Shown here one piece after another: positions 1 to 64,000 of a stretch of DNA of 64,000 bases; the stretch's first letter is position 1, and every line of letters starts with the position of its first letter. A program made the position numbers and the translations under genes. This DNA comes from Thermanaerothrix daxensis (GTDB lineage Bacteria > Chloroflexota > Anaerolineae > Anaerolineales > Anaerolineaceae), in NCBI RefSeq assembly GCF_001306145.1, contig NZ_LGKO01000005.1:744001-808000 (forward strand), in the 5' to 3' direction. The notes below the pieces were generated by a model that saw nothing but the letters and a program-made list of their open reading frames with translations, searched no databases and was not told the origin of the DNA.

Positions 1-616
1 TGATTTTGGGTTTATGCTCCAACGCCAGGGCTTCAACTTCATCGTAGTCAATCTGCTCGGTTTGAGGATTAACCCCATAAGTGATGACATTGAACCATTT
101 TCCTGAGCGGTTGACCGGTGATCCGTGGGAAAGGTGCCCCCCGTGGAGCAGATTCATGGCCAGGATGGTATCCCCGGGATTGAGCAATGCAGTGTAAACG
201 GCATTATTGGCCGGGGCTCCTGAAAGCGGCTGTACATTAGCAAAAATCTGGTCGGGGGAGATGCCGTTGGTGGCAAAGAGTTCGATCAGTCGGCGGCGCG
301 CCAGCGCCTCCAGGATATCTGCATACTCCACACCTTTGTAGTAGCGTGGATCAGAATAGCGCCGGTAATACGTCAGGCGGGCAGCGTAGTCAAGGATTTC
401 TGCCTCGCTCATCCAGCGGGTTTCTTCATCTGGGTAGCCTTCAGCATAGAGATTTTGAAAGATGGAGCCCAGGGCTTCACGAACGGCAAAAGGGGCTGTG
501 CTTTCACTTGGAATCAGAATCAACTTGCGGTATTGACGCTCTGCTTCCAGTTGAATCAGTTCATGGAGGTCCGGATCTACCTCTGCCAGCGAACCCCGAA
601 TCAGAAAATCGCTCAT
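1..616 (-). CDS. glyA: Serine hydroxymethyltransferase-like protein, 5' part only (C-terminus outside window)
   Basis: The first 205 residues of a fold-type I PLP enzyme that interconverts serine and glycine with tetrahydrofolate. Recognisable SHMT blocks are NLYAEGYP (around residue 56), ANVQPLSGAPANNAVY, LHGGHLSHGSPVN and IDYDEVEAL. The PLP-binding lysine would lie beyond the window edge. Two oddities: the usual ASEN block reads PSESTAP, and about 28 extra residues sit between YAEGYP and RYYKGVEYAD, where typical SHMTs have only a couple. The start at 616 is preceded by AAGGAG at a good distance. It may be a divergent SHMT subfamily with altered substrate use; the family call is firm, the exact reaction less so. 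Confidence 0.85.
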   Translation of the reverse strand, partial: MSDFLIRGSLAEVDPDLHELIQLEAERQYRKLILIPSESTAPFAVREALGSIFQNLYAEGYPDEETRWMSEAEILDYAARLTYYRRYSDPRYYKGVEYADILEALARRRLIELFATNGISPDQIFANVQPLSGAPANNAVYTALLNPGDTILAMNLLHGGHLSHGSPVNRSGKWFNVITYGVNPQTEQIDYDEVEALALEHKPKI

Positions 617-745
617 GGTTGGCTCCTTGGGATGAAAATGGAGAAAGTTTGGCCGTTATGGAATTGACCCAACCCAATTGTAGCCCTCCCAGAAGAGAGG
701 GTCAAGTGTCATCTTTCCTTAGCCAAGTTATGTCAGTTGTAATGA

Positions 746-1597
746 TTAAGAAAGGGCATGCGGTTGGGCTTTGACCAGTGCATTTGCCCAGTCTAGCATG
801 TAGGCAATGACCTCCTCTTTTTCGGGTTCGTTGTGTAATTCGTGATAGAACCCATCCCAAGTCCTGTAAACCACAGGACCGCGCAGGCGGCTGGCAAACT
901 GAGAAGTGGCTGCAGGATCTACCAAACGATCCGCTGTGCCTTGCATGAGAAGTAAGGGGTATGGGAACTCTCCTTCCCATTCCAATAGCCGCTCTCCAGC
1001 CTGGAGCAAGCCCAACCCCAGGCTTAGGGAGATATGAGGATGAACCAGCGGGTCGTTAACATAGGCCTGGATGATCTGCGGGTCGCGAGATAAGCTGTTG
1101 AGATCCAGGCCGTTGTTGATGAGAAGAGCGGGAAACAGTCCTTGCAGCAGTTTTCCCAGCCAGAGAGGAATGGGGGAGGGCCTGGCAGAACGTAAGGCGG
1201 GACTGCAGGCAATAACTCCCCGAACGGGGGGCCTGCGCCTCATGGCGTAGTAAAGCACCAGATTCCCGCCCATGCTGTGTCCAAATAAAATTTGGGGAAC
1301 ATCTGGATGGCGCTGTTGAAGACCCTGACGGAGCCAATCGAAGAGATCTAAAAACTCATCATAGGTGCGAATATGTCCTCGTTTTCCTTCGGAGCGCCCG
1401 TGCCCAGGCAAATCGGGAGCGAAAACGATCCAGCCATGCTGGTTAAAGGCTTTTGCCACGTGATGGTAACGCCCGCTGTGCTCGCCCAGGCCGTGGATGA
1501 GAAATACCAGGGCGTGAGGCGAGGATTCGGGTGCCCATTCACGAGCAAAGAGGCGATAACCTTGGGGCGCAGTGAGAGTAAATTCCTGAGTGGACAT
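746..1597 (-). CDS. Alpha/beta hydrolase, monoacylglycerol lipase-like
   Basis: A 283-residue serine hydrolase of the Hydrolase_4 (monoglyceride lipase / lysophospholipase) type, probably cytosolic as no signal peptide is visible. The oxyanion region HGLGEHSGRY lies near residue 35. The nucleophile elbow GHSMGGN gives Ser108, GTADRLVD gives Asp223 and FYHELHNE gives His252, completing the triad. The length is normal for the family. A GAGG ribosome site lies before the ATG at 1597. It is a single gene running away from the ECF sigma factor. Substrate is not deducible from sequence; lipid ester or monoglyceride hydrolysis is inference from family. Confidence 0.88.
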   Translation of the reverse strand: MSTQEFTLTAPQGYRLFAREWAPESSPHALVFLIHGLGEHSGRYHHVAKAFNQHGWIVFAPDLPGHGRSEGKRGHIRTYDEFLDLFDWLRQGLQQRHPDVPQILFGHSMGGNLVLYYAMRRRPPVRGVIACSPALRSARPSPIPLWLGKLLQGLFPALLINNGLDLNSLSRDPQIIQAYVNDPLVHPHISLSLGLGLLQAGERLLEWEGEFPYPLLLMQGTADRLVDPAATSQFASRLRGPVVYRTWDGFYHELHNEPEKEEVIAYMLDWANALVKAQPHALS

Positions 1598-1838
1598 GGT
1601 TTTTTACCTCGTTTGGTTTTGAGTTTCTACTTTTTTGTAGCCCAATCTGAACGGGAGGGCAAGTTTAATAGAACACAAACTTGAATGATTAGACCTTCTA
1701 TTCCTTGAAAACACAACTGCTAAGATCAAGAGGCAAGGGAGGCAATGGTAAAATAGTTTTCAGGATGACCACGCAACCCAATAGTTCGGTTGGGGTTATG
1801 TTTTATGAATTACCCTCCTCGGAGAGGGGGAGGCGGCA

Positions 1839-2405
1839 TTGAGCGGGCTCTACGACGCCGACGAGAAAGATGTGATCCTGCGCGCCGCTCAAGGGGATTC
1901 GGAGGCTTTTAGTGTGCTTTATGAGCGGTATGTGCGCCGAATATACAGTTATATATATTACCGTACCGGCAATGTTCATGACGCAGAGGACTTGACCGAG
2001 CGGGTGTTTCATCGGGCTTTGCATCACATTCGCAATTTTCGTTACCAGGGATTGCCATTTTCGGCCTGGTTGTATCGGATTGCCCATAACCTGGTGGCCA
2101 ACTGGCACCGTGATAATCAGCGGCGAAAGGAAGTCCCCATTGAAGGGCACCTGCATCTGGTGATGCGCGCCGAACACCCGGAGATGCACCTGGAGCGGGA
2201 TCAGGAGATTGAGCGTTTGATTCGGGCAATTCAGAAACTTCCTCCTGAACGCCAGCATCTGATTGTGTTGAAATTTGTGGAGCAACTTTCCAATGAGGAA
2301 ATTGCCAAGATCATGGGGCGGAGTGAGGGCGCAATTAAGAGTCTGTATCATCGCACCCTGATCAGTTTGAGAAATGAGTTGGGCTTGAACCTGGAAGAGG
2401 AGTAA
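1839..2405 (+). CDS. ECF-type RNA polymerase sigma factor
   Basis: A 188-residue sigma-70 family factor with region 2 (about residues 20-90, including DAEDLTERVFHRAL and the W-x-x-N-WHRD segment) and region 4 (about 130-180, LSNEEIAKIMGRSEGAIKSL as the helix-turn-helix). Translation is taken from TTG at 1839 because a long purine-rich GGAGAGGGGGAGG stretch sits just upstream. It is followed after five bases by a DegV gene and then by a small single-span membrane protein, so the three are likely one operon. A TAAAAT box at 1749-1754 could be its -10. No classical zinc-binding anti-sigma factor is adjacent; the small membrane protein is the best candidate partner. Confidence 0.9.
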   Translation: MSGLYDADEKDVILRAAQGDSEAFSVLYERYVRRIYSYIYYRTGNVHDAEDLTERVFHRALHHIRNFRYQGLPFSAWLYRIAHNLVANWHRDNQRRKEVPIEGHLHLVMRAEHPEMHLERDQEIERLIRAIQKLPPERQHLIVLKFVEQLSNEEIAKIMGRSEGAIKSLYHRTLISLRNELGLNLEEE

Positions 2406-2410
2406 GTGGA

Positions 2411-3265
2411 ATGGCTCTAAAAATTGTTACGGATGGATCTGCAGATATTCCGCAGGCGTGGCAGGAGGAATACCAAATCCATGTCATCCCTTTAAGCGTG
2501 CGCTTTGGTGAGGAATCGTTCTTGCAGCGCGATTTGACATTTAATGACTTTTACGAGATGGTGCGCCAGAAACGCCTTTTACCAAAGACCTCACTGCCAT
2601 CCCCTCAACAGATTGTGGAGTTTTATCGCCGCATTGCCAGCCGGGGTGATTCAATCCTCTCCGTTCACCTTTCCAGCAAATTGTCTGGCACTTTTGCTGC
2701 GGTTCAGATGGCGGCTCGGGAACTGGCGGGTGAATTAAACGTTTATCCCTTTGATTCCGGAGCGGGTTCGGCGGCGTTGGGCTTTATGTGCCGTGAGGCG
2801 CGCTTGCTTTCCTGGCGGGGCTGGGATATTGAACGCATTTTGCAGCGCCTGGCGCAAATTCGAGAGCAACTAATGGTGGTGTTCACTCTGGAGAATCTGG
2901 AATTTGCCCAGATGAGCGGTCGTATCAATGCATTACAAGGTGCCCTTTCCTCCCTTTTGAAGATCAATCCTATTATCAAGTTGCGAGAGGGATTGCTTTA
3001 CGCGGCGGACAAGGTGCGCGGTCGTCAACGAGCTCTGGAACGGATTGTGGACGACCTCAAGCAGCAGATGAAAGGGCGTAAAATCAACCTGGCGGTAGTT
3101 CATGCGGCTGCCCCGGAATTGGCTCAAGATCTGGTGGCCAGGATCAAGAGCCTCTTGAGTTGCCAGGAGGTTATCATCACAGATCTTTCCATCCCGGTGG
3201 CAGCGCACCTTGGTCCCGGTACCATTGGGATTGTGGCCTATCCTGTTCTGGATGAGGAGGGATAG
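2411..3265 (+). CDS. DegV family fatty-acid-binding protein
   Basis: A 284-residue DegV protein. The N-terminal MALKIVTDGSADIP and the conserved T-S-x-P-S-P segment (KTSLPSPQQ, around residue 60) plus the HLSSKLSGTF motif are typical of this fold, which binds a long-chain fatty acid and in Firmicutes (FakB) presents it to the kinase FakA. No FakA partner is visible in this window. An SD-like GGAG at the end of the sigma factor gene precedes its ATG. It sits between the sigma factor and the small membrane protein, an unusual position that may mean lipid status and sigma activity are linked; that is inference only. Confidence 0.9.
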   Translation: MALKIVTDGSADIPQAWQEEYQIHVIPLSVRFGEESFLQRDLTFNDFYEMVRQKRLLPKTSLPSPQQIVEFYRRIASRGDSILSVHLSSKLSGTFAAVQMAARELAGELNVYPFDSGAGSAALGFMCREARLLSWRGWDIERILQRLAQIREQLMVVFTLENLEFAQMSGRINALQGALSSLLKINPIIKLREGLLYAADKVRGRQRALERIVDDLKQQMKGRKINLAVVHAAAPELAQDLVARIKSLLSCQEVIITDLSIPVAAHLGPGTIGIVAYPVLDEEG

Positions 3266-3269
3266 CACT

Positions 3270-3518
3270 TTGGCCGCTGAACAGGTAAACGATGAGGTTC
3301 TGCAACGCATTGAAGAGCGGTTGCGTTCCCAACTACATCCGGTAGATCCTGACCCTGAGTTTGTGCTGCGCCTTCAGCGACGGCTAGCTTCCACACCGCG
3401 AATTACCCTTGAGCGATCCGTTGGACTGATGCGGGCACTACTGAGCGTTGGGGTGGGGGTATTTGTGGGCGCGTTATTGCTTTGGTTTTTGCGTCGCCCG
3501 GTCCAGCAGGCTGAGTAG
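3270..3518 (+). CDS. Small single-span membrane protein, possible anti-sigma factor
   Basis: An 82-residue protein starting at TTG 3270, four bases after the DegV stop, with GAGGAGGG upstream. The N-terminal half is charged and helical (DEVLQRIEERLRSQLHPV), followed by a P-D-P-E-F-V-L-R-L-Q-R-R-L segment. A single hydrophobic helix (about residues 51-74, ALLSVGVGVFVGALLLWFL) and a short basic tail follow. No enzyme motif or zinc-binding residues are present. Its place as third gene behind an ECF sigma factor, and its cytoplasmic-helix-plus-anchor plan, fit a membrane-bound anti-sigma factor, but I cannot assign it to a named family. Confidence 0.7.
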   Translation: MAAEQVNDEVLQRIEERLRSQLHPVDPDPEFVLRLQRRLASTPRITLERSVGLMRALLSVGVGVFVGALLLWFLRRPVQQAE

Positions 3519-3528
3519 GGAGCGGGAC

Positions 3529-3810
3529 TTACCTCAGGGTTTTGAAGCGCTCCAGGTGGGCGGTCAGGGTCTCAGAATCGGGCTCTACCAGAACGCTTCC
3601 GTCTGGGAATACGAGGGTCGGAACACTGCGAAATCCCTCGTTGATTGTTTCGACCACGCTACGTGCTTCCCGGTCCTGGTCAATGTCTATCCAACGGTAG
3701 GGGATGCCGTTCTGGTCGAGCAGGTCGCGCGCCTGACGCGAACCATAACACCAGGTTGTTCCATAAAGCGTGATGATCGTGGGGGGATTCTCAACCCGTT
3801 TGATTTTCAT
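3529..3810 (-). CDS. Monothiol glutaredoxin / mycoredoxin-like protein
   Basis: A 93-residue thioredoxin-fold protein. I place the start at ATG 3810 rather than further upstream because AAAAGGAG lies nine bases before it. The redox site is TTWCYGSR with Cys21 as the only active cysteine (C-Y-G-S), so it is monothiol. The cis-proline segment SVPTLVFPDGS follows near residue 60. The layout is closest to the NrdH/mycoredoxin-like small glutaredoxins. It overlaps the end of the upstream helical protein gene by 20 bases, so the two are translated as a pair. The cellular reductant is unknown. Confidence 0.85.
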   Translation of the reverse strand: MKIKRVENPPTIITLYGTTWCYGSRQARDLLDQNGIPYRWIDIDQDREARSVVETINEGFRSVPTLVFPDGSVLVEPDSETLTAHLERFKTLR

Positions 3811-4159
3811 CGGTGGACTCCTTTTGTAAACGTTCAAGCTCGGTAATCAACCAGCGAGCCTCAGCCAAAAGATCTGCCTCTATGGGGAGGCGAAAATCTG
3901 GCGTGACTCGGATCAAGAAGTGATTGGCGGTGTGACGGAGTGTCTCGGGTAGGGTTGGGTCCTCGCACAAGCGTTCCAAAAGGGGAATGACGGAGGAGGA
4001 CTGGGGCAAATCATCTTTGTCCCAGAAAGCACGCAATGCCAGGCCCACAGCCCTGCGGGCGCATACCCGTGCCCGGCCCTCATTGCCGGCTTGGCGTGCT
4101 TTTTCGGCCTGGGCAAGTTCTCGCTCAATCGCGGCTCGGGTGGAGGGGGTGAAAGCCAT
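3791..4159 (-). CDS. Helical protein of unknown function, possibly HEPN-like
   Basis: A 122-residue, almost wholly alpha-helical soluble protein (FTPSTRAAIERELAQAEKAR at the start; LLAEARWLITELERLQ near the end). I do not recognise a named family with certainty; the helix pattern and the late A-E-A-x-x-L-I segment recall HEPN-type bundles, but the R-x4-6-H motif of HEPN nucleases is not evident. It precedes and overlaps the glutaredoxin gene. There is no Shine-Dalgarno sequence; instead a TAAAAT box ends six bases before the ATG, which suggests a leaderless transcript. Confidence 0.7.
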   Translation of the reverse strand: MAFTPSTRAAIERELAQAEKARQAGNEGRARVCARRAVGLALRAFWDKDDLPQSSSVIPLLERLCEDPTLPETLRHTANHFLIRVTPDFRLPIEADLLAEARWLITELERLQKESTDENQTG

Positions 4160-4171
4160 AACAAAATTTTA
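4160..4171 (-). promoter_or_regulatory. -10 box with leaderless geometry for the helical-protein gene
   Basis: On the reverse strand TAAAAT (4166-4171) is separated from the ATG (4159) by exactly six bases, TTTGTT. With a normal sigma-A promoter the first transcribed base would be the A of the start codon. No SD sequence and no good -35 box are visible, so this rests on the -10 and its spacing. Confidence 0.45.
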
Positions 4172-4194
4172 ACCCAAATGCCCATTACGCGGGG

Positions 4195-4223
4195 TTGACA
4201 AAACTTTCACCTGGCGATATTGT
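4195..4223 (+). promoter_or_regulatory. Sigma-A-type promoter of the marR-ABC exporter operon
   Basis: TTGACA (4195-4200), a 17-base spacer, then TATTGT (4218-4223), placing the transcript start near 4230, about 25 bases before marR. The segment TTAAGTCCACTAA just downstream has TTA/TAA ends and could form part of a MarR operator, but the dyad is too weak to call. Confidence 0.7.
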
Positions 4224-4253
4224 TAAGTCCACTAAATAAATAAGAGTGCTAAA

Positions 4254-4721
4254 GTGATGGATGAGCGAGAGGAACTAATTCTGCGTTTGCGTGAGTGGAT
4301 GGACGTATTTATGGTCCATAGCATGCATGAATTGTTCCGTTATGTTCGCGGAACGGGACTCTCCATGCCACAATTTAACGTCCTCATGGCGCTTTACTAC
4401 AAGGAAAATTGCGCGGTTTCAGATTTGAGTGAACGCATGGAGATTACATTGGCGGCGGCCAGCCAGTTGGTGGATCGGTTGGTTCAAAGCGGGCTTCTCG
4501 AGCGAGTCGAAGATCCTCAGGATCGGCGCTCCAAGCGCCTGAGCCTTACCCCCAAAGGACGAGCCATGGTCGAAACAGGTATCAACCTGCGTTTTCGCTG
4601 GATGGATAATGTGGTGAAACATTTGGAGATAGAGGAAATTCAACAGATCAGTCAGGCCATCGAGCGGTTGTCGCAGGTGGCCCGTGCCATTGAACTACCG
4701 GAAGCCCATTTTAGAAGGTGA
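4254..4721 (+). CDS. MarR-family transcriptional regulator
   Basis: A 155-residue winged-helix repressor. The central region (about 45-115) holds the recognition helix and wing: CAVSDLSERMEITLAAASQ, then LVQSGLLERVEDPQDRRSKR with the D-x-R-D/S-x-R wing typical of MarR. Start is GTG 4254 or ATG 4257, which differ by one residue. It is followed after six bases by two ABC exporter half-transporter genes, the usual arrangement for a repressor that senses the substrate of the pump it controls. Autoregulation through the promoter at 4195-4223 is inferred. Confidence 0.92.
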   Translation: MMDEREELILRLREWMDVFMVHSMHELFRYVRGTGLSMPQFNVLMALYYKENCAVSDLSERMEITLAAASQLVDRLVQSGLLERVEDPQDRRSKRLSLTPKGRAMVETGINLRFRWMDNVVKHLEIEEIQQISQAIERLSQVARAIELPEAHFRR

Positions 4722-4727
4722 TGACTT

Positions 4728-6710
4728 ATGATCAATGCGGATTTGCGTCAAAATCGTGTTGCCCTACGTCCCTCATTGAACACTGCGCCTGCTCGTGGAG
4801 TTATGCAACGGGCGTTTCGTTACCTGAGCCGTTACCGGGCACAGGCTCTCTTGCCTTACGTGTTTCTGCTTATTGCCACCCTGGCTCAATTAGCCGTACC
4901 CCGTATGGTGCGAAACATGATTGATGCCGTTACACGGGGAGCGGTGGCTGACCAGGTGCTGAAGGCGCTCGATAAAATACCTTCTGCTTTTATCAATCAG
5001 GCGCTCCCTCGCATCTTGGAATTATTGAATTACCCCACTACCTGGGATTTGCAACAATTGCGTGATCGCCTGAGCCTGGATGTAAGTAATGCGCCTGGGG
5101 CTCTCATGCGTGCGGCTTTCTCTATCGTGATCTTTGCTGCCGTGCGGGGCCTGTTCGCCTTCTTGCAGTCCTATTGGGCAGAACGTAATTCTCAGGCAGT
5201 GGCTTTCGACCTGCGTAACGATCTCTATGCCAAGATCCAGCGGTTGTCTTTCTCTTATCATGACCGCCAGCAGACGGGTCAGTTGATGGTGCGCGCCACA
5301 GATGATGTGGAGAAATTACGCTTATTCCTGGGACAAGGTCTGTTGCAACTGGTGGGCGCCATCATTCTCCTCAGCGGAACGCTTATCCTACTTTTTACCA
5401 CAAATGCGGGATTGGCTCTGACAACGTTGTGGATTCTGCCGGTTGCACTAGTGCTCTTCGTGGTTTTCAGTCGCATCAGTCGCCCCATGTTCACTCGTGT
5501 GCAGCAGCGCCTTTCGGAACTTAATACCATTTTGCAGGAGAATCTGGCCGGGATAAAGGTTATTAAGGCCTTTGTGCGTGAGCGCGAAGAGCAGGTCAAA
5601 TTCCGCGCAGCGGCAGATCGGTTGATGAACCAACAAATTGCCATTGCGCGGTTATTTACTTTCCTTTTCCCATTTGCTTTTTTGATCGCCAATCTGGGTC
5701 AGGCGACCATTTTATATGCGGGCGGTCAGCGCATTATTCAGGGGATGCTCACACTGGGAGAGTGGCAGGAATTTAGCCTGTATTTGATCTTTCTGTTTCT
5801 CCCCATTGCGCAATTTGGTTTTATTATCAACCAATTCAGCCAGGCTTCGGCTTCAGCCGTGCGCATCTTTGAAATCCTGGATGCCCAATCGGATGTGATT
5901 GAAAAACCGGATGCCATCACGCTTCCTCCAATCCAAGGCCACGTAAAGTTTGAAAATGTGTCGTTCCGATATTTTGGCAGCGGGGAACCCGTCTTGAAAA
6001 ATGTGTCATTTGAGGTTCAGCCGGGGCAAACCGTGGCATTGCTGGGCGCTACTGGATCGGGGAAAACGACCATTATCAATCTGATACCTCGTTTCTACGA
6101 TCCGACAGAGGAACGGGTTTTGATTGATGGCTACGACATTCGAGATGTGACGCTCCAGTCATTGCGTTCGCAAATCGGCATTGTCCTTCAGGAAACTACC
6201 CTCTTTTCGGGCACGATTCGCGAAAACATTGCGTTCGGTAAACCGGAAGCAACCATGGATGAGATTATTGCTGCTGCTAAGGCCGCTGCGGCTCACGATT
6301 TTATCATGTCATTCCCCCAGGGTTATGACACGCCAGTAGGTGAGCGAGGGGCAACTCTGTCTGGCGGTCAAAAGCAGCGAATTGCACTGGCGCGGGCTTT
6401 GCTGCTCAATCCAGGCATTCTCATCCTGGACGAGGCCACCTCAAATGTCGATGTGGCAACAGAGGCCCAGATTCAGGCTGCGTTGCAACATTTGATGAAG
6501 GGACGTACATCCTTTGTGATTGCCCAGCGCATCAGCACCGTGATGAACGCGGATCTGATCCTGGTGCTGGATAAAGGGCAGATTGTGGCGCAGGGTCGGC
6601 ATGAGGAGTTGTTGGAAGAAAGTGAGATTTATGCTGAGATTTACTCCTCGCAGTTACAGGGAGACGAATCCCAATTTGTTCCAGATGCTGTTATCCTGCC
6701 AGGCGATTGA
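4728..6710 (+). CDS. ABC exporter half-transporter, subunit 1 (degenerate switch histidine)
   Basis: A 660-residue type IV ABC exporter subunit: six transmembrane helices (about 38-345) then an ATPase domain. Walker A GATGSGKTT is near residue 440, signature LSGGQ near 544, and Walker B ILILDEATSNVD near 566. The switch (H-loop) position reads FVIAQRIST, with glutamine where active subunits have histidine. The same change occurs in the degenerate half of heterodimers such as TM287. The loop between helices 1 and 2 is enlarged (about residues 68-127). With the next gene it should form a heterodimeric multidrug or lipid exporter under MarR control. Confidence 0.93.
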   Translation: MINADLRQNRVALRPSLNTAPARGVMQRAFRYLSRYRAQALLPYVFLLIATLAQLAVPRMVRNMIDAVTRGAVADQVLKALDKIPSAFINQALPRILELLNYPTTWDLQQLRDRLSLDVSNAPGALMRAAFSIVIFAAVRGLFAFLQSYWAERNSQAVAFDLRNDLYAKIQRLSFSYHDRQQTGQLMVRATDDVEKLRLFLGQGLLQLVGAIILLSGTLILLFTTNAGLALTTLWILPVALVLFVVFSRISRPMFTRVQQRLSELNTILQENLAGIKVIKAFVREREEQVKFRAAADRLMNQQIAIARLFTFLFPFAFLIANLGQATILYAGGQRIIQGMLTLGEWQEFSLYLIFLFLPIAQFGFIINQFSQASASAVRIFEILDAQSDVIEKPDAITLPPIQGHVKFENVSFRYFGSGEPVLKNVSFEVQPGQTVALLGATGSGKTTIINLIPRFYDPTEERVLIDGYDIRDVTLQSLRSQIGIVLQETTLFSGTIRENIAFGKPEATMDEIIAAAKAAAAHDFIMSFPQGYDTPVGERGATLSGGQKQRIALARALLLNPGILILDEATSNVDVATEAQIQAALQHLMKGRTSFVIAQRISTVMNADLILVLDKGQIVAQGRHEELLEESEIYAEIYSSQLQGDESQFVPDAVILPGD

Positions 6711-6741
6711 ACTTTCGATTTAGATAGGAGAGTGCGCAACA

Positions 6742-8802
6742 ATGTTTCACGGTGGTCCACGCAATGTGTTGAATCGCGAAACTTCAAAACCCCAGAACGT
6801 CGCTCGAACCCTGGGACGGCTGGCGAGATACTTTGGGGCCTACTGGTTTGTGTTGCTTGGGGCTGCAGTCATGGTAATAATCTCCACCTGGACACAGGTT
6901 ACTACTCCTGAGTTAACGGGCCAGTTGGTAGATTGTTATCTGGCTCCGGCGGCTTCAGGATCGTTTGGGTCGTCCTTTCCGGGGCTCTCTGAAATGGGTG
7001 GGGCGGCTCAGTCGAATTGCTGGCTGAGCGTTGCCAATGAGCCACACGGCTTTACTCAAACCCTGATACGTCGAGCGTTTCAGGTGGGTGGTTTTCCCCT
7101 TCCCCCGGCAGATCTCTCGCAGTTAAGCACAGGGGATCGTCTGGCAGGGTTGGGACGCTTTGTGGTGATCATTGTGATGCTATTTCTGTTGGGTGCTCTG
7201 CTAACCGGGCTGACATTTTTCGCCGTCTCTTGGGTGGGACAGCATGTCTTACGCGCTCTGCGTGTTAGCGTCTTTGAGCATCTGCACCGTTTGCCGCTTT
7301 CTTTCTATTCTGAAAACGAAGCCGGTGACCTGATGAGCCGGATCACTAACGATACCGAGGCTCTTCAGCAAGCCCTCTCGTTTGCGCTGGTCAACGTAGT
7401 CAGCGGGGTGCTGTTGCTGGGGTGGATCATTTACAACATGTTCACGAAAAACGTGGTGTTTGCCCTGCTGAGCGTCTCGGTAGCCCCCGTTATGTTATTG
7501 GCAACTTTGTGGTTTTCCTCGCAAGCGCGCAAGGCGTTTCGGCGGGCTCGTCAGGAATTGGGCTCTATCAACGCGGAATTGCAAGAGACCATTGCCGCTG
7601 TGCGTGAGGTACAGGCCTTCAACCGGGTGGAAGCCAATATTGAACAGTTTCGCCAGATCAATGCCGCGAATCGAGATGCCAACGTGCGGGCCGTGTCGTT
7701 TACAGCGGCGCTATCCCCCACTCTGGAGGCGCTGGGCTACCTGGCGCTGGCAATCGTGACGGTTGTGGGAGGTACCGCGCTTTTGAGTGGGGCCAGATTA
7801 GGGGGTGAGGTTGTCTCGCTGGGACTGGTGATCACTTTCCTGGGTTATGTTCAGCGCTTTAATCAGCCCATTCAGCAGATCGCAGTGTTGTGGACTAATA
7901 TTCAGAATGGGATTGCCGGGGCCGAGCGCATTTTCAATCTGTTAGATGTGGAGCCGGCTATTCAGGATGCGCCTGATGCGATCGAGATGCCGCCTATACG
8001 AGGTGAAGTGGAATTCCGCAACGTCTCTGCGGAATATATCAAGGGCCAGCCGGTGCTTAAGAACGTTTCGTTTGTGGCGAAACCAGGTCAGACCATTGCC
8101 ATTGTGGGGCCGACCGGGGCAGGGAAAACTACGATGATCAACCTGATTCCGCGCTTTTATGACGTGACCGAAGGCGCCGTGCTGATTGATGGTATTGATG
8201 TTCGGCGGGTGAAGGCCGAGTCACTGCGGCGGCAAATTGGCATTGTATTGCAGGACACGTTCCTCTTCAGTACTACCGTCATGGAAAACATCCGCATCGG
8301 GAATCCGAACGCAAGCGATGAAGAGGTCATTGAAGCCGCGCGGCTGGCTCATGCGGATACCTTTATTGAGCGCCTGCCCGCAAAGTATCAAACGGTGCTA
8401 GGCGAACGAGGGGCTGGCTTGAGCCAGGGCCAGCGCCAGTTGTTGGCCATTGCGCGGGCAATTCTGGCGAATCCGCGCATTTTGATCCTGGATGAGGCCA
8501 CTTCAAGTGTAGATACGCGCACTGAGCGCTTGATCCAGAGCGCGTTGGAGCGTTTATTAGAGGGGCGGACTGCCTTTGTCATAGCCCATCGCTTGAGTAC
8601 AATCCGCAATGCGGATCTGGTGCTGGTCGTTCACGAAGGTGAGATCATTGAGCGAGGACGGCATGAGGAATTGCTGGCTCAGCAGGGCTTTTATTATCGT
8701 TTCTACATGAGCCAATTCCGACGCGATCTGGTCAAAGCCGCGGCCGAAAACGGGCCCAAACAGACAATCCCCTCTCCCCTTTCAGTCTCCGGAGGAGCCT
8801 AG
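6742..8802 (+). CDS. ABC exporter half-transporter, subunit 2
   Basis: A 686-residue partner of the preceding subunit. Six membrane helices (about 33-370) precede the ATPase domain: Walker A GPTGAGKTT near 456, signature LSQGQ near 560, Walker B ILILDEATSSVD near 583, and a normal H-loop FVIAHRLST. The L-S-Q-G-Q signature is typical of the TM288-type half of heterodimeric exporters. The first extracellular loop is very long (about residues 62-138) and holds Cys65 and Cys93, which could form a disulphide. It ends 21 bases before a strong bidirectional terminator, closing the marR operon. Confidence 0.93.
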   Translation: MFHGGPRNVLNRETSKPQNVARTLGRLARYFGAYWFVLLGAAVMVIISTWTQVTTPELTGQLVDCYLAPAASGSFGSSFPGLSEMGGAAQSNCWLSVANEPHGFTQTLIRRAFQVGGFPLPPADLSQLSTGDRLAGLGRFVVIIVMLFLLGALLTGLTFFAVSWVGQHVLRALRVSVFEHLHRLPLSFYSENEAGDLMSRITNDTEALQQALSFALVNVVSGVLLLGWIIYNMFTKNVVFALLSVSVAPVMLLATLWFSSQARKAFRRARQELGSINAELQETIAAVREVQAFNRVEANIEQFRQINAANRDANVRAVSFTAALSPTLEALGYLALAIVTVVGGTALLSGARLGGEVVSLGLVITFLGYVQRFNQPIQQIAVLWTNIQNGIAGAERIFNLLDVEPAIQDAPDAIEMPPIRGEVEFRNVSAEYIKGQPVLKNVSFVAKPGQTIAIVGPTGAGKTTMINLIPRFYDVTEGAVLIDGIDVRRVKAESLRRQIGIVLQDTFLFSTTVMENIRIGNPNASDEEVIEAARLAHADTFIERLPAKYQTVLGERGAGLSQGQRQLLAIARAILANPRILILDEATSSVDTRTERLIQSALERLLEGRTAFVIAHRLSTIRNADLVLVVHEGEIIERGRHEELLAQQGFYYRFYMSQFRRDLVKAAAENGPKQTIPSPLSVSGGA

Positions 8803-8823
8803 TTGGGTCGTCTGTACCTGGTT

Positions 8824-8862
8824 AAAAAGCCTCTGTCTCACAAGTTGAGGCAGAGGCTTTTT
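8824..8862. terminator. Bidirectional intrinsic terminator
   Basis: A 17-bp stem (8824-8840 with 8846-8862, one T.G pair) and a five-base loop, with A-run on the left and T-run on the right arm, so it works on both strands. It lies between the convergent ABC exporter gene (ends 8802) and the DUF4870 gene (ends 8872). Confidence 0.93.
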
Positions 8863-8871
8863 CTTAGAGTT

Positions 8872-9216
8872 CTAAGCCCAGCCCTGGTTTTTGACGAAGT
8901 TGGTAATTACCGGGATTTCGAAAACCTCGCCCCGGTTTGCCTTGATGCCGTAGAAGATGACCAGGATAATGGTGACAATTGGCCCAATACACCAGCCGAC
9001 TACGGGGATGAAGCCCATCAGGATATTGAAAACAATCAAGACGACTCCCAAAATGAGGGCTTGCATTGTGTGGGCCTTGAGGAAGGGGCGGTTTTTCTTG
9101 TCCTCAAGCAGGAGGATGATTATAGGGACCAGTGGGGTCAATAAATAAGCCAGGAGGCCCCACAGGCGGTCATCACTGGTCACCTCTTCAGGGGAAATTG
9201 GGGTTTGTGCGCTCAT
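8872..9216 (-). CDS. DUF4870 / Tic20-like small membrane protein
   Basis: A 114-residue protein with a short soluble N-terminus (SPEEVTSDDRLWGLLAYLLT) and three to four hydrophobic segments. The D-R-x-W-x-x-L-A-Y start, K-N-R-P-F-L-K-A-H-T-M-Q-A-L and G-I-K-A-N-R-G-E-V-F-E-I-P blocks are the DUF4870 signature. I start it at ATG 9216 because TTTTGGAGG lies five bases upstream; a longer frame to 9258 lacks a ribosome site. Function is unknown. It lies downstream of the formate dehydrogenase genes in the same direction, about 100 bases on. Confidence 0.88.
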   Translation of the reverse strand: MSAQTPISPEEVTSDDRLWGLLAYLLTPLVPIIILLLEDKKNRPFLKAHTMQALILGVVLIVFNILMGFIPVVGWCIGPIVTIILVIFYGIKANRGEVFEIPVITNFVKNQGWA

Positions 9217-9314
9217 CGCGACCTCCAAAAGCGGAATATAGAGAGGGTATCTCTCCAAAGTTTATTGTACAACAGATATCTGAATTGGTAATCCCCTATG
9301 GATCTTTTATGCCC

Positions 9315-11480
9315 TCAATACCTGCCTCTTGGCTGAGGTTCGGCGCGGGTTCCTAGCTCTTCAGGGCGGGCTTTGCTCACACGCACCACGGCGGCCTTAT
9401 ATTCCGGGATTTTGGCTTGAGGATCAATGATGTCGTGAGTGAGCAAGTTGGCGGCGGCCTCGTGGAAATGGAAGGGAATAAACACCACTCCCGGATTGGT
9501 TTTCGGCGTCACCCGAGCGCGCAGGACGATGGAAGCGCGCCGTGAGGTGACACGCACTGCATCGCCATTCTGTATGCCCAGTCGAGCGGCATCATCCGGA
9601 TGAATATCTACGAGAGGCTCCGGGAAGAGGTCGTCGAGCCAGGAGTGGCGGGTGAGTGTACCCCCGTGCCAGTGTTCCAGGACACGCCCGGTACTCAAGA
9701 CAAATGGATAATCATCATCGGGCATTTCGGCGTTTGGCGTGTAATCCAAAGGATGGAATTTCCCTCGTCCACGGGGGAAGGTTTCGGCGAAGAGAAAAGG
9801 TGTGCCGGGGTGTTGCTTATCCCATACCGGGGTTTGGAGCCCCCCTTCGCGTTCAAGGCGCTCGTAGGTCACCCCAGCGTATTCAGGGACGTAGCGCCCC
9901 ATTTCTTCCAAGATTTCCGACGGATGGCGATAATCCCAGTAAGCCGTGGTGGGACGGCCTAAGCGCTTTTCAATGCGCTTGGCCAGATCACAGATGATTT
10001 CCCAATCTGGGCGGGATTGGCCGCGGGGTGGAATCACTTGACGCACACGCTGGACGCGGCGGTCGGTATTGGTAAACGTCCCTTCTTTTTCTGCCCAGGA
10101 AGCAGCGGGTAGGAACACGTCAGCGAAAGCACCGGACTCGTTGATAAAGAGGTCCTGCGCTACCAGGAATTCCAATTCCTGCATCTTTTGGCGAGTATGG
10201 TTGAGGTTGGGCTCTGACATCATGGGGTTTTCCCCCATGATGTAAAGGGCCCGCACGCCTCCTGGTCCTACGCTGCTGAGGATCTCGGTTGTGGTCAAGC
10301 CCAACTGCCGGCTGAGGCCACCCGGTTCAATATTCCAAGCCTGCTCCCAGCGGCGGGCGTTTTCTTCGATATCTACCCGTTGGTAGCCGGGGTAGTGCCA
10401 CGGCATGGCTCCTGCATCAGAGGCACCCTGCACGTTGTTTTGACCGCGCAGGGGGTTCAGACCGGTGCCGCGCCGCCCGATATGACCGGTTAACAGGGCC
10501 AGGTTGATTAAACTGAGTGCGTTGGCCACACCATGACTGGATTCGGGAATGCCCAACGCCCAGTAAATGGCTGCGTTTTTTGCGGTGGCATAAAGCCGGG
10601 CGGCCTGAATGATCAGGTTACGATCAACCCCCGAGATGCTCTCGGCGTATTCGGGAGTGAATTTTTCCATCGAGGTCGCAAAGGCCTCAAAATTTTCGGT
10701 GCGCTCTTCAACGAATTGGCGATTGTAGAGCCCTTCCTTGAGAATGACGTGGGCCATGGCAGAAAAGACGGGCACATCGGTGCCGGGTTTGATCGGCAGG
10801 TAAAGTGTGGCGTAGTCTACCATCTCGATCCTTCGCGGATCCACCACGATTAGTTTGGCGCCATGTTTACGCACAGCCGCCTTCATTTGCAGGGCGATAA
10901 TGGGGTGGTTCTCGGTAGGGTTGCTACCGGTCAGGATGAAGACGTCATTTTCAATCACTTCGGCCGCGGTGTTGCTCATTGCCGCAGAACCGATAGCCAT
11001 TTGCAAGGCGACCACACTGGCGGCGTGACACAGACGAGTGCAGTGATCAACGTTGTTGGTGCGGAACAGGGCACGGTACATCTTTTGCAAGAGGTAGTTA
11101 TCCTCGTTAGTGGCCTTGGCACAGCAGTAAACAGCCATGGCGTGGGGACCTTCGCGCTGATAGATATCTACCAGGCGATCTGCTACATAGTCTAACGCCT
11201 CGTCCCAAGAAATCTCGCGCCACTCAGAAAGATCAAAGGCCTGGGTGCGATCGCCAGGGCGTTGAGGTTTCTTGCGGATCAGAGGAACGGTAACGCGCTG
11301 AGGATGGTAAATAAAGTCGTGCCCAAAGCGCCCTTTAACACATAGGTTGCCATGATTAACAACCGAATTAAAGGATGAAGTAGCCTTGTAGATGAAGCCA
11401 TCGCGCACGTGAAGTTCAAGATTGCAGCCCACCCCACAGAAGGGACACACGGTCGAAACAACACGTTCCGGTTGTATCAT
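9315..11480 (-). CDS. fdhA: Formate dehydrogenase catalytic subunit (molybdopterin, Cys type)
   Basis: A 721-residue bis-molybdopterin oxidoreductase. An N-terminal [4Fe-4S] site is formed by Cys12, Cys15, Cys19 and Cys47 (CPFCGVGC ... GNLCVKG). The metal ligand lies in VDHCTRLCHAASV, where Cys151 occupies the Sec/Cys position and His152 follows, as in formate dehydrogenases. The C-terminal molybdopterin dinucleotide-binding region includes VLSTGRVLEHWHGGTLTRHS. There is no Tat signal, so the enzyme is cytoplasmic. It should oxidise formate to CO2, or the reverse, passing electrons through the NuoG-like and NuoEF subunits encoded just upstream. A good GGAG precedes the start. mobA and fdhD nearby support the assignment. 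Confidence 0.92.
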   Translation of the reverse strand: MIQPERVVSTVCPFCGVGCNLELHVRDGFIYKATSSFNSVVNHGNLCVKGRFGHDFIYHPQRVTVPLIRKKPQRPGDRTQAFDLSEWREISWDEALDYVADRLVDIYQREGPHAMAVYCCAKATNEDNYLLQKMYRALFRTNNVDHCTRLCHAASVVALQMAIGSAAMSNTAAEVIENDVFILTGSNPTENHPIIALQMKAAVRKHGAKLIVVDPRRIEMVDYATLYLPIKPGTDVPVFSAMAHVILKEGLYNRQFVEERTENFEAFATSMEKFTPEYAESISGVDRNLIIQAARLYATAKNAAIYWALGIPESSHGVANALSLINLALLTGHIGRRGTGLNPLRGQNNVQGASDAGAMPWHYPGYQRVDIEENARRWEQAWNIEPGGLSRQLGLTTTEILSSVGPGGVRALYIMGENPMMSEPNLNHTRQKMQELEFLVAQDLFINESGAFADVFLPAASWAEKEGTFTNTDRRVQRVRQVIPPRGQSRPDWEIICDLAKRIEKRLGRPTTAYWDYRHPSEILEEMGRYVPEYAGVTYERLEREGGLQTPVWDKQHPGTPFLFAETFPRGRGKFHPLDYTPNAEMPDDDYPFVLSTGRVLEHWHGGTLTRHSWLDDLFPEPLVDIHPDDAARLGIQNGDAVRVTSRRASIVLRARVTPKTNPGVVFIPFHFHEAAANLLTHDIIDPQAKIPEYKAAVVRVSKARPEELGTRAEPQPRGRY

Positions 11481-11494
11481 ATCTGTAACTCCTT

Positions 11495-12214
11495 CTAATG
11501 CGATAAGCCTTCCCGGCGCTTCTTGCCGCGCCGTTCATTGCGGGTCAGCCCCATGATTGCCTCAGGGGTATAGCCTTTTTCCAGCAACCATTCGCGTTTC
11601 GGTTTTAGTGCTCCAGTCGGGCAGACCCCTACGCACTGTCCACAAAACACGCATGTTGTTTCCGGCATTGGGTGGTGGTAGAAGGTACTGATTTGGGTCT
11701 CGAATCCCCGGCCGCTGAAGTTGAGCGCATAGGTATATTGGGCGTCCTCGGCACATACCTGGACGCAACGCCAGCACAAGATGCATTTTGCGTAGTCGCG
11801 AATGTACATGGGGTTGTCGTCTATCAGGGGTGGCTCGCGGCGTTGAGCCCCAGGAAAACGCTGGCTATCAGCACCATAGACTAGCGCCAAAGTTTCAATC
11901 TCGGGTGCCTCCGAGAGATCTACACTGGAGTAGAGCATTTCTAGGATGGTACGTCGGGAACGCCGAACGCGTTCACTTTGGGTATGGATGATCATGCCAT
12001 CCTGCACAGTGGCCACGCATGCCGGTACCAGCGTTCGCGCGCCGCTGACCTCGACTACACAAATGCGGCACAGGCCGTTAGCTGTGCAGTGATCGTGATA
12101 GCAAATGGTGGGAATCTCAATCCCTGCCTGTTGAGCCGCCTTGAGGATTGTGGAACCAGGTGCTGCTTGAACGGCAATGCCATCAATGGTTAGAGAAACA
12201 AGGGGGTGATTCAT
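11495..12214 (-). CDS. NuoG/HoxU-like Fe-S subunit of NAD-linked formate dehydrogenase
   Basis: A 239-residue electron-transfer protein. A [2Fe-2S] ferredoxin domain has ligands Cys38, Cys49, Cys52 and Cys66 (C43 is extra). Two [4Fe-4S] clusters follow: Cys144/147/150/154 ([11 protein letters not shown]) and Cys188/191/194/198 ([12 protein letters not shown]). Between them, NuoG and HoxU proteins normally have a His-Cys3 cluster site. Here the region (about 93-112, [20 protein letters not shown]) has no His or Cys, so that cluster is absent. It lies 14 bases before fdhA and 21 after the NuoEF gene, and should wire the molybdenum site to the flavin. Confidence 0.92.
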
Positions 12215-12235
12215 GGGGGTCTCTCACACAAGAAT

Positions 12236-13963
12236 TTATGAAGATACGGGTTGGAACAGGTGAGGCCAATATTTTAAGGCGCTCAAGATGGCTGAGGCGG
12301 CGGTTTGACCCAGCCCACATAGAGAGGCATCGGTCATGGTCCAGCCAACATCTTGAAGTCGCTCTGCGTCTCCAGGGCGGGTTTGACCATTGAGAATGCG
12401 TTCCATTATTTCGTATTGGCGTTGGGTACCAATTTGACAGGGATAGCACTTGCCGCATGATTCGTCGGCAAAGAAGCGCGCCAGGCGGTATAACACATCT
12501 CGTAAATCTCGCTGGGCATCAAAGACGGTAATGACCCCTGATCCCAGGGTCAAACCTGCAGCCCGTAAGCCCTCAAAACTCAGCGGTGTATCCAGATGCT
12601 CGGGGGTGGCAAAGGTGCCCGCGGCACCTCCCACAAGGGCTGCCTGGAAGGGCGACTCACCACGCATTCCGCCTCCTAATTCGAAGATAAGGTGGCGCAG
12701 GGACACACCAAAAGGCACTTCATACAACCCTGGTCGTTGCACATCCCCAGAAAGGCAGAATAATTTGGGACCGGGGGACTTTTCGGTGCCTAATTTGCGG
12801 TACTCCTTTGCGCCCCACTGGATAATGAGAGGCACGTTGGCCAGCGTCTCCACATTGTTGATTACAGTGGGTTTACCGAAGAGCCCATGAGTAGTGGGAA
12901 AAGGCGGTTTGATGCGCGGAAAACCACGTTTGCCTTCGATGGATTCAAACAATGCCGTTTCCTCGCCGCATACGTAAGCCCCGGCACCGCGTCGGATTTC
13001 TATATCGAACGAAAAATTACTGCCCAGGATTTGAGAGCCCAGCAAGCCGGCTGTGCGCGCTTCTTCAAGGGCGTGAGAAATTGTGTGGTAGGCGTGCAGG
13101 TATTCACCGCGGATGTAAAAATAGCCCTTATTCGCCCCGATAGCATAAGCCGCAATGATCATTCCTTCCAGCACTTGGTGAGGGTCGTCCTCCATGAGGA
13201 CACGATCTTTGAAGGTACCGGGTTCGGCTTCGTCTGCGTTGCACACAACATATTTTGGGGTTCCCTCAGCACGGGCAGCACTTTCCCATTTCAAACCGGT
13301 TGGAAAGGCGGCACCTCCGCGTCCGACCAATCCGGAGGCTTTGATTTCCTCAATCAGGGCTTCGGGCGTCATCGTCAGGGCTTTTCTGAGCGCCGAATAG
13401 CCGCCACTTGCCTGGTAGGCTTTCAGGGTGGTGGTATGGCCCTTTCCACATCGTGCAGTGAGCAAACGCAAGTCGCCGTCCACGTGCGTTTGCGGACGGC
13501 GACCCGTTTTAGTGGTCAGTTCCTGCCAGGTAATCTCAGGGGCAGAGGTGGCCGGGAAGTTTTGGACCAGCAGGGCCGGTGCATGGTCGCATAAGCCCAG
13601 GCAGGGGGACTGTTCCACGGTAACGCTTATGGGTTCACCAGTTTCCAGGGCGTATTCTGCGCGGCGGCTGAGTTGCTTGAAAACGGTATCTGCTCCTGCG
13701 AGTGCACATGCCGGATCGTTGCAAACGTGAATGATGACTTTTCCCACTGGATGTGTGTGAAACATGGCATAAAATTCAATGACTCCAAACACATCCGCTG
13801 CTGGAATTTGCAATGCCTGTGCAATTTCCAGGGCAACTGGCTCAGGGATGTAGCCGTAGAAATCCTGGGCGGCGTGCAGAGCGGGTAAAAGCGCTGATCG
13901 CCCCTGAGGGGCTATTTCTGAGAGAAAAGACCGAATTGGACTGAGGTCAAGGGAAGGTTCCAT
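12236..13963 (-). CDS. NuoE-NuoF fusion: NAD(H)-binding diaphorase of formate dehydrogenase
   Basis: A 575-residue fusion. Residues 1 to about 150 are a NuoE thioredoxin-like domain with [2Fe-2S] ligands Cys81, Cys86, Cys121 and Cys125 (CNDPAC ... CLGLC). After a linker, residues from about 165 are Nuo[14 protein letters not shown] (FMN/NAD site, about 214), [30 protein letters not shown], and the [4Fe-4S] ligands Cys503, 506, 509 (ESCGKCYPC) and Cys549. It should exchange electrons with NAD. I prefer ATG 13963 to GTG 13969 because AGGTGA is correctly spaced for it. It is the first gene of the dehydrogenase operon. Confidence 0.92.
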
Positions 13964-14031
13964 TTTCACTCACCTGGGAAAAGTGGCGTAAAATCGGGAA
14001 AGTGTTACCGCAGAATTCTTACTAATTCGCT

Positions 14032-14041
14032 TATAATTATA
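14032..14041. promoter_or_regulatory. Overlapping divergent -10 boxes between formate dehydrogenase operon and mobA
   Basis: The palindromic TATAATTATA gives TATAAT on the forward strand (14032-14037, towards mobA) and TATAAT on the reverse strand (14036-14041, towards the NuoEF gene). The two promoters cannot both be occupied at once, so the operon and its cofactor gene may be reciprocally expressed. No convincing -35 boxes were found. Confidence 0.45.
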
Positions 14042-14050
14042 CACAATCTT

Positions 14051-14656
14051 ATGCTGAGTTTGTTTGTGCAAGCCGGTGGAAAATCGCAGCGCATGGGCTT
14101 CAATAAGGCGCTAGCGTCCTTCTTGGGTGAGCCCATGATTCGGCGGGTGATTCGGCGGGTTGAGGGATTAGCGGATGAAGTGATCATTGTCGCTAATGAT
14201 CCCCAGCCTTATCTGGAATTGGGCTACCCGATAATCGCTGATCGCATTCCCGGAATGGGGGCTTTGGGCGGGCTTTATACGGCGCTGAGTTATGCTCGCT
14301 ATCCCTATGTAGGTGTTGTGGCCTGTGATATGCCCTTTGTTAGCGCTGCTCTGCTAAGAGAAGCCCAAAATCGTCTACTTCAGGACGATCTGGATGCTGT
14401 AATTCCTCAATCCCCGGAAGGTTTGGAGCCCTTTCATGCGGTCTACCGTCGCGAGACTTGTCTGCCGGCCGTAGAACGAGCTCTGGCGAGGGGGGAGCGG
14501 CGTATGATTTCCTGGCTTTCTGAGGTACGATGGCAGCCCTTACGGTGGGACGAAGTTTGCCGTTTGGATCAGCGGGGGCTGGCGTTTTTAAACGTCAACA
14601 CCCCTGACGAACTTGCCCTGGCAGAACGCCTGGCCCAAGAAACCTATTCAGAATGA
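14051..14656 (+). CDS. mobA: Molybdenum cofactor guanylyltransferase MobA
   Basis: A 201-residue nucleotidyltransferase that attaches GMP to molybdopterin, giving the guanine dinucleotide form used by formate dehydrogenases. The N-terminal nucleotide loop is QAGGKSQRMGFNKAL (canonical LAGG-x-S-x-RMG-x-DK, with Asp replaced by Asn before the Lys). VVACDMPFVS carries the metal-binding Asp, and the C-terminal NVNTPDELALAE is typical. It is divergent from the dehydrogenase operon and convergent with fdhD, overlapping its end by 13 bases. No SD is present and the leader would be only a few bases long. Confidence 0.9.
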   Translation: MLSLFVQAGGKSQRMGFNKALASFLGEPMIRRVIRRVEGLADEVIIVANDPQPYLELGYPIIADRIPGMGALGGLYTALSYARYPYVGVVACDMPFVSAALLREAQNRLLQDDLDAVIPQSPEGLEPFHAVYRRETCLPAVERALARGERRMISWLSEVRWQPLRWDEVCRLDQRGLAFLNVNTPDELALAERLAQETYSE

Positions 14657-15468
14657 GCGAAAGGCGTGGAGGCCGTGACAAGGCCTTCAGCCTGCCAGCC
14701 GATGATCCGTTCGGGATGGGTATAAATATTGAATTGGGAGCGCCGAGCATAACCGATCAAGGTGATTCCATATTGCTCAGCCAGGCGGATGGAAAGGGCA
14801 GTTGGAGAAGTGCGTGAAGCCAGCACCTGGGCTCCTAAACGGGCGGCTTTTTGAAGCATTTCGGAAGAAATGCGCCCGGTGGTGAAGAGGATACGGCGTT
14901 CGGGATGAATGCCGCGCAGGAGCATCTCGCCGGCAATTTTGTCCAGTGTATTGTGTCGCCCAATGTCCTCAACCTGGATCAGCAAACGCTCACCATCTCC
15001 TAATGCGCTCCCATGCACCCCCCGGGCAGACTGGTATAAATCCTGAGCCTGGTAAAGCAGACTCAACCCGTGTAATATCTGATGAGCCTCAAGAGTGATG
15101 AGGGGACCGCTCTCTTGAGCGATCTTCAAGGGGGGGGTCTCCTGGCTGGTAATACCACCGGTGCAGCCGGAGGTTCTGCGCCAGTGGCTGGGCTTTTGCA
15201 CGGATTTGTTCAACCACACATCAATATTGCAACCATTTTCACACACACGCACAATGGCAACTTCATCTGCGGATTCCACGATGCCTTCATTGAACAAAAA
15301 GCCAACGGCCAGGGCTTCAAGGTGGGTGGGCGTACACATCAAGGTAACCCAGCGCTCGCCATTAACGCTTAAATCCACCGGTGTCTCTACAATGATTTCC
15401 CCCTGTTGATATGTCCATCGGCCATTCTCGAAATGCCAGTAAGAGATAGGATGAGTAGTCGGTTCCAT
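14644..15468 (-). CDS. fdhD: FdhD sulfurtransferase for formate dehydrogenase
   Basis: About 274 residues. FdhD transfers sulfur to the molybdenum cofactor of formate dehydrogenase and is required for its activity. Family blocks seen are AVGFLFNEGIV, the catalytic-loop region RTSGCTGG (a single Cys in place of the C-G-x-C-G of E. coli), VEDIGRHNTLDKIAGEML, and LFTTGRISSEMLQKAARLGA. The start is uncertain: ATG 15468 has no SD, and TATAAT ends only three bases before it; an in-frame ATG lies at 15486. Its position beside mobA and the dehydrogenase genes supports a dedicated maturation role. Confidence 0.9.
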   Translation of the reverse strand: MEPTTHPISYWHFENGRWTYQQGEIIVETPVDLSVNGERWVTLMCTPTHLEALAVGFLFNEGIVESADEVAIVRVCENGCNIDVWLNKSVQKPSHWRRTSGCTGGITSQETPPLKIAQESGPLITLEAHQILHGLSLLYQAQDLYQSARGVHGSALGDGERLLIQVEDIGRHNTLDKIAGEMLLRGIHPERRILFTTGRISSEMLQKAARLGAQVLASRTSPTALSIRLAEQYGITLIGYARRSQFNIYTHPERIIGWQAEGLVTASTPFAHSE

Positions 15469-15609
15469 AAAATTATACCCGCACAATAAAACACTAATTC
15501 AAATTCGTGGTTCAATTTTACCTTAATTACTCGGAATTTTTGTACAAAAGACAAGCAGGACCCGGTGCTGGGGCATGTGGGTATGATGTTGAAAACCCGG
15601 GCTTAGAGG

Positions 15610-17136
15610 CTAAAGCAACAACCCTTTGGGGCGATACTGCAAGGCTTCGGCAATATGGTGAGGCTGGATCTGATCGCAACCTGCCAGGTCGGCAATCGTG
15701 CGTGCTACCTTGAGGGTGCGGTGAAAAGCGCGGGCCGAGAGTTGATAACGAGTCATGGCAGTGCGCAGAAGTGCGTTGGATGTTTCATCTAACCCGCAGT
15801 GTTCCCGCACCTCTGCTGGGCGCATATCCGCGTTGCAGGTAACTCCGTGATTGGCACGAAAGCGCTGACGCTGACGTTCACGGGCCACTTCAACCCGCTC
15901 GCGGACGACGGCAGATGATTCACCCGGGTGGCGGTCGGCGATTTTTTCATAATCAACGCGCGGTACCTCGATATAGAGATCAATCCGATCCAGCAGAGGG
16001 CCGGAAACTCGCTTTTGGTACTTGGTCACCGTGCCCGCTGAGCAGGTGCAGGCCTTTTGTGGGTCCCCGTAGTTGCCACAGGGACATGGGTTCATGGCTG
16101 CAACCAATTGAAAATTGGCCGGGAAGGTTAATGAGCCGTTGGCACGGCTAATGGTGACAATCTTATCTTCTAAAGGCTGGCGTAAGACCTCTAGCACCCG
16201 CGGGCTAAACTCGGGAAGTTCGTCCAGGAAAAGGACCCCGCGATGTGCCAGAGAAATCTCGCCTGGATGAGGCCAGTGTCCTCCGCCAACCAGTCCCGCG
16301 TGGGAGATGGTGTGATGGGGCGCGCGAAAGGGCCGCGTACGTACCAAAGGGCTGCCCTCAGGAAGTTGGTCGGCCACCGAGTAAATACGGGTGATGTCCA
16401 GCGCTTCGTCCAGGGTCAGCGCCGGCAGAATGGCAGGCATGGCGCGTGCCAGCAAGGTCTTACCTGCTCCGGGTGGTCCGATCATTAAGACGTTATGCCC
16501 CCCGGCAGCGGCGATTTCCAGGGCACGTTTGGCGTGTTCCTGCCCTTTGATTTCTTGAAAATCGGTTTGGACGATGCCGGGCAGGTCATTGTTTAATGGG
16601 ACGGGTGGGTGAGGCTGAAGGGATTGGCGGCCGAGCAAATGCCCAACTAGATCGTTCAGTGTGGCAACGGGATAGACTTCCAGGTCCGGGAGCAAGGCGG
16701 CTTCGGCGGCATCTACCTGCGGGGCAAAAACCCTCCGAAAGCCCTGCTGATGGGCAGTCGCAGCCATAGGTAAGACACCGCGAACATGGCGGACATTGCC
16801 ATCCAGGGAGAGTTCCCCTACTACCAGCGCTCCGTCCAGCGCCTCAAGAGGGATTTGCTCGCTGGCCATAAGTACTCCCAGCGCAATTGGTAGATCGTAA
16901 GCAGGACCCTCCTTGCGCACTGAAGCCGGCGCAAGATTGACCGTCACCCGTTTGCGGGGGTAGGCCAGACCGGTGTTTTTAATAGCCGCCTGGACGCGTT
17001 CACGGCTTTCCTGGACAGCAGTGTCGGGTAGCCCCACAATGACCATTCCAGGTAAGCCGGGTGAGGCATCCACTTCAACCTCAACGATGACCCCATCCAG
17101 GCCGATGACAGCGCACGAGAAGACGCGGGCTAGCAT
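15610..17136 (-). CDS. comM: ComM/YifB-family Mg-chelatase-like AAA+ ATPase
   Basis: A 508-residue protein with an N-terminal Lon-protease-like S5 domain (about 1-180, including [20 protein letters not shown]), a central Mg-chelatase AAA+ domain (Walker [15 protein letters not shown] near 220; Walker [12 protein letters not shown]) and a C-terminal helical domain ([20 protein letters not shown]). A zinc-binding insertion [15 protein letters not shown] is present. ComM homologues act as branch-migration helicases in natural transformation. The ATG is six bases after a TAAACT -10 box, with a TTGACA -35 at 17 bases, so the mRNA is predicted to be leaderless. Confidence 0.95.
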
Positions 17137-17142
17137 GAAGTT

Positions 17143-17171
17143 AGTTTAGGTTTGCTGAGCGGTTTTGTCAA
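17143..17171 (-). promoter_or_regulatory. comM promoter with leaderless geometry
   Basis: Reverse strand: TTGACA (17166-17171), 17-base spacer, TAAACT (17143-17148), then six bases (GAAGTT read on the forward strand) to the ATG at 17136. This is a complete sigma-A promoter whose +1 falls on the start codon; there is no room for a ribosome-binding site. Confidence 0.7.
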
Positions 17172-17200
17172 CCGCTACGGCGAAGCATTCTCGGGGTCGT

Positions 17201-18358
17201 TTAGTCTACACGGAAAATGTGGGTAATAATGTTCGATCCACTCCCACCAATGTTCTGGGTCATGCCAATTTTGGCTCCCTCCACCTGGGTTTCCCCAGCC
17301 TCGCCACGTAGTTGTTGTACCACCTCCACAATTTGATACATGCCGGTAGCGCCAACTGGATGTCCGCGGGCCTTAAGACCGCCTCGCGTGCAGATGGGGA
17401 TGCGTCCCCCAATCTGAATCTCCCCCTCCAGGGCCAGGCGCGGTCCTTGCCCGCGTTCAGCGAAGCCGCAGGCCTCTAAAGAAAGCGCGGACATAATGGT
17501 AAACGCATCATGGAGTTCAAACACGTCAATATCGTTTGGGCCGACTCCGGCCTGAGCGTAGGCCTGGCGGGCTGAGCGTTCGGCCGCACTCAGCCAGAGA
17601 GGATCGCGCCGGCTGGCTACGGCAATGGTATCTGTGGCTGCGGTGGAGGCCACAACTCGGACTTTGGGCTTGGGGGGGAAGCGGTGAAGGTGTTCAACAG
17701 GTACTAAAACGGCCGCCGCGGCTCCATCTCCCATTGGTGAGGCATCCATCAGGTTAATCGGCGGGGTTACCATTGGGGCTTTCAGGTACTCCTGAAGGCT
17801 TAGCGGTGAATGAAAGCGCGCATATGGGTTATGGAGCGCGTTCTGATGAGAATTGATTGAGAACAGAGCAAAGTGCTCATGCTGCCAGCCGTATTCGTGC
17901 ATATAACGGCGCATGATGAGGGCATTGAGAGCCACAAAGGAGACCCCATATGCCGATTCCCAATCGGCATCGGCAGCAGTGGCCAGCTCTGCTGTGATCT
18001 CATCTCCTGGCGAATCGGACATTTTTTCCACCCCCACGACCAGGACCACGTCTAAAACCCCAGAGGCCACAGCCATCACGCCGGCTCGAAATGCCGCCGA
18101 GCCCGATGAGCAGGCGGTTTCGACATGAAGGGCGTTGGCATAGCGCAGACCCGCCCAATCTGCAATATAAGCACCCAGTTGCTGCTGGTGGTTGGCGGAG
18201 CCAGCCATCATGTTGCCCACGAAGACCCCATCTACCCGGCTGATCCCGGCATCTTGAAGGGCAGCCAGGGCTGCCTCGCCTGCCAAAACACGCAGGGATT
18301 TTTCCCAATGCTCTTCGATGGGGGTCTGTCCAATGCCCAGAACGGCGACTTCACGCAT
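17201..18358 (-). CDS. Thiolase-family acyltransferase (SCP-x/archaeal type)
   Basis: A 385-residue thiolase. The nucleophile lies in HVETACSSGSAAF (Cys83) and the catalytic histidine in GGLKARGHPVGATG (His333). The second cysteine of biosynthetic thiolases (C-x-G near the C-terminus) is missing; the region reads MTQNIGGSGSN, as in archaeal and SCP-x-like thiolases. Those usually sit beside a DUF35 OB-fold partner or HMG-CoA synthase, neither of which is here. The start at 18358 has GAGGGT upstream, and a TATAAT lies about 40 bases further. It probably acts on acetyl- or acyl-CoA; the pathway cannot be named from context. Confidence 0.85.
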   Translation of the reverse strand: MREVAVLGIGQTPIEEHWEKSLRVLAGEAALAALQDAGISRVDGVFVGNMMAGSANHQQQLGAYIADWAGLRYANALHVETACSSGSAAFRAGVMAVASGVLDVVLVVGVEKMSDSPGDEITAELATAADADWESAYGVSFVALNALIMRRYMHEYGWQHEHFALFSINSHQNALHNPYARFHSPLSLQEYLKAPMVTPPINLMDASPMGDGAAAAVLVPVEHLHRFPPKPKVRVVASTAATDTIAVASRRDPLWLSAAERSARQAYAQAGVGPNDIDVFELHDAFTIMSALSLEACGFAERGQGPRLALEGEIQIGGRIPICTRGGLKARGHPVGATGMYQIVEVVQQLRGEAGETQVEGAKIGMTQNIGGSGSNIITHIFRVD

Positions 18359-18456
18359 AAATTAACCCTCATGAAATGATTTCTGTCTGCATTATAGTCG
18401 TTGGAGCTTTCATTTTCTATCAAGTTCCTCTTGGCGTATAACCTGTGGTGGGTGAG

Positions 18457-18462
18457 TATAAT
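18457..18462 (+). promoter_or_regulatory. -10 box with leaderless geometry for first CapA-like gene
   Basis: TATAAT at 18457-18462 is followed by exactly six bases (TAGGGC) and then the GTG start at 18469. A TTGGCG at 18431-18436 is 20 bases upstream, longer than ideal for a -35. Confidence 0.5.
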
Positions 18463-18468
18463 TAGGGC

Positions 18469-20193
18469 GTGCGTCCCACCCTGTTTTCATCGGTGACTTT
18501 TTTGAAAGCATCTCAATGGTTGGGCCTCCTCTGTTTGCTGAGCCTAGGGATGAGCGCTTGCCAGGGAGCGTATGCGGCTCATGAGGTAAGGGCAACTCAT
18601 ACATCGGCCCCTGATGCTCTTGGAACCTCTTCTCCTCTGATCTCACAGTATGTATCTAAATATCCTGCAACCGATTCCTCTCCCTCATCGCGGGCAGAGG
18701 GCAGGCCTTCTGAAGGACTGTGGGTGGATGAAAAAAGCCTACCCGAGGGCTTGACTCGAGCTTTGCGTCAGGCTGGCTATAAGATTACCGAAGGGCAATC
18801 GCCTTCCGCGGTCAAAGTCCAACCCCTTAGGTCCGATTCCCTCGATCAGGTTCCGGTACTGGCCAAGTGGTTGTTCCTTCTGGTGGCGCCTTTCCCCACC
18901 CTTGCCGATGGAACTTCTTGGGATGAACTGCGGGCCACCTGGCTGGGTCAACGCGCCTGGTCGGATCCCGCAACTCCCTGGCAGGGGCGTCCTCTTGTCA
19001 TGAGTCCCGCCACCTATGAGGCTATGCGGATGGTTTGGGGGCAACCGGCTTTTGAGAACGACACAGTCACACTTGCGCCAGATGAAGAGGTGCAGGAGGT
19101 GGCCTGGGCCGAACAGGCCTGGGCGGTTATCCCTTTTGAGATGCTGAATCCGCGCTGGAAGGTGCTCAGAATTGACAATCATAGTGGGTTGGAACCCGAC
19201 GCTACGGGGTTCCCTTTGTGGGTTTCGTACGGTGCCACGGGGGTTGAGGGAGGGGTAGAGCCAGTACTCATAAATTACAACCCGGAGCACCTGGTCACGG
19301 TGATTTTGAGCGGTACCACCGCATTGGTGCGAATGACGGCGTTACGCATGGAGGAAAATGGGGTGGACTACCCTGGGCAGGTGATAGCCCCGCTCTTGCG
19401 CACGGCAGATGTACTTCATATCAGCAACGAGGTTTCTTTTGACCCGCAATGTCCGCCTGCCAAGCCCTTGCGTCGTGAGGCAAGGTTTTGCAGTGATCCA
19501 CGTTATTGGGGGCTGTTGGAGAATATTGGCACTGACGTCATTGAACTGACCGGCAATCATTTGCTGGATTGGGGCGAAGAGCCTTTTCTTTACACTTTGG
19601 ATTTATATCGGCAAGCCCATTTGCCCTTCTACGGTGGCGGTGCTAACCGGACTGAAGCCGAAGCGCCGTTAAAGGTGGAGATTAAAGGCACACGATTGGC
19701 CTTCCTTGGCTGCAATGCGGTAGGGCCCGAAACCGCGCTGGCTACTGAGGCCCGGGCAGGTGCGGCACCCTGTGATCTTGAGCGAATGAGCGAGCAGATC
19801 CACGCCTTGCGTCATGAGGGATATTTGCCTATTGTGACGTTTCAACATCTGGAAGTGGAGGATTTCAGACCTGCCAGTCAGGCACGTTACGACTTCCAAG
19901 CGGCAGCACAGGCAGGTGCAGTGATCGTTAGTGGCAGCCAGGCTCACTTTCCGCAAGGGTTTGCGTTCAATTCAGGGGCGCTGATTCATTATGGCTTGGG
20001 TAACCTTTTCTTTGACCAGATGTTTTACTGGAATCGGCGAGCCTTCTTAGATAGACACTTATTTTACGAGGGGCGCTACCTGGGTGTGGAACTGATTACC
20101 ATTATTCTAGAAGACTATGCCCAGCCCCGCCTGATGACTGCTGCAGAGCGGACCGAGATGCTTCAAAATGTTTTTGCCGCCAGTGATTGGTAG
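18469..20193 (+). CDS. CapA-like lipoprotein with N-terminal binding-protein-like domain (copy 1)
   Basis: A 574-residue predicted lipoprotein: signal peptide with lipobox GMSAC near residue 31, a low-complexity linker, a region (about 78-240) resembling a periplasmic binding-protein fold (LLVAPFPTLADG, VMSPATYEAM, AVIPFEMLNPRWKVLRID), then a C-terminal CapA / poly-gamma-glutamate metallophosphatase-like domain. Recognisable blocks are HISNEVSF, ELTGNHLLDWGE, VSGSQAHFPQGF and GLGNLFFDQM. The usual H-W-G of CapA reads FQHLEVE. It is the first of two tandem paralogues 23 bases apart. Extracellular polymer handling is a family inference; no capsule genes are adjacent. Confidence 0.85.
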   Translation: MRPTLFSSVTFLKASQWLGLLCLLSLGMSACQGAYAAHEVRATHTSAPDALGTSSPLISQYVSKYPATDSSPSSRAEGRPSEGLWVDEKSLPEGLTRALRQAGYKITEGQSPSAVKVQPLRSDSLDQVPVLAKWLFLLVAPFPTLADGTSWDELRATWLGQRAWSDPATPWQGRPLVMSPATYEAMRMVWGQPAFENDTVTLAPDEEVQEVAWAEQAWAVIPFEMLNPRWKVLRIDNHSGLEPDATGFPLWVSYGATGVEGGVEPVLINYNPEHLVTVILSGTTALVRMTALRMEENGVDYPGQVIAPLLRTADVLHISNEVSFDPQCPPAKPLRREARFCSDPRYWGLLENIGTDVIELTGNHLLDWGEEPFLYTLDLYRQAHLPFYGGGANRTEAEAPLKVEIKGTRLAFLGCNAVGPETALATEARAGAAPCDLERMSEQIHALRHEGYLPIVTFQHLEVEDFRPASQARYDFQAAAQAGAVIVSGSQAHFPQGFAFNSGALIHYGLGNLFFDQMFYWNRRAFLDRHLFYEGRYLGVELITIILEDYAQPRLMTAAERTEMLQNVFAASDW

Positions 20194-20216
20194 ATTTTTC
20201 CCTGAGGTGATCCGGC

Positions 20217-21899
20217 ATGCGACGCGCAATGATCTTTCTTCTTCTTCTCACAATCTTTCTTTATGGGTGTATGAGTATAGAGCAACCCTCACCCTCCGAG
20301 ACCCAGGGTGGTGTGCTGCCTCCTGACAGCACACCTACCCCTTTCCAGCCTTTGGTCATGCTGCAGGAAACTAGCAGTCCTCCAACCACGGAATCGCCAG
20401 TGCACCTCTGGGTACCAGATTTCGTGCCCCAGGGATTACGCCAGCAGATCCCTCTTGAAGCCTTGGACATGGTGGCTTCAAAAACTGAGGCTAGTGTCTG
20501 GATGACCCTGGGACAGGCTGGGCAGGGGGTGCCATGGGTGTATGTGCTGGTGGCACCCTTCCCAACGATAAGTGATGAGGTGGCCTTCCAGGCGGTTGAG
20601 CGCGCCTGGCGTGGGGAGGAGGGCGAATTTGAGGGGCCAATTTTTGTCTCGCCAGAGACCTTTGAGGTCATGCAACAACTCCTGGGACCAGCCAATTTGG
20701 AGCATGTTCAAGTCGTAGATGGTGCCGTACTCCTTGGTACCGTTTGGGCGCAACGACCGGCATTTGCAATTGTGCCTTTTGAAGCCCTGGAGCCACGGTG
20801 GAAGGTGCTAAAAATTGATGGGCAATCACCGATAGACAAGCACTTTGATCCTCAGGCTTATCCCCTTACAGCCTGGTTTACCTGGGAGGGAAGTGAAGCC
20901 GGGATTTCCGAGATCAAGGCGCGACTTGAGGCCATGGGCAGCGAATTAAAGTCCAATCGCGAGGCGGATAAATTAACGGTTTTGGTGATGACGGGCGTTA
21001 CGGCACTGGTGCGGGCTACGGCGGCTAAGATGGAGGAAAAGGGAATGACTTACCCCGCTCAGGACGTAGGGGGGCTTTTACAGGATGCTGATTTGACCCA
21101 TATTAGCAACGAGGTGTCTTTCAGTCCCAAATGCCCTCCGCCCAATCCCAATCAGACGACGTTGATCTTTTGCAGTGACCCGAGGTATATCGAACTGCTT
21201 GATTACGTGGGTACGGATATTCTTGAATTGACGGGGAATCATGGGGTTGACTGGGGACGAGATGCTTTGCTCTATTCGCTGGATCTCTACCGTCAGCGTG
21301 GATGGGCGTTCTACGCTGCGGGCGAGAATGAGGCACAAGCCAAAGCCGCAGTGACATTAGAGCACAACGGCAATCGGTTTGCCTTTATCGGATGCAACCC
21401 GGCGGGCCCGGCTTTTATCTGGGCAACGCCGGATCTTCCTGGTGTGGCCAATTGCGACTATCCCTGGATGGAGTCCGAAATTCGCCGCTTGGCGGCAGAG
21501 GGATATCTGGTCATTGCCACGTTTCAATACTTCGAATCTTATCGTCCGGATGTTTTGCCCTATGAACAGCAGGATTTCCGCCGGCTGGCGGAGGCCGGTG
21601 CTGTGATTGTGAGCGGTAGTCAGGCCCATCATCCAATGGCAATGGAATTCTACAATGGGAGTTTTATCCACTATGGGTTGGGCAACCTTTTCTTTGATCA
21701 GATGCATGTGTATGTCAATGATCGTTTGATCGAGGGGACGCGTAAGGGATTTATTGACCAACATGTGTTCTATAAGGGGCGTCATATTAGCACGGTCCTG
21801 ATCACCACAATGCTGGAGGATTACGCACGTCCTCGTTTCATGACTCCAGAGGAGCGAGCGGCTTTTCTGACCCAGATGTTCTCGGTTTCGGGATGGTAG
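20217..21899 (+). CDS. CapA-like lipoprotein with N-terminal binding-protein-like domain (copy 2)
   Basis: A 560-residue paralogue of the preceding gene with the same plan: lipobox LYGC (Cys18), Ser/Thr/Pro-rich linker, binding-protein-like part (VLVAPFPTISDE, FVSPETFEVM, FAIVPFEALEPRWKVLKID) and CapA-like domain (HISNEVSFSPKCPP, ELTGNHGVDWG, VSGSQAHHPMAM, GLGNLFFDQMH). H-W-G is again replaced, here by FQYFESY. A GAGGTGA ribosome site precedes ATG 20217, so translation is conventional, unlike copy 1. The two probably arose by tandem duplication and were kept with considerable divergence. Confidence 0.85.
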   Translation: MRRAMIFLLLLTIFLYGCMSIEQPSPSETQGGVLPPDSTPTPFQPLVMLQETSSPPTTESPVHLWVPDFVPQGLRQQIPLEALDMVASKTEASVWMTLGQAGQGVPWVYVLVAPFPTISDEVAFQAVERAWRGEEGEFEGPIFVSPETFEVMQQLLGPANLEHVQVVDGAVLLGTVWAQRPAFAIVPFEALEPRWKVLKIDGQSPIDKHFDPQAYPLTAWFTWEGSEAGISEIKARLEAMGSELKSNREADKLTVLVMTGVTALVRATAAKMEEKGMTYPAQDVGGLLQDADLTHISNEVSFSPKCPPPNPNQTTLIFCSDPRYIELLDYVGTDILELTGNHGVDWGRDALLYSLDLYRQRGWAFYAAGENEAQAKAAVTLEHNGNRFAFIGCNPAGPAFIWATPDLPGVANCDYPWMESEIRRLAAEGYLVIATFQYFESYRPDVLPYEQQDFRRLAEAGAVIVSGSQAHHPMAMEFYNGSFIHYGLGNLFFDQMHVYVNDRLIEGTRKGFIDQHVFYKGRHISTVLITTMLEDYARPRFMTPEERAAFLTQMFSVSGW

Positions 21900-21929
21900 T
21901 TCTTAGATTTTTAGGAAAAGGAGGAGACC

Positions 21930-22580
21930 ATGCGTAAGATCTATGATATTTCATTGACAATTGGGCCTGAACTTCCCACCTGGCCCGGCGATCCCAGTGT
22001 TCACATTGAGCGTGTCAGCAAGATTGAGGAAGGGGCCAATGCCAATGTCTCTAAGGTGGAGATGGGATTGCATACAGGCACCCATCTAGATGCGCCGTAT
22101 CATTTTTTAGCGGATGGCGCTCGTCTGGAAAGTCTCTCATTGGACGTGCTGATTGGACCTGCTCAGGTGGTGGAAGTACCGGAAACGATTGGGGAGATAA
22201 CCGCCGAAGTGCTCACACGCCTCCCTCTGGCGGACGGAGCAAGGCGCGTATTATTCAAAACGCGCAATTCGCGCTTTTGGGCCCAGGGCGAGCGCGAGTT
22301 TCGCACTGATTTTGTGGGCATTACTCAGGACGGGGCTGAGTACCTGGTTGAGCGGGGTGTGCGCCTGGTGGGCATTGACTATCTATCCGTCGCACCTTAC
22401 AAGCGCTCCCGCCCTACACATGAAGTGCTATTACGGGCGGGGGTGGTCATCGTTGAGGGAGTGGACCTCTCGCAAGTGGCACCCGGGCTTTATCAATTCA
22501 TCTGTTTGCCGGTAAAGTTCCAGGGCGTAGAGGGTGGGCCTGCCCGGGCCATCCTGATTGAAGAATCCCCAGAGGATTAG
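21930..22580 (+). CDS. Cyclase-family protein (kynurenine formamidase-like)
   Basis: A 216-residue metal-dependent hydrolase of the cyclase/KynB superfamily. The metal-binding motif HTGTHLDAPYHF (His48, His52, Asp54, His58) is complete. VGIDYLSVAP and HEVLLRAGVVIVEGVDLSQV are further family blocks. AAAGGAGGAG precedes the ATG. It follows the CapA-like pair by 30 bases and overlaps the oppositely oriented NYN gene by four. Kynurenine formamidase, isatin hydrolase or another small amide hydrolase are all possible; no tryptophan catabolic genes are near. Confidence 0.88.
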   Translation: MRKIYDISLTIGPELPTWPGDPSVHIERVSKIEEGANANVSKVEMGLHTGTHLDAPYHFLADGARLESLSLDVLIGPAQVVEVPETIGEITAEVLTRLPLADGARRVLFKTRNSRFWAQGEREFRTDFVGITQDGAEYLVERGVRLVGIDYLSVAPYKRSRPTHEVLLRAGVVIVEGVDLSQVAPGLYQFICLPVKFQGVEGGPARAILIEESPED

Positions 22581-23401
22581 AGACGACTGATCAGTTCAAT
22601 GTTGATGGCCTGGAGGTTCTCGGTGCGCTCCGAGCGCGCCAGTTCAAATTCGAAGATGTAGTTCCGGGTGGGTAACTGGCCGGGGCGCACCCCCTCCGGT
22701 AGGCTTGAATCATGAAAGAAAACCGAGCCGTAGGGCGAATTGGGATTGCGGGTGTCGGTGAGCCAAAGATTGGGAGCAATGGTTTTGAGGTAGCGCATAA
22801 AGCCGTACCCCTGATCGCTGTGCCAGTAGCACCAGCCACGGACCCGTGAGCCAATCTCACCCCAGGGTGCCAAGTCGTTACGGGGTGAGGCGGTGGGAAC
22901 CAGGTTGGGAATGAGGTAACCGGAGATAAAGAAATCTGCCTCGTGGCGCAACTTGCTCGAAACATTATCTAGGGCCACAACCTCGACCCGACAGCCCTTG
23001 TCTTGCAGGGCACGTACAACCTGGACAAAGTCACCATCGCCAGAGACCAGAAGCACGCGATCAAGGTTGACGGACTGGAGCAAAGCATCAACCGCCAATT
23101 CTAAATCGGCGTTGGCCTTGCCATAACGAACACCGTTCTCGTCTACGAACCAACTAATCTCTTTGACGATTACTTTGTAACCAAGGTCGCGCAGAGCGGA
23201 GTGAAAATTTTGTGTGCCTTTGCGGTAGGTTTCGTCGCGCTCGGCGCGCTCACGGTCATAACTTACATAGGCGTTTAATCGAACCAGTTCAGCGTCATCC
23301 CGGCAAGCAAATTCGCGCAGCACATCATATTGCAGACGTTGCCCCCCATTGAGATAGATGTTGGAAACATCCACATAAACTCCCACTTTTGCAAACGACA
23401 T
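22577..23401 (-). CDS. NYN-domain nuclease fused to a cold-shock-like domain
   Basis: About 274 residues. The N-terminal part (to about 150) is a NYN/LabA-type PIN-fold domain: VGVYVDVSNIYLNGG with Asp11 and Asn14, NADLELAVDALL, and VLLVSGDGDFVQVV supplying the acidic residues. The C-terminal part (about 185-270) has a cold-shock plan: R-V-R-G-W-C-Y-W-H-S-D-Q-G-Y-G-F-M, then V-F-F-H-D-S-S-L and a late F-E-F-E-L-A strand. Together this suggests a metal-dependent RNase with its own nucleic-acid-binding module. I start at ATG 23401, which has GAGAGGG upstream, not at the TTG 24 bases earlier. Confidence 0.85.
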   Translation of the reverse strand: MSFAKVGVYVDVSNIYLNGGQRLQYDVLREFACRDDAELVRLNAYVSYDRERAERDETYRKGTQNFHSALRDLGYKVIVKEISWFVDENGVRYGKANADLELAVDALLQSVNLDRVLLVSGDGDFVQVVRALQDKGCRVEVVALDNVSSKLRHEADFFISGYLIPNLVPTASPRNDLAPWGEIGSRVRGWCYWHSDQGYGFMRYLKTIAPNLWLTDTRNPNSPYGSVFFHDSSLPEGVRPGQLPTRNYIFEFELARSERTENLQAINIELISRL

Positions 23402-23532
23402 ACAGTCCCTCTCTAATTTGGACAAATTGATTATACGTGCTCATTTTAACTCAACCTCCTGTACTTTCGGCTCTTGCCTGAGGCATTGAAATTGATACAC
23501 TAGATGGGTGGGTAAGGTAAAATCGTAGGCGT

Positions 23533-24546
23533 ATGCGTTGGGTAAGGTTTTCGGTTTTTGGGAGCATTATCGCATTGGGCATGATACTTGGGGGCGGATG
23601 CCAGGCCTGGGGAGGAGGGGGGATGCCCTTATCGGGTGTGGAAACGCCAGCAGGTGTCAACTCGCTTCCAAAGGTGACTGCGGAGTTATCTCTGACGAGT
23701 ATTCCGAAGACTTCAGAAGCATCTCATGATCTTCTCCCTCTGAGCGAGACGGTACAAGCCCCCATCCCTGCCTTTCCCTGTGAACTGGCAGGCGCGGGTA
23801 TCCCATTAGATGTAACCATTCCAGATGACACTCCTGTTCTACCTGGTCAGCGTTTTGTCAAAACTTGGCGGCTAGTTAATCTTGGGACTTGCGTTTGGGA
23901 TGGGGCTTACAGCGTGGTGTGGGTTTCGGGAGATAATCTGGCCCCTTTGACCTCCTATCCGCTATTTAGCCAAGTGCCGCCGGGTGAGGCGGTGGATATC
24001 AGTATCGAGATGGTTGCTCCCCCATGGCAAGGGCGCTACACTAGTTACTGGATGCTACGGTCCCCTTCTGGTAAGTTGTTTGGACTGGGACCGGCAGGAA
24101 ACGCCCCATTCTGGGTGCGTATTCAGGTCCCTGCAATTGCCACTCCCACCATTTTGCCCAGCCCAACCCCTTCACCTACTCTCGTTGCACCCATGCAAGG
24201 AAAGGTGCGTTTGACCACCCAACAAGGGGTTGATCTGGAAAGTGCTTCGGTGCAGTCGGATTCCTCTGCGGTGGATTTCTGGATTGACCACTCTGACGAG
24301 GGCTTGGTCATGATTCCCATGAACGGGGCACAGTGGGCTATTTACCCCGCTGCGGAGGCTCCGTCCTTTGCCCGTTGTCTGGAATTGGCAAGGGAGAACT
24401 CCCCCATCCCTCTTGAAGGGGAGGCTTTCTTCCCTTCTCTGTGCGTGCGTACAGGGAGCGGTAATCCGGCTAATCTCCAAGTTGGCCGGGTGGACCGGGT
24501 ACAAAGTCAGGTTGAGTTGACTTACCTTCTCTGGATCATGCCTTGA
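23533..24546 (+). CDS. Lipoprotein with NBR1-type Ig-like domain
   Basis: A 337-residue predicted lipoprotein with lipobox LGGGC (Cys23), a Ser/Thr/Pro linker, and a C-A-W-D-x-Y-type Ig-like domain of the NBR1 class (about 93-198: PGQRFVKTWRLVNLGTCVWD, PGEAVDISIEMVAPPWQGRY, TSYWMLRSPSG). A Pro/Thr-rich hinge and a C-terminal domain of unknown fold follow. Such domains are frequent in exported proteins of Anaerolineae. Function unknown, likely protein or polymer binding at the cell surface. Its stop nearly touches the isomerase gene downstream. A TAAAAT box nine bases before the ATG suggests a very short leader. Confidence 0.82.
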   Translation: MRWVRFSVFGSIIALGMILGGGCQAWGGGGMPLSGVETPAGVNSLPKVTAELSLTSIPKTSEASHDLLPLSETVQAPIPAFPCELAGAGIPLDVTIPDDTPVLPGQRFVKTWRLVNLGTCVWDGAYSVVWVSGDNLAPLTSYPLFSQVPPGEAVDISIEMVAPPWQGRYTSYWMLRSPSGKLFGLGPAGNAPFWVRIQVPAIATPTILPSPTPSPTLVAPMQGKVRLTTQQGVDLESASVQSDSSAVDFWIDHSDEGLVMIPMNGAQWAIYPAAEAPSFARCLELARENSPIPLEGEAFFPSLCVRTGSGNPANLQVGRVDRVQSQVELTYLLWIMP

Positions 24547-24584
24547 TCAAATCAGTTTTTAAACCCTATGTTATGGAGTTGTTT

Positions 24585-25640
24585 ATGAATCTGGATGATA
24601 TGGCTAAAATCAATCAACTGGATCGCTACAATATGCGGGAGGCCATTGAGCATCTTCCGGATCAACTTGCTCAGGCTTGGGAACAGGGTTTAAGCCTGCC
24701 CTTGAGGGTGAAACCGCCGATCCGCCAGGTGGTAATCGCGGGCATGGGAGGCTCGGCGATTGGGGCTGATTTGTTTATTGCCTATGGCGAACCCCTGCTC
24801 ACTGTGCCTGTGGTGACCTGTCGCGAGTATCAGTTGCCGGCCTGGGCGCGTGGAGCAGAAACCCTTGTGATTGGGTCCTCGCATTCAGGGAATACGGAGG
24901 AAACGCTCTCAGCAGTCAAGCAAGCTGGCGAACGTGGATGCCAGGTGGTGGCAATCACAACCGGAGGAGAGCTGGCTGCCCTGGCTAGCGAAGCCGGATG
25001 GGATGTATGGCAGTTTGAGCATCATGGCCAGCCTCGTGCGGCCGTAGGATTTTCATTTGGCTTTTTGCTGGCCTTGTTTACCCGATTAGGGCTCCTACCC
25101 GACCCAACCCGTGATCTTAATGCCGCTCTTCGGGCCGTGCGCGAGCAGCAAGTCTCCCTTGGGGTGAATGTTCCCGTGGTTCACAACCCCGCTAAGCGTC
25201 TGGCTGGTCAACTCATAGGGCGTTGGGTTGTTGTGCTGGGCTCGGACGTGGCGGCACCGGTTGCGCGGCGCTGGAAGGGCCAGGTGAACGAATTGGCCAA
25301 AGCCTGGGCGCAATTCGAGATCTTACCTGAAGCCGATCACAATACGTTGGCTGGGATCGAAAATCCAGAAGCGCTTTTCGAAAAGATGATGGTGCTTTTC
25401 TTACGTACCCCCTCAGACCATCCGCGGAATCGCCTGCGCAATGAATTGACTTTACAGGCCTTCCTAACCGCAGGGATAAATGTGGATTTTGTACAGGGGA
25501 GGGGAGAAGGGCGCATGGCCCATCAATGGACGCTTCTCCACTTTGGTGATTATCTGGCCTACTACCTGGCCATGGCTTACGAGGTAGATCCAACCCCCGT
25601 GCAGGCCATTGAAGGCTTGAAAGCAGCCATGAAACAATAA
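24585..25640 (+). CDS. Bifunctional phosphoglucose/phosphomannose isomerase
   Basis: A 351-residue SIS-domain sugar isomerase interconverting glucose-6-P or mannose-6-P with fructose-6-P. Features: VVIAGMGGSAIGADLF (first SIS loop), VIGSSHSGNTEETLSAV (sugar-phosphate loop), the second SIS domain with LGSDVAAPVARRWKGQVNELAK, and EADHNTLAG with the catalytic Glu/His region. The size is typical of the bacterial/archaeal bifunctional family rather than PgiA. I choose ATG 24585 with GGAG upstream; the open frame extends to a TTG at 24543. It probably feeds glycolysis together with gap/pgk further on. Confidence 0.9.
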   Translation: MNLDDMAKINQLDRYNMREAIEHLPDQLAQAWEQGLSLPLRVKPPIRQVVIAGMGGSAIGADLFIAYGEPLLTVPVVTCREYQLPAWARGAETLVIGSSHSGNTEETLSAVKQAGERGCQVVAITTGGELAALASEAGWDVWQFEHHGQPRAAVGFSFGFLLALFTRLGLLPDPTRDLNAALRAVREQQVSLGVNVPVVHNPAKRLAGQLIGRWVVVLGSDVAAPVARRWKGQVNELAKAWAQFEILPEADHNTLAGIENPEALFEKMMVLFLRTPSDHPRNRLRNELTLQAFLTAGINVDFVQGRGEGRMAHQWTLLHFGDYLAYYLAMAYEVDPTPVQAIEGLKAAMKQ

Positions 25641-25666
25641 CCTAAAGGCACCTTAGGAGTTATTAG

Positions 25667-25701
25667 GTACACGGGAGAGTGCTTAGCACCCTCCCGTGTA
25701 C
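25667..25701. terminator. Hairpin terminator between convergent genes
   Basis: An 11-bp perfect stem (25667-25677 with 25691-25701) enclosing an inner GTGC/GCAC helix. It lies between the isomerase gene (ends 25640) and bioY (ends 25709, opposite strand). T-runs are weak on both sides, so termination efficiency is uncertain. Confidence 0.65.
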
Positions 25702-25708
25702 TTTGGCA

Positions 25709-26287
25709 TCACAAGTGCGAGTCGGCCACCTTGCGGGCTGTGGGCAGGAGCAGGACGGCAAGGAGTGCCTTGAGGGCATCGCCGGGTAAAAAGGGCAAGA
25801 CCCCGCCCAGCCAGGCGCGCTCAAGCCCGATAAAGCGAGCCAATACTAAACTGCCTAATCCTAAGATGATCGTTTCGCCCACAATAAACATCAAGGCCAC
25901 CCTTCCCATTGAGCGATCCCAACCTCTTTCAGCCAGCCAACCGATCACGTAGGCAGCCACCACAAAACCCAACAGATACCCTCCAGTTGGTCCAAACAGG
26001 TGAACCGAGCCTGCAGCGCCGCCGGCAAACACTGGTAAACCCATACTCCCCTCAAGCAGGTACAGCCCAAGGCTGAGCGCAGCCCGATGGCTGCCTAAGG
26101 TTGCACCGACCAGAAAAACGCCCAGGGTCTGACCAGTAATAGGAACCGGGGTGAATGGCAGAGGGATGCGTACTTGTGCCAGTGCGGCAACTAGGAGACT
26201 GCCCCCAAAAATCAACAGGGCATCTTGCAACCCGCGCTGGCGAACGCCGAGGCGGGCAGTTAAGGAGAGAGCGAGAGGACGATTCAT
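25709..26287 (-). CDS. bioY: Biotin transporter substrate-binding subunit BioY
   Basis: A 192-residue, six-helix S-component of an energy-coupling-factor transporter. The family blocks are RIPLPFTPVPITGQTLGVFLVGA (start of helix region), GLPVFAGGAAG, LFGPTGGYLLGFV and PFLPGDALKALLA. No EcfA/EcfT genes are adjacent, so it either uses a shared energising module or works alone, both known for BioY. GAGGTT upstream of ATG 26287 is a reasonable ribosome site. I looked for a BirA-type operator between here and cydD and found none that was convincing. Confidence 0.93.
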   Translation of the reverse strand: MNRPLALSLTARLGVRQRGLQDALLIFGGSLLVAALAQVRIPLPFTPVPITGQTLGVFLVGATLGSHRAALSLGLYLLEGSMGLPVFAGGAAGSVHLFGPTGGYLLGFVVAAYVIGWLAERGWDRSMGRVALMFIVGETIILGLGSLVLARFIGLERAWLGGVLPFLPGDALKALLAVLLLPTARKVADSHL

Positions 26288-26390
26288 GATTGAACCTCAC
26301 CGTTGAGATGTAGGAAGCTTTTCTCGAGTAAGTTAACCCGGTAAGGACTTTAAGGATGTGCTCAGGAGGTGGTTTTATAATCAACATGCC

Positions 26391-28148
26391 ATGCGTGAAT
26401 TCAAGCGATTGTTCAAATGGGCCCGTTCAGAGGGGTGGGGGATAGCCCTGGTGGTGAGTACGGGGATGGGGATTGGGCTCTTAACTGTGCTGCAGGCTTA
26501 CCTGATCGCTCAGATCGTGAATGCAGCATTTATGCAGCATCAGGGTTGGGCGGATCTGGATCGTCCCATGGTACTCCTGCTTGGAGTTATGGGGGCTCGG
26601 GCGGGGGCAGTTTGGAGCAATGAAGTTGCTGCCCAGCGGGTGGCCGTGCGGATTAAGGCCCGCTTACGCCGTGCCTTGTTGGAGGCAATGCTGCGAGCTG
26701 GCCCTGCCTACTTGAAGACCAGACGCATAGGCGATTTGATTGCCGCAGCCATGCAGGGGGTGGAGTCACTGGAGCCTTTCTTTGCCCATTATGTGCCCCA
26801 GGCCGTGCTGGCGGCTGGAGTGCCGCTCCTTGTATTGGCAGTGGTTTTTCCCCTGGATTGGCTGACCGGATTGGTGTTTTTGGTGACGGCCCCCTTGATC
26901 CCGCTTTTCATGATGCTCATTGGGCGAATGGCAGAACGGTTGACCCGCCGTCAGTGGCAGGCACTGCAACGTCTGAGCGAATACATTCTGGATACTTTAC
27001 AAGGGCTGGTCAGTTTGAAGGCAATGGGACGGGTCAGGGAGCGTGAAACACATTTGGGGCGGGTCGCTGATGCTTACTACACTACCACCCTCACAGTGTT
27101 GCGGATGACATTTCTTTCAGCCCTGGCAATGGAATTGATCAGTACCCTAAGTACGGCACTGGTTGCAGTAGAGATTGGATTGCGTTTGCTCTATGGGCGT
27201 CTGGACTTTCTCCACGGCTTTTTCATTCTGCTGATTGCTCCCGAATTCTACCTGCCTTTGCGTATGCTGGGCCAGCGTTTCCATGCGGCGATGTCTGGGG
27301 TGAGTGCTGCCCAGACGATCTTTACACTGCTGGATGAGGCTGAGACTGCTTCAGCGTGGTCGCGTGTCTCACTCATGGAGGAAAAACCGGTTCAGTCCAT
27401 AGTCTCTTTGGCACCTCCCCTGAGGATTCGGTTCGAGGATGTGGCGTTTACCTACCCGGGACGCCCAGATATGACGTTGCAGGATATCACGTTTGAGATT
27501 CAAAGGGGGCAGAAGGTGGCATTAATCGGCCCGAGCGGGGCCGGAAAAACCACCCTGGCCTATCTGCTGTTAGGCTTTTTACAGCCCAGCGGCGGACGGA
27601 TCTTGGTAAATGATCATCCCCTGGCACAGATCCCTTTTGAGGAATGGCGGAAATTTATTGCCTGGGTTCCCCAAAATCCTTATGTGTTTCATGCCAATCT
27701 GGCCTGGAATGTTCGTATGGCCTGTCCGGAGGCTCCGGAAGAAGCCCTGAGGGTCGCTGGGCGGCGAGCATTTCTGGATGAGGTGCTTGCACACCATCCC
27801 CGTGCTTGGGACATGGTCGTGGGAGAACAGGGGGGTGGGTTAAGCGGGGGTGAAGCACAGCGCGTAGCGCTGGCACGCGCATTTCTGAAAGATGCACCGC
27901 TTCTGGTCATGGATGAGCCCACGGCTCATCTTGATCCGGATTTAGAGGTCCGTTTGGAACGGGTGATTCGTACTTTGTTGGAAGGACGCACCAGTTTGAT
28001 CATTGCGCATCGTTTGACTACGATTCAGAATGCCGATTGGGTGTTGGTGCTGGAAGATGGGCGCATTGTCGAACAAGGCCCGCCAGCAGATCTTCTTGCA
28101 CGCAAGGGCGCCTTCTACACCCATCTGGCTCAATGGAGGGCATTGTGA
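26391..28148 (+). CDS. cydD: Thiol reductant ABC exporter subunit CydD
   Basis: A 585-residue ABC exporter half: six membrane helices in the first 310 residues, then Walker A GPSGAGKTT, signature LSGGEAQRVALARAF, Walker B LLVMDEPTAHLD and H-loop IIAHRLTT. With CydC it exports cysteine or glutathione and is needed for cytochrome bd assembly. The start is ambiguous: ATG 26391 has a TATAAT nine bases upstream and an AGGAGGT too far away (20 bases), while GTG 26358 would extend it by 11 residues. It overlaps cydC by four bases (GTGA). No cydAB genes lie in the window. Confidence 0.9.
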   Translation: MREFKRLFKWARSEGWGIALVVSTGMGIGLLTVLQAYLIAQIVNAAFMQHQGWADLDRPMVLLLGVMGARAGAVWSNEVAAQRVAVRIKARLRRALLEAMLRAGPAYLKTRRIGDLIAAAMQGVESLEPFFAHYVPQAVLAAGVPLLVLAVVFPLDWLTGLVFLVTAPLIPLFMMLIGRMAERLTRRQWQALQRLSEYILDTLQGLVSLKAMGRVRERETHLGRVADAYYTTTLTVLRMTFLSALAMELISTLSTALVAVEIGLRLLYGRLDFLHGFFILLIAPEFYLPLRMLGQRFHAAMSGVSAAQTIFTLLDEAETASAWSRVSLMEEKPVQSIVSLAPPLRIRFEDVAFTYPGRPDMTLQDITFEIQRGQKVALIGPSGAGKTTLAYLLLGFLQPSGGRILVNDHPLAQIPFEEWRKFIAWVPQNPYVFHANLAWNVRMACPEAPEEALRVAGRRAFLDEVLAHHPRAWDMVVGEQGGGLSGGEAQRVALARAFLKDAPLLVMDEPTAHLDPDLEVRLERVIRTLLEGRTSLIIAHRLTTIQNADWVLVLEDGRIVEQGPPADLLARKGAFYTHLAQWRAL

Positions 28149-29893
28149 AGTTGATCTGGCGATTGGTGCAATTCTTGAAGCCCTACTCTGCTCACGTCGT
28201 CATCTCGATTTTGCTGGGGGTTGCTGCCATTGCCAGTAGCATTGGCTTGCTCGGAACGGCGGCCTATCTCATTGCTCGGGCTGCCCTGCATCCCTCGATA
28301 GCCGATCTGCACATCGCCATTGTGGGGGTGCGCTTTTTGGGCCTGGCGCGTAGCGTTATTCGGTATCTGGAACGCTGGGTTTCCCATGGGGTTAACTTGC
28401 GTTTGCTAGGAGAGTTGCAGCGCTGGCTTTATCGCACGCTGGTGCCCTTGCTACCTGCTCGAAAAACTGAATTGCCCACCGGTGATCTTCTTAATCGGGC
28501 TCTTGTTGATCTGGAGAATCTGGAGAACTTCTACGTGCGTTTTATTTCCCCCATCATCGTGATGGCGCTGACCACATTAGGGCTGACGTGGTTTAGTGGT
28601 GCCATTTTTTCCGGGTTCTGGCCCTGGGTAGCCATTGGCTTGCTGGGTGCTGGTGGGGTGATACCTCTGATGACGTATCGAATGACGCGGAAACCTGCCT
28701 TGAAACAGGTGGAGGTGAACGCTGGGTTGAGTATTCGGTTAGTCGAGTTTGTTCAGGGCATGGAAGATTACCTGCTCTTCGGGCAGGAGAGATCTATGCT
28801 CAAACAAATTGAGGATCTGGAGACTACTTATCATCGCGTTCAAATGCATCGTGCCTTGCGCGGTGGACTGGGGAATGGATTGGCCTCGTTGTGGGTGTGG
28901 TTTACCGTTTGGGGGGTGCTGGGAGTGGGCCTTGACCCGGTAGCACGGGAGGAACTCAATGGTGTGCTATGGGTTGCGTTGGTAGTTGGTGTGCTTGCCA
29001 GCCATGAAGCGGTAAGCGCGGTCATGCTAGGAGCACAGAATCTTCCTCTGGCATTGCACTCAGCGCATCGCTTGTTATCTCTGGAAACGCTGAAGCGACG
29101 GCAGATAGCTCCAACGCATTTGCACCTCGGGAAGGACGATTATCAGCCGGATATTTTGATACGCAACCTCTCGTTTCGTTACGCTCCCGATACCCCTCCT
29201 GTGCTGAGGGACATTAACCTGGATATCCCTTTGGGTCGTCGGATAGGCATAGTAGGGCCCAGCGGTGCGGGTAAATCCACCCTGGTCAATCTTTTCTTAC
29301 GCTTCTGGGACTACGACGAAGGCGAAATTTTCATTGGTGGAGTCCCGCTGAGACTTTGGGATGAAGCATCACTACACCGGGTTTTGGCGGTGCTTGAACA
29401 ACGACCGCATATTTTTAGTGACACCCTGCGCGGGAATCTGCGCCTCGCGGCGCCGGAGGCAACAGAGGACCAATTGTGGTGGGCGCTGGAACAGGTTGAA
29501 TTGGCAGACTGGGCTCGGCGTTTGCCGGAAGGACTGAATACCTGGGTGGGTAACCTGGGGGCTCGCATGAGCGGCGGTGAGCGCCAGCGATTGGCCCTGG
29601 CTCGTTTGTTTCTGAGCAAAGCCTCTGTGATTATCCTGGATGAGCCGGGTGTTCATCTGGATCGTGCTCAAGAAGCGCGCATTCTTAACCGCTTAATGGC
29701 CTGGGTGGGAGAGCGCACGTTGATCTGGATTGCGCACTCCCCTCAAGGGTTGGATCAGGTGGATGAGATTGTGGTGCTGAATCGAGGAGAAATTGTGGAA
29801 CGCGGCACACCCCACGCATTACGAGAGGGGAATGGGTTCTTCGGCCGGATGGTCAAACTGTCCAGTCGTGCTGCTGGTGACGTGGTGATCTGA
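28145..29893 (+). CDS. cydC: Thiol reductant ABC exporter subunit CydC
   Basis: A 582-residue partner of CydD. Six membrane helices (about 10-300), Walker A GPSGAGKST, signature MSGGERQRLALARLFL, Walker B VIILDEPGVHLD and a switch region LIWIAHSPQG with His present. GTG 28145 is chosen because it overlaps the cydD stop in GTGA and has GGAGGG just upstream; ATG 28133 is an alternative inside cydD. The short D-E-P-G-V-H-L-D in Walker B/D-loop differs from the usual T-x-x-L-D. Tight coupling supports a 1:1 heterodimer. Confidence 0.9.
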   Translation: MKLIWRLVQFLKPYSAHVVISILLGVAAIASSIGLLGTAAYLIARAALHPSIADLHIAIVGVRFLGLARSVIRYLERWVSHGVNLRLLGELQRWLYRTLVPLLPARKTELPTGDLLNRALVDLENLENFYVRFISPIIVMALTTLGLTWFSGAIFSGFWPWVAIGLLGAGGVIPLMTYRMTRKPALKQVEVNAGLSIRLVEFVQGMEDYLLFGQERSMLKQIEDLETTYHRVQMHRALRGGLGNGLASLWVWFTVWGVLGVGLDPVAREELNGVLWVALVVGVLASHEAVSAVMLGAQNLPLALHSAHRLLSLETLKRRQIAPTHLHLGKDDYQPDILIRNLSFRYAPDTPPVLRDINLDIPLGRRIGIVGPSGAGKSTLVNLFLRFWDYDEGEIFIGGVPLRLWDEASLHRVLAVLEQRPHIFSDTLRGNLRLAAPEATEDQLWWALEQVELADWARRLPEGLNTWVGNLGARMSGGERQRLALARLFLSKASVIILDEPGVHLDRAQEARILNRLMAWVGERTLIWIAHSPQGLDQVDEIVVLNRGEIVERGTPHALREGNGFFGRMVKLSSRAAGDVVI

Positions 29894-29916
29894 AGGAACT
29901 GCCAGAAGTTAAAGGG

Positions 29917-31272
29917 TCATTGATTCAGGTTGGCCATCATGGTCATGCGCAGGGCAATGCGATTGATCTCGCGCAGGGCGCTGAGCAGTTCGGGGGGCTG
30001 GTTTTGTTTTTCACCCTGGGCGATGAGCCCACTCACCAATTGCAAAAACTCTTCTGTGACCAATTCGACTTTTTCCTGCATTTTCTTCTGACGTTCCTCG
30101 TAGGATGGGAGGCTGAGCAACTCTTCCAGGAAGGCCACTTCGGGGGGCGGGGCACTCAACTTTTCGAGATGGGCACGCATGCGTTGCAGTCGGGAGATGC
30201 GCTCTAAATCCGCGTTTTTACGGGCCTGCTCCAGTTCCTCGTCCAAGGCTTTGAAGAAAAACTCGTCAATGGCCTCCAGGCTTTCCTCGATGGCTTGCTC
30301 GATATTTTGGGCAGAAGCGATTTGTTGTACCAGGCGACGGCTCTGCTCGTATCGGCGTTGGAGTTGCTCATCAATCTGCCGTGAATACTCCAGCAGTTTT
30401 GTGCGCAGGGCTTCAAGACGCTCTTTTTCGGTGTTGTCCTGGGCGGCATCAATGCGTTCTGTGAGAATTTGGAAGAATTCATAATCCAATCCGTTGCGCA
30501 CTAACCCAACCAGTGCGGTCAGGGCCGCCTCGCTGCGAGCATCAAGCATCAAATCAAGCAATTTTTCTCGTGTCAGGCCTTGACGACTTGCCTGCTGAAG
30601 TTTCTGCAAAATCTCCTGAACTTCCTGAGTTTGATTTTTGATCTCTTGACCCGTTTTGGTGTTATTGAGCGCCTCTTGCTGCAGGGAGGCCAGCACGCGT
30701 GCTGTTCGTTCATCGCCCTGTGCCAGCATTGCCTCGGTGATTTGGGAAAGCATAAGGAAGAAATCAGCGTCGATTAGTCCTTCTTCCTGCTGCATCAGGG
30801 CTTTGCGCTCCTCTGGGCTGACAGTGCCCACAAGGCGTTGGATCAAATCAAAACGTTTTTGCTGCTTTTCCAGCACCTCGCGCGTAATACCATCTGCCTC
30901 CAGAATGCGCTCAATAAGCGTTTGGAAGGTCAACATGGTCTGAGGGCGGAGCAGGTAGGCTTTACGCTTCTCTAACGGCAGGCGGTTGGTAATCTGATTG
31001 ATTAGCGGGCCGATCAGGCGCTCTTGATCGTTGACCGAAAGGCCCAGTTCAGGTGGAAAATAAGTGAGCAGGAGTTCTTTCTCCGGGTCGTGATAGACCA
31101 GGGGAGCGCTGACCATACCATTAAAACCGCACGTTGGGCAGTGGATGACATTGACTTGCCCACTCAATAGCCGTTGCTTGACGGAGGGATCTACCGAAAC
31201 ATCCAGAAGTTGCTCCAGGTCGGCAATCACCGGGGATTTGCAGCGCGGACAAGAGGTCTGAACTTTGGGCAT
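29917..31272 (-). CDS. CpXC-domain protein with long coiled-coil region
   Basis: A 451-residue soluble protein. The N-terminus carries two zinc-knuckle-like pairs, CPRC (residue 8) and CPTC (residue 45, HCPTCGFNGMV), of the CpXC family. The rest is strongly helical and rich in Glu, Gln and Arg (LEKQQKRFDLIQRL, EEIKNQTQEVQEILQKLQQ, LEQARKNADLERISRLQ), consistent with a long coiled coil. Function is unknown. It lies tail-to-tail with cydC. A TATAAT lies about 40 bases upstream of the ATG, and no clear SD is seen. Confidence 0.82.
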   Translation of the reverse strand: MPKVQTSCPRCKSPVIADLEQLLDVSVDPSVKQRLLSGQVNVIHCPTCGFNGMVSAPLVYHDPEKELLLTYFPPELGLSVNDQERLIGPLINQITNRLPLEKRKAYLLRPQTMLTFQTLIERILEADGITREVLEKQQKRFDLIQRLVGTVSPEERKALMQQEEGLIDADFFLMLSQITEAMLAQGDERTARVLASLQQEALNNTKTGQEIKNQTQEVQEILQKLQQASRQGLTREKLLDLMLDARSEAALTALVGLVRNGLDYEFFQILTERIDAAQDNTEKERLEALRTKLLEYSRQIDEQLQRRYEQSRRLVQQIASAQNIEQAIEESLEAIDEFFFKALDEELEQARKNADLERISRLQRMRAHLEKLSAPPPEVAFLEELLSLPSYEERQKKMQEKVELVTEEFLQLVSGLIAQGEKQNQPPELLSALREINRIALRMTMMANLNQ

Positions 31273-31351
31273 AGGATATGGATTCGCTTTCTTTTAAGGA
31301 ATCAACAGGGGCATTATACCATGCTCACAACAGGATGACACGAAGGCCCGC

Positions 31352-32917
31352 TTATTGTGATTGCCGGGGTAACGAGAAGCAGATCCGAGCTCCTTGTTCG
31401 GTCCCCGAGTCCACCCAAATCTTCCCACCGTGGGCTTCTATGATCGCGCGACTCAGATATAACCCCAGGCCGGCTCCTTTGGTCTGGCGCATAACTTCAG
31501 GGGAGCGGTAAAAGCGATCGAAGATATGGGGGCGGTCAGAGGGCGCGATACCCGGTCCCTGATCGCTCACACATACAATTACCACGTCGGGCTGGACTCG
31601 GCCAGAGATGCGGATCTCGCCTTGCGGTGCATATTTGATTGCGTTGGAGATCAGGTTCGTCAAAACCTGCTGCAAGCGGTCTTCGTCGGCGAGGATAACG
31701 GGAAAATCGGTTGGGAAATCCACTACGATGGTATGGCGGCTGGTCTGAGTAGCCATGCGCTGTGAAACTCGTGAAGCCAATTCGGGTAGCCACACGTCAG
31801 CGCGTTTGAGGGTGAGGCCGCCAGCCTGTAAGCGCGATGCATCCAGTAAATTTTCGATTAGTGCTCCCAGACGGTCGGCTTCCTCTTCAATGATCGCCAG
31901 GCTCTCCTGGACAATTTCCGGGTCCCATTGAGCGTCCTCGCGGCGCAAGGTGCTAACGTAGCCTTTAATCAACGCCAGAGGGGTCTTTAGTTCATGGCTA
32001 ATGATTGATATGAAGGTGCTCTTAAGTTCATCGGCTTCGCGAAAGCGGGTGATATCGCGAACAATGGCGATGATATTGAGGAGCTTGCCCTCGCTTAAAA
32101 GCGGCGCGTAGGTAATACCCACCGGGACGGTATTGCGAGGCCCTTGGCACTTAAGGTCGCCTTCCACATAGAGGTAAGCGTTTGGCATGAGCGGCCAGCC
32201 TCCGGCAACCGCCTGCTCTAGTGTCATGTCTTTTGGGGGGGAAGCCCAATTGACCACGGCTTCGTGAGGGTTACCCTGAATCTTTTCACGAGGTATTCCC
32301 AGAAGGCGTGCAAAGGCGGGATTGCAGCGTTCAACCTTTAAGTCGGGATTGAGGATGAGCACGCCATCTGCAACAGCGTCCAGGAGACCATCCAGGCGTT
32401 GTTTACTGCGGGCTAGTTGGGTGTAGAGCTGCGCGTTAGAAACTGCGATGGCCGCCTGATCGGCAAAGGAGGTGAGCAGGGCGCGGTCATTGGCTGAAAA
32501 GGCGGCCGGGTAAGAGCGAAAAATGAAAATCACCCCCAGCACGCGGTTACGGGCCACCAACGGCAAAACCACACCGTGAAGTAAGCCAAAACTGGCGGTA
32601 AGGGCCAATTCCCGCAAGCGGTGGTCAATCTCCAAAAGTTCGAAGTAATCCGGATCAGGAGATTCAGTGATCTCGTTCAGATACGGAGCCAGAAACTTAA
32701 CAAAAGCTTCGGGAATTCCCTGAGCGACTGCCACTTTCCACGAGCCATCTTCCTCTCGGAGGGCAATTAGGCCAGCCTGCCCCGCCAGCATTTCAATGGT
32801 AATGCGCAAAATGCGCCCAAGCAAGACATCCAGATCTAATTCTTGAGTCAGGGCGCGCGTAATTTCTAAAAGATAGTCACGCTGGCGAATTCGAAAGTCG
32901 GGGAGCATGAAGCTCAT
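31352..32917 (-). CDS. Cytosolic sensor histidine kinase (GAF-PAS-HisKA-HATPase)
   Basis: A 521-residue kinase without membrane segments. A GAF domain spans about 20-185 (AGLIALREEDGSWKVAVAQG ... LPLVARNRVLGVIF ... SFADQAAIAVSNAQLY), then PAS (about 190-300, GVLILNPDLKVERCNPAFAR), HisKA with the phospho-acceptor in ISHELKTPL (about residue 307) and a full HATPase_c domain (NLISNAIKYAP, DQGPGIAPSD, GAGLGLYLSRAIIEAHGG). Its start overlaps the stop of the aminotransferase gene by four bases (ATGA). No response regulator gene is adjacent, so the partner is encoded elsewhere. Confidence 0.93.
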   Translation of the reverse strand: MSFMLPDFRIRQRDYLLEITRALTQELDLDVLLGRILRITIEMLAGQAGLIALREEDGSWKVAVAQGIPEAFVKFLAPYLNEITESPDPDYFELLEIDHRLRELALTASFGLLHGVVLPLVARNRVLGVIFIFRSYPAAFSANDRALLTSFADQAAIAVSNAQLYTQLARSKQRLDGLLDAVADGVLILNPDLKVERCNPAFARLLGIPREKIQGNPHEAVVNWASPPKDMTLEQAVAGGWPLMPNAYLYVEGDLKCQGPRNTVPVGITYAPLLSEGKLLNIIAIVRDITRFREADELKSTFISIISHELKTPLALIKGYVSTLRREDAQWDPEIVQESLAIIEEEADRLGALIENLLDASRLQAGGLTLKRADVWLPELASRVSQRMATQTSRHTIVVDFPTDFPVILADEDRLQQVLTNLISNAIKYAPQGEIRISGRVQPDVVIVCVSDQGPGIAPSDRPHIFDRFYRSPEVMRQTKGAGLGLYLSRAIIEAHGGKIWVDSGTEQGARICFSLPRQSQ

Positions 32918-34272
32918 AGACGAGCGTCTCCGGGGTGGGTAACTGGGTGCAGGAAAAGTTCGTCCTCTGCCTGTCCGATGGCAGCCTCTAGGATTGCTAA
33001 CCCCTCTTCCATTTCGCTATAGGTGATGCACAAGGGTGGTGAGATGCGGATAGTACTGGTGCTACACCCCAGCACAATTAGCCCCCTTTCAAAGCACAGG
33101 TCTACCACTCGATCTCGCAGTATCTCATGGGGCTCTTTGGTATCACGATCACGTACAAATTCAACACCAATCATCAGCCCCAGACCGCGTACATCGCCAA
33201 TGGAAGGGTGGCGTTCCATCATGTCACGCAGCCGCTTGAGAGCAAATTGACCCATGGTGGCAGCGTTTTGCATGTAACCGTTTTCGATCAGGTTAAGCGT
33301 AGCCAGTGCGGCGGCGCATGAAAGCGGATTGCCGCCGTAGGTGTTACCATGACTGCCTTTAGGCCAGGTTACCAGATGTTTACGGGCGGCCATGACCCCC
33401 AAGGGCATGCCAGATGCAATGCCTTTGGCAATACAAATCATATCGGGTTCTACGCCAAAATGCTGTATCCCCCACCACTTGCCGGTGCGTCCTACCCCGC
33501 TTTGTACTTCATCTACAATTAGAAGGATGCCATAGCGATCACATAAATCCCTCAAGGCGGGGAAGAAGCCGGGTGCTGGTACAACATACCCCCCTTCTCC
33601 CAAAACCGGTTCCACAATGATCCCGGCTACCGAGTCGGGAGGAACCAATTTAGCGAAGATCTCTTGCTCCAGATACCGTACAACCGTTTGACCATAGGGC
33701 TCGTCGGGAAGGGACTGGAGCACTGGCCGGTAAGGATTCGGGTAAGGCACATGGGTCACGCCTGGCATCAGCGGGAGGAAACCGCGGTGGTAAGCGGACT
33801 TGCTGGCGGTAAATGCAAGAGAGCCCATCGTTCGCCCGTGAAATCCTCCCAGAAAACCGATGAACTCTGTGCGGCCAGTGTAATACCGGGCTAACTTAAT
33901 GGCGGTTTCAACGGCCCCTGTGCCCGAATTGGTCATGAAACAAATGGCATCTTCATCAAAGGGAACAATGCGGTTGATATATTCCGCCAGTTCAATCCAT
34001 TTGGGATGGTAAAAGTCAGAGGAGATGTGAATAAATTTTTCGGCCTGCTCCTGGATTGCTTTGACCACCTGGGGGTGGCTGTGGCCAGTTGAAACCACTG
34101 CAATTCCGGCCGCAAAATCCAGAAAACGATGCCCATCCACATCCCAAACTTCAACCCCGCGCCCGTGGTCCATTACAAAGGGATGGCTGCGTGGGTAAGA
34201 AGGGGAGATGACGGCTCTATCTCTGGCGATGTACTGCTGGGCTTTGGGGCCGGGTAAATGGGTTAACCGCAT
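32914..34272 (-). CDS. Class III aminotransferase (GABA/acetylornithine type)
   Basis: A 452-residue PLP enzyme. N-terminal VWDVDGHRFLDFAAGIAV, the cofactor loop MTNSGTGAVETAIKLARYYTGR, EPVLGEGGYVVPAPGFF, IVDEVQSGVGRTGKWW (Asp binding the pyridine ring) and the Schiff-base lysine in CIAKGIASGMPLG (about 283) are all present. Similarity in motif style is closest to 4-aminobutyrate or ornithine-type aminotransferases of thermophiles. A CAGGAGG ribosome site precedes ATG 34272. It has a long putative leader (a reverse TATAAT at 34502-34507) and is coupled to the downstream sensor kinase. Substrate uncertain. Confidence 0.9.
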   Translation of the reverse strand: MRLTHLPGPKAQQYIARDRAVISPSYPRSHPFVMDHGRGVEVWDVDGHRFLDFAAGIAVVSTGHSHPQVVKAIQEQAEKFIHISSDFYHPKWIELAEYINRIVPFDEDAICFMTNSGTGAVETAIKLARYYTGRTEFIGFLGGFHGRTMGSLAFTASKSAYHRGFLPLMPGVTHVPYPNPYRPVLQSLPDEPYGQTVVRYLEQEIFAKLVPPDSVAGIIVEPVLGEGGYVVPAPGFFPALRDLCDRYGILLIVDEVQSGVGRTGKWWGIQHFGVEPDMICIAKGIASGMPLGVMAARKHLVTWPKGSHGNTYGGNPLSCAAALATLNLIENGYMQNAATMGQFALKRLRDMMERHPSIGDVRGLGLMIGVEFVRDRDTKEPHEILRDRVVDLCFERGLIVLGCSTSTIRISPPLCITYSEMEEGLAILEAAIGQAEDELFLHPVTHPGDARL

Positions 34273-34538
34273 AAGTGTGCCTCCTGGAAAGTTGGATTGG
34301 GTTGAATAAGTCCTTAGAGAAGATTTTAGGGGAGAGAATGAGAATGGGGTGAGTTATTTGTGTATCCCATCTTTTCTTACTTTGCAAACGTCGAATGGGA
34401 CGTTCATGTAATCCAGTTAACCGGTTCACTTCTTAAAGATCCCCTAATGTGGAAGGCTAATGCGATGGAATGGGAGATTTTACAATGCGCTTGCCTTTCT
34501 CATTATAGCATGGGAAGCTCTGGGGTAGCCCAAATATA

Positions 34539-34556
34539 TTGTGATAAATATCACAA
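34539..34556. promoter_or_regulatory. Rex-type (or CRP-type) operator upstream of yvcK-gap-pgk
   Basis: TTGTGATAAATATCACAA, an 18-bp dyad of two perfect 8-bp arms and the exact pattern TTGTGA-N6-TCACAA. This matches the redox repressor Rex and equally the CRP core TGTGA-N6-TCACA. With the -10 at 34564-34569 the dyad centre is near -28, overlapping the -35 region; this favours a repressor, hence Rex, which commonly controls gap and pgk. No rex gene lies in the window. Confidence 0.7.
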
Positions 34557-34563
34557 ACTGTGG

Positions 34564-34569
34564 TATAAT
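34564..34569 (+). promoter_or_regulatory. -10 box of the yvcK-gap-pgk transcript
   Basis: TATAAT, followed by exactly six bases and then an ATG at 34576. The -35 region is occupied by the operator; TTGTGA at 34539-34544 is 19 bases away. Transcription is expected to begin at or within a base of 34576. Confidence 0.65.
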
Positions 34570-34575
34570 TTGTTT

Positions 34576-34626
34576 ATGCAAATCAGTATCCGCGTTGACG
34601 CGCAGACAAAAGGCGGTTATAAATAA
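34576..34626 (+). CDS. Possible 16-residue leaderless leader peptide ahead of yvcK
   Basis: ATG at 34576 opens a 16-codon frame (M-Q-I-S-I-R-V-D-A-Q-T-K-G-G-Y-K) ending six bases before the yvcK start. Its ATG is precisely where the TATAAT promoter should start the mRNA, and yvcK itself has no good SD, so translation of this mini-ORF could deliver ribosomes to yvcK. It shows no homology I recognise and may simply be chance; only the geometry supports it. Confidence 0.35.
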   Translation: MQISIRVDAQTKGGYK

Positions 34627-34632
34627 AGTGAT

Positions 34633-36024
34633 ATGGGCAAGTTAATCTCTCATTCCGGACAATCCTGGCAGCGCCGCCTACGGTTGGCGCTGCGATGGCT
34701 TACTCCGGGTATTGGGGTTAAACGCTGGTTGCTAGTACTGCTGATTGGGACGACTTTTTTGGGAACTGGGGTGACCCTTTCGCTCCTGGATATCTACCGG
34801 GAGGCACCGGATACACCGTGGTTGCCATTGCTTTCTATTTTAGCCTTGCGTTTTCTTACCCGCCCTTTACGCATTGCGATCTTTGCTGGCATTGGCATGG
34901 GGCTGATCCTGTGGGGGGGGTGGGGGTTGAGCCGCTCGCTTTTACGGCCCTTTTTACGACCCGGCAAGCCCATTGTAGATGCAGTAACCGACTATCGGCG
35001 ACGTGAGCGAGGACCTCGCATTGTAGCAATAGGAGGGGGAACGGGGCTTTCCACCCTCCTGCGAGGCTTGAAGGCTCACACCCATAATCTGACCGCCATT
35101 GTAACCGTGGCGGACGATGGGGGTTCCTCGGGCGAACTACGCCGCCATATGGGAGTGTTACCCCCCGGCGATATTCGCAACTGTTTGGCGGCTCTTTCAG
35201 ATGATGAAGAACTTATCACTCAATTATTTCGCTATCGCTTCCCAGCAGGCGCAGGGCTTAATGGTCATAATTTGGGCAACCTCCTGATCACGGCCCTGGC
35301 GGATATTACGGGTTCGTTTGAGGAAGCTATTGCCGAATCGGGGCGGGTTCTGGCGGTGCGAGGGCGAGTGCTTCCCTCCACACTTCACGACGTGCGTTTG
35401 GTGGCCGAAGTCAAGGCTCCAGAAAAAGGGCGCACCCTGCGTGTTAGAGGAGAGAGTAACATTCCTAAGGTGGGGGGGCAGGTTGAACGAGTATGGTTGG
35501 AACCCAGTGCACCATTGGGGTATCCGCCCGCAGTGCAGGCCATTCTGAATGCTGATTTGATTTTGATTGGGCCAGGCAGTCTTTTCACCAGCATTTTGCC
35601 AAATTTGCTGGTGCCCGACATTGCAGCTGCTCTAAGAACAAGCCGGGCTCTGAAGTTCTATATCTGCAATGTGGCGACTCAGCGCGGGGAAACCGATACA
35701 TTTACCTGCGCCGATCATGTGAAGGCCATTGAACGTCACTTGGGAGGACCGATCTTTGACCTGGTGATTTGTAATAGCCGAGAACCTCGCAATCTCCCCG
35801 AGGGAATTCGGGCGGTTTTGCCTTCGCCTGAGTTGGAAGAGCATTGCGCTGTTTACTGCGCGGATTTGGTGGATGATGAGCAACCCTGGCGGCATCACGC
35901 TGTCCGGTTGGCTCAGGTGATTATGGACCTGTATTACGAACGAACGGGTCCGCTGTCTGGACGTGAGGATACCCTTCCCCGTGAAAGCACACTGAACGTG
36001 TACGCGGAAAAGGGAAGGAACTGA
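34633..36024 (+). CDS. yvcK: YvcK/CofD-family gluconeogenesis factor with membrane anchor
   Basis: A 463-residue protein. Residues from about 115 are a YvcK domain: RIVAIGGGTGLSTLLRGLK, VTVADDGGSSGELRRHMGVL with the conserved D-D-G-G-S-S-G, PPGDIRNCLAALSDD, RFPAGAGLNGHNLGNLLI, IGPGSLFTSILPNLLVP and FYICNVATQRGETDTF. YvcK binds UDP-GlcNAc and controls carbon flow and cell shape in Bacillus. Here about 115 extra N-terminal residues carry two or more hydrophobic helices (GVKRWLLVLLIGTTFLGTGV, IAIFAGIGMGLILWGGWGL), anchoring it to the membrane. It precedes gap and pgk in one probable operon. A usable SD is lacking. Confidence 0.92.
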   Translation: MGKLISHSGQSWQRRLRLALRWLTPGIGVKRWLLVLLIGTTFLGTGVTLSLLDIYREAPDTPWLPLLSILALRFLTRPLRIAIFAGIGMGLILWGGWGLSRSLLRPFLRPGKPIVDAVTDYRRRERGPRIVAIGGGTGLSTLLRGLKAHTHNLTAIVTVADDGGSSGELRRHMGVLPPGDIRNCLAALSDDEELITQLFRYRFPAGAGLNGHNLGNLLITALADITGSFEEAIAESGRVLAVRGRVLPSTLHDVRLVAEVKAPEKGRTLRVRGESNIPKVGGQVERVWLEPSAPLGYPPAVQAILNADLILIGPGSLFTSILPNLLVPDIAAALRTSRALKFYICNVATQRGETDTFTCADHVKAIERHLGGPIFDLVICNSREPRNLPEGIRAVLPSPELEEHCAVYCADLVDDEQPWRHHAVRLAQVIMDLYYERTGPLSGREDTLPRESTLNVYAEKGRN

Positions 36025-36060
36025 AACCCATTCTAACGATTTCATATACGGAGGTGCACA

Positions 36061-37113
36061 ATGGTAGTCAAAGTTGGTATCAATGGTTTTGGTCGCATCG
36101 GCCGCCTAGTTCTCAAGGCTATCCTTGAGCGTTACCCCAATGATCTGGAAGTCGTGGCGGTCAATGACCTGTTTGATGCGAAGCAGAATGCGCATCTGTT
36201 CAAATTTGACTCCACCTATGGGATTTATCCCGGTAGTGTGGAGGTCGTAGATGGTGACATCGTCATTGACGGCCGCCGTATCAAGGTTTTTGCTGAGAAG
36301 GATCCGGGTAATCTGCCCTGGAAGGATCTGGGTGTAGATATTGTCATTGAATCCACTGGGGTATTCACGGATGCCCTGGGCGATCCGGCAAAGGGCAAGC
36401 CCGGAGCGCGGGTACACATCGAGAAAGGCGGTGCCAAGAAGGTCATCATCAGCGCGCCTGCAAAAAACGAAGATATCACTATTGTGTTGGGTGTGAATGA
36501 GAACATGTACGACCCAGCCAAGCATCATGTGGTTTCGAACGCTTCTTGCACCACCAACTGTCTGGCCCCTGCGGCGAAAGTTGTTCATGATCACTTCAAG
36601 ATCTTGAATGCGGTCATGGTGACCATTCACTCCTACACCAACGATCAGGTCATCTTGGATCAGGGGCATAAGAAAGAGATGCGTCGCTCGCGCTCGGCGG
36701 GCCTGAATATTATCCCCACGACCACTGGGGCGGCCAAGGCTGTGGCGCTGGTCATCCCTGAGTTGAAGGGGAAGTTCGATGGGTATGCTTTGCGCGTGCC
36801 CACTCCTACGGTTTCTATCGTGGATTTTGTGGCGACGGTTGAGAAAACCACTACCAAGGAGGAATTGAACCAGGTCTTCATTGATGCGGCCAATGGTCCG
36901 CTTAAGGGCATTCTGGGTGTGACCAATGGCGGATACAACGAGCCGCTTGTTTCTATGGATTTCAAGGGCGACTCGCGCTCTTCCATCATTGATCTGCCCT
37001 CGAACATGGTCATGGGCGGAAACCTGGTGAAAGTGGTGGCCTGGTACGACAATGAGTGGGGGTATTCCTGCCGCACTGCCGACCTGGCTGCTTTGATGGC
37101 AAAGTCACTCTGA
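36061..37113 (+). CDS. gap: Glyceraldehyde-3-phosphate dehydrogenase, type I
   Basis: A 350-residue GAPDH converting glyceraldehyde-3-P to 1,3-bisphosphoglycerate with NAD. N-terminal [17 protein letters not shown] is the Rossmann loop. [11 protein letters not shown] with Asp after Asn suggests NAD preference. The catalytic block [12 protein letters not shown] gives Cys163, and [15 protein letters not shown] supplies the histidine. Slightly longer than the usual 330-340 residues because of small insertions before the active site. GGAGGTG precedes the ATG. It follows yvcK by 36 bases and is separated from pgk by a strong hairpin, consistent with differential mRNA levels within one operon. Confidence 0.97.
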
Positions 37114-37133
37114 TCAGCCAGCCTGGATAACTA

Positions 37134-37182
37134 GCCTGGTCATGTGCAGCCTCGGAAATTGCCCGGCTGTGCATGACCAGGC
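37134..37182 (+). repeat. 18-bp stem-loop between gap and pgk
   Basis: Arms 37134-37151 and 37165-37182 pair over 18 positions in RNA (two of them G.U), with a 13-base loop. It is not followed by a T-run, so it is unlikely to be a full terminator. It is more likely an mRNA-stabilising or processing element that sets the gap:pgk ratio. It lies 20 bases after the gap stop and 22 before the pgk start. Confidence 0.75.
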
Positions 37183-37204
37183 CCAAATAATTAGGGAGGG
37201 TCTC

Positions 37205-38380
37205 ATGTTCAATAAGAAAACCGTCCGGGATATTGACGTAAAAGGCAAACGTGTCTTTGTGCGCGTGGATTTTAATGTACCGATCAAAGATGGCGTAGTT
37301 GCAGATGATACACGCATTCGGGCAGCGCTGCCCACCATTCAGTATCTGCTTGACCAGGGTGCCGCGGTAATTCTGGCTTCCCATCTAGGGCGTCCTAAAG
37401 GTGGTCCAGATCCCAAGTACTCGCTCAAGCCAGTGGCTGAGTATCTTGGCCAGTTGCTCGGTAAACCGGTCAAGTTTGCCGAGGATTGCATTGGCCCAGT
37501 CGCCGAAGAGGCGGCAAAGGCACTGAAACCCGGGGAAGTGCTGCTATTGGAGAACACCCGTTTTCATCCGGAAGAAGAAAAGAACGATCCTGAGATGGCT
37601 AAGGCGCTAGCCGCATTGGCGGAGGTGTATGTCAATGACGCTTTTGGTTCTGCCCATCGCGCCCATGCCTCAACCGAGGGAATTGCGCATTATTTGCCCG
37701 CCGTGGCTGGTTTCTTGATGGAAAAGGAAATCAAATATCTTGGCGAGGCCATTGAGAATCCCAAGCGCCCGTTTGTGGCAATTCTGGGTGGAGCGAAGAT
37801 CAGCGATAAGATTGGGGTCATCCGCAACTTGCTTAAGAAAGCGGATGCCATTCTCATCGGCGGCGGTATGGCCAATACGTTCTTCAAGGCCAAAGGCATT
37901 CCGATGGGAGACTCGCTGGTTGAGGATGAGGCATTGGATACGGCTAAAGAACTTCTGAGCGAGGGCGGTGAGCGTTTGCATTTGCCCGTTGATGTGGTCA
38001 TTGCGGATCGCTTTGATGCCGAAGCCGAGTCCAAGGTGATCCCGGTTGGTCCCGTACCCGAGGGCTGGCGTGTGCTGGATATTGGGCCGCAGACTGTGGA
38101 GGCGTACGCCAAGGTGATTGCAGGGGCAGGCACAGTGGTGTGGAACGGCCCTATGGGTGTGTTTGAGTTCCCGAAGTTCGCCCAAGGCACCTTTGGAATT
38201 GCCCGCGCGGTTGCCGAAAGCGGCGCGGTGAGCATCATTGGTGGGGGTGAATCGGTGCAGGCCATTAACCAATCTGGCCTGGCAGACAAAATCACGCACA
38301 TCTCAACCGGCGGTGGGGCATCTCTGGAGATGCTGGAAGGGCTAGTACTGCCCGGTGTGGCCGCGCTATTGGATAAGTAG
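37205..38380 (+). CDS. pgk: Phosphoglycerate kinase
   Basis: A 391-residue monofunctional PGK making ATP and 3-phosphoglycerate. Features: [16 protein letters not shown] (N-terminal substrate loop), [59 protein letters not shown], and the nucleotide-end [13 protein letters not shown] and [14 protein letters not shown]. The start is ATG 37205, preceded by AGGGAGG; a frame open from 37142 runs through the intergenic hairpin and is not used. Two hairpins follow the stop, the second with a T-run, so the yvcK-gap-pgk unit ends here. Confidence 0.97.
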
Positions 38381-38396
38381 GATTATCGAAGGATCC

Positions 38397-38428
38397 CCGA
38401 CCCCGGATCCCTGAAAGTCCGGGGTCGG
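38397..38428 (+). terminator. Strong hairpin after pgk
   Basis: An 11-bp G+C-rich perfect stem (38397-38407 with 38418-38428) and a ten-base loop, 17 bases after the pgk stop. The downstream tract (CGCATTTATT) is only mildly T-rich. Confidence 0.75.
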
Positions 38429-38438
38429 CGCATTTATT

Positions 38439-38461
38439 AGGGCCAGAATCGGGGCCCTTTT
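38439..38461 (+). terminator. Second hairpin with T-run after pgk
   Basis: AGGGCC (38439-38444) pairs with GGCCCT (38453-38458) and is followed directly by TTTT. Together with the preceding hairpin it forms a tandem terminator that separates pgk from rpsT. Confidence 0.65.
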
Positions 38462-38546
38462 GAGGCATTTTCACAAAATTCCTGGACGGATTGAGCATAT
38501 TCTGGTAAAATCCGCTTCCGAAAGTTAAACAGATGGAGGATGGGCT

Positions 38547-38822
38547 TTGGCTAACATCAAGTCTCAAATCAAACGCAACCGGCAAAACGAGAAGCGACGA
38601 CTGCGCAACCGGGTTTATCGCGGGGCAGCGCGTACCTTTATCCGCAAGGCGAACGCAGCGATTGAGAGCGGTAATCTCGATGAAGCCCGTGCGGCGGTTC
38701 TTCGTGCCCAAAAGGCCCTCGATAAAGCTGCCGAAAAGGGGATCATCCATAAAAATAACGCTGCGCGCCGCAAGAGCCGCTTGATGAAGCGCTTTGCCTC
38801 CTTGTTGAGCAAGGCCGCCTGA
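38547..38822 (+). CDS. rpsT: Small ribosomal subunit protein bS20
   Basis: A 91-residue S20 protein: MANIKSQIKRNRQNEKRRLR start, lysine/arginine-rich helices, and GIIHKNNAARRKSRLMKR near the end, which contacts 16S rRNA. It begins with TTG (38547), preceded by GGAGG at eight bases. A TAAAAT at about 38505 may be its -10. TTG starts and autoregulation by free S20 are both known for rpsT in other bacteria; the latter is not shown here. Confidence 0.96.
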   Translation: MANIKSQIKRNRQNEKRRLRNRVYRGAARTFIRKANAAIESGNLDEARAAVLRAQKALDKAAEKGIIHKNNAARRKSRLMKRFASLLSKAA

Positions 38823-38850
38823 TCGAGTATTCTTTACTTGGACCCTTCGC

Positions 38851-38878
38851 GTGAGCGGGAGAATTCTCTCCCGCTCAC
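38851..38878 (+). terminator. Hairpin terminator after rpsT
   Basis: A perfect 12-bp stem (38851-38862 with 38867-38878), four-base loop, followed by TTTGTGTTGTTTG. It separates rpsT from argS. Confidence 0.85.
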
Positions 38879-38928
38879 TTTGTGTTGTTTGTTCGTTGCC
38901 TCCAAGATGTCAAGGCGAGGCTCTATGT

Positions 38929-38934
38929 TATAAT
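38929..38934 (+). promoter_or_regulatory. -10 box of argS
   Basis: TATAAT at 38929-38934 directs a leader of about 64 bases before the preferred argS start at 39005. No clear -35 is seen at 17 bases. Confidence 0.5.
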
Positions 38935-39004
38935 CGGTCTGCCCGTCATTGGGAACATGAATGATCATGAGAATCAATACCCTGCACTACGAGGGATAGG
39001 TTGC

Positions 39005-40762
39005 ATGTTTGAGCGCGAACAGCAAATCGTAGAGGTAAAGATCCGCCAGTATTGTCAGCAAAATGGATTGCCCGAGCCGCAGATCCAGTGGAAATGGATT
39101 CCCTTTGCTGGTCATTGGGGGATTTCAACTTCATTTTTCCAACTGGCTGCCCAAGAGGCACGGCAGGGGAAGCCGATCAAAGTCAATCAACGAGCGCAGG
39201 AATTGGCTACCGAGGTGGCGCAGTTTTTAGGAGAGATTGAGGGCTTTGCGCGGATCGAAGCGGTTAATGGCTATCTCAACCTTTATTTCTCCCCGGAAAG
39301 CTATGCACAACGTGTCGTGGATACGGTGCTTACGCAACAACGCGGCTTTGGCCGGGCGGCTCCGCGGGGCGAGAAGGTCATGGTGGAATTTTCGCAGCCC
39401 AACACCCATAAGGCTTTTCATGTGGGGCATTTGCGAAACGTGATTCTGGGTGCTGCGATTTCGAATATCCTGGAATACGCCGGATATGAGGTGATCCGGG
39501 CGAATTACATCGGCGACATTGGTCTGCATGTGATTAAGTGGCTCTGGAATTATATGACCTATCATGCGGGCGAAGAACCAGGGGAGGATAAGACCCGTTG
39601 GATGGGGGATTTGTACGCTGAGGCCGATCGTCGCTTTGAAGAAGACCCTTCCGTGGAACCTCAGGTGCGGGCGCTTTTTGCTCGCTGGCATCAGCGCGAC
39701 CCGGAAATCCTGGCTCTTTGGCAGCGGACGCGTCAGTGGTCACTGGAAGGATTTGATCAGATTTATGCCCTACTGGGGGTCCATTTTGACCGCGTTTATT
39801 TCGAGAGCGAGGTTGAAGAGCCAGGCATTCGTTTGGTTGAGGACTTGATCCGGCGTGGCATTGCTCGCGATGAGCGCCCGGAGGGGCCAGTGGTGGTGCC
39901 CTTGGATGAGATTCTGGGCACAAAAGATAAGTATCGTACGCTGGTTGTCCTGCGTTCGGATGGTACCTCGCTTTATGCGACCAAGGATCTGGCGTTGGCG
40001 ATTCTAAAATTCCAGGAATATGATTTGGATCGCTCAATTTACGTCATTGATGTTCGTCAGAGCCTTTATTTACAACAGATTTTTAAGACCCTCGAATTAA
40101 TGGGGTACGCTTGGGCCAGTAAGTGCTACCATCTAGCATATGAAATTGTTAATCTGCCAGGCAATGTGACCATGTCCTCACGTGAGGGCACAGTTGTGTT
40201 ACTGGAGGACCTGGTGCGTGAAGCCACCCGTCGGGCTCTGGAAATCGTTCAAATGAAAAATCCGGAGTTGCCGCTTGAGAAACAACATGCTATTGCTCAG
40301 GCAGTTGCGCTTGGAGCAATCAAGTATTCTATGCTTTCACGCGACAACACAAAAATTGTGACCTTCGACTGGGAAAGTGCGCTCGATATCAATGGACAGG
40401 CAGCCCCTTATATTCAGTACGCCTACGTTCGGGCTGGGAGCATTCTGCGAAAGGTAGGTTTTGAACTTCCTGCCCCTGTGCTTCCCTCTCATGAGTTGAC
40501 CACGCCGGAGATTGAATTGGTGGATCTGATCTCCCGGTTACCGGGTGAAATCCAGCGGGCAGCCACGGAATTCCGTCCTCTGCTGATTGCCAACCTTGTT
40601 TACGAAATGGCGCGCGTTTTCAATGACTTTTATACTCAGTGCCCGGTATTGCAGGCGGAGGCAGAAGTGCGCCAATTCCGGCTCAGGCTGGTGGCGGCTG
40701 CACGCCAGGCACTTGAGGTTGGTCTGGCTTTGCTTGGGATTAACGCCCCAGAGGCGATGTAA
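39005..40762 (+). CDS. argS: Arginyl-tRNA synthetase
   Basis: A 585-residue class Ia synthetase. N-terminal Add1-like domain (about 1-110), HIGH-type motif THKAFHVGHLRN near 140, KMSKS-type motif VTMSSREGT (M-S-S-R-E-G, as is common in ArgRS) and a C-terminal DALR anticodon-binding domain (AAPYIQYAYVRAGSIL onward, NDFYTQCPVL). The longer frame from 38882 would include the promoter; ATG 39005 with GAGGGAT upstream fits family alignments. Single gene with its own promoter; the cDPG synthase homologue follows after 42 bases and may be co-transcribed. Confidence 0.95.
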   Translation: MFEREQQIVEVKIRQYCQQNGLPEPQIQWKWIPFAGHWGISTSFFQLAAQEARQGKPIKVNQRAQELATEVAQFLGEIEGFARIEAVNGYLNLYFSPESYAQRVVDTVLTQQRGFGRAAPRGEKVMVEFSQPNTHKAFHVGHLRNVILGAAISNILEYAGYEVIRANYIGDIGLHVIKWLWNYMTYHAGEEPGEDKTRWMGDLYAEADRRFEEDPSVEPQVRALFARWHQRDPEILALWQRTRQWSLEGFDQIYALLGVHFDRVYFESEVEEPGIRLVEDLIRRGIARDERPEGPVVVPLDEILGTKDKYRTLVVLRSDGTSLYATKDLALAILKFQEYDLDRSIYVIDVRQSLYLQQIFKTLELMGYAWASKCYHLAYEIVNLPGNVTMSSREGTVVLLEDLVREATRRALEIVQMKNPELPLEKQHAIAQAVALGAIKYSMLSRDNTKIVTFDWESALDINGQAAPYIQYAYVRAGSILRKVGFELPAPVLPSHELTTPEIELVDLISRLPGEIQRAATEFRPLLIANLVYEMARVFNDFYTQCPVLQAEAEVRQFRLRLVAAARQALEVGLALLGINAPEAM

Positions 40763-40804
40763 TCCGGTTTTTAAAATCCAACACCCAGGAGGATTTAACA
40801 ACCT

Positions 40805-42121
40805 ATGGCCATTCGAACCATCATCATGGGCGCCGCAGGTCGTGATTTTCACAATTTCAACGTGTTTTTCCGCAACAACCCAGCGTACCAGGTCGTGGCG
40901 TTCACGGCAACCCAGATCCCCAATATCGAGGGACGGCGTTATCCTCCGCAACTGGCCGGTCCTTTGTACCCCGAAGGCATCCCAATTTATCCGGAGAGTG
41001 AGCTGGAGCACCTGATTAAGACCTTGGGCGTGGATCAGGTGGTGTTTGCATACAGCGATGTCTCGCATGAGTATGTGATGCATAAGGCTTCTCTGGTGAT
41101 GGCCGCCGGGGCGGATTTTCGTCTGATGGGGCCAGGAAGCACACAGTTAAAATCCAGCAAGCCAGTGGTTGCTGTTTGTGCGGTGCGCACAGGCTCGGGG
41201 AAAAGCCAGACCAGTCGCCGTGTCGCCAAAATATTACGTGAGATGGGGCTGCGGGTAGCGGCAATTCGACACCCCATGCCCTATGGTGATCTGGTGCGTC
41301 AGGAAGCCCAGCGTTTTGCCAGTTATGAGGATCTGGACCGCTACGAGTGCACCATTGAAGAGCGGGAAGAGTATGAGCCGCACCTGGATAATGGGGTTAT
41401 TGTTTATGCGGGGGTTGATTACGAGAAGATCTTGCGCCAGGCAGAAGCCGAGGTGGATGTCATCCTGTGGGATGGTGGTAATAATGATTTTTCGTTCTAT
41501 CAGGAGGATCTGCGCATCGTGGTTGCCGATCCTCACCGCCCAGGTCATGAACAGCGCTACCACCCAGGTGAGACCAATGTGCGTCGGGCAGATGTGTTTG
41601 TGATCAACAAAGTAGATACGGCGAACCCCGAAGCCGTCTTACAAGTGCGCGAGAGCCTCCAAACGCTCAACCCGAATGCTGTCATTATTGAAGCAGCTTC
41701 GCCTATTTTTGTAGATGATCCGCGGGCAATTCGGGGTAAACGTGTGTTGGTTATCGAGGATGGTCCCACTCTAACCCACGGCGAAATGGCCTACGGGGCT
41801 GGCTGGGTGGCTGCCCGGCGCTTTGGTGCGGCTGAGATTGTGGATCCGCGCCCGTATGCGGTGGGTTCAATTGCCGAAACGTATCGAAAATATGCCCAGA
41901 CGGGTCCTATTCTGCCAGCAATGGGCTATGGTGAGACCCAGATGCGAGAGTTGGAAGAGACCATTAATCGGGCAGAGGTGGACTTGGTCATCTCGGCCAC
42001 ACCTATTGATATTACCCGTGTGATCAAAATCAACAAGCCAGTGCAACGGGTGCGTTATGAGCTCCAAGAGATTGGCCAACCCACTCTGGAGGACATTCTG
42101 AAAGAAAAACTGGGAAAATAG
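40805..42121 (+). CDS. Cyclic 2,3-diphosphoglycerate synthase homologue
   Basis: A 438-residue P-loop protein. An N-terminal Rossmann-like part (IIMGAAGRDFHNFNVFFRNN, FAYSDVSHEYVMHKA) is followed by a nucleotide loop VRTGSGKSQTSRR (about 127-139), VDVILWDGGNNDFSFYQEDL, and NVRRADVFVINKVDTANPE. This plan is that of archaeal cDPG synthetase (CpgS), which forms the cyclic anhydride of 2,3-diphosphoglycerate, a solute in hyperthermophilic methanogens. Bacterial members are common but little studied. No 2-phosphoglycerate kinase is adjacent. Proximity to gap-pgk may be meaningful or chance. Confidence 0.82.
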   Translation: MAIRTIIMGAAGRDFHNFNVFFRNNPAYQVVAFTATQIPNIEGRRYPPQLAGPLYPEGIPIYPESELEHLIKTLGVDQVVFAYSDVSHEYVMHKASLVMAAGADFRLMGPGSTQLKSSKPVVAVCAVRTGSGKSQTSRRVAKILREMGLRVAAIRHPMPYGDLVRQEAQRFASYEDLDRYECTIEEREEYEPHLDNGVIVYAGVDYEKILRQAEAEVDVILWDGGNNDFSFYQEDLRIVVADPHRPGHEQRYHPGETNVRRADVFVINKVDTANPEAVLQVRESLQTLNPNAVIIEAASPIFVDDPRAIRGKRVLVIEDGPTLTHGEMAYGAGWVAARRFGAAEIVDPRPYAVGSIAETYRKYAQTGPILPAMGYGETQMRELEETINRAEVDLVISATPIDITRVIKINKPVQRVRYELQEIGQPTLEDILKEKLGK

Positions 42122-42138
42122 ATTGAGAAAGGTGAGGG

Positions 42139-42170
42139 GAGTGGGAAGGGACTTTGCTCCTTTCCCACTC
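42139..42170 (+). terminator. Hairpin between cDPG-synthase homologue and obgE
   Basis: A 13-bp stem with one G.T pair (42139-42151 with 42158-42170) and a six-base loop, 17 bases after the upstream stop. No T-run follows, so it may attenuate rather than end transcription into obgE. Confidence 0.6.
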
Positions 42171-42188
42171 CAGATGGGCGGATAGGGT

Positions 42189-43454
42189 ATGTTTATTGAT
42201 GAGGCCAGAATCTACGTTCGCTCGGGCAAAGGCGGGGATGGGATTGTCCACTTCCACCGGGAGAAGTACGTGGCCCGCGGTGGGCCCGATGGTGGAGATG
42301 GCGGACGCGGGGGTGATGTCATTCTTGAGGTTGTTCCCTCGCTGAATACCTTGGTGAAATTCCGCTACCAGCGCCGTTTCATTGCCCAGGATGGTGGTCG
42401 CGGAGGGCCGAACAACATGACTGGGCGCTCGGGTGAGGATTTGGTCATCCCTGTTCCGCCGGGTACCGTAGTTTATGACGATGACACAGGAGAGTTACTG
42501 GGTGACCTTGTGGAACCCGGACAGCGTTTGGTGGTGTGCCGGGGGGGTCGGGGGGGGCGTGGAAATGCTCGTTTTGCCACCCCGCGCAACCAGGCTCCGC
42601 GTATTGCCGAGAAAGGCGAGCCAGGCCAGGAGCGTAACTTACGCCTGGAACTAAAATTGATCGCTGATGTGGGCATTGTTGGGGTGCCGAATGCGGGAAA
42701 GTCCAGTTTTTTGGCGGCGGTGACCAACGCAAAACCGAAAATTGCAGATTATCCCTTCACCACTCTGGAACCTAACCTTGGAGTGGCTGATTTGGACGCC
42801 AATACGTCTCTGGTGCTGGCAGATATTCCGGGGTTGGTTGAGGGGGCACACCGCGGGGTAGGGCTGGGGGATGCCTTCCTACGGCATATCCAGCGCACCA
42901 AGGTGCTGATTCACCTGCTGGATGGACTTTCTCCCGATCCGGTGGCGGATTATGCCCAGATCAATAGTGAATTGGCTTTATTTGACCCCGAACTGACGCG
43001 AAAACCCATGATTGTTGCGCTCAACAAGATTGACCTGCCGGAAGTGCAGGAGCGCTGGCCCGAGATCGAACGTTCGCTTAAAGAACGGGGGGTAGAGCCA
43101 GTGGCCATCTCGGCATTGAAGAAGATTGGTTTGCAACCGATTTTGTGGCGTTGTGCGGAACTGGTCAAGCAGGCTCCGGAGGTTCTGAGCAGAGTTGAAA
43201 TGCCTGTGTATCGCCCCTCTGCAGATCCCCGAGCCTTTCAGGTGCTTCGGCTTCCAGATGGGAGTTTCAAGGTGACTGGAGAGGCTGTAGAGCGAGCGGC
43301 GGCTATGACATACTGGGAGTATGAAGAGTCGGTACGCCGTTTCCAGAAGTTAATGGAGACCCTAGGGGTAGACGAGGCGTTGCGTCAGGCGGGTATTCAG
43401 AACGGTGATACCGTTTTCATTGGAGATCATTACGAACTTGAGTGGCAGGAATGA
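42189..43454 (+). CDS. obgE: GTPase ObgE/CgtA
   Basis: A 421-residue Obg GTPase in ribosome assembly and stringent control. The glycine-rich Obg fold fills about 1-158 (VRSGKGGDGIVHFHREKYV, GGPDGGDGGRGGDVI). The G domain starts with GVPNAGKSSFL (G1, about 165), then PFTTLEPNLGV, DIPGLVEGAHRGVGLG and ALNKIDLPE (G4, NKxD). A C-terminal OCT domain (about 345-421, FQVLRLPDGSFKVTG) is present, as in Gram-positives and Chloroflexi. Its stop overlaps the nadD start (ATGA), a common gene pair. Confidence 0.97.
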   Translation: MFIDEARIYVRSGKGGDGIVHFHREKYVARGGPDGGDGGRGGDVILEVVPSLNTLVKFRYQRRFIAQDGGRGGPNNMTGRSGEDLVIPVPPGTVVYDDDTGELLGDLVEPGQRLVVCRGGRGGRGNARFATPRNQAPRIAEKGEPGQERNLRLELKLIADVGIVGVPNAGKSSFLAAVTNAKPKIADYPFTTLEPNLGVADLDANTSLVLADIPGLVEGAHRGVGLGDAFLRHIQRTKVLIHLLDGLSPDPVADYAQINSELALFDPELTRKPMIVALNKIDLPEVQERWPEIERSLKERGVEPVAISALKKIGLQPILWRCAELVKQAPEVLSRVEMPVYRPSADPRAFQVLRLPDGSFKVTGEAVERAAAMTYWEYEESVRRFQKLMETLGVDEALRQAGIQNGDTVFIGDHYELEWQE

Positions 43455-44062
43455 GGCGCATTGGAGTCTTTGGTGGCACTTTTGATCCGCCACATGTGGG
43501 ACACTTGATTCTTGCCTCTGAAGCGGCGGATCAATTGGGACTGGAACGGGTGTTGTGGGTCCTAACCCCCGACCCACCCCACAAGCGTGGGCTACCCATT
43601 ACGCCCTTATTGATCCGGCTTGAACTGGTGAAGGCTGCTATAGAGGGTGACCCCTTATTCGAACTCTCACGGGTTGAGATTGACCGTCCGGGTCCGCACT
43701 ACGCAGTGGATACATTGCTAATCTTGCATGACCTTTATCCCGAGGATGCGCTGATTTATCTAATCGGAGGGGATTCATTACGCGATTTACCGACCTGGCA
43801 TCAGCCCTTGAGGTTTCTAGAGGCTTGCGATGGGCTGGGGGTGATGCGGCGGCCTGGGGATGCCGTGGATCTTTCACACCTTGAGGCCACTTTGCCAGGT
43901 TTAAGACGCAAAGTGATGTTTGTGGATGCTCCTCTATTGGAGATCTCCTCGTCCCAGATCCGTCAGCGAGTGGCAGGAGGTAAGGCGTACCGTTACTACC
44001 TCCCACCCCGAGTCTATGAGCTGGTAGAGCGTTACCGCCTGTACCGCGCTATCGAGCCTTAA
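43451..44062 (+). CDS. nadD: Nicotinate-mononucleotide adenylyltransferase NadD
   Basis: A 203-residue nucleotidyltransferase making deamido-NAD. RIGVFGGTFDPPHVGHLIL holds the H-x-G-H ATP motif; the C-terminal ISSSQIRQR is the I-S-S-T-x-I-R phosphate motif. The start is ATG 43451, overlapping the obgE stop in ATGA, so the two are translationally coupled. The end overlaps the oppositely oriented toast-rack lipoprotein gene by 14 bases. With the Rex-type operator and the NAD-linked dehydrogenase in the same window, NAD supply and redox genes are clustered, though nothing shows joint control. Confidence 0.95.
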   Translation: MRRIGVFGGTFDPPHVGHLILASEAADQLGLERVLWVLTPDPPHKRGLPITPLLIRLELVKAAIEGDPLFELSRVEIDRPGPHYAVDTLLILHDLYPEDALIYLIGGDSLRDLPTWHQPLRFLEACDGLGVMRRPGDAVDLSHLEATLPGLRRKVMFVDAPLLEISSSQIRQRVAGGKAYRYYLPPRVYELVERYRLYRAIEP

Positions 44063-44933
44063 GTTCGAGGGAGCCAACCCCCATCTGAATCTCGATCAGG
44101 AGTCGGGGGCCGTTGCCGCTTTTCTCGTAAACACCATCCTGGATGTTCCAGACGCCCTGGGGGGAAACGTTGTTCAATCCACCAGTAATTTCCACCCGTG
44201 CGGGAACCTCAGGGGGAATGACCAAGACCACCTGGGAAACCCCGGATTTAATACGTATGTTCATGTCGTGCGACAAATTGCCAGAAAAATCCAGGGTATA
44301 GGCACCGGTACCTCCCTCAAAAATGATTTCATCGGCATTGGTATTTCCCAACCCGAGCAGTTCAACTTTGGAAGCGCCGGTGCGATAGCGCAGTTGATCC
44401 ATGGGTAGGGGGTTGAGCGCATTGAAAACCACTCGTGCTTCGCTTGCCCCGTCATTGATTTGTAGCCGCGTTAGGGGGAGACCGCTTAAATCCAGTTCGC
44501 CTTTATAAGCGCCCGCATTAATGGTGAGGTCCAGGGGATAATTTCCCAATTTCAAGTCCCATTCATTGATCGTTTCCTTGGGAAGCGCCAGTTGCCCATC
44601 CGCCTGGCGCTGGGTCAGGACCAGACTCGCCGGGCCGCGCAGGATTTGAGGCTCCCATTCCGGAACATTGTAGCGAATGGTGCCTTGGATCAGACCTTGA
44701 ACGCCCGGTTGAAGGGTTAGTTCTCCCATTCCCATTTCCAATCGCAGTTTGAGGGGCTCTGTACCATCTGTGGGGAGTGGTTCGTCAATGGTTTTGATGA
44801 CCGGGGTTGTGGTTTGAAGGGTTGGCACACGGATATTAGGCAGGTTGACGGTAATTGAGCAAGCCAGTGAGGTTAGCAATAACAGGCTTAACAAAATCAG
44901 GCTACCTGGAATGGTTCTAGAGGGTTGATTCAT
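44049..44933 (-). CDS. Toast-rack (DUF2154/LiaF-like) lipoprotein
   Basis: A 294-residue predicted lipoprotein with lipobox TSLAC (Cys25) and a Thr/Pro linker. A long beta-rich region follows with regular G/A-x-x-x-L repeats (LEMGMGELTLQPG, INAGAYKGELDLSGL, INDGASEARVVFN, RIKSGVSQVVLVIP, IEIQMGVGSLELK). These are the hallmark of toast-rack and DUF4097-like solenoids found in cell-envelope stress systems. It is the last gene of the ECF operon read from 47098, adjoining the polymer-former protein gene at 44933. Confidence 0.85.
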   Translation of the reverse strand: MNQPSRTIPGSLILLSLLLLTSLACSITVNLPNIRVPTLQTTTPVIKTIDEPLPTDGTEPLKLRLEMGMGELTLQPGVQGLIQGTIRYNVPEWEPQILRGPASLVLTQRQADGQLALPKETINEWDLKLGNYPLDLTINAGAYKGELDLSGLPLTRLQINDGASEARVVFNALNPLPMDQLRYRTGASKVELLGLGNTNADEIIFEGGTGAYTLDFSGNLSHDMNIRIKSGVSQVVLVIPPEVPARVEITGGLNNVSPQGVWNIQDGVYEKSGNGPRLLIEIQMGVGSLELKAR

Positions 44934-45991
44934 TAGTTTTCTCCTTCTGCATTCTCCTCACGGGAGGGCGGGACCAGCGATGAGGTGATCTCAGGACCTC
45001 CCGCTGTGGGAGGAGTTGGTGGGATGGTACGAAAGACCTGGGTCCCAAAACGGCTTAACAGGACAGCACCCAGTCCCCAACACCCGATCAAGAAACTTAG
45101 TATCCCTCCCAGGCAAGGGATGTATCCTAGCAAGTACAGGACGAATCCCAGTATCAATGTGCCAATGCCAGCGGCCAGGGGAGGGCTCCAGATACTCTTG
45201 AAGAGATCAGCCATACGATTGCCGATCTCATAACCTACGGCAACCCATCCCAATAGTAACGCCAGGGCCAGAATCATCAACCCTGCCAGTGCAACCGGGA
45301 TCAAAATTATAGTGATTAGCAGGATCACGATAACCGCTGGCATGACCAAAAGGGTTAGTAGCCCCAATCCACCGCTGAGGAAAGGCTCGTGGGTGAGGGT
45401 CTGGCTGATACGATCCAGGGGCACTGGCAGGATAAGGGCAATCAGCAGTGCCAGGATGGCAACCGCCACCGTGCGCAAAAGGTTGAGAAACGCACGCTGC
45501 AGGAAGTTAAAAGGTTCTGTTGGAATGGGTTGCCAGCGGAAAACCGGGGTTCGCCAAACGCCAATTGAAGGGCTAAATGTGTTAAGGCTGCCCATCAGGG
45601 TAGCCTTTTCTAATCCGGAAATCGAAGAGGCTACCGTGTGAATATCTCCGCGGATTAGAGCACCATCCTCGAATTCGATGGTTGCGCCGACGGCATTTAT
45701 GCTGGCGACTATCTCGCCTGCAAGTTTCAAGGAGCCGCCCAGCAAGTCGACATCTCCGTTGACGGTAGCACCCTTCTGCACTTCCGCAGTACCACCTATA
45801 ATTATCAGATCCCCTGCCAGGGTTTCGCCACTGTGCAAGGTAAATGTTTCTCCAATTACCAGACGATCACCACTATAGGTCTGTGAGATAAAAGAAACTG
45901 AGGGCTTGGCGATAGCAGGATGCCAAGATCCAAGCAGAAGAACCAGGCTGATAACGGAAATCAACCAGAAGGTAGTGTGTTTTGTTTTCAT
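44933..45991 (-). CDS. Bactofilin-like polymer-forming membrane protein
   Basis: A 352-residue protein: signal peptide (about 1-28, ending AIAKP), then a right-handed beta-helix-like region with short repeats (GETFTLHSGETLAGDLIIIGG, ATVNGDVDLLGGSLKLAGEI), then four to five membrane helices (about 165-320) and a Pro-rich tail. The repeat is that of bactofilin-type polymer formers, here exported and membrane-linked. I place the start at ATG 45991, which has AGGAG upstream and overlaps the anti-sigma stop by four bases (ATGA). Part of an envelope-stress operon. Confidence 0.85.
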   Translation of the reverse strand: MKTKHTTFWLISVISLVLLLGSWHPAIAKPSVSFISQTYSGDRLVIGETFTLHSGETLAGDLIIIGGTAEVQKGATVNGDVDLLGGSLKLAGEIVASINAVGATIEFEDGALIRGDIHTVASSISGLEKATLMGSLNTFSPSIGVWRTPVFRWQPIPTEPFNFLQRAFLNLLRTVAVAILALLIALILPVPLDRISQTLTHEPFLSGGLGLLTLLVMPAVIVILLITIILIPVALAGLMILALALLLGWVAVGYEIGNRMADLFKSIWSPPLAAGIGTLILGFVLYLLGYIPCLGGILSFLIGCWGLGAVLLSRFGTQVFRTIPPTPPTAGGPEITSSLVPPSREENAEGEN

Positions 45992-46527
45992 GGATTTTTT
46001 GCTCCTTGCAGGGCGAGTTTGGCCATGGCATAGCACCAGGTACTCAGGGGAAGAATGATCCAGGTGTAGAGCAGGAAGCCCATAGCAGGTAACCAATAAA
46101 GTGGGATCTCGTGCAGCCAAAAAGTGGCCGCATAGCGGATTTGGAGCCAGGTCGAGGGCAGTCGGGTAAGGAAGCGGATAAGGTGTGCAATCCCCTCAGC
46201 AACGAGGTTGGAGTCCCAAAAGAAGACCAGGAGAGCGATGCAACCAACCAACATTGTAAGTGTCAAGCCAACCATGACACCGACCCATTTCCAAAGGGTT
46301 TGGTGAGAACGCTGAACTTGGGCTTGGGCATAGGATTCCCAGCGGTTGACAAACGTGGGTGAAGGGGCCAGTAAGGGCAGGTGTTTGATTTCTTCTTCAA
46401 CCTCCTGCCAGGCCAAGTAGGTTTTGCGGCAATGGGTGCAGGTTTCCAAATGGCGCTGCATGTCCTGGAATTGAACTTCTGAACATCCCATTTCACAGAA
46501 CCAGGTTTCAATAGGCGGGTGCTTCAT
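45988..46527 (-). CDS. Zinc-binding anti-sigma factor, membrane-bound
   Basis: A 179-residue protein. The N-terminal ZAS-type zinc motif H26-x3-C30-x2-C33 (RHLETCTHCRKTY) belongs to the RsrA/ChrR-like anti-sigma family. Two or three membrane helices follow (WVGVMVGLTLTMLVGCIALLV, YWLPAMGFLLYTWIILPL). The start ATG 46527 has AAGGAG seven bases upstream and overlaps the sigma gene by 20 bases, so sigma and anti-sigma are made in step. It should hold the ECF factor at the membrane until a signal releases it. Confidence 0.9.
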   Translation of the reverse strand: MKHPPIETWFCEMGCSEVQFQDMQRHLETCTHCRKTYLAWQEVEEEIKHLPLLAPSPTFVNRWESYAQAQVQRSHQTLWKWVGVMVGLTLTMLVGCIALLVFFWDSNLVAEGIAHLIRFLTRLPSTWLQIRYAATFWLHEIPLYWLPAMGFLLYTWIILPLSTWCYAMAKLALQGAKNP

Positions 46528-47098
46528 GGGCTGACTCCTTGGAGGTATAACGGCTTTGCTGTTCTTTCCATAATAGCGCCATCTTCTGGCGGGCACGGTG
46601 GAGGCGGCTCTTAACGGCACTGGTGGAAATTGAGAGCATTTCAGCCATTTCTAATTCACTCATCTCATACCAATAACGTAGGATCAGGACGGCACGTTCG
46701 TGGGGTTCCAGGCGCATAAGCAACTGCTGAATGCGTTGGCTTTCCTCCAATTGAGTATATTGAGTCTCTGGGTTGGGGGAAGAACCAGGGAGAATTTCAT
46801 CCATCCATTCCTGGATGCTTTCCACAGGTGTGCGTCGCTTACGGAGTTGATCAATGCAGTAATGGGCTGCGATGGAGAGCAACCAGGTCAAGAACGAACG
46901 GGAGTGATCGTAGCGGTGAAGGGCTTGAAAAGCGCGCCAAAATGTTTCTTGAGCGGCATCTTCGGCTTCTTGAGGATCGCCCAGCATGCGGTAGCACAAG
47001 TTAAAGACAGGGGTTTGGTAGGCAGCTACGATCTGACTAAAGGCTTCTACATCTTGCGAGGCATGCTTTAAGAGGGCTGAGTCGGGCTCTGCTACCAC
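46508..47098 (-). CDS. ECF sigma factor, RpoE/SigW type
   Basis: A 196-residue sigma factor. Region 2: QTPVFNLCYRMLGDPQEAED, AAQETFWRAFQALHRYDHSR and FLTWLLSIAAHYCIDQLRKR. Region 4 is about 125-180 with AVLILRYWYEMSELEMAEML and STSAVKSRLHRARQKM. The start is a GTG at 47098. It heads a four-gene operon: anti-sigma, polymer-former, toast-rack lipoprotein. This organisation is typical of envelope-stress regulons in which the sigma factor drives its own operon. Confidence 0.95.
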   Translation of the reverse strand: MVAEPDSALLKHASQDVEAFSQIVAAYQTPVFNLCYRMLGDPQEAEDAAQETFWRAFQALHRYDHSRSFLTWLLSIAAHYCIDQLRKRRTPVESIQEWMDEILPGSSPNPETQYTQLEESQRIQQLLMRLEPHERAVLILRYWYEMSELEMAEMLSISTSAVKSRLHRARQKMALLWKEQQSRYTSKESAHEAPAY

Positions 47099-47177
47099 TT
47101 TGCTTCACCGCCTTGGAATCTCTGCAATGATCTACGCAGAAAACGGGTCTGGGTTGCGGAGGGGAATGGAGAATAAT

Positions 47178-48104
47178 TTAATCTGACGAGGAATCCGCCG
47201 ATTGGGAGAAGGGCACGGGTGAGGTGGAGAAATTCGAAGCCAATAAGACGTGCCCTTGAGAGAGCAAAGTAGCAGCAAAGATTAAGGCCGCACCCAGCCA
47301 TTGGGCCGGCTGCGGTCTTTCTCCCAGCAGGAGTGCTCCAAAAAGTGCGGCAAATACGGCTTCGGTGCTAAATAGAATTGCTGCATCTGTGGGTGGTGCA
47401 TGTCGTTGTCCCATCACCTGCAAGGTGAAAGCCAGGCTAACGATGAACACCGCCGAGTAGGCGGTCGCCAGAAGGGTGGTTCCGCTCATGGTTAGCCAGT
47501 TTCCTTGAGGCCATCCCCACACGATGGCCAGGTTGAGCAAGCCGCAAATCAGCGCCTGGCCTGCGGCAAACTGCAAGCCGTTCATTTGATTGGCTGCCTT
47601 GCTTACGACAATTACATGAAGGGCCCATATGAGGGCTCCACCCAGGATAATGGTATCACCGGTGTTTAGCCGAATGCGTAAGGAACCGCTACTGAGGAGT
47701 AGTGTTCCCAGGACGGCCATTCCGGCGGCTACCCAGACGTACCAGCCTGGGCGTTGATGTGCGAAGATAAAGAGCAGGAGTGGTATGATCACGACATAAA
47801 GGCTGGTAATAAAGCCGGCATTGGCGGCCGTAGTGGTAGCAATGCCAATTTGTTGAAGTGTGCTCCCTCCAAAAAGTAAAGTGCCTCCCAGGAGAACCCA
47901 ACGCCAATCTTTGGGATGAGTGATAAGTTTGAAGCGCAGTCCCAAAGCAAGTAAAAGCCCTCCAGTTGTGAAGCGCATTCCATTAAATATGAAACTGGTA
48001 ATTTCAGCAGAGGCGATCTTCTGCGCCACAAACCCGCTTCCCCAGATAGCGGCAGCGAGGACCAACATCAGGTCGGATTTCAATCGGGAATCATTCATAG
48101 CCAT
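47178..48104 (-). CDS. EamA/DMT-family transporter
   Basis: A 308-residue inner-membrane protein with ten predicted helices in two EamA repeats (LVLAAAIWGSGFVAQKIA; ILGGALIWALHVIVVSKAAN). Motifs FTTGGLLLALGLRF, GITTTAANAGFITSLYVV-like and LSTEAVFAALFGALLLGERP are typical of drug/metabolite exporters. Start may be 48104 or 48098 (two residues shorter, better SD spacing). A reverse TATAAT at 48153-48158 and a leader hairpin at 48118-48136 lie upstream. Substrate unknown. Confidence 0.9.
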   Translation of the reverse strand: MAMNDSRLKSDLMLVLAAAIWGSGFVAQKIASAEITSFIFNGMRFTTGGLLLALGLRFKLITHPKDWRWVLLGGTLLFGGSTLQQIGIATTTAANAGFITSLYVVIIPLLLFIFAHQRPGWYVWVAAGMAVLGTLLLSSGSLRIRLNTGDTIILGGALIWALHVIVVSKAANQMNGLQFAAGQALICGLLNLAIVWGWPQGNWLTMSGTTLLATAYSAVFIVSLAFTLQVMGQRHAPPTDAAILFSTEAVFAALFGALLLGERPQPAQWLGAALIFAATLLSQGHVLLASNFSTSPVPFSQSADSSSD

Positions 48105-48117
48105 ATCTCATTGCCAG

Positions 48118-48136
48118 GAAAAGCACTTTGCTTTTC
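48118..48136 (-). repeat. Hairpin in the leader of the EamA transporter gene
   Basis: A perfect 8-bp stem GAAAAGCA/TGCTTTTC with a three-base loop, between the -10 box at 48153-48158 and the start codon. It could be an operator or an RNA structure limiting translation. Confidence 0.4.
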
Positions 48137-48189
48137 TCGTCACAGGATAAAAATTATAAAAAGCAAAGGCAGCGAAGGTGGTGTAGGGT

Positions 48190-48396
48190 TTAGTCTTCGA
48201 GGGTAAAACCAATCTTAATGGTAACTTGCCATTGCCCTACATGATCGCCTTCGATCCGCCCACGGATCTCGCTGACTTCAAACCACTGTAAATGTCGCAC
48301 GGTCTGCGCAGCCCGTCCAATAGCGGTTTGAATGGCATCTTCAACACTTACATCCGAGGTGCCGGTAATTTCAATGATTTTATAAACCTTATTCAT
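48190..48396 (-). CDS. Dodecin flavin-binding protein
   Basis: A 68-residue dodecin. VYKIIEITGTSDVSVEDAIQ, AIGRAAQTVRHLQWFEVSEI with the flavin-stacking Trp (W38), and GRIEGDHVGQWQVTIKIGF match the family at full length. Dodecins assemble into hollow dodecamers storing riboflavin, FMN or FAD. An AAAGGAGA site precedes the ATG. It sits alone between the transporter and a long intergenic region. Confidence 0.95.
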   Translation of the reverse strand: MNKVYKIIEITGTSDVSVEDAIQTAIGRAAQTVRHLQWFEVSEIRGRIEGDHVGQWQVTIKIGFTLED

Positions 48397-48538
48397 CGCC
48401 TGTCTCCTTTGGCATTCACGGGTGGTTTTCGTTCACTACTCGGCAGGATTGAGATAACCGAGGCTTCCAATGCTCTGATTTTAAAAGAAAATTGCCCAAA
48501 ATGGGCATGGAAAACGAGGATCCTGGTATAATTTCACT

Positions 48539-48690
48539 TCGAAATAGGCTCTTGACCTTTGAAGATGGAGGTCAGTTGGAGACGCGAAGATCCTCGCTGT
48601 CCGTTCTTGTGCCTCCCCAAAAATCTTCTGATTGGGCACTTCTAAAATTTGAGTTTCTTTTTCACCCCTTAGCGGGTGATTTTTTCTTTT
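48539..48690 (+). ncRNA. Candidate small RNA with own promoter and terminator
   Basis: TATAAT at 48527-48532 would start a transcript near 48539, and an intrinsic terminator ends it near 48690, giving about 150 nt. The interior has mutually compatible pairings: TGACCT with AGGTCA, CCCAA with TTGGG flanked by GTG/CAC, and GAAA..CTC near the 5' end with GAG-TTTC before the terminator. GAAGAT/ATCTTC is an alternative. I compared it by eye with 6S, SRP, tmRNA, RNase P and common riboswitches and recognised none. It could be free-standing or a terminating leader of the SET gene. Confidence 0.42.
48662..48690 (+). terminator. Intrinsic terminator of the candidate small RNA
   Basis: TCACCC (48662-48667) pairs with GGGTGA (48674-48679) around a six-base loop, followed by TTTTTTCTTTT. 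No gene ends upstream on this strand, so it must end a non-coding transcript or attenuate the SET gene. Confidence 0.8.
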
Positions 48691-48840
48691 GGGTCTATTG
48701 ATTACAGGGGAACCTGCATGGAGGAGGTGATTGAACGGGAGTGTGTGCTTAAAGATCATTTGATAGATTGGTCAGATGGCCCTTTAGACATTTACGTAAG
48801 TCTTTAATTTAGTTAGATAGTTAGATAGAAGAGAGGATGT

Positions 48841-49374
48841 ATGCAGTTCAGTACGTATTCTTACTGCTCTCCGAAATTAGAATTACGTCCCTGCCCCGGG
48901 GAGAGAGGGCTGGGGCTTTTTGCTCGAGAACCCATTCATGCAGGGGAATTACTGGCTGTTTGGGGAGGCCAGGTATTAACGGGTGAGCAATTGCGCCTGT
49001 TACCCGTGGAACGTCGTGTTCACAGCATTCAGATCGAAGAAGATCTCTACATGGTACCCTTGACGTTTGGTGAGCCGGCGGACTATTTCAATCACTCCTG
49101 TGATCCTAACTGTGGCTTGAGTTCCCCAATTACTTTGGTTGCTATGCGAGATATTGCAGTGGGAGAAGAGGCTTGTTTTGACTACGCCATGAGCGATTCA
49201 AGTGACTATGACGAGTTTGAGTGTCACTGCGGTTCGCCCAATTGCCGTGGTATTGTCACTGGTCGCGATTGGATGCTGCCGTCGCTTCAGGAGCGCTATC
49301 GGGGTTATTTTTCTCCCTACTTGCAGCGGCGCATTGATAAGATGCGCCAGGGGGCACTAAGTACAATCCCTTAA
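48841..49374 (+). CDS. SET-domain lysine methyltransferase-like protein
   Basis: A 177-residue SET protein. GERGLGLFAREPIHAGELL is the first SET block; FNHSCDPNCG (N84-C91) is the signature; ACFDYAMSDS carries the catalytic-type Tyr115. A post-SET zinc site is formed by C128, C130 and C135 (ECHCGSPNCRG) with Cys87. These are the parts of eukaryotic-like SAM-dependent protein-lysine methyltransferases. A target is not known in bacteria of this type. GAGAGGA precedes the ATG. A SAM hydrolase gene follows after about 115 bases. Confidence 0.88.
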   Translation: MQFSTYSYCSPKLELRPCPGERGLGLFAREPIHAGELLAVWGGQVLTGEQLRLLPVERRVHSIQIEEDLYMVPLTFGEPADYFNHSCDPNCGLSSPITLVAMRDIAVGEEACFDYAMSDSSDYDEFECHCGSPNCRGIVTGRDWMLPSLQERYRGYFSPYLQRRIDKMRQGALSTIP

Positions 49375-49411
49375 AGGGCGCTTTGAGTAAGCAGTTCGTC
49401 GGCAGAGCAAG

Positions 49412-49436
49412 ACCGGGGCAGAAAAGCTTCCCCGGT
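49412..49436 (+). terminator. Hairpin after the SET gene
   Basis: ACCGGGG (49412-49418) pairs with CCCCGGT (49430-49436) with a short inner GAA/TTC helix. No T-run. It is followed directly by TATGAT (49442-49447), a likely -10 for the next gene. Confidence 0.6.
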
Positions 49437-49489
49437 TATGGTATGATTTTTCTGAACATCCTACCAGGACCTCCATCCCGGAGAGAAGA

Positions 49490-50284
49490 ATGACGCAAGT
49501 AATGGCCTTGCTGACAGATTTTGGATATCGCGATCATTATGTGGGTGTGATGAAAGGGGTGATCTGGGGAATTGCCCCTGACGTGCAAATTGCCGATATT
49601 TCCCACGCCGTGAGGCCTCAAAATGTGTTTGAAGGCGCCTTTCTTCTAGCCCAGGCTTATCCTTATTTTCCCCCTGAAACGATTTTTGTTGCGGTTGTAG
49701 ATCCGGGGGTTGGTACCCGTCGGCGCCCACTGGCAGCCCAGATTGGCAATTATTATTTTGTGGTGCCCGATAATGGGCTGCTGACATTCGTGATTCGCGA
49801 AGCCAGAAAGCAAAAGTGGCCCATGCGTTTTGTCCATCTGACTCAAACAGCCTACTGGTTGCCCGCGATTAGCCGTTCTTTTCATGGGCGCGATATTTTT
49901 GCCCCAGTTGCTGCACACCTGGCCACTGGGGTAGCTTTGGAGGCTTTGGGCCCCACGGTGGAGGATCCAGTTCTAATTCCAATCCCCGAACCCTCACCAG
50001 AGCAGGAGGGCTGGCGGGGGGAGATCATCTACATTGATGGTTTTGGAAATCTGATTACCAATATCACCCCTCTACATCTTGGGGAAAGAGAGCAATGGAA
50101 AATTCGCTATAAAGACCATGAGGTCAGGGGAATTGTCAGTACGTTTGGTGATGGGCAACCAGGCGATCTGATCGCCATGTTTGATAGTACGGGGTTCTTG
50201 AGCCTATGCATTGTAAACGGGAACGCCGAGATGACCTTAAAGGCTCAGACCGGGGAGGTTCTATGGGTGTTGCCCCAAGTATGA
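49490..50284 (+). CDS. SAM hydroxide adenosyltransferase (SAM hydrolase, DUF62)
   Basis: A 264-residue enzyme of the fluorinase/chlorinase superfamily that cleaves S-adenosyl-L-methionine to adenosine and methionine. ALLTDFGYRDHYVGVMKGVI carries the adenosine-binding Asp; VVDPGVGTRRRPLAAQIGNY, VPDNGLLTFV and SFHGRDIFAPVAAHLATG are family blocks, and IDGFGNLITNI marks the C-terminal domain. GGAGAGAAG precedes the ATG. It lies between the SET gene and the MoxR operon. Biological role in bacteria is not settled. Confidence 0.92.
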   Translation: MTQVMALLTDFGYRDHYVGVMKGVIWGIAPDVQIADISHAVRPQNVFEGAFLLAQAYPYFPPETIFVAVVDPGVGTRRRPLAAQIGNYYFVVPDNGLLTFVIREARKQKWPMRFVHLTQTAYWLPAISRSFHGRDIFAPVAAHLATGVALEALGPTVEDPVLIPIPEPSPEQEGWRGEIIYIDGFGNLITNITPLHLGEREQWKIRYKDHEVRGIVSTFGDGQPGDLIAMFDSTGFLSLCIVNGNAEMTLKAQTGEVLWVLPQV

Positions 50285-50309
50285 CCGACATCCTAAAAGG
50301 AGGTGAGCA

Positions 50310-51248
50310 TTGCTAAAGTCCTTTGTTGACCGTGTGCTTGAGAACGTCCAAAAGGTGGTGGTGGGAAAGGATGACGCCATTCGTCTAATCCTGGCAGCCA
50401 TTTTGTGTGAGGGACATGTCCTACTCGAGGATGTGCCTGGTACTGGAAAAACGACGCTGGCGCGTGCATTGGCCATTTCTTTGGGATGCACCTTTCGCCG
50501 TATTCAATTTACTCCTGACCTGCTGCCCTCGGACGTGACAGGGTTGATGTGGTTTAACCAGAAAACCCAAGATTTTGAATATCGGCCGGGACCAATCATG
50601 GCGAACATTGTGCTGGCCGATGAGATCAACCGAGCAACGCCGCGTACTCAATCGGCATTGTTGGAAGCCATGCAAGAGCGTCAGGTGACTGGGGATGGCG
50701 TCACTCGCCCCTTGCCTCGGCCGTTTATGGTGATTGCTACTCAAAACCCTGTGGAACTGGAGGGCACCTTTCCGCTGCCCGAAGCCCAAATTGACCGCTT
50801 TATGATCAAAATCGGGCTGGGATATCCCTCGCCTGAGGAAGAGGGCCAAATGCTGGAGCGCTTTCAAGCCATGGACCCGCTGGAAACGCTGGCGGCGGTC
50901 ACCGATCCGGCAGGCGTTCGTGAGGCTCAAGCGGTGCGGCGGGGAGTACGTGTGGAGGCTTCGGTGCGGGATTATATGGTGCGCATTGCCCAGGCAACCC
51001 GCGAAAACCCCGAGATCCAGTTGGGTGCTAGCCCACGGGCCACACTGAATTTGTTTTATATGGCGCAAGCCTGGGCGGCCCTTGAGGGACGAGAGTTCGT
51101 CTTGCCCGATGATGTCAAGCACGTTGCCCCTTATGTATTGGGTCATCGCCTAATTGTTTCACCGCAGGCGATGCTGCGCGGACGTCGCCGTGAGGATTTG
51201 ATCAGCGAGATCATTTCAGCAGTACCGGTACCGGTGGAGGTCGGGTGA
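50310..51248 (+). CDS. MoxR-family AAA+ ATPase
   Basis: A 312-residue AAA+ chaperone-like ATPase. Walker A EDVPGTGKTTLARAL (about 38-52), Walker B NIVLADEINRATPRTQSALL, sensor FMVIATQNPVELEGTFPLPE and arginine-finger region EAQIDRFMIKI. Start is TTG 50310 with a near-perfect AAAGGAGGTGA. MoxR proteins mature or regulate partner complexes, usually with DUF58/VWA proteins; here its stop overlaps the DUF58 start (GTGA), consistent with a complex. Confidence 0.95.
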   Translation: MLKSFVDRVLENVQKVVVGKDDAIRLILAAILCEGHVLLEDVPGTGKTTLARALAISLGCTFRRIQFTPDLLPSDVTGLMWFNQKTQDFEYRPGPIMANIVLADEINRATPRTQSALLEAMQERQVTGDGVTRPLPRPFMVIATQNPVELEGTFPLPEAQIDRFMIKIGLGYPSPEEEGQMLERFQAMDPLETLAAVTDPAGVREAQAVRRGVRVEASVRDYMVRIAQATRENPEIQLGASPRATLNLFYMAQAWAALEGREFVLPDDVKHVAPYVLGHRLIVSPQAMLRGRRREDLISEIISAVPVPVEVG

Positions 51249-52450
51249 AATTTCGTGCCTGGGCCACATTGATCGTTGGGGTCATTCTGGTGGGGACTCT
51301 GGTGCGAGTCCAATGGCTGGTTGGACTGGGATTGGCAACTGGGGTCATACTTGGGGTTGCCTATCTTTGGCAACGGCGGGCCCTGGAGCAGGTGGTTTAT
51401 CGCCGTCATCTGATCTACACACGTGGTTTTCCCGGCGAGACCCTCCCATTGCGTCTCAGCATTGAGAATCGCAAGCGTCTGCCAGTTTCTTGGCTGAGGG
51501 TACGCGATTCCTGGCCGTTAAACCTCTCTCCTCAGAAGAGCGAGGCAATGGCCCCCTCACATGTGCCTGGGCGGGGGTATCTAACCAATATCTACCACCT
51601 TTGGGGGTATCGCCGAGTGGTCCGAGAATTTCGCTTGCGCCTGGGCGCTCGCGGCATATATATGTTAGGACCGCTCATTTTGGAATCCGGCGATCCTTTT
51701 GGGCTGATTGAACGTCATGAAGAACACGAATTGCCGGCCACTGTGACTGTTTTTCCGGAATTAGTGCCTCGCACTGCATTGGGATTGCTCTCCGAAGACC
51801 CTTATGGGGAACGGGGCATACGTAAGCGTTTATTTGAAGATCCCAACCTGACTATTGGGGTTCGCCCCTATATGCCCGAAGACACCTTTCGGCAGATTCA
51901 CTGGCCAGCAACAGCCCGCACTGGTCAACTGCAAACGCGGGTTTATCAACCCATTGCCTCCCAGGTGATGATGTTGTGCGTTAATGTGGCCACATCGGAG
52001 CACCCCTGGCTGGGAACACTTCCCGAAGTCCTGGAGCAAATCATCCGTGTAGCGGCCTCGTTTTGTTACTATGGGATTGAGGATGGTTATGCTGTTGGTT
52101 TAGCCGTAAATGGTGGTGTGACCTCGGCTGATCAACTCATGCAAATTCAACCCGGTCGCACGATGGATCATCTGGCAATGCTTTTGCAGGCGTTGGCGGG
52201 AGTGACCCCGCTCATCACCCATCCGTTTGAGCGATTTCTTGTTCACACTGCCTCGCATGTCTCAATGGGGGCAACCCTGGTGATCCTGACCGCCTTAATT
52301 AATCCGCCATTGTTGGAAGCCCTAACCCTGATTCAGCGTTACCGTCATCATCTGATCCTGGTAGCGTTGAGTGAAACGCCACCGCCCTCGCTTTCAGGCG
52401 TCAAAGTCATTCATCTCCCTGGTGTCAACGAGGTTAGAGTCCAGCGATGA
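51245..52450 (+). CDS. DUF58-domain membrane-associated protein
   Basis: A 401-residue protein with two N-terminal membrane helices (TLIVGVILVGTLV; GLGLATGVILGVAYL) and a C-terminal DUF58 domain with FRQIHWPATARTGQLQTRVY. A central beta-sandwich part includes LGARGIYMLGPLILESGDPF. It starts at GTG 51245 overlapping moxR and ends overlapping the next gene (ATGA at 52447). MoxR-DUF58-DUF4129/transglutaminase operons are widespread and thought to act on the cell surface or on protein quality control; the substrate is unknown. Confidence 0.92.
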   Translation: MKFRAWATLIVGVILVGTLVRVQWLVGLGLATGVILGVAYLWQRRALEQVVYRRHLIYTRGFPGETLPLRLSIENRKRLPVSWLRVRDSWPLNLSPQKSEAMAPSHVPGRGYLTNIYHLWGYRRVVREFRLRLGARGIYMLGPLILESGDPFGLIERHEEHELPATVTVFPELVPRTALGLLSEDPYGERGIRKRLFEDPNLTIGVRPYMPEDTFRQIHWPATARTGQLQTRVYQPIASQVMMLCVNVATSEHPWLGTLPEVLEQIIRVAASFCYYGIEDGYAVGLAVNGGVTSADQLMQIQPGRTMDHLAMLLQALAGVTPLITHPFERFLVHTASHVSMGATLVILTALINPPLLEALTLIQRYRHHLILVALSETPPPSLSGVKVIHLPGVNEVRVQR

Positions 52451-53895
52451 CTCTTTTGCATTGGGCTGAGGTAGGAATCCTGTTTGAGGCTTTGGCCGAG
52501 GTGGTTTGGGCGACCCTGTGGTACTGTGCCCTGGTTCAGCCCACCCAAGGCCCGGGGTGGGTTGCACTCGCATTGCTAGCGGTCATCCTTGGCGCTGAGC
52601 GCCTGAGCCGTTGGTTGGACCGCCGACGGGAGCGTCTTGCCCCGTGGGGAGCAATCGTGGCGATGACGGGTTTTATTTTAGTCGCGGTGGGGATGACAGG
52701 ATGGCTTTTCCTTAGGGAGTTTTCAGAGACTTTATTCGAATTGTTTTCTCCAGGCTCTGTTATTCACTTGAAAGGAGAGTGGGGGCGATGGGGGTGGCAC
52801 GTGGCGGCGATGCTGCTATTAACCTGGCGGGGTGTACGTCTTGGGAAACTGCGCATAGATAGCGATGGGGCGGTAGCGTCCTTACGGTTGGGAATTCTCA
52901 TGTTGCTCCTTTATGGGGTCTTTCAAGGAGTTCGGCCCACATTAACGGCAATGTGGCCGGCTTTTCTGCTCCTGGCGCTTAATCTGAGCAGCATTGGAAT
53001 TTTGCGCATGGTGGATCTCTTTCAGAGTCGCGGGGGGGCTGTGCCGATAGCCGCCTTGCCCTGGTGGTTTTTCATAGTAGGAATGGGAGTTGCGCTGGCT
53101 TTGCTGGGGGTGGGGGTGGGGGCCTTCCTTGAGCGCCCGGCCGAATGGTTAAGTTGGGCGATCATGGCGCTGGTGGGAATTCCTCTTGTTGTAGTCGCTT
53201 TTGTCTTCGGTGCGGTTGTATTACTGCTGGTTTCCTGGCTGATCCCGTTGCTGACCGGGGGCACGGCCGTGCCTTTGCCCGACATTGTCGGGGGTGAAAA
53301 ATTGCCAAAATTTGTGGAGCAATTGCTTCAGGGAGTAGAACCAACGTCTCAATGGCCGTTGATTGATCGGCTGCTGCCAGGGCTGGCTTTACTGGCTATT
53401 TTGGGCTTGTTGGCGTTGGTAATGATCGAACTGCGGTCGCCTGGGACGTTGTTGTTACCCCTGCGTGCTAAGGAGGGAATGGAGGAGCGTCTGCCGCTTT
53501 CACGCCTGGCACGAGGTTTGCGACGCTCTCGGGGACGTCGCACGCCTCTTAACCGGATGACCCGACAACATATTGCAAACCGGATTCGCGCCATTTACCA
53601 GCACCTTTTAGACCTGGCGGCGGCTTTGGAGCATCCTCGCCCCCCGGCGGTTACTCCGTTGGAGTTTTTGCCTGTGCTCAAGGCCATGTTCCCCGATCAC
53701 CTGGATGCATTAGAGATGCTTACGTATGCTTACATCCAGGTGCGATACGGTGAAATCCCCGAAGATCCCAGAGTGTTGGAAAGAGTGGAACAGGCCTGGG
53801 AAAGCCTGGCCGAAGAGGGGGCCCGTCGCTTACAAGCCAAAGCCGCCGAGGGCTCAACCCCGAAGCGGGGGTCTCACGCTGCTCAGAAAGGCTGA
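52447..53895 (+). CDS. Multi-span membrane protein with C-terminal DUF4129
   Basis: A 482-residue protein with about eight hydrophobic helices in the first 340 residues (WVALALLAVILGAERL, IVAMTGFILVAVGMTGWLF, WWFFIVGMGVALALLGVGVG and others). A basic linker and a C-terminal DUF4129-type helical domain follow (about 375-465, RIRAIYQHLLDLAAALEH, TPLEFLPVLKAMFPDH, LTYAYIQVRYGEIPED). DUF4129 is commonly found at the C-terminus of transglutaminase-like membrane proteins partnered with MoxR and DUF58. No transglutaminase domain is present here. It closes the operon. Confidence 0.85.
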   Translation: MTLLHWAEVGILFEALAEVVWATLWYCALVQPTQGPGWVALALLAVILGAERLSRWLDRRRERLAPWGAIVAMTGFILVAVGMTGWLFLREFSETLFELFSPGSVIHLKGEWGRWGWHVAAMLLLTWRGVRLGKLRIDSDGAVASLRLGILMLLLYGVFQGVRPTLTAMWPAFLLLALNLSSIGILRMVDLFQSRGGAVPIAALPWWFFIVGMGVALALLGVGVGAFLERPAEWLSWAIMALVGIPLVVVAFVFGAVVLLLVSWLIPLLTGGTAVPLPDIVGGEKLPKFVEQLLQGVEPTSQWPLIDRLLPGLALLAILGLLALVMIELRSPGTLLLPLRAKEGMEERLPLSRLARGLRRSRGRRTPLNRMTRQHIANRIRAIYQHLLDLAAALEHPRPPAVTPLEFLPVLKAMFPDHLDALEMLTYAYIQVRYGEIPEDPRVLERVEQAWESLAEEGARRLQAKAAEGSTPKRGSHAAQKG

Positions 53896-53913
53896 CCCAG
53901 GGCTTTCTTTAGG

Positions 53914-54456
53914 CTAGCTCGGAGAGGGGCTACCTAGGAGCAAGGCCCCGCTGTAGGCGAAGATCAGCATTTTTAATACTTTACCGAGCCAGCACCAGAA
54001 TAAGAAAATGCGCAATGGCATCTTGAGGGCTCCGGCGATGATCCCTGCCACGTCGAAAGCGGGGTTAGGCACAAATGCCATGACCAGGATAGCCAATCCC
54101 CCATAACGGCGGATGTAGGGTTCAATGCGATCGTGCCACTGAGCGCGCTCAACGATCCCCTGACCACTGAATCCCACCAGATACCCGGAAAGCTCTCCTA
54201 AAGCCGCGCCACTTCCGGCGGCCAGTGCAACCCAAAAGGGGTTAAAAACCGCCCCCATTGCCGAGGTGATCAGCACGCCGGGTATGGGGAGAATCAGGGT
54301 AGCGTTGGTCAACAGCGAGACCAGGAAAATGCCCGCGTAACCGTAGCCTTGAAGATGTTGAACCCGATGGCGGTTGAGATAGAGAAAGAGGGTTAAGCCG
54401 ACAGCAAACACGAGAGCCAGGATGCGCAGCCAGCGGGTGCGCTGTTCCTGGGTCAT
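53914..54456 (-). CDS. VTT-domain (DedA-like) membrane protein
   Basis: A 180-residue protein with a VTT/SNARE-assoc fold: GIFLVSLLTNATLILPIPGV, GAALGELSGYLVGFSGQG, and a late YGGLAILVMAFVPNPAFDVA block with the F-x-P-N-P-x-x-D motif. Members are implicated in membrane homeostasis or lipid scramblase-like activity. Start ATG 54456 overlaps the udk stop by four bases. Likely the last gene of a reverse-strand operon. Confidence 0.88.
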   Translation of the reverse strand: MTQEQRTRWLRILALVFAVGLTLFLYLNRHRVQHLQGYGYAGIFLVSLLTNATLILPIPGVLITSAMGAVFNPFWVALAAGSGAALGELSGYLVGFSGQGIVERAQWHDRIEPYIRRYGGLAILVMAFVPNPAFDVAGIIAGALKMPLRIFLFWCWLGKVLKMLIFAYSGALLLGSPSPS

Positions 54457-55118
54457 GGGCGGGTAACCTCTTGAGTCAGGGAATCTTCTTCCTGGAGAAG
54501 GGCTTGAATGCGTGAAATGACCATGTCCAGGGCCACGGTGTTCATTCCGCCCTCGGGGATGATGACATCGGCGTAGCGTTTAGAAGGTTCTACAAAATCC
54601 AAGTGCATTGGGCGCACCGTGCTGAGGTATTGCTTAATGACGGATTCGGTGGTGCGTCCGCGTTCGGTGATATCCCGTTGTAACCGGCGGATGAAGCGGA
54701 TATCTGGATCGGTATCCACGAAAATCTTAACGTCAAATAGTGCACGTAAGGCCGGCTCGGCAAAAATGAGGATCCCTTCTACGATAATAACCCGTTTGGG
54801 TTCAACCCGAATGGTGCGCGAGGTCCGGGTATGCGTGGTGAAATCGTAAACCGGCAAATCAATGGGCTGCCACTGCTTCAGACGCTGAATATGCTCAATG
54901 AGGAGGCTGGTTTCCAGCGAATCAGGGTGGTCAAAGTTGATCTCAGCCCGCTGGTTGGGGGGTAGATCTGTCAGATCGCGGTAGTAGGCGTCATGGGGCA
55001 AATAAGCGATGCGATCCCGTCCAACGCGTTCTAGAATGACGTTGGCAACCGTGGTTTTGCCTGAGCCCGAGCCTCCTGCAATTCCGATGACCAGAGGAAT
55101 CGGTCGTTTCTCGCTCAT
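54453..55118 (-). CDS. udk: Uridine kinase
   Basis: A 221-residue P-loop kinase that phosphorylates uridine and cytidine. VIGIAGGSGSGKTTVAN carries the P-loop (15-23); DAYYRDLTDLP, NFDHPDSLETSLL and VDTDPDIRFIRRLQRDITER (lid) are family motifs. The start is ATG 55118: it matches family length and lies six bases after TATAAT, with no SD, so it is predicted leaderless. The frame is open to 55181 but that would cross the promoter. Confidence 0.95.
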   Translation of the reverse strand: MSEKRPIPLVIGIAGGSGSGKTTVANVILERVGRDRIAYLPHDAYYRDLTDLPPNQRAEINFDHPDSLETSLLIEHIQRLKQWQPIDLPVYDFTTHTRTSRTIRVEPKRVIIVEGILIFAEPALRALFDVKIFVDTDPDIRFIRRLQRDITERGRTTESVIKQYLSTVRPMHLDFVEPSKRYADVIIPEGGMNTVALDMVISRIQALLQEEDSLTQEVTRP

Positions 55119-55124
55119 ATTATG

Positions 55125-55130
55125 ATTATA
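55125..55130 (-). promoter_or_regulatory. -10 box with leaderless geometry for udk
   Basis: Reverse-strand TATAAT at 55125-55130 is separated from the udk ATG (55118) by exactly six bases (CATAAT). No clear -35. The box lies between uppP and udk, giving udk-VTT its own start in addition to any read-through from uppP. Confidence 0.5.
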
Positions 55131-55161
55131 CCGGATGGGAGTGGCATCGGCGAGAAGAATT

Positions 55162-55980
55162 TTACAGGAAGTAAATTCCAAGCGTTATCCCACCCGCGAG
55201 GAGGCAGTAAAGCGCGAAAATCAGTAAGGTATGGCGGGAGATGAAGCGCAGAAGCCAGTGAATGCTTAGATAACCCACGATGGCGGCGGTAAAGAATCCA
55301 ACCGCCATAATCGGAAGGAACGCACTCAGGTTATTTACATGGCGTAAGTCCCACAGACTCATCCCACCTGCCGCCAGCATGATGGGAACTGCCATGAGAA
55401 AAGCGTAGCGGCCAGCAGCAGGGCGCTCCAGGTGACGCGTCATTCCTCCAGCAATTGTTGCTCCTGAGCGTGAAATTCCCGGGAAAAGCGCCAGAATTTG
55501 GGCGAAGCCAATCCAGAGGGCGTCCTTCCAGTTTAGCTCGGCGAGCGTGCGATTGCGCCGCCCATATCTTTCAGCGAGGACAAGCAACAGGGCAGTGCCG
55601 AAGAGAAAAAGTGCAGTCAGATCGGGGCGCAAGAAAGTGCTTTCGACCACATCTTTTAGCCAGATTCCACCTATTCCTGCGGGCAGCGTGGAGAGTAAGA
55701 GCAACCAGCCCAATCGTGATTCCGGATGGGCAAATGGAGTGCGTGCCAGCACATCCTTTACCCAAGTGGTGAGGATGTGCCAAAGCTCGGTCCAGAAGTA
55801 GAGAATTACAGCAACCAGTGTGCCAACCTGCACCAAGACATCAAAGGGAAAGACCTGATCAGCGGGCAAATTCCAGCCCAGCAGGTAAGGTACGATGACC
55901 AGATGGGCTGAACTGGAAATTGGTAGAAATTCGGTGATGCCTTGAATGATACCCAGGATAAACGCTTGTGTGATGGTCAT
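55162..55980 (-). CDS. uppP: Undecaprenyl-diphosphatase UppP/BacA
   Basis: A 272-residue, eight-helix phosphatase recycling undecaprenyl diphosphate for peptidoglycan and other glycans. The catalytic motifs GIIQGITEFLPISSSAHLV and LFPGISRSGATIAGG are complete. The start is ATG 55980 with GAGGTG upstream; the frame extends to 56139 inside tgt but is not used. It follows tgt by ten bases and is followed by udk. Confidence 0.96.
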   Translation of the reverse strand: MTITQAFILGIIQGITEFLPISSSAHLVIVPYLLGWNLPADQVFPFDVLVQVGTLVAVILYFWTELWHILTTWVKDVLARTPFAHPESRLGWLLLLSTLPAGIGGIWLKDVVESTFLRPDLTALFLFGTALLLVLAERYGRRNRTLAELNWKDALWIGFAQILALFPGISRSGATIAGGMTRHLERPAAGRYAFLMAVPIMLAAGGMSLWDLRHVNNLSAFLPIMAVGFFTAAIVGYLSIHWLLRFISRHTLLIFALYCLLAGGITLGIYFL

Positions 55981-55990
55981 TGATAGCACC

Positions 55991-58913
<2,923 letters not shown>

Positions 58914-59008
58914 ATGTCTGACAGGATTATAGCCTAATCCCATGCAAATGGAAAAAGAGAGGAGTACGGGAGGTTTTGTTAGCGTTTTATAAGAATTTTG
59001 GGTTCGAC

Positions 59009-59038
59009 TTGACGTTTCTTATTTAAGCATGGTATGAT
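59009..59038 (+). promoter_or_regulatory. hrcA operon promoter
   Basis: TTGACG (59009-59014), an 18-base spacer and TATGAT (59033-59038), placing the start near 59045, eleven bases before CIRCE. Binding of HrcA to CIRCE would cover the start region. Confidence 0.8.
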
Positions 59039-59055
59039 GAAACACAATAAAGAAT

Positions 59056-59082
59056 TTAGCACTCTCGCGCTGAGAGTGCTAA
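59056..59082. promoter_or_regulatory. CIRCE operator
   Basis: TTAGCACTC (59056-59064), nine bases, GAGTGCTAA (59074-59082): an exact match to the CIRCE consensus bound by HrcA. It lies in the leader of hrcA, giving classic heat-shock autoregulation. Confidence 0.98.
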
Positions 59083-59100
59083 TTATAGGTGAAAACAGGG

Positions 59101-60174
59101 ATGAACGATCTTACCGAGCGTCAGAAGTTTATTCTGACTCTTGTGATTCACGAATACATCCGGACGGCCACACCCGTGGGCTCACAGCATTTGGTGGCAC
59201 GGTACAACCTGGATATGTCCTCGGCCACCGTGCGTAACGAATTGGCTGTGCTCACTGAGCGTGGGTATTTGCGTCAGCCGCATACCTCCGCCGGAAGAGT
59301 GCCTACGGAGGAGGGGTATCGCTATTTCGTCAGCCGCCTGATTCAGGCGACTGAACTACCCGATTCCACACGGCGCATGATCAGCCATCAGTTTTACCAA
59401 ATGCGCCATGATGTTGAACAATGGATGCGTTTAGCGGCCTCTGTCCTGGCGCATCAATCTCGTGCAGCGTCGCTAGTAACTGCCCCTCATCCCGAGAAAG
59501 CGCGCCTAAAACACCTGGAATTGATTGCAACCCGTGGGCGTCAAGTGCTGATGGTGCTGGTCATGGTGGGTGGGGAAATCCATCAGCGTATCTTAATCTT
59601 GAGTGAGCCGGTTGGGCAGGAACGGCTTTCGCAAGTAGCCCATCACATTACCACACTGTATCACGGAAAAGATGCTGAGCAGATTCGCGCCTTGCGTTCG
59701 CTAGTAGAGGGTTTGGAAGCGGATATTTTGGAATGGGTCTTGGAAGAAATGGAGCATGTGGATTCGGTGGTGGCCGGTGAGATCTATCTAGATGGACTCA
59801 CCAATGTCCTCTCCGAACCGGAGTTTACCGCTTCCGACGAGGCGCGTCGTGCGCTTAAGTTGCTTGAGGAACCCACACTGCTTCAAGATTTACTGGCTCG
59901 AACGGTCCTCACGCACAGTCCTGGCGGCGTCCAGGTGCTGATCGGCGGAGAGGGTACCTGGGAGGAGTTACGACAGTGTTCCATGGTGTTGGGGAGTTAT
60001 GGGGCCCCAGGGCTGGTCATGGGAACGTTGGGGGTCCTGGGACCAATGCGTATGTCCTATGGTCGTGCCATCTCGGTGGTTCGTTTTATGTCAAATCTGC
60101 TGAGCGACCTGGTATCCGAAACCCTGATGGATGATTCGGCGATAAAATCGGATGAAGAGGTGAGCCATGAATAA
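59101..60174 (+). CDS. hrcA: Heat-inducible transcription repressor HrcA
   Basis: A 357-residue repressor. The N-terminal winged helix (TERQKFILTLVIHEYIRTAT, PVGSQHLVARYNLDMSSATV, RNELAVLTERGYLRQPHTSA, GRVPTEEGYRYFV) is typical. The C-terminal GAF-like domain includes VLIGGEGTWEELRQCSMVLG and VLGPMRMSYGRAISVVRFM. I start at ATG 59101; GTG 59089 would add four residues. It binds the CIRCE site just upstream and overlaps grpE by eight bases. GroEL, its usual co-factor, is not in the window. Confidence 0.97.
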   Translation: MNDLTERQKFILTLVIHEYIRTATPVGSQHLVARYNLDMSSATVRNELAVLTERGYLRQPHTSAGRVPTEEGYRYFVSRLIQATELPDSTRRMISHQFYQMRHDVEQWMRLAASVLAHQSRAASLVTAPHPEKARLKHLELIATRGRQVLMVLVMVGGEIHQRILILSEPVGQERLSQVAHHITTLYHGKDAEQIRALRSLVEGLEADILEWVLEEMEHVDSVVAGEIYLDGLTNVLSEPEFTASDEARRALKLLEEPTLLQDLLARTVLTHSPGGVQVLIGGEGTWEELRQCSMVLGSYGAPGLVMGTLGVLGPMRMSYGRAISVVRFMSNLLSDLVSETLMDDSAIKSDEEVSHE

Positions 60175-60838
60175 GGATGAGCGTAAGCCCAAGGTGGTAT
60201 CCCCTATTCCCGAGGAAGAGCAACAAACAGCCTCTACGCCTCAAGCCTCAGCGGCAGGTGGGGCTGAAGAGATACCTGAATCCTCTGCAAAAGAATCGGC
60301 TATTCCAGCAGCCGAATCAACCGAAGAAGAAGCAAAGGAAGTAATTAGTGAACCGATGACTACAATTCCATTGAGTGAATATGAGGCTTTAAAGCAAGAA
60401 TTGGAGCGCGCTCAACAATCAGAAAAAGCGTATTTTGAGGGTTGGCAGCGTGAGCGAGCCGATTTTATCAATTACAAGAAGCGCATTGAGCGCGAGCAGA
60501 GTCAATTGGCTGAGACGATCGCGGCGAATATCCTCAAGAAGTATCTGGTAATTGTGGACGATTTGGAGCGTGCATTGAAGAATCGTCCTGCCAATGTGGA
60601 TGCCCAATGGTTGGAGGGCATTGAACTTATCTACAAGAAGTTAATGGGTATTCTTGAGGCGGAGGGTGTAAAACGCATTCCGGCTGAAGGTGCCATGTTC
60701 GATCCCAACTTGCATGAGGCCATCTCGCATGAAGAAAGCCCGGATCACGAAAGTGGTCAAATCATTGAAGTGGTTCAGCAGGGTTACACCATCGGCGATC
60801 GTGTGTTGAGGCCGGCGCTGGTGAGAGTTGCACGCTAG
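60167..60838 (+). CDS. grpE: Nucleotide exchange factor GrpE
   Basis: A 223-residue GrpE with a long acidic, Glu/Ala-rich N-terminus (about 1-70), a coiled coil (YEALKQELERAQQSEKAYFE, RADFINYKKRIEREQ) and the beta-domain (EGVKRIPAEGAMFDPNLHEA, VVQQGYTIGDRVLRPALVRV). It releases ADP from DnaK. The N-terminal extension is longer than in E. coli. AGGTGA precedes its ATG within the hrcA end. dnaK follows after 15 bases. Confidence 0.97.
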   Translation: MNKDERKPKVVSPIPEEEQQTASTPQASAAGGAEEIPESSAKESAIPAAESTEEEAKEVISEPMTTIPLSEYEALKQELERAQQSEKAYFEGWQRERADFINYKKRIEREQSQLAETIAANILKKYLVIVDDLERALKNRPANVDAQWLEGIELIYKKLMGILEAEGVKRIPAEGAMFDPNLHEAISHEESPDHESGQIIEVVQQGYTIGDRVLRPALVRVAR

Positions 60839-60853
60839 GAGGATTAATCTACC

Positions 60854-62740
60854 ATGGGCAAAATTGTTGGCATAGATTTGGGCACCACCAACTCTGTGGT
60901 GGCCGTCATGATCGGTGGTGAACCAGTGGTCATCCCATCAGCAGAGGGGGAACGTCTGGTTCCTTCCGTTGTGGCTGTGAATAAAAATCACGAGCGCCTG
61001 GTTGGGCGAGCGGCTCGAAATCAGGCTATTGTTAACCCTGAGAATACCATTTTTTCGATCAAGCGCTTGATGGGCCGCAAGTACGATGACCCTGAGGTTC
61101 AGCGCACGATCAGCCGCGTGCCCTACAAGATCACCAAAGCCCCCAACGGAGATGCTCGGGTGATTCTGGATGGGCGGGAATACTCTCCACCAGAGATCTC
61201 GGCCATGATTCTGGCTAAACTTAAGGCGGATGCGGAGGCCTACCTGGGGGAACCCGTAACTCAAGCGGTGATCACCGTGCCGGCTTACTTCAACGATGCT
61301 CAGCGCAACGCCACCAAGGATGCGGGTAAGATCGCCGGACTGGAAGTTTTGCGCATTATTAATGAGCCTACTGCCTCATCCCTGGCTTATGGGCTGGATA
61401 AAAAGAAGAACGAAGTGATTGCGGTTTACGATTTGGGTGGCGGTACCTTCGATATTTCCATCCTTGATGTCGGTGAGGGAGTTTTCCAGGTCAAATCCAC
61501 CAGCGGTGATACCTTCTTAGGCGGGGATGATTTCGACCTGCGTTTGATGGACTATTTAATTGAAGAATTCAAAAAAGAAACGGGCATTGACTTACGTCAG
61601 GATCGGCAAGCACTGCAACGGCTCAAGGAAGCGGCTGAAAAGGCCAAGATTGAACTTTCAACTATCTTGCAGACTGAAATCAATCTTCCTTATATCACCG
61701 CCGACTCTACTGGCCCCAAGCACCTGGTGAAAACCATCACTCGTGCAAAACTGGAGCAGTTAACCGCGGATCTTGTTGAACGCACGATTGAGCCGGTAAA
61801 ACGGGCGCTGAGTGATGCTGGGCTTCAACCCTCGGATGTCAATGAGGTAGTCCTGGTGGGCGGTATGACCCGCATGCCAGCCGTGCAGGAGGCGGTACGC
61901 CGTCTCTTTGGCAAAGAACCTCATAAGGGGGTCAACCCCGATGAGGTGGTGGCCATTGGGGCTGCCATTCAGGCGGCAGTGTTGGGCGGAGAAGTGCGCG
62001 ATGTGGTGCTGGTAGATGTGACTCCGCTGACGCTCTCGGTGGAAACCCTGGGCGGAGTGGCAACCCCCATTGTCGAGCGTAATTCGGCCATTCCCACCAG
62101 CAAGAGTCAAATCTTCACCACTGCAACTGATAACCAGACTCAGGTAGAGATCCACGTGGTTCAAGGTGAACGTCCTATGGCCGCCGACAATAAATCGCTG
62201 GGGCGGTTCGTCCTTGATGGCATTCCTCCTGCCCCCCGTGGGGTACCTCAAATTGAGGTGCGCTTTAACATTGACGCTAATGGCATTCTGACCGTGACGG
62301 CTCAAGATAAAGCCACTGGACGACATCGGCACATCATCATCCAGGCCTCATCTGGGCTAACCGAGGAGGAGATTGAGCGCATGCGTAAGGAAGCAGAGGC
62401 CAACGCTGAAGCCGATCGCCGTCGCAAAGAACTGGCTGAAGTGCGTAATCAGGCCGATAACATGATTTATGCTGCAGAGAAACTCCTCCGCGACTACAGC
62501 GGGCGTATCTCGGATGCAGATAAACAGCAAGTTGAAGCCGCCATTGCTCACCTGCGCGAGGTTATGCAAGAGCAAGATATTCCTGCCATTCGTCAGGCGA
62601 ACGATGCGCTCAGTCAAATTGTTCAGCGCATTGGTGGTGCAATGTACCAATCGGCAGGAGAAGCAACATCGGGTGGCACTACAACATCTCCCTCCCCGGA
62701 TGACGGGGAAGTGGTTGAAGGCGAATTCAAAGAGCCGTGA
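60854..62740 (+). CDS. dnaK: Molecular chaperone DnaK (Hsp70)
   Basis: A 628-residue Hsp70. [20 protein letters not shown] is the phosphate-1 motif; [39 protein letters not shown] and [20 protein letters not shown] follow; the substrate-binding domain contains [20 protein letters not shown]. The C-terminus ends with the acidic [16 protein letters not shown] precedes ATG 60854. A small hairpin follows the stop before dnaJ, which may lower dnaJ expression relative to dnaK. Confidence 0.98.
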
Positions 62741-62773
62741 ACAACCCTCTCTGCATTCGAATCAAACTTTTCG

Positions 62774-62792
62774 TCACACCGCATGGGTGTGA
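62774..62792 (+). terminator. Hairpin between dnaK and dnaJ (attenuator-like)
   Basis: TCACACC (62774-62780) pairs with GGTGTGA (62786-62792) around a five-base loop; then GGCTCTTTTGTTT. A weak terminator or mRNA-processing site that would adjust the dnaK:dnaJ ratio within the operon. Confidence 0.65.
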
Positions 62793-62823
62793 GGCTCTTT
62801 TGTTTCAAGTGAGATAGGCAACC

Positions 62824-63942
62824 ATGGCTCCGCGTGATTATTACGAGGTTTTAGGCGTTAGCCGGGATGCAACCCTGGATGAAATCAAGTCAGCCTTTCG
62901 TAGTCTGGCGCGCAAATACCATCCAGATGTCAACAAATCGCCAGATGCAGAAAGTATTTTTAAGGAAATAAACGAAGCCTATAGTGTGCTCTCTGACCCG
63001 GAGAAGCGGGCTGCCTACGACCGTTATGGTCATGCAGGGGTCAGCGGTATGGGGGGCATGCCCGACTTCACCACCATAGACTTTGCAGATCTCTTTGAGG
63101 AGTTCTTCGGTTTCGGCATGGGGGGTGGTGCGCGCCGTCAGCGCCGTGCACCTCGGCGTGGTGCTGACCTGCATACCACCCTCTGGCTTGAATTTGAAGA
63201 AGCCGTTTTTGGCACCGAAAAAGAGATTGAGATCACCCGCGACGAAACCTGTAGCGTATGTCATGGGAGTGGTGCCGAACCGGGAACCTCCCCTACGCGC
63301 TGTCCCACTTGTGGGGGGAGAGGGGAAGTGCGCCAGACGCGCCAGACCTTCTTAGGTTCTCTGGTTCAGGTTATTACCTGCCCCACCTGCAATGGGAGCG
63401 GCGAGGTTATTCAGACACCCTGCCACCAGTGCCGCGGGCGCGGGCTTGAACGACGTACTCTCCGTAAAACCGTGCGCATACCGGCAGGAGTGGATAATGG
63501 CACTCAGATCCGCCTAGCGGGTGAAGGGCAGCCGGGTGTTTATGGGGGGCCAAATGGCAACCTTTATATCGAGATCCGTGTTAAGGAGCATAAGTACTTC
63601 CGGCGCAAGGATGATGATATTTTGCTTGACCTCAATATCAGCATTCCGCAAGCTGTACTTGGGGCTGAGATTGAGGTACCGACTGTGGATGGGAAAACTA
63701 AATTGACCATCCCGCCGGGTACTCAGCCGGGTAAGGTTTTCCGCCTGAAAGGGAAAGGCGTGCCTCATCTACGTGGGAATGGGCGCGGCGATCAACTTGT
63801 GATCGTCAACGTGGAGATACCAACACGCCTGACTACCGAACAGCGAGAATTGTTCGAGAAACTGGCCAAAACTATGGGGGCAGAGCCGCGTCCGCAAGAG
63901 AAATCCTTCCTTGATCTCTTAAAGGAGGTTCTGGGTGGCTGA
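62824..63942 (+). CDS. dnaJ: Co-chaperone DnaJ (Hsp40)
   Basis: A 372-residue type I DnaJ. J-domain with KYHPDVNKS (HPD about 35), a Gly-rich stretch ([20 protein letters not shown] ... GMGGGARRQ), four zinc-binding repeats ([32 protein letters not shown]) and C-terminal substrate domains ([20 protein letters not shown]). It stimulates DnaK ATPase. AGATAGG precedes the ATG weakly. Its stop overlaps the prmA GTG start by a few bases. Confidence 0.98.
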
Positions 63943-64000
63943 ACCACGCTGGCTGGAGGTTTCGCTGACGGTGGATGAGGAATTGGCAGAAGCCGTGGCC
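63935..64000 (+). CDS. prmA: Ribosomal protein L11 methyltransferase PrmA, N-terminus only
   Basis: Twenty-two codons remain in the window. GTG 63935, eight bases inside the dnaJ end, has AAAGGAGG upstream. The visible [21 protein letters not shown] matches the start of PrmA (WLEVSxxV-D-x-E-x-A-E-A-V), and prmA directly after dnaJ is a common order in Gram-positives and Chloroflexi. Confidence 0.8.

Follow-up and report, generated by a model that had tools for sequence, protein, structure and literature searches.

The interval between a dodecin gene on the minus strand and a SET-domain methyltransferase gene on the plus strand of Thermanaerothrix daxensis raises the question of whether its promoter-like sequence and its terminator enclose a stand-alone small RNA or belong to the leader of the SET-domain gene. 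Both readings had been offered by the initial annotation, titled for the small RNA, of the window analysed here (64,000 nucleotides, G000:C2:744001-808000, where G000 is the host genome). At the level of sequence the feature is confirmed as real. The TATAAT that had been claimed is present within a longer promoter element, the foldable RNA measures about 130 bases and has the suspected closing stem, and the terminator was recovered by a scan. The features of the locus are given below.

48190-48396, minus strand: dodecin gene, the divergent neighbour (NCBIfam dodecin, 3.5e-31)
48493-48507, no strand assigned: inverted repeat TGCCCAAAATGGGCA, lying across the position that a -35 element would take
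48524-48532, plus strand: TGGTATAAT, which we take to be an extended -10 promoter
48553-48574, plus strand: first predicted hairpin of the leader, 48553-48560 paired with 48567-48574
48577-48655, plus strand: body of the leader, comprising two predicted hairpins (48578-48602; 48609-48639) and some of the 3' side of the closing stem
48662-48689, plus strand: predicted intrinsic terminator within the SET leader
48716-48735, plus strand: patch GGAGGAGGTGATTG, also given as GGAGGAGGTG, past the terminator
48841-49374, plus strand: SET-domain methyltransferase gene, which the leader would serve (Pfam SET, 4.5e-13); the next gene encodes a SAM hydroxide adenosyltransferase

Neither of the two frames crossing the interval gave a match in Pfam and the body is not conserved, so that a protein gene was ruled out, in line with the initial annotation. 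The same holds for its statement that no gene ends upstream on this strand, the two nearest upstream genes, EamA and dodecin, both lying on the minus strand and a plus-strand frame of 79 amino acids that ends at 48531 being antisense to dodecin. No known RNA family had been recognised, and the Rfam search of the whole window was empty at the gathering score; the permissive threshold gave only a CRISPR-repeat match at chance level (E 6.7), and a known Rfam family was discarded on these grounds. The window holds no tRNA or tmRNA. The 6S RNA has a similar length and a closing stem. Its family (RF00013) was rejected for this element, the single match of the genome lying elsewhere, at G000:C1:887126-887305, and none in the window.

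The TATAAT occupies 48527-48532 and forms part of TGGTATAAT. The bare hexamer is common in the window, with 21 copies against 12.4 expected; the extended element occurs 3 times against an expectation of 0.23. A consensus scan in which a -35 element is required does not list the promoter at 48527. Transcription would start near 48539, and the TGGTATAAT promoter seems to be that of the SET transcript. The palindrome TGCCCAAAATGGGCA, which appears in the hairpin list, is possibly an operator for a regulator of SET or dodecin. At the place aligned with it the sister species has CCAAAATTGG, a partly kept counterpart when read by eye; a 20-base match of the palindrome in another relative (G027) lies inside an ORF and was taken as chance.

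Folding of the 152-base stretch that begins at 48536 gave -43 kcal/mol (z -1.87), and 7 of 200 shuffles were equally stable, a slight excess of folding over chance. Seven of the eight pair probabilities listed for the first hairpin exceed 0.85, and the predicted closing stem joins 48541-48551 with 48651-48660. The terminator reads TCACCC-CTTAGC-GGGTGA followed by TTTTTTCTTTT, with a hairpin of -8.5 kcal/mol. As the scan returned 8 terminator-like sites in 3.5 kb where 3.8 were expected, a single call of this kind says little; the conservation of the site in the sister species provides the stronger evidence for a terminator.

The genus comparison comprised two genomes, that of T. daxensis and that of the sister species (G001), which were aligned over 46400-51300 of the window. 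Among the coding sequences EamA is identical at 737 of 927 positions, dodecin at 181 of 207 and SET at 442 of 534. The terminator with its flanks (48656-48692) is identical at 35 of 37 positions and is thus more conserved than the SET coding sequence; the extended -10 element keeps 8 of 9 bases and the first hairpin (48551-48576) 19 of 26, the best-kept piece of RNA ahead of the terminator in this one relative. The body (48577-48655) retains only 30 of 83 positions, and the remaining non-coding pieces show 22-68% identity. Constraint is thus suggested for promoter, first hairpin and terminator, but not for the body. The RNA of the sister species folds no better than its own shuffles (z +0.37), and its predicted closing stem is built from other sequence. 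The first hairpin contains one G-C to A-U double change on reading by hand; it was counted as weak, since MAFFT leaves the 3' arms out of register. The initial annotation had made the retention of helices and terminator in close relatives a test of the unit: most helices are lost in G001, the terminator is kept. The terminator occurs once in each of the two genomes of the genus, and a search of the genomes of 60 relatives matched the element in two, in G001 at the terminator and in G027 inside an ORF of 129 amino acids.

Past the terminator the patch at 48716-48735 keeps 15 of 20 bases in G001, where the sequence on its two sides is 33% and 22% identical; it may serve a short upstream ORF as ribosome site or else act in regulation. 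The frames following it, compared by eye between the window and G001, gave unrelated short peptides and hence no conserved leader peptide. Between 48690 and 48840 there is no exact TATAAT and no consensus -35/-10 promoter, the latter by the same scan that misses the promoter at 48527.

The family Anaerolineaceae was surveyed for the same order of elements. Homologues of the SET protein (E <= 1e-40) occur in 31 of 147 family genomes, 30 of which have a readable locus, taken as one copy each with the second copies in G022, G031 and G075 set aside. An exact TATAAT lies within at most 450 bases upstream of SET in 28 of the 30 genomes, the two others both belonging to genus g21. The distance from TATAAT to the SET start is 48-84 bases in 14 genomes and 170-402 bases in the other 14. 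All 14 long leaders, from 7 genera, carry a hairpin with a T-run between SET and a TATAAT more than 110 bases away; only 2 of the 14 short leaders do, and the absence from the other 12 implies that SET can do without the terminator. When the long leaders were shuffled by dinucleotides, 157 of 560 shuffles (28%) passed the same detector. The 14 long leaders, coming from 7 genera, are not independent and one of them (L063), with -8.2 kcal/mol, is a marginal case. The loose settings of the detector were chosen once the sequences had been seen; a stricter version passes 10 of 13 distinct long leaders and in Bellilinea selects different hairpins. Where it is known, the upstream neighbour of SET varies, being dodecin here and the RNase P RNA in L045 and L046. 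By eye, three leaders of the survey (L014 and L061 of genus g22, and L044) have a short ORF after the terminator; it ends in LDFR-TAA, either immediately before the SET ribosome site or within it. In the two g22 leaders a possible 5' hairpin uses some bases of the 5' arm of the terminator, so that hairpin and terminator look mutually exclusive.

The same layout was sought elsewhere in the host genome. In 464 kb, TATAAT precedes 34 of the 168 genes that have 80 upstream bases or more, SET included; when SET is excluded, a hairpin with a T-run follows in 4 of 8 long and in 0 of 30 short TATAAT leaders. Among the four that pass, L084 is a SAM riboswitch, L078 and L089 are tRNA genes, which sit between TATAAT and terminator, and L086 has no Rfam match. 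With a riboswitch leader and tRNA genes among these controls, layout alone cannot separate a leader from a non-coding gene. The riboswitch (L084:14072-14197, near 294,100 of G000:C2) belongs to class SAM-I (RF00162, 88.8 bits) and lies, together with its TATAAT and terminator, before an ORF of 1227 bases. L086 shows TATAAT, hairpin, T-run and ORF in this order near 16261-16468 on the minus strand; it may be one more attenuator, or else the start is misplaced, a TTG having been chosen in ORF calling.

Larger leaders precede SET in the genera Bellilinea and Longilinea, where 323-402 bases separate TATAAT from SET.

L036:2600-3000, L037:2057-2452, L038:2596-3000 and L039:2597-3000: four SET leaders of Bellilinea, long, with internal T-runs (L037 assigned to the genus by genus number)
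L041:2626-3000, L042:2629-3000 and L043:2675-3000: three SET leaders of Longilinea, long, with internal T-runs

The four Bellilinea leaders have a mean column identity of 90%. RNAalifold gave 107 pairs for them, 5 of which were changed on both sides; shuffles average 1.8 such pairs, with 6 of 500 reaching 5, and slid versions have at most 1. The covariation of this leader is modest. The outer helices 1, 3 and 4 never changed on both sides, and it is folding energy that speaks for them. These helices join bases before and after the T-runs, so that the read-through RNA would be the conserved form; by eye, the 3' strand of helix 1 can pair locally as well. In Rfam, L036 matched nothing, and the one match of L041 was at the level of chance. 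Nucleotide profiles of the leader, run over 506 kb including the window, had no match at the element up to E 20. A covariance model (R1), insensitive with only 11 pairs as the folds of the two genera align poorly, gave over 9 sources a single match, in L018 (E 1.3), and none in the window; R1 also matched at SET in G004, that is in at least one of 396 genomes of the class. A relation between the window element and these leaders was accordingly set aside, as none was detected by the profiles or by the insensitive R1. Searched as DNA in 101 genomes, the Bellilinea leader gave, besides itself, three marginal matches of 20-35 bases, in three genomes, G000 not being one of them. The leaders of both genera are candidates for a new structured class, and those of Bellilinea, strongly conserved, merit a separate study.

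Taken together, the interval is probably the front part of the 5' leader of the SET mRNA, with a promoter-proximal terminator that would attenuate SET transcription. This reading is favoured by three observations, namely that TATAAT follows SET as the neighbours change, that no exact TATAAT comes after the terminator and that the body is unconserved. Polymerase would begin just past the extended -10 box at 48524-48532 and, with about 150 bases still to go to the SET start codon, would meet the terminator at 48662-48689. Some of the polymerases would end transcription at this site, yielding an RNA about 150 bases long, and the others would read through into the SET mRNA, so that the terminator would set, and perhaps regulate, SET expression. 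What can be read from the letters is a promoter-like and a terminator sequence, their conservation relative to the body in one relative, and the repeated order of promoter, terminator and SET in the family; that the promoter is active and that termination is partial and regulated would follow from the model. A conserved intrinsic terminator does stand between promoter and start codon, as an attenuator demands. The interest of the locus thereby shifts from a stand-alone RNA to the control of a bacterial SET enzyme and, if attenuation is true, the conditions of read-through would show when the cell needs it.

A trans-acting small RNA, about 150 bases long and made from a promoter of its own up to its own terminator, with the SET promoter lying elsewhere, is a considerably less probable account, although bacterial small RNAs of this kind have just such a promoter-like site and terminator of their own, the terminator here is strongly kept, and two of the four other such layouts in the genome are stand-alone tRNA genes. 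In the sister species body and fold are not kept, and neither a body nor a seed was found conserved in this one close relative; the only matches among the 60 relatives were the terminator of G001 and the ORF of G027. Moreover, TATAAT goes with SET across the family, with no exact copy past the terminator, which ties the promoter to the downstream gene. Of the two possibilities in the initial annotation the terminating leader has thus gained from the association of TATAAT with SET and the retention of promoter and terminator, and the small RNA has lost ground with its body and fold; the tRNA genes, sharing the layout, keep this from being decisive. It is very improbable that the body is the aptamer of a riboswitch, whose ligand would decide between terminator and antiterminator. 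A leader terminator before a member of the SET-domain enzyme family, which uses S-adenosylmethionine, and the modest excess of folding would suit it, but Rfam is empty, body and fold are unconserved in the one relative within the genus, and no antiterminator rose above chance. The SAM-I leader in L084 resembles the element in having TATAAT, leader and intrinsic terminator before a gene, and differs from it in that the element has no conserved aptamer, Rfam match or detectable antiterminator. Very improbable, finally, is a decayed remnant, in which a longer structured leader of the Bellilinea and Longilinea type would have lost its body and left the terminator behind as a passive leftover. The highly conserved leader before the Bellilinea SET gene and the lack of constraint on the body in the window agree with it; the absence of similarity between those leaders and the element, by an insensitive test, speaks against it, and a terminator better conserved than the SET coding sequence is not decaying.

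Within the preferred reading, attenuation of SET by the leader terminator, upstream sequence was examined for pairing with the 5' arm of the terminator, by which the latter would be blocked; the best duplex in the window had -7.4 kcal/mol (p 0.5 against mononucleotide shuffles), and no sensor emerged. Among 11 leaders with room for such pairing none fell below p 0.05, the lowest being 0.065 in L010; four others had no room. Upstream of the terminator arm L016 has just 3 bases left for such pairing and L018 just 2, so that there is hardly any room for a sensor RNA. Because of the unconserved body, a trans-acting factor working on polymerase or hairpin, or else a fixed leak, would here be favoured over a ligand-binding RNA. 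The control looks fairly ordinary in kind, and a new stand-alone small RNA is less likely. RNA 3' ends arising in 5' UTRs as a means of control are described for E. coli from RNA sequencing in PMC7815308; premature termination is there seen in transcripts, and here it is known from sequence alone. There is, at rather low probability, a further possibility, that an undescribed attenuation system is shared by the SET genes of Anaerolineaceae, its promoter and terminator persisting and the RNA between them being remade genus by genus, with next to nothing in some, a body of 130 bases here, and leaders of 300 to 400 bases in Bellilinea and Longilinea, where it could be a new switch class and where, in Bellilinea, 5' and 3' helices close around the T-runs.

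The literature searched, most of it outside subscription journals, held nothing on structured RNAs or riboswitches of Anaerolineae, small RNAs of Thermanaerothrix, leaders or transcription attenuation of bacterial SET-domain genes, or the SET domain in Anaerolineaceae. Work on Chloroflexi and structured noncoding RNA is represented by PMC2864571, and nothing on the topic stood among the matches listed for Chloroflexi motifs. The SET product itself is a bacterial enzyme resembling a histone methyltransferase. Among the matches listed to PDB sequences (60 of 111) the best were ASH1L and KMT2-type SET domains (best E 4.3e-14), and a protein named BurB was listed as well, with an E value of 1.8e-12.
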